5,100 nt of DNA, taken from assembly GCA_002727695.1 (NCBI GenBank), contig PBXT01000109.1:1-5100 (forward strand). The letters run 5' to 3'. The notes under the pieces are model-generated. The model was not told the origin of the DNA. It ran no database searches and worked only from the letters and a program-made list of their open reading frames with translations. The position numbers and the translations under genes were made by a program. Below, one piece after another: positions 1 through 5,100 of the stretch. Origin of the DNA: Methanobacteriota archaeon (lineage in GTDB: Archaea > Thermoplasmatota > Poseidoniia > Poseidoniales > Poseidoniaceae). Positions within the stretch are counted from its first letter, which is position 1, and every line of letters begins with the position of its first letter.

Positions 1-1
1 A

Positions 2-394
2 GAAAGGAAATACAATTTCGGAATCAAGGTAACATTGGTTCATGGCGATATTACCGACCATCTAGATTGGCTATATGTCGAGGATGCAAGTTTAATTCTG
101 AGAGGAGAATTACTGAGCGATTGTCTGTCAAAATGGTGCTGGCTTCAATCCAAAGCGGTAGATTTGCAACCTAAATGGGATAAAAATCCGATTTCGAAAT
201 TGAAGTGGTCCGGTCAAGATTCAACTCCAAATCTGACTTTGGAGTTGTTGAAATTGTCAAACTCTCCAACAGTCGCCACAGTTGTTCATGGAAATGCGAC
301 ACTGAAGGAATTGAAAAAACAGTTGAGGAATTATTCCGGAGATGTTGAACATCTCATAATATTCCACAAAGATGCAGAGGACTACAGAGATTAG
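2..394 (+). CDS. Hypothetical protein, C-terminal part (5' end off window)
   Basis: I do not recognise this protein. The frame is open from the window edge to the TAG stop (392-394). A TTG at 35 could serve as a start, but sensible residues (E-R-K-Y-N-F-G-I-K-V-T) precede it with no stop and there is no clear ribosome binding site before it, so the gene probably begins upstream and this is its last 130 residues. The visible part looks soluble. A hydrophobic strand followed by HGDITD (GIKVTLVHGDITD) suggests a beta-strand/loop edge of an alpha/beta fold. A second strand with a similar V-V-H-G-N turn occurs about 80 residues later, followed by a lysine-rich helix (LKELKKQLR) and a last strand (EHLIIFHKD). 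Three tryptophans and two cysteines cluster in the middle. It is convergent with the dehydrogenase gene, overlapping it by four bases. That it is real coding sequence is fairly sure; its function is open. Confidence 0.6.
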   Translation, partial: ERKYNFGIKVTLVHGDITDHLDWLYVEDASLILRGELLSDCLSKWCWLQSKAVDLQPKWDKNPISKLKWSGQDSTPNLTLELLKLSNSPTVATVVHGNATLKELKKQLRNYSGDVEHLIIFHKDAEDYRD

Positions 395-1275
395 GGAAGT
401 TCGGTTTCTTCAGCAGAACCTGATGACCAGTCATAGATTCCTTTACCGGACTTCTTGCCTAAGCGTCCTTCTGCGATCAACTTCTCAAGGAGTGGATGAG
501 GTGTGTATGAATCATCGTTGAATGATTTCTTCAGATTCAATAGAATGTCTCTGCGGACATCTAGGCCGACGAGGTCAGTAAGGGCGAGTGGCCCCATCGG
601 ATGCTTGTATCCCAAGACCATCGCAGTATCGATGTCTTTGGCGCTGGCAACTCCATCTGCAAGCATGCGAATCGCTTCATTGCCGAGAACTACGCCGAGC
701 CTAGATGTTGCAAACCCTGGAACATCCTTGACTAGAATCGTGGTCTTGCCCATCGCTTCGCCTGCAGCTGTAGCCGCTTGAATTGTCTCTTCAGAGCATG
801 AGTCATGCTTGATTAGTTCAAGCAATTTCATGATTGGTACCGGATTGAAGAAATGCATTCCAATGACTTTCTCTGGCCTACCTGATGCAGCAGCAATATC
901 TGCGATTGATAGGGAAGAAGTGTTTGTACCTAGGATGCAATCATCCTTTGTCATAGAACCAAGATCTGCGAATATTTTGTGCTTCAAATCTGGGATTTCA
1001 GGAACAGCCTCGATTACTAAGTCAGCATCTTTTACCGCTTCATGCATGTCTGATACAGCATGCAAATTTGCTGCCCATGCTGTCTTTTGTTCAGCAGTAG
1101 TTTTTCCTCTAGCTATACCCTTGTCCCAAAACGCATCAATGGTATTCATTCCACGTTCTAGTCCTTCGGGAAATGCATCATACAGGTTGGTGTGCCAACC
1201 TGCTTGTGCACATACTTGAGCAATACCTGCTCCCATAGTTCCAGCGCCAATTACTGCTACAGAACTGATTCCCAT
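391..1275 (-). CDS. hbd: 3-hydroxyacyl-CoA dehydrogenase (3-hydroxybutyryl-CoA dehydrogenase / PaaH type)
   Basis: Oxidises an L-3-hydroxyacyl-CoA to the 3-oxoacyl-CoA with NAD+ (reversible), a cytosolic beta-oxidation-type step. The 294 residues match the usual length of a stand-alone enzyme. Residues 1-180 form the Rossmann domain with GAGTMG at 10-15; the rest is the helical C-terminal domain with HPMGPL at 225-230, LVGLD at 235-239 and GRLGKKSGKGIYDW at 270-283. Against the human enzyme's catalytic set (Ser137, His158, Glu170, Asn208, numbering from memory) I read Ser120, His141 (HFFNPV) and Glu153, but Ser191 (PGFATSR) where human has Asn. The TSR variant also occurs in other prokaryotic homologues, so I expect an active enzyme. 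The ATG at 1275 is placed so that the glycine motif begins at residue 10; no good Shine-Dalgarno precedes it. It lies 24 bases after the transporter and is the last gene of the oxygenase operon. Chain length of the substrate cannot be read from sequence. Confidence 0.93.
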   Translation of the reverse strand: MGISSVAVIGAGTMGAGIAQVCAQAGWHTNLYDAFPEGLERGMNTIDAFWDKGIARGKTTAEQKTAWAANLHAVSDMHEAVKDADLVIEAVPEIPDLKHKIFADLGSMTKDDCILGTNTSSLSIADIAAASGRPEKVIGMHFFNPVPIMKLLELIKHDSCSEETIQAATAAGEAMGKTTILVKDVPGFATSRLGVVLGNEAIRMLADGVASAKDIDTAMVLGYKHPMGPLALTDLVGLDVRRDILLNLKKSFNDDSYTPHPLLEKLIAEGRLGKKSGKGIYDWSSGSAEETELP

Positions 1276-1299
1276 GTTAACATCCGATGGGATTTAGGT

Positions 1300-2196
1300 T
1301 CATGACGGTTCCTTGGATTGAGCAAGATATACTCCGCCTACAATCAGAATAAATGAAGCTAATAGTGAGAATCCTAGTTTCTCATCAAGCAATAGCCAAC
1401 CACTAAAGATTCCGAATATTGGAACCAAGTAAACATACATTGCGGACCTACCTGCGCCAATGATTTTGATTCCATCTGCAAACCAAACATAGCTCAATAC
1501 AGTGGAGAAAATCGCCAAGAATGCCAACCATGCCCACGCATCTATGCCAGCATCTAACGGGAATCCAACCTGTGAGTATTCCCAAATTACTGCAGGGGTT
1601 TGAATCAGTAATCCGACTGCACTAGACCATACGGTTAGGTGGAGTGGAGATAGCGCATTCTCACCACTCATCGCTTTCTTCATCAGTATGGTTGTACAAG
1701 CCCATGAAAGTGCAGACATAGCGATTAATGCATCTCCTAGTAATCTTTCATTCACGGGTAAATCGACATTAGGAGAATACCATGCAATCACTATAACGCC
1801 GCAAACGGCAGAGAGTAGTCCTAGGCCCAGCCGCTTGTCGAATTTCTCGCCTAGGAACGGCACGGCAAGAATTGCAGTGAATAATGGGTTGAATGTGATC
1901 ATTAGAGACGCGTCACCCGCGGCAGTCCATTTCATGCCGTACATGAAGAAGGCTTGATACAAAAAGGTGGAAAGAAATCCTATTGCAGTGATTATTTTCC
2001 ATTGGTCTCTAGATGGTGTAACCCATTGTTTTGTTGCAAATAAGAACAGGAAAAAACATCCTACTGCAAGGATATATCTTGCCCAACCTGCCGTGAAAGG
2101 TGGAATGTCTCGTGCTGCTACTCTGCCAGCTACCCAGCCTAGGCCCCAAATGAATGCAACCGCCAATAATTTGGCATGGGTTGATGCATTTTTCAT
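1300..2196 (-). CDS. EamA/DMT-superfamily membrane transporter
   Basis: An integral membrane protein of the drug/metabolite transporter superfamily, 298 residues, the usual length for two EamA repeats. Ten hydrophobic segments can be placed at roughly residues 9-27, 33-54, 67-88, 93-115, 123-140, 151-173, 183-204, 218-239, 248-270 and 275-292. The two repeats show the family signature at equivalent places: FLGEK at 114-118 and LLLDEK at 268-273, each after the fourth helix of its half. There is no soluble domain or cleavable signal peptide. The ATG at 2196 overlaps the stop of the 177-residue gene (TGATG on the minus strand), and a Shine-Dalgarno-like GGAG (2205-2208) lies 8 bases before it inside that gene, so translation is probably coupled. 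Family members move amino acids, nucleotides, organic acids or drugs; the substrate is not predictable here. Its place in the operon makes an organic acid or pathway intermediate a possible cargo, which is inference. Confidence 0.9.
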   Translation of the reverse strand: MKNASTHAKLLAVAFIWGLGWVAGRVAARDIPPFTAGWARYILAVGCFFLFLFATKQWVTPSRDQWKIITAIGFLSTFLYQAFFMYGMKWTAAGDASLMITFNPLFTAILAVPFLGEKFDKRLGLGLLSAVCGVIVIAWYSPNVDLPVNERLLGDALIAMSALSWACTTILMKKAMSGENALSPLHLTVWSSAVGLLIQTPAVIWEYSQVGFPLDAGIDAWAWLAFLAIFSTVLSYVWFADGIKIIGAGRSAMYVYLVPIFGIFSGWLLLDEKLGFSLLASFILIVGGVYLAQSKEPS

Positions 2197-2729
2197 CAGA
2201 ATCGCTCCAAGCCGAGTTGCAGAATACGGGCTCTAGGTAGCCCGATTTCCGGCATTCCTTCGGCTGGTGCGTGGAGTTTTAGTCCTTCCAGTCGCTGAAC
2301 ATACAGTCCATACGATGCAATATCTCCAGGTAAGAAAGGTGTAGGAAGTCCCAGTTTTTCTAGACCTGCACATGCTTTTTCGCTGTATATCGGATAGACA
2401 TTAGTTTCAAAATGCATCCATGTCGAAACTCTGCAGCAGTCTACGTTCTCAAGAGTGAGAAGGTGCTCTAGCAATCCAACATCAGGGTACTTGATTGTTT
2501 GAATCGCCATGTTGACTTCCATTACAACATCTTCAGGCCAAGCGAATGGGGTATTGTTGGCCCATGAATCAGCTAATTCGATGTGTTCAATTACATCGTC
2601 ACCTGTTACTGCGAACAATGTTTCCTGATACGGCCTATCTTCATAGGCATCGCTAACAAGACCTGGTAAAACCGAGTAGAAGCGTTCTAATTCCGCTTCG
2701 TCGGCTCCGTAGAGCGAGACGGGGATCAA
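2196..2729 (-). CDS. Uncharacterised 177-residue protein coupled to the diiron oxygenase
   Basis: I do not recognise this family. The 177 residues are soluble-looking, acidic in the first half, with no signal peptide or membrane segment. The first half reads as mixed strand and helix (VVMEVNMAIQTIK at 68-80, then LLEHLLTLENV). A compact middle holds a cysteine pair (Cys98-Cys99) followed by TWMHFETN (103-110), in which His106 and Glu108 could bind a metal, though nothing proves it. A third cysteine is at 120. The C-terminal third is rich in Pro, Gly and Leu. The start is a TTG at 2727-2729, chosen because a strong Shine-Dalgarno lies just before it and the next in-frame Met is near residue 70. 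It begins 9 bases after the oxygenase and shares one base with the transporter ATG, so it is an operon member. An accessory, coupling or binding role for the oxygenase is conceivable but is context inference only; it does not resemble BoxA, PaaB, PaaC or PaaD. Confidence 0.8.
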   Translation of the reverse strand: MIPVSLYGADEAELERFYSVLPGLVSDAYEDRPYQETLFAVTGDDVIEHIELADSWANNTPFAWPEDVVMEVNMAIQTIKYPDVGLLEHLLTLENVDCCRVSTWMHFETNVYPIYSEKACAGLEKLGLPTPFLPGDIASYGLYVQRLEGLKLHAPAEGMPEIGLPRARILQLGLERF

Positions 2730-2733
2730 TTTC

Positions 2734-2740
2734 TCACCTC
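2734..2740 (-). promoter_or_regulatory. Strong Shine-Dalgarno fixing a TTG start
   Basis: On the minus strand GAGGTGA is a seven-base match to the anti-Shine-Dalgarno core (AGGAGGTGAT complementarity). It ends four bases before the TTG start at 2729. Its first two bases are part of the TGA stop of the oxygenase gene, so ribosomes finishing that gene stop on top of the next gene's binding site. It is the clearest ribosome binding site in the window and supports an unusual start codon in an operon-internal gene. Confidence 0.75.
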
Positions 2741-3902
2741 AAGCAGTAGCGCCGATTCCACTAGCGAGTTGACGAGGAGTCAATGGTTTGTCCTCAATCC
2801 ACTGTTGCTTGAAAATCTCTTTCAGTGCTTCTTCATCTTCTGGAGTTGGAAGTACAGTCTTCAGGTATTCTGCATACTCTTCGTCAGTTCCTTCGAACAG
2901 TTCACCGTTGGTGTAGCAGTTCTTTCCGCCAAAGTCTCCGATGTCTCTGTGGAAGTTTTCGTGAGGTACGTATAGAGTTACCCCACAGTCTTCTGGAAGG
3001 TATCCGTTGAGTTTCTCGACTTCCCTGACAATCTCATCGTGGTAGTGTCCACGGCTTTCTTCGTTGAGAACTTCTTTGTCGACGTCGATTTCGCCTTCGA
3101 GTTTCTTACGCTCGTCCCAGCGTCCCTTTACTCCCCAGACATATGCCCAGTGAGCAGAGGTGGATGAATCGGTACCGAACAGGTCGTGTGCAGTTGCAAC
3201 CCACTTGTTCATGTAGCGCTGTAGCATGTCCAATGGAATGACTCCAGCCTTGATGATTCTTCGCAGTCCATTTGAACCAGTTCCCAGATGGAACGACTCT
3301 TCTTTGAGCATAGGTCCCATGGATGCAGCCAGTGGCTTGAATGCAGAGGTGGATAGCATTCCAAGTTGGAACTTACCATCTCTGTCCACGAACATTGTGT
3401 AGCAGAAGAAATCCAACCAATGTGGCATTGGTCGGTTGAACGCACCAAGTAGACGGTCTCCGTCCTGGGCATTACGCTCTAGCAATTTCTGAGCCTCTCT
3501 TCGTCCTTGCTGTCCAAAGTAAGTCATCAATAGGTAAGCCATCTGCCATCCGTGACGCTGTTCTTCAGCCATGATACGTGCTGCTGCATAGCGGTCATAG
3601 TCGGTTGGAGCGCTAGCCAAAAGGTGGCGCTGCTGTTCTACAGATGCGAATTCAGTGTCACCTTGTACGGTGATCATTGCTACTAATGAGTCACGAATGT
3701 TTTGGTGGGGCACTTGTAGTGCTCTTTCCCACTTCGCTCTTCCAGCGTAGTCTCCGAATTCAATTACATCGCCAGCGCGGTCCCAATCAAATAGAATTGA
3801 AAGGTCAAAATCGCCCAACCATTCTCTATCGAAACCTACTCTGTCTTGCCATTCGCCAAAGTTGGCGACCCAGTCTTCCCATGTCTTAGGTAGTTCTGCC
3901 AT
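2739..3902 (-). CDS. BoxB/PaaA-family diiron oxygenase (benzoyl-CoA 2,3-epoxidase subunit B-like)
   Basis: A ferritin-like diiron enzyme of the phenylacetyl-CoA/benzoyl-CoA epoxidase family; known members use O2 and electrons from a reductase to epoxidise the ring of an aryl-CoA in the cytosol. The 387 residues hold the complete metal site: Glu84 (GDTE), Glu114 and His117 (AEEQRH), Asp173 (FVDRDGKFQL), Glu202 and His205 (KEESFH). Distances between these residues equal those I recall for BoxB (E120, E150, H153, D211, E240, H243). Stretches such as GDTEFASVEQQRHL (81-94), the DRDGKFQL block, LKGRxxE-like VKGRWDERK (258-266) and VPHENFHRDIGDFG (312-325) are far closer to BoxB than to PaaA. It is shorter than BoxB (about 470) at both ends and in the linker, so substrate may differ. 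The ATG at 3902 has no Shine-Dalgarno but a well-placed TATA-like box. It leads a four-gene operon. No BoxA or BoxC is in the window. Family is sure; substrate is not. Confidence 0.9.
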   Translation of the reverse strand: MAELPKTWEDWVANFGEWQDRVGFDREWLGDFDLSILFDWDRAGDVIEFGDYAGRAKWERALQVPHQNIRDSLVAMITVQGDTEFASVEQQRHLLASAPTDYDRYAAARIMAEEQRHGWQMAYLLMTYFGQQGRREAQKLLERNAQDGDRLLGAFNRPMPHWLDFFCYTMFVDRDGKFQLGMLSTSAFKPLAASMGPMLKEESFHLGTGSNGLRRIIKAGVIPLDMLQRYMNKWVATAHDLFGTDSSTSAHWAYVWGVKGRWDERKKLEGEIDVDKEVLNEESRGHYHDEIVREVEKLNGYLPEDCGVTLYVPHENFHRDIGDFGGKNCYTNGELFEGTDEEYAEYLKTVLPTPEDEEALKEIFKQQWIEDKPLTPRQLASGIGATA

Positions 3903-3923
3903 ATTACGGGGATAGGGTTCCTA

Positions 3924-3941
3924 CTATTCATTAATTTGCGA
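3924..3941 (-). promoter_or_regulatory. Putative archaeal promoter (BRE/TATA-like) for the oxygenase operon
   Basis: In the 59-base gap before the oxygenase the minus strand carries CGCAAATTAATGAATAG, an AT-rich box centred near 3931 with a purine-containing flank that could bind TFB. The centre lies about 29 bases before the ATG at 3902. With the usual archaeal TATA-to-start distance of 26-27 bases, transcription would begin within a few bases of the ATG, giving a leaderless mRNA; this agrees with the absence of a Shine-Dalgarno there. The box is not a perfect TTTATATA consensus, so this is a positional prediction. Confidence 0.5.
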
Positions 3942-3963
3942 ACATGTTCGTGCGAACATGTTC
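3937..3963. promoter_or_regulatory. Twin perfect palindromes, probable operator
   Basis: The 13-base sequence TGCGAACATGTTC occurs twice in direct order, at 3937-3949 and 3951-3963, with one base between (14-base period). Within each copy GAACATGTTC is a perfect 10-base palindrome (3940-3949 and 3954-3963); the first extends to 12 bases (CGAACATGTTCG, 3939-3950). Palindromes of this size suit a dimeric helix-turn-helix protein, and two copies suggest paired dimers. They lie immediately upstream of the TATA-like box of the oxygenase operon, a position where archaeal activators, or repressors blocking TFB/TBP, bind. The distal copy includes the first two bases of the regulator's stop codon as read on the plus strand (3962-3963). 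Because each unit is self-complementary, the two copies can also fold as a 10-base-pair hairpin with a GTGC loop, but no T-run follows on either strand, so an operator is favoured over a terminator. Confidence 0.7.
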
Positions 3964-4585
3964 AGGGTGAGTTGCGACGTACCTCGTCGGCGAAGGAATT
4001 GAGCACAACTCCCTCTATCTTGTGTAAGTGTACAGAAAGCGTCGATTTACTCAACCCAAGTAATTCAGCTAGAGCGCTCAGTGTTATTCTGCGCGGAGTA
4101 TCCCAGTACCCTTCATTCAATGCGGAATCGAAAATTATCCTCTGCTTTGGTGTTAACATTCTCGACCCGGTAGAACGGGTTGAGACAACGCGATAGGGTA
4201 CTCTACCATCACGAAGTAATTGTACTAACTCACGGCTTTTTTCTGCCGAGCATTCAATAGTCCAGTCAACCCATCCATCTCTTACTTCAAACGGTGACTG
4301 AGGAATAACTCCAACCTCTGTTATCTCTTTGATGTAGCCTCCACCTTTCGGGGCGATGTCTACTTCGTATCTATTGCCGCCAAGGTCTCTGACCTCTTCG
4401 ATACCAGAATGAGACTCTAATTCATTTGTCAATTCATTAGAGGATGAGAGTTTTGCAGTTCCTCTTCCTCTTGCCAGAGGCATAGTCTCCTCAATTCGTA
4501 AAACCGCTTCAGGGCGTTGTCGCGAAACATCTCCAGACCAATGCCCTTCAGGCAATCGAACCTCGATACGTAACTGGTTCACCAT
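3962..4585 (-). CDS. HTH_10 (bacterio-opsin activator-like) transcriptional regulator
   Basis: A predicted DNA-binding protein of 207 residues. Residues 144-196 are an HTH_10 domain: LTPKQR at 144-149, then EGYWDTPRRITL (158-169), then the helix-turn-helix ALAELLGLSKSTLSVHLHKIE, with the recognition helix around 179-190. The first 140 residues have no PAS, GAF or receiver motif that I can see; they look like a mixed alpha/beta domain with a glycine turn (PKGGGY, 79-84) and the strand VDWTIEC (106-112), similar in layout to the N-terminal module of small haloarchaeal HTH_10 proteins, where it is presumed to sense a signal. The ATG at 4585 comes four bases after the glpX stop with no strong Shine-Dalgarno, so it is probably co-transcribed with glpX. 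A GTG at codon 2 is an alternative start. Its gene ends inside the twin palindromes controlling the next operon; it is the obvious candidate to bind them, which is inference. Confidence 0.87.
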   Translation of the reverse strand: MVNQLRIEVRLPEGHWSGDVSRQRPEAVLRIEETMPLARGRGTAKLSSSNELTNELESHSGIEEVRDLGGNRYEVDIAPKGGGYIKEITEVGVIPQSPFEVRDGWVDWTIECSAEKSRELVQLLRDGRVPYRVVSTRSTGSRMLTPKQRIIFDSALNEGYWDTPRRITLSALAELLGLSKSTLSVHLHKIEGVVLNSFADEVRRNSP

Positions 4586-4589
4586 GTTA

Positions 4590-5100
4590 TCACAAAGAAT
4601 GAGTGCGGTCGTGGCGAGTAACTTCGCCAGTCTTTACATCGATCAACTCTGCAAATGTCTGAACGCTATCTTGGCCAACGACTACTCCTGGCAAGTATCC
4701 GTCACAAACTCCGGATGCCGCAAAGATAGCATCATCAGAACGACACAGGTCAGTTGCATCCCACAATCTTGTAAGGTCATCATCAACCATCTTCTCAGCA
4801 CGCTTTTCTTCTTCATCAGAACGGAAGACTAGTCGACCTTCGAATACGCCTCCAATACCACGAATTGCAGCTGCTGTGATTACTCCTTCCGGAGCGGCAC
4901 CAATGCCCAAAAGCATGTCATAGGGTCCATCTGGGCGAGCAGCCCATATTGCTGCTGAGACATCACCATCGCCCATCAAGTGTAGTTGTGCTCCAGCCTC
5001 TCTGATTTCTTTGAATAACTCGGAATGTCTTTCTCTATCCAATGCAACTACCTTCACTTCTGAAATCGGTTTGTCTAAGACATCTGCAGCCTGTTCGAGG
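4590..5100 (-). CDS. glpX: Fructose-1,6-bisphosphatase class II (GlpX), C-terminal half
   Basis: Hydrolyses fructose 1,6-bisphosphate to fructose 6-phosphate in gluconeogenesis, a metal-dependent cytosolic enzyme of the lithium-sensitive phosphatase fold. The frame is open to the right edge; the GTG at 5057 is an internal valine, since family-like sequence (LEQAADVLDKPISE) precedes it. About 169 residues are visible, roughly the second half of a protein usually near 320-340. Recognisable blocks are VVALDRERH, the substrate/metal loop GDGDVSAAI, GIGAAPEGV (normally GIGGAPEG), the GRL element after it, and RSDDAIFAASGVCDGYLPGV, which matches GlpX of bacteria and leads to a strand-rich end. One glycine of the GIGGAPEG loop is alanine, a mild change that need not affect activity. 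The stop at 4590 is four bases before the regulator's ATG. The gluconeogenic role has no direct link to the oxygenase operon apart from reassimilating carbon. Confidence 0.92.
   Translation of the reverse strand, partial: LEQAADVLDKPISEVKVVALDRERHSELFKEIREAGAQLHLMGDGDVSAAIWAARPDGPYDMLLGIGAAPEGVITAAAIRGIGGVFEGRLVFRSDEEEKRAEKMVDDDLTRLWDATDLCRSDDAIFAASGVCDGYLPGVVVGQDSVQTFAELIDVKTGEVTRHDRTHSL

Follow-up and report, generated by a model that had tools for sequence, protein, structure and literature searches.

A near-invariant palindrome upstream of a Poseidoniales oxygenase gene as a candidate operator of the neighbouring HTH_10 regulator

Poseidoniales are abundant, uncultured archaea of the surface ocean. 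In a stretch of 5,100 nucleotides from a Poseidoniaceae (Marine Group II) member of this order (the window), whose nearest named proteins and loci come from Candidatus Poseidoniaceae, Poseidoniales or Euryarchaeota archaea, a 12-bp palindrome lies between the gene for an HTH_10 regulator and that for an oxygenase. Judged by comparison with related genomes, this palindrome is a strongly selected, promoter-specific candidate operator. The best explanation as a whole, which we regard as reasonably probable, is that the oxygenase-proximal palindrome serves as the operator of the neighbouring HTH_10 protein, which would thereby activate the oxygenase operon. Sequence comparison makes it highly probable that this protein binds the proximal palindrome. 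That binding, if it occurs, leads to activation rather than repression appears likely by analogy with characterised archaeal regulators.

The palindrome pair and its conservation

Read on the minus strand, the genes follow in the order glpX, HTH_10 regulator, intergenic gap, oxygenase, 177-aa protein, EamA transporter and 3-hydroxyacyl-CoA dehydrogenase (Table 1). The oxygenase is homologous to both BoxB (benzoyl-CoA 2,3-epoxidase) and PaaA, and matches PDB entry 3per with an E value of 2.5e-60. Its score against the BoxB equivalog model TIGR03225 (229.7 bits) is far under the curated cut-off (499.1), so the protein is not classed as a BoxB equivalog. Searches of Pfam and NCBIfam gave no match for the 177-aa protein. 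At locus L301 the oxygenase is followed by a gene of 189 aa, a size similar to that of the 177-aa protein, and at L301 and L304 a downstream protein has, by eye, the N-terminal sequence type of the window's dehydrogenase. At L304 the oxygenase also stands after a gene that resembles enoyl-CoA hydratase (by eye), with a 3-hydroxyacyl-CoA dehydrogenase nearby. Across a draw of 145 genomes of the order, the oxygenase was found in 131 and the regulator in 67 (both at E ≤ 1e-20).

Table 1. Features of the window discussed in the text (offsets in brackets are relative to the oxygenase ATG).
Feature	Position	Strand	Basis or remark
End of glpX	4590-5099	minus	
HTH_10 regulator, 207 aa	3962-4585	minus	
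Gap holding the palindromes, regulator to oxygenase	59 nt	minus-strand reading	
Distal copy, GAACATGTTC	3954-3963	minus	centred 14 bp upstream of the centre of the proximal copy
Proximal candidate operator, CGAACATGTTCG	3939-3950 (-48 to -37)	minus	conservation, fixed offset
BRE-like element, GCAAAT	3934-3939 (-37 to -32)	minus	column conservation and position
TATA-like element, TAATGAAT, weak	3926-3933 (-31 to -24)	minus	aligns with the relatives' GGTATAAG and GCAATAAG
BoxB/PaaA-like oxygenase homologue, 387 aa	2739-3902	minus	presumed target
177-aa protein	2196-2729	minus	presumed second gene of the operon
3-hydroxyacyl-CoA dehydrogenase	391-1275	minus	pathway presumed to be that of the oxygenase

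The sequence TGCGAACATGTTC occurs at 3937-3949 and again at 3951-3963, with a gap of one base and hence a period of 14. Each copy contains the perfect 10-bp palindrome GAACATGTTC (3940-3949 and 3954-3963). The copy nearer to the oxygenase forms part of the 12-bp palindrome CGAACATGTTCG, and the distal one overlaps the stop codon of the regulator (3962-3964). Two 10-bp palindromes of the same sequence no more than 40 nt apart appeared in 0 of 2000 first-order Markov sequences built from the window. Matches to GAACATGTTC with up to two mismatches showed no excess in the window (4 vs 3.0 expected).

For comparison we used the best 80 of 271 Poseidoniales relatives, of which 75 together with the window gave 76 loci; four were left out because upstream DNA was absent (L008, L019, L075, L080) and one because of masked bases (L063). 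Among these 76 loci the proximal GAACATGTTC is exact in 68, differs by a single substitution in 7 and is shifted by a base in 1. It starts 47 nt before the oxygenase ATG at 75 loci and 1 nt off at the last, whereas the gap from regulator stop to oxygenase ATG ranges from 44 to 63 nt (75 loci). A fixed offset from the ATG combined with a variable distance from the stop codon indicates that the site keeps its position relative to the oxygenase promoter and not to the regulator gene.

Changes per column were counted by parsimony on a nucleotide tree of the oxygenase from the same best 80 of 271 set. The columns of CGAACATGTTCG (-48 to -37) changed 1.17 times on average, those of the distal copy (-62 to -51) 11.0 times, and those from -19 to -2 as often as 21.9 times, near the rate at fourfold-degenerate sites (n = 66, mean 24.7, minimum 8). 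The distal copy is exact at 12 of the 76 loci, has at most two mismatches at 53 and at least three at 23. Since it is degenerate at many loci while the proximal copy is near-invariant, the pair is best read as one universal operator with an optional second copy. By this comparison, the proximal palindrome is the predicted functional core, and the distal copy is auxiliary.

The same conservation is seen in the 145-genome draw, which includes 54 oxygenase genomes of the Poseidoniaceae clade (G051 and G147, with a partial oxygenase, are outside the 54). The string CGAACATGTTCGYAWA is present in 41 of the 145 genomes, in 39 of them at the oxygenase start by coordinates, in G117 behind the regulator and close to the end of a contig, and in G041 elsewhere. 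Fifteen of the 54 do not contain it; 12 of these were readable and hold either the exact 10-mer (6) or the 10-mer with one change (6), and the others were left out (G127 and G145, contig ends; G029, believed to be masked). The proximal site with at most one change was found in 51 of 51 assessable genomes of the clade.

Within genomes, the 12-mer is rare. We scanned 27 genomes, searched from 28 loci (L028 was left out), and found CGAACATGTTCG in 25 of them, exactly once in 20; the control pattern, CGAACATGTTCG read backwards, occurred in 1 of 27. The two genomes without the 12-mer (G020, G026) bear CGAATATGTTCG at the same place. Seven extra copies were found, five within ORFs, one at a contig edge and one before a tandem paralogue of the regulator. 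In this last case (G009, locus L013), the exact 12-mer and two degenerate copies lie ahead of a divergent HTH_10 paralogue (L013:2042-2771), which stands in tandem before the oxygenase regulator.

The first-pass annotation of this DNA had described twin exact palindromes 14 bp apart between the HTH_10 regulator and the oxygenase. Their coordinates are confirmed, and the two copies are identical in the window; they are not equal, however, since only the oxygenase-proximal copy is universal among relatives. Among the observations that, according to the annotation, would count against a functional site are a palindrome not conserved in relatives that keep the gene pair and many random copies elsewhere in the genome. 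Neither of these two was seen: the distance to the ATG is constant to within 1 nt across the best 80 of 271 set, the order draw agrees, and most scanned genomes hold a single 12-mer.

The regulator and its link to the site

The regulator matches HTH_10 (PF04967) over residues 144-193 with 56.2 bits, above the curated cut-off of 23.1, and all 22 members of the regulator set A2 give an HTH_10 match at E ≤ 1. In the structural model (mean pLDDT 87.9), two predicted beta-alpha-beta-beta-alpha-beta halves (about residues 1-140) are followed by a NarL/LuxR-like HTH (about 141-205). No PAS, GAF or BAT sensor domain was found in the window's regulator among the 13 families listed at E ≤ 1. Among the matches listed for the 22 members (25 of 40 families), PAS and GAF were likewise not found, and BAT (PF15915) appeared in 2 members with a best E value of 0.043.

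Bat is the namesake of the HTH_10 type. In Halobacterium salinarum it activates the bop promoter, possibly via an upstream activator sequence; it carries both GAF and PAS/PAC domains, and Brz and Brb act together with it (PMC3184054). Compared with Bat, the window's regulator shares the HTH only and matches neither GAF nor PAS/PAC. Unlike the Bat case, the palindrome in the window belongs to a single neighbouring gene.

Of the 80 compared relatives (the best 80 of 271), 76 have loci that include upstream DNA, and in all 76 an HTH_10 gene stands directly upstream of the oxygenase, on the same strand. From the other oxygenase genomes we fetched 60 of 77, of which 50 have no adjacent regulator, meaning no match to the regulator profile in the fetched stretch of up to 1.7 kb, and 10 are regulator-bearing. 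All 50 regulator-less loci have at least three mismatches to GAACATGTTC at its place; one of them has CGAAN4TTCG with one mismatch nearby. Regulator-less genomes G049 and G111/G154 nest among regulator-bearing lineages, so the joint absence of regulator and site does not merely reflect one deep split. Of the 10 regulator-bearing loci outside the palindrome clade, only L191 has a full dyad, of a different sequence (CCGAATAGGTTCGG), and L189, L190 and L193 have half-sites. At the remaining six we found nothing that resembles the dyad, with unrelated short inverted repeats at L194 and L196. The link between site and regulator is therefore partly confounded with phylogeny. In G135, where the regulator is detached, no palindrome follows it.

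In 25 of the 27 scanned genomes we also searched for HTH_10 proteins, and found between one and five matches per genome; in G016 the sole match is the gene beside the site. Variants of the site of the GAATATGTTC kind were accompanied by no visible change in the recognition helix, as judged by a crude string match on KST that picked several wrong segments and that we do not count as support.

Promoter context, mode of action and rival explanations

The BRE-like element and the proximal palindrome have one base in common, and the BRE/TATA columns beside the palindrome are likewise conserved (oxygenase tree, best 80 of 271 set). The BRE assignment at 3934-3939 and the TATA scoring each use a consensus that we assume to apply. 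With BRE and TATA placed by position and by these consensus sequences, the proximal dyad adjoins them upstream at a fixed distance, as archaeal upstream activator sites do. Because the TATA-like element lies 24-31 nt before the ATG, the oxygenase mRNA is probably leaderless. In 93% of the 76 loci (best 80 of 271 set) the base at -1 of this ATG (window position 3903) is C, with flanks that vary freely; the window, which carries T, is an exception. This C is possibly a transcription-start signal of the leaderless mRNA.

The arrangement follows a known pattern for local archaeal regulators, whose dyad lies upstream of BRE/TATA. TrmBL1/Tgr, Ptr2, TFB-RF1 and TK0271 belong to DNA-binding families other than HTH_10. 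In archaea, the sites of activators are found upstream of BRE/TATA and those of repressors downstream of it, and the activating sites of these four regulators lie directly upstream of BRE/TATA, as here (PMC4158304; PMC6737238). TrmBL1/Tgr are described as activating and repressing several genes (PMC4158304), in contrast to a 12-mer that is single in 20 of 27 genomes. TFB-RF1 recruits TFB where the BRE is weak (PMC5937170).

Activation is favoured because the candidate site lies upstream of BRE/TATA, where characterised archaeal activators sit; this position, and not the TATA score, sets our preference. In the preferred reading, a dimer of the regulator would occupy CGAACATGTTCG (3939-3950), against the BRE of the oxygenase promoter, and would recruit or stabilise TBP/TFB. 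The oxygenase operon would be transcribed, probably leaderless, once the N-terminal domain of the regulator has its signal, perhaps a small metabolite. Some lineages would have, one 14-bp period outward, an optional site for a second dimer in the form of the distal copy, and the regulator would serve essentially one promoter per genome. Dimeric binding and ligand control, like binding by this protein and activation itself, are parts of this explanation that we infer.

A weak TATA-like element was also considered as a sign of activation. The mean TATA-like score is 4.94 in the palindrome clade (n = 76, best 80 of 271 set) vs 6.62 at regulator-less loci (n = 50), on backgrounds that differ (3.48 vs 4.51), and the string TATA at -38 to -21 was found at 20 of 76 and 28 of 50 loci, respectively. 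This sign is unspecific: the 10 loci that bear a regulator outside the clade reach 6.32, close to the regulator-less value, and values as low as that of the oxygenase are obtained for other Poseidoniaceae gene starts, whose positions are uncertain (4.48, n = 186; 4.91, n = 50). The argument from a weak TATA is minor support at best. At 11 of the 50 regulator-less loci (L205, L206, L207, L209, L211, L212, L213, L219, L224, L227, L231), the core-promoter string CGTTTGATATACC precedes the oxygenase at about -36 to -24.

Our reading of the palindrome as an operator follows from its fixed offset and low rate of change, the linkage to the regulator at all 76 loci that include upstream DNA (best 80 of 271 set) and the near-unique 12-mer, together with the 50 regulator-less loci without the site, the copy before the L013 paralogue and the dyad of a second HTH_10 family (below). 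The first-pass annotation had proposed a candidate HTH_10 operator, and conservation, near-uniqueness and regulator linkage support this. Another DNA-binding protein could in principle use the site, with the adjacency of the HTH_10 gene a matter of chance operon order, since the genomes hold one to five HTH_10 matches each (25 genomes) and surely other regulators too. We judge this improbable, given that the site is missing at all 50 loci that lack an adjacent regulator, that the exact 12-mer also precedes the tandem regulator paralogue at L013, and that a second HTH_10 family has a comparable unit of regulator, dyad and target. A more serious, if still unlikely, alternative is that the same regulator acts at the same operator as a repressor, with a dimer beside the BRE that would obstruct TFB until released by a metabolite of the pathway. 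This would agree with the rigid spacing and with the last base of the site belonging also to the BRE-like element, and in regulator-less relatives the oxygenase is retained behind a better TATA-like element, as though its constitutive expression did no harm. However, the site is upstream of BRE/TATA and not over it, as for characterised archaeal activators in the cited sources, and loci with the exact site have the poorer TATA-like element, by a score that is unspecific against other gene starts.

The inverted copies might also act as RNA, in the form of a hairpin at the regulator stop that serves as terminator, attenuator or mRNA-stability element. The minus-strand RNA forms an 11-bp hairpin, and a 73-nt fold reaches -16.7 kcal/mol (z = -3.74). 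Such a hairpin needs both copies, yet 23 of the 76 loci (best 80 of 271 set) have lost the distal copy and kept the proximal one, and the RNA hairpin was set aside on this ground. The position is moreover fixed to the oxygenase ATG and not to the regulator stop, and no intrinsic terminator (GC-rich stem-loop with T run) was found at 3850-4000, which makes an RNA element very improbable. That the palindrome is merely an extended core promoter or a product of local mutation bias is hardly credible: the neighbouring BRE/TATA columns are conserved too, but 20 of 27 genomes contain the 12-mer just once, it is absent from the oxygenase promoters of regulator-less relatives, and the columns from -19 to -2 (best 80 of 271 set) change at nearly the fourfold rate.

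The open-licence literature that we searched, as far as its text was available, yielded no HTH_10 operator outside haloarchaea, which is compatible with the earlier remark that few are known; nor did we find there any paper on gene regulation in Poseidoniales or Marine Group II. The present case offers a concrete, near-invariant 12-bp site with a probable binding protein and a probable single target for a poorly defined regulator family, and brings HTH_10 recognition outside haloarchaea within reach of direct tests in vitro. Relatives without regulator and site provide a comparison for the gain or loss of regulator dependence in archaeal promoters.

Other HTH_10 families

A set of 63 HTH_10 loci falls into several families, most of them directly upstream of a characteristic neighbour gene. 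In family 1 (17 members) this neighbour encodes an RCC1-repeat protein, as identified by Pfam on L137; Pfam was run on the neighbour targets of five loci. All 10 loci with an RCC1-type target (L137-L139, L144-L146, L148, L157, L248, L249) have a CCTATCATGATAGG-like dyad after the regulator stop, at a distance of 0-20 nt from it and centred 42-45 nt before the target ATG, with target starts placed by the conserved N-terminus. The centre of the oxygenase site is 42 nt before its ATG. Each of the 10 dyads departs by 1-3 bases from CCTATCATGATAGG, a consensus read from the same loci. Six further members have no RCC1-type target, and in L143, where the target is cut off, the exact 14-mer CCTATCATGATAGG stands before the regulator start. 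Around a common CATG, the flanks are GAA-CATG-TTC for the oxygenase and CTAT-CATG-ATAG for family 1. This second dyad family allows residues to be matched, in a paired test, with the bases that they read.

We tentatively suggest that the HTH_10 proteins of Poseidoniaceae may form one-regulator/one-target units, with each regulator gene immediately ahead of its target, in which at least two families would use a gapless dyad centred 42-45 nt before the start codon of a probably leaderless message; its CATG centre would be common to them, and its flanks would differ by family. We hold this to be possible and no better than that. If true, such units would amount to a natural specificity code for an archaeal family with few defined operators. 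Families 0 (DeoC-type aldolase as neighbour), 2 (PCMT) and 4 (TGT, two members only) also stand directly upstream of a likely target. In families 0 and 2 no dyad at -42 was seen by eye, and a conserved block occupies the BRE/TATA position; families 0, 2 and 4 do not confirm the dyad rule. For L142 and L147, Pfam places the aldolase of family 0 in the DeoC family. Family 0 (18 loci and L258) comprises L141, L142, L147, L149, L150, L154, L158, L246, L247, L250, L252 and L255, and further L257-L262 (not L261's neighbours outside the family) and L272; its loci often carry a CCTTGT or CCTTGA block at about the BRE/TATA position.
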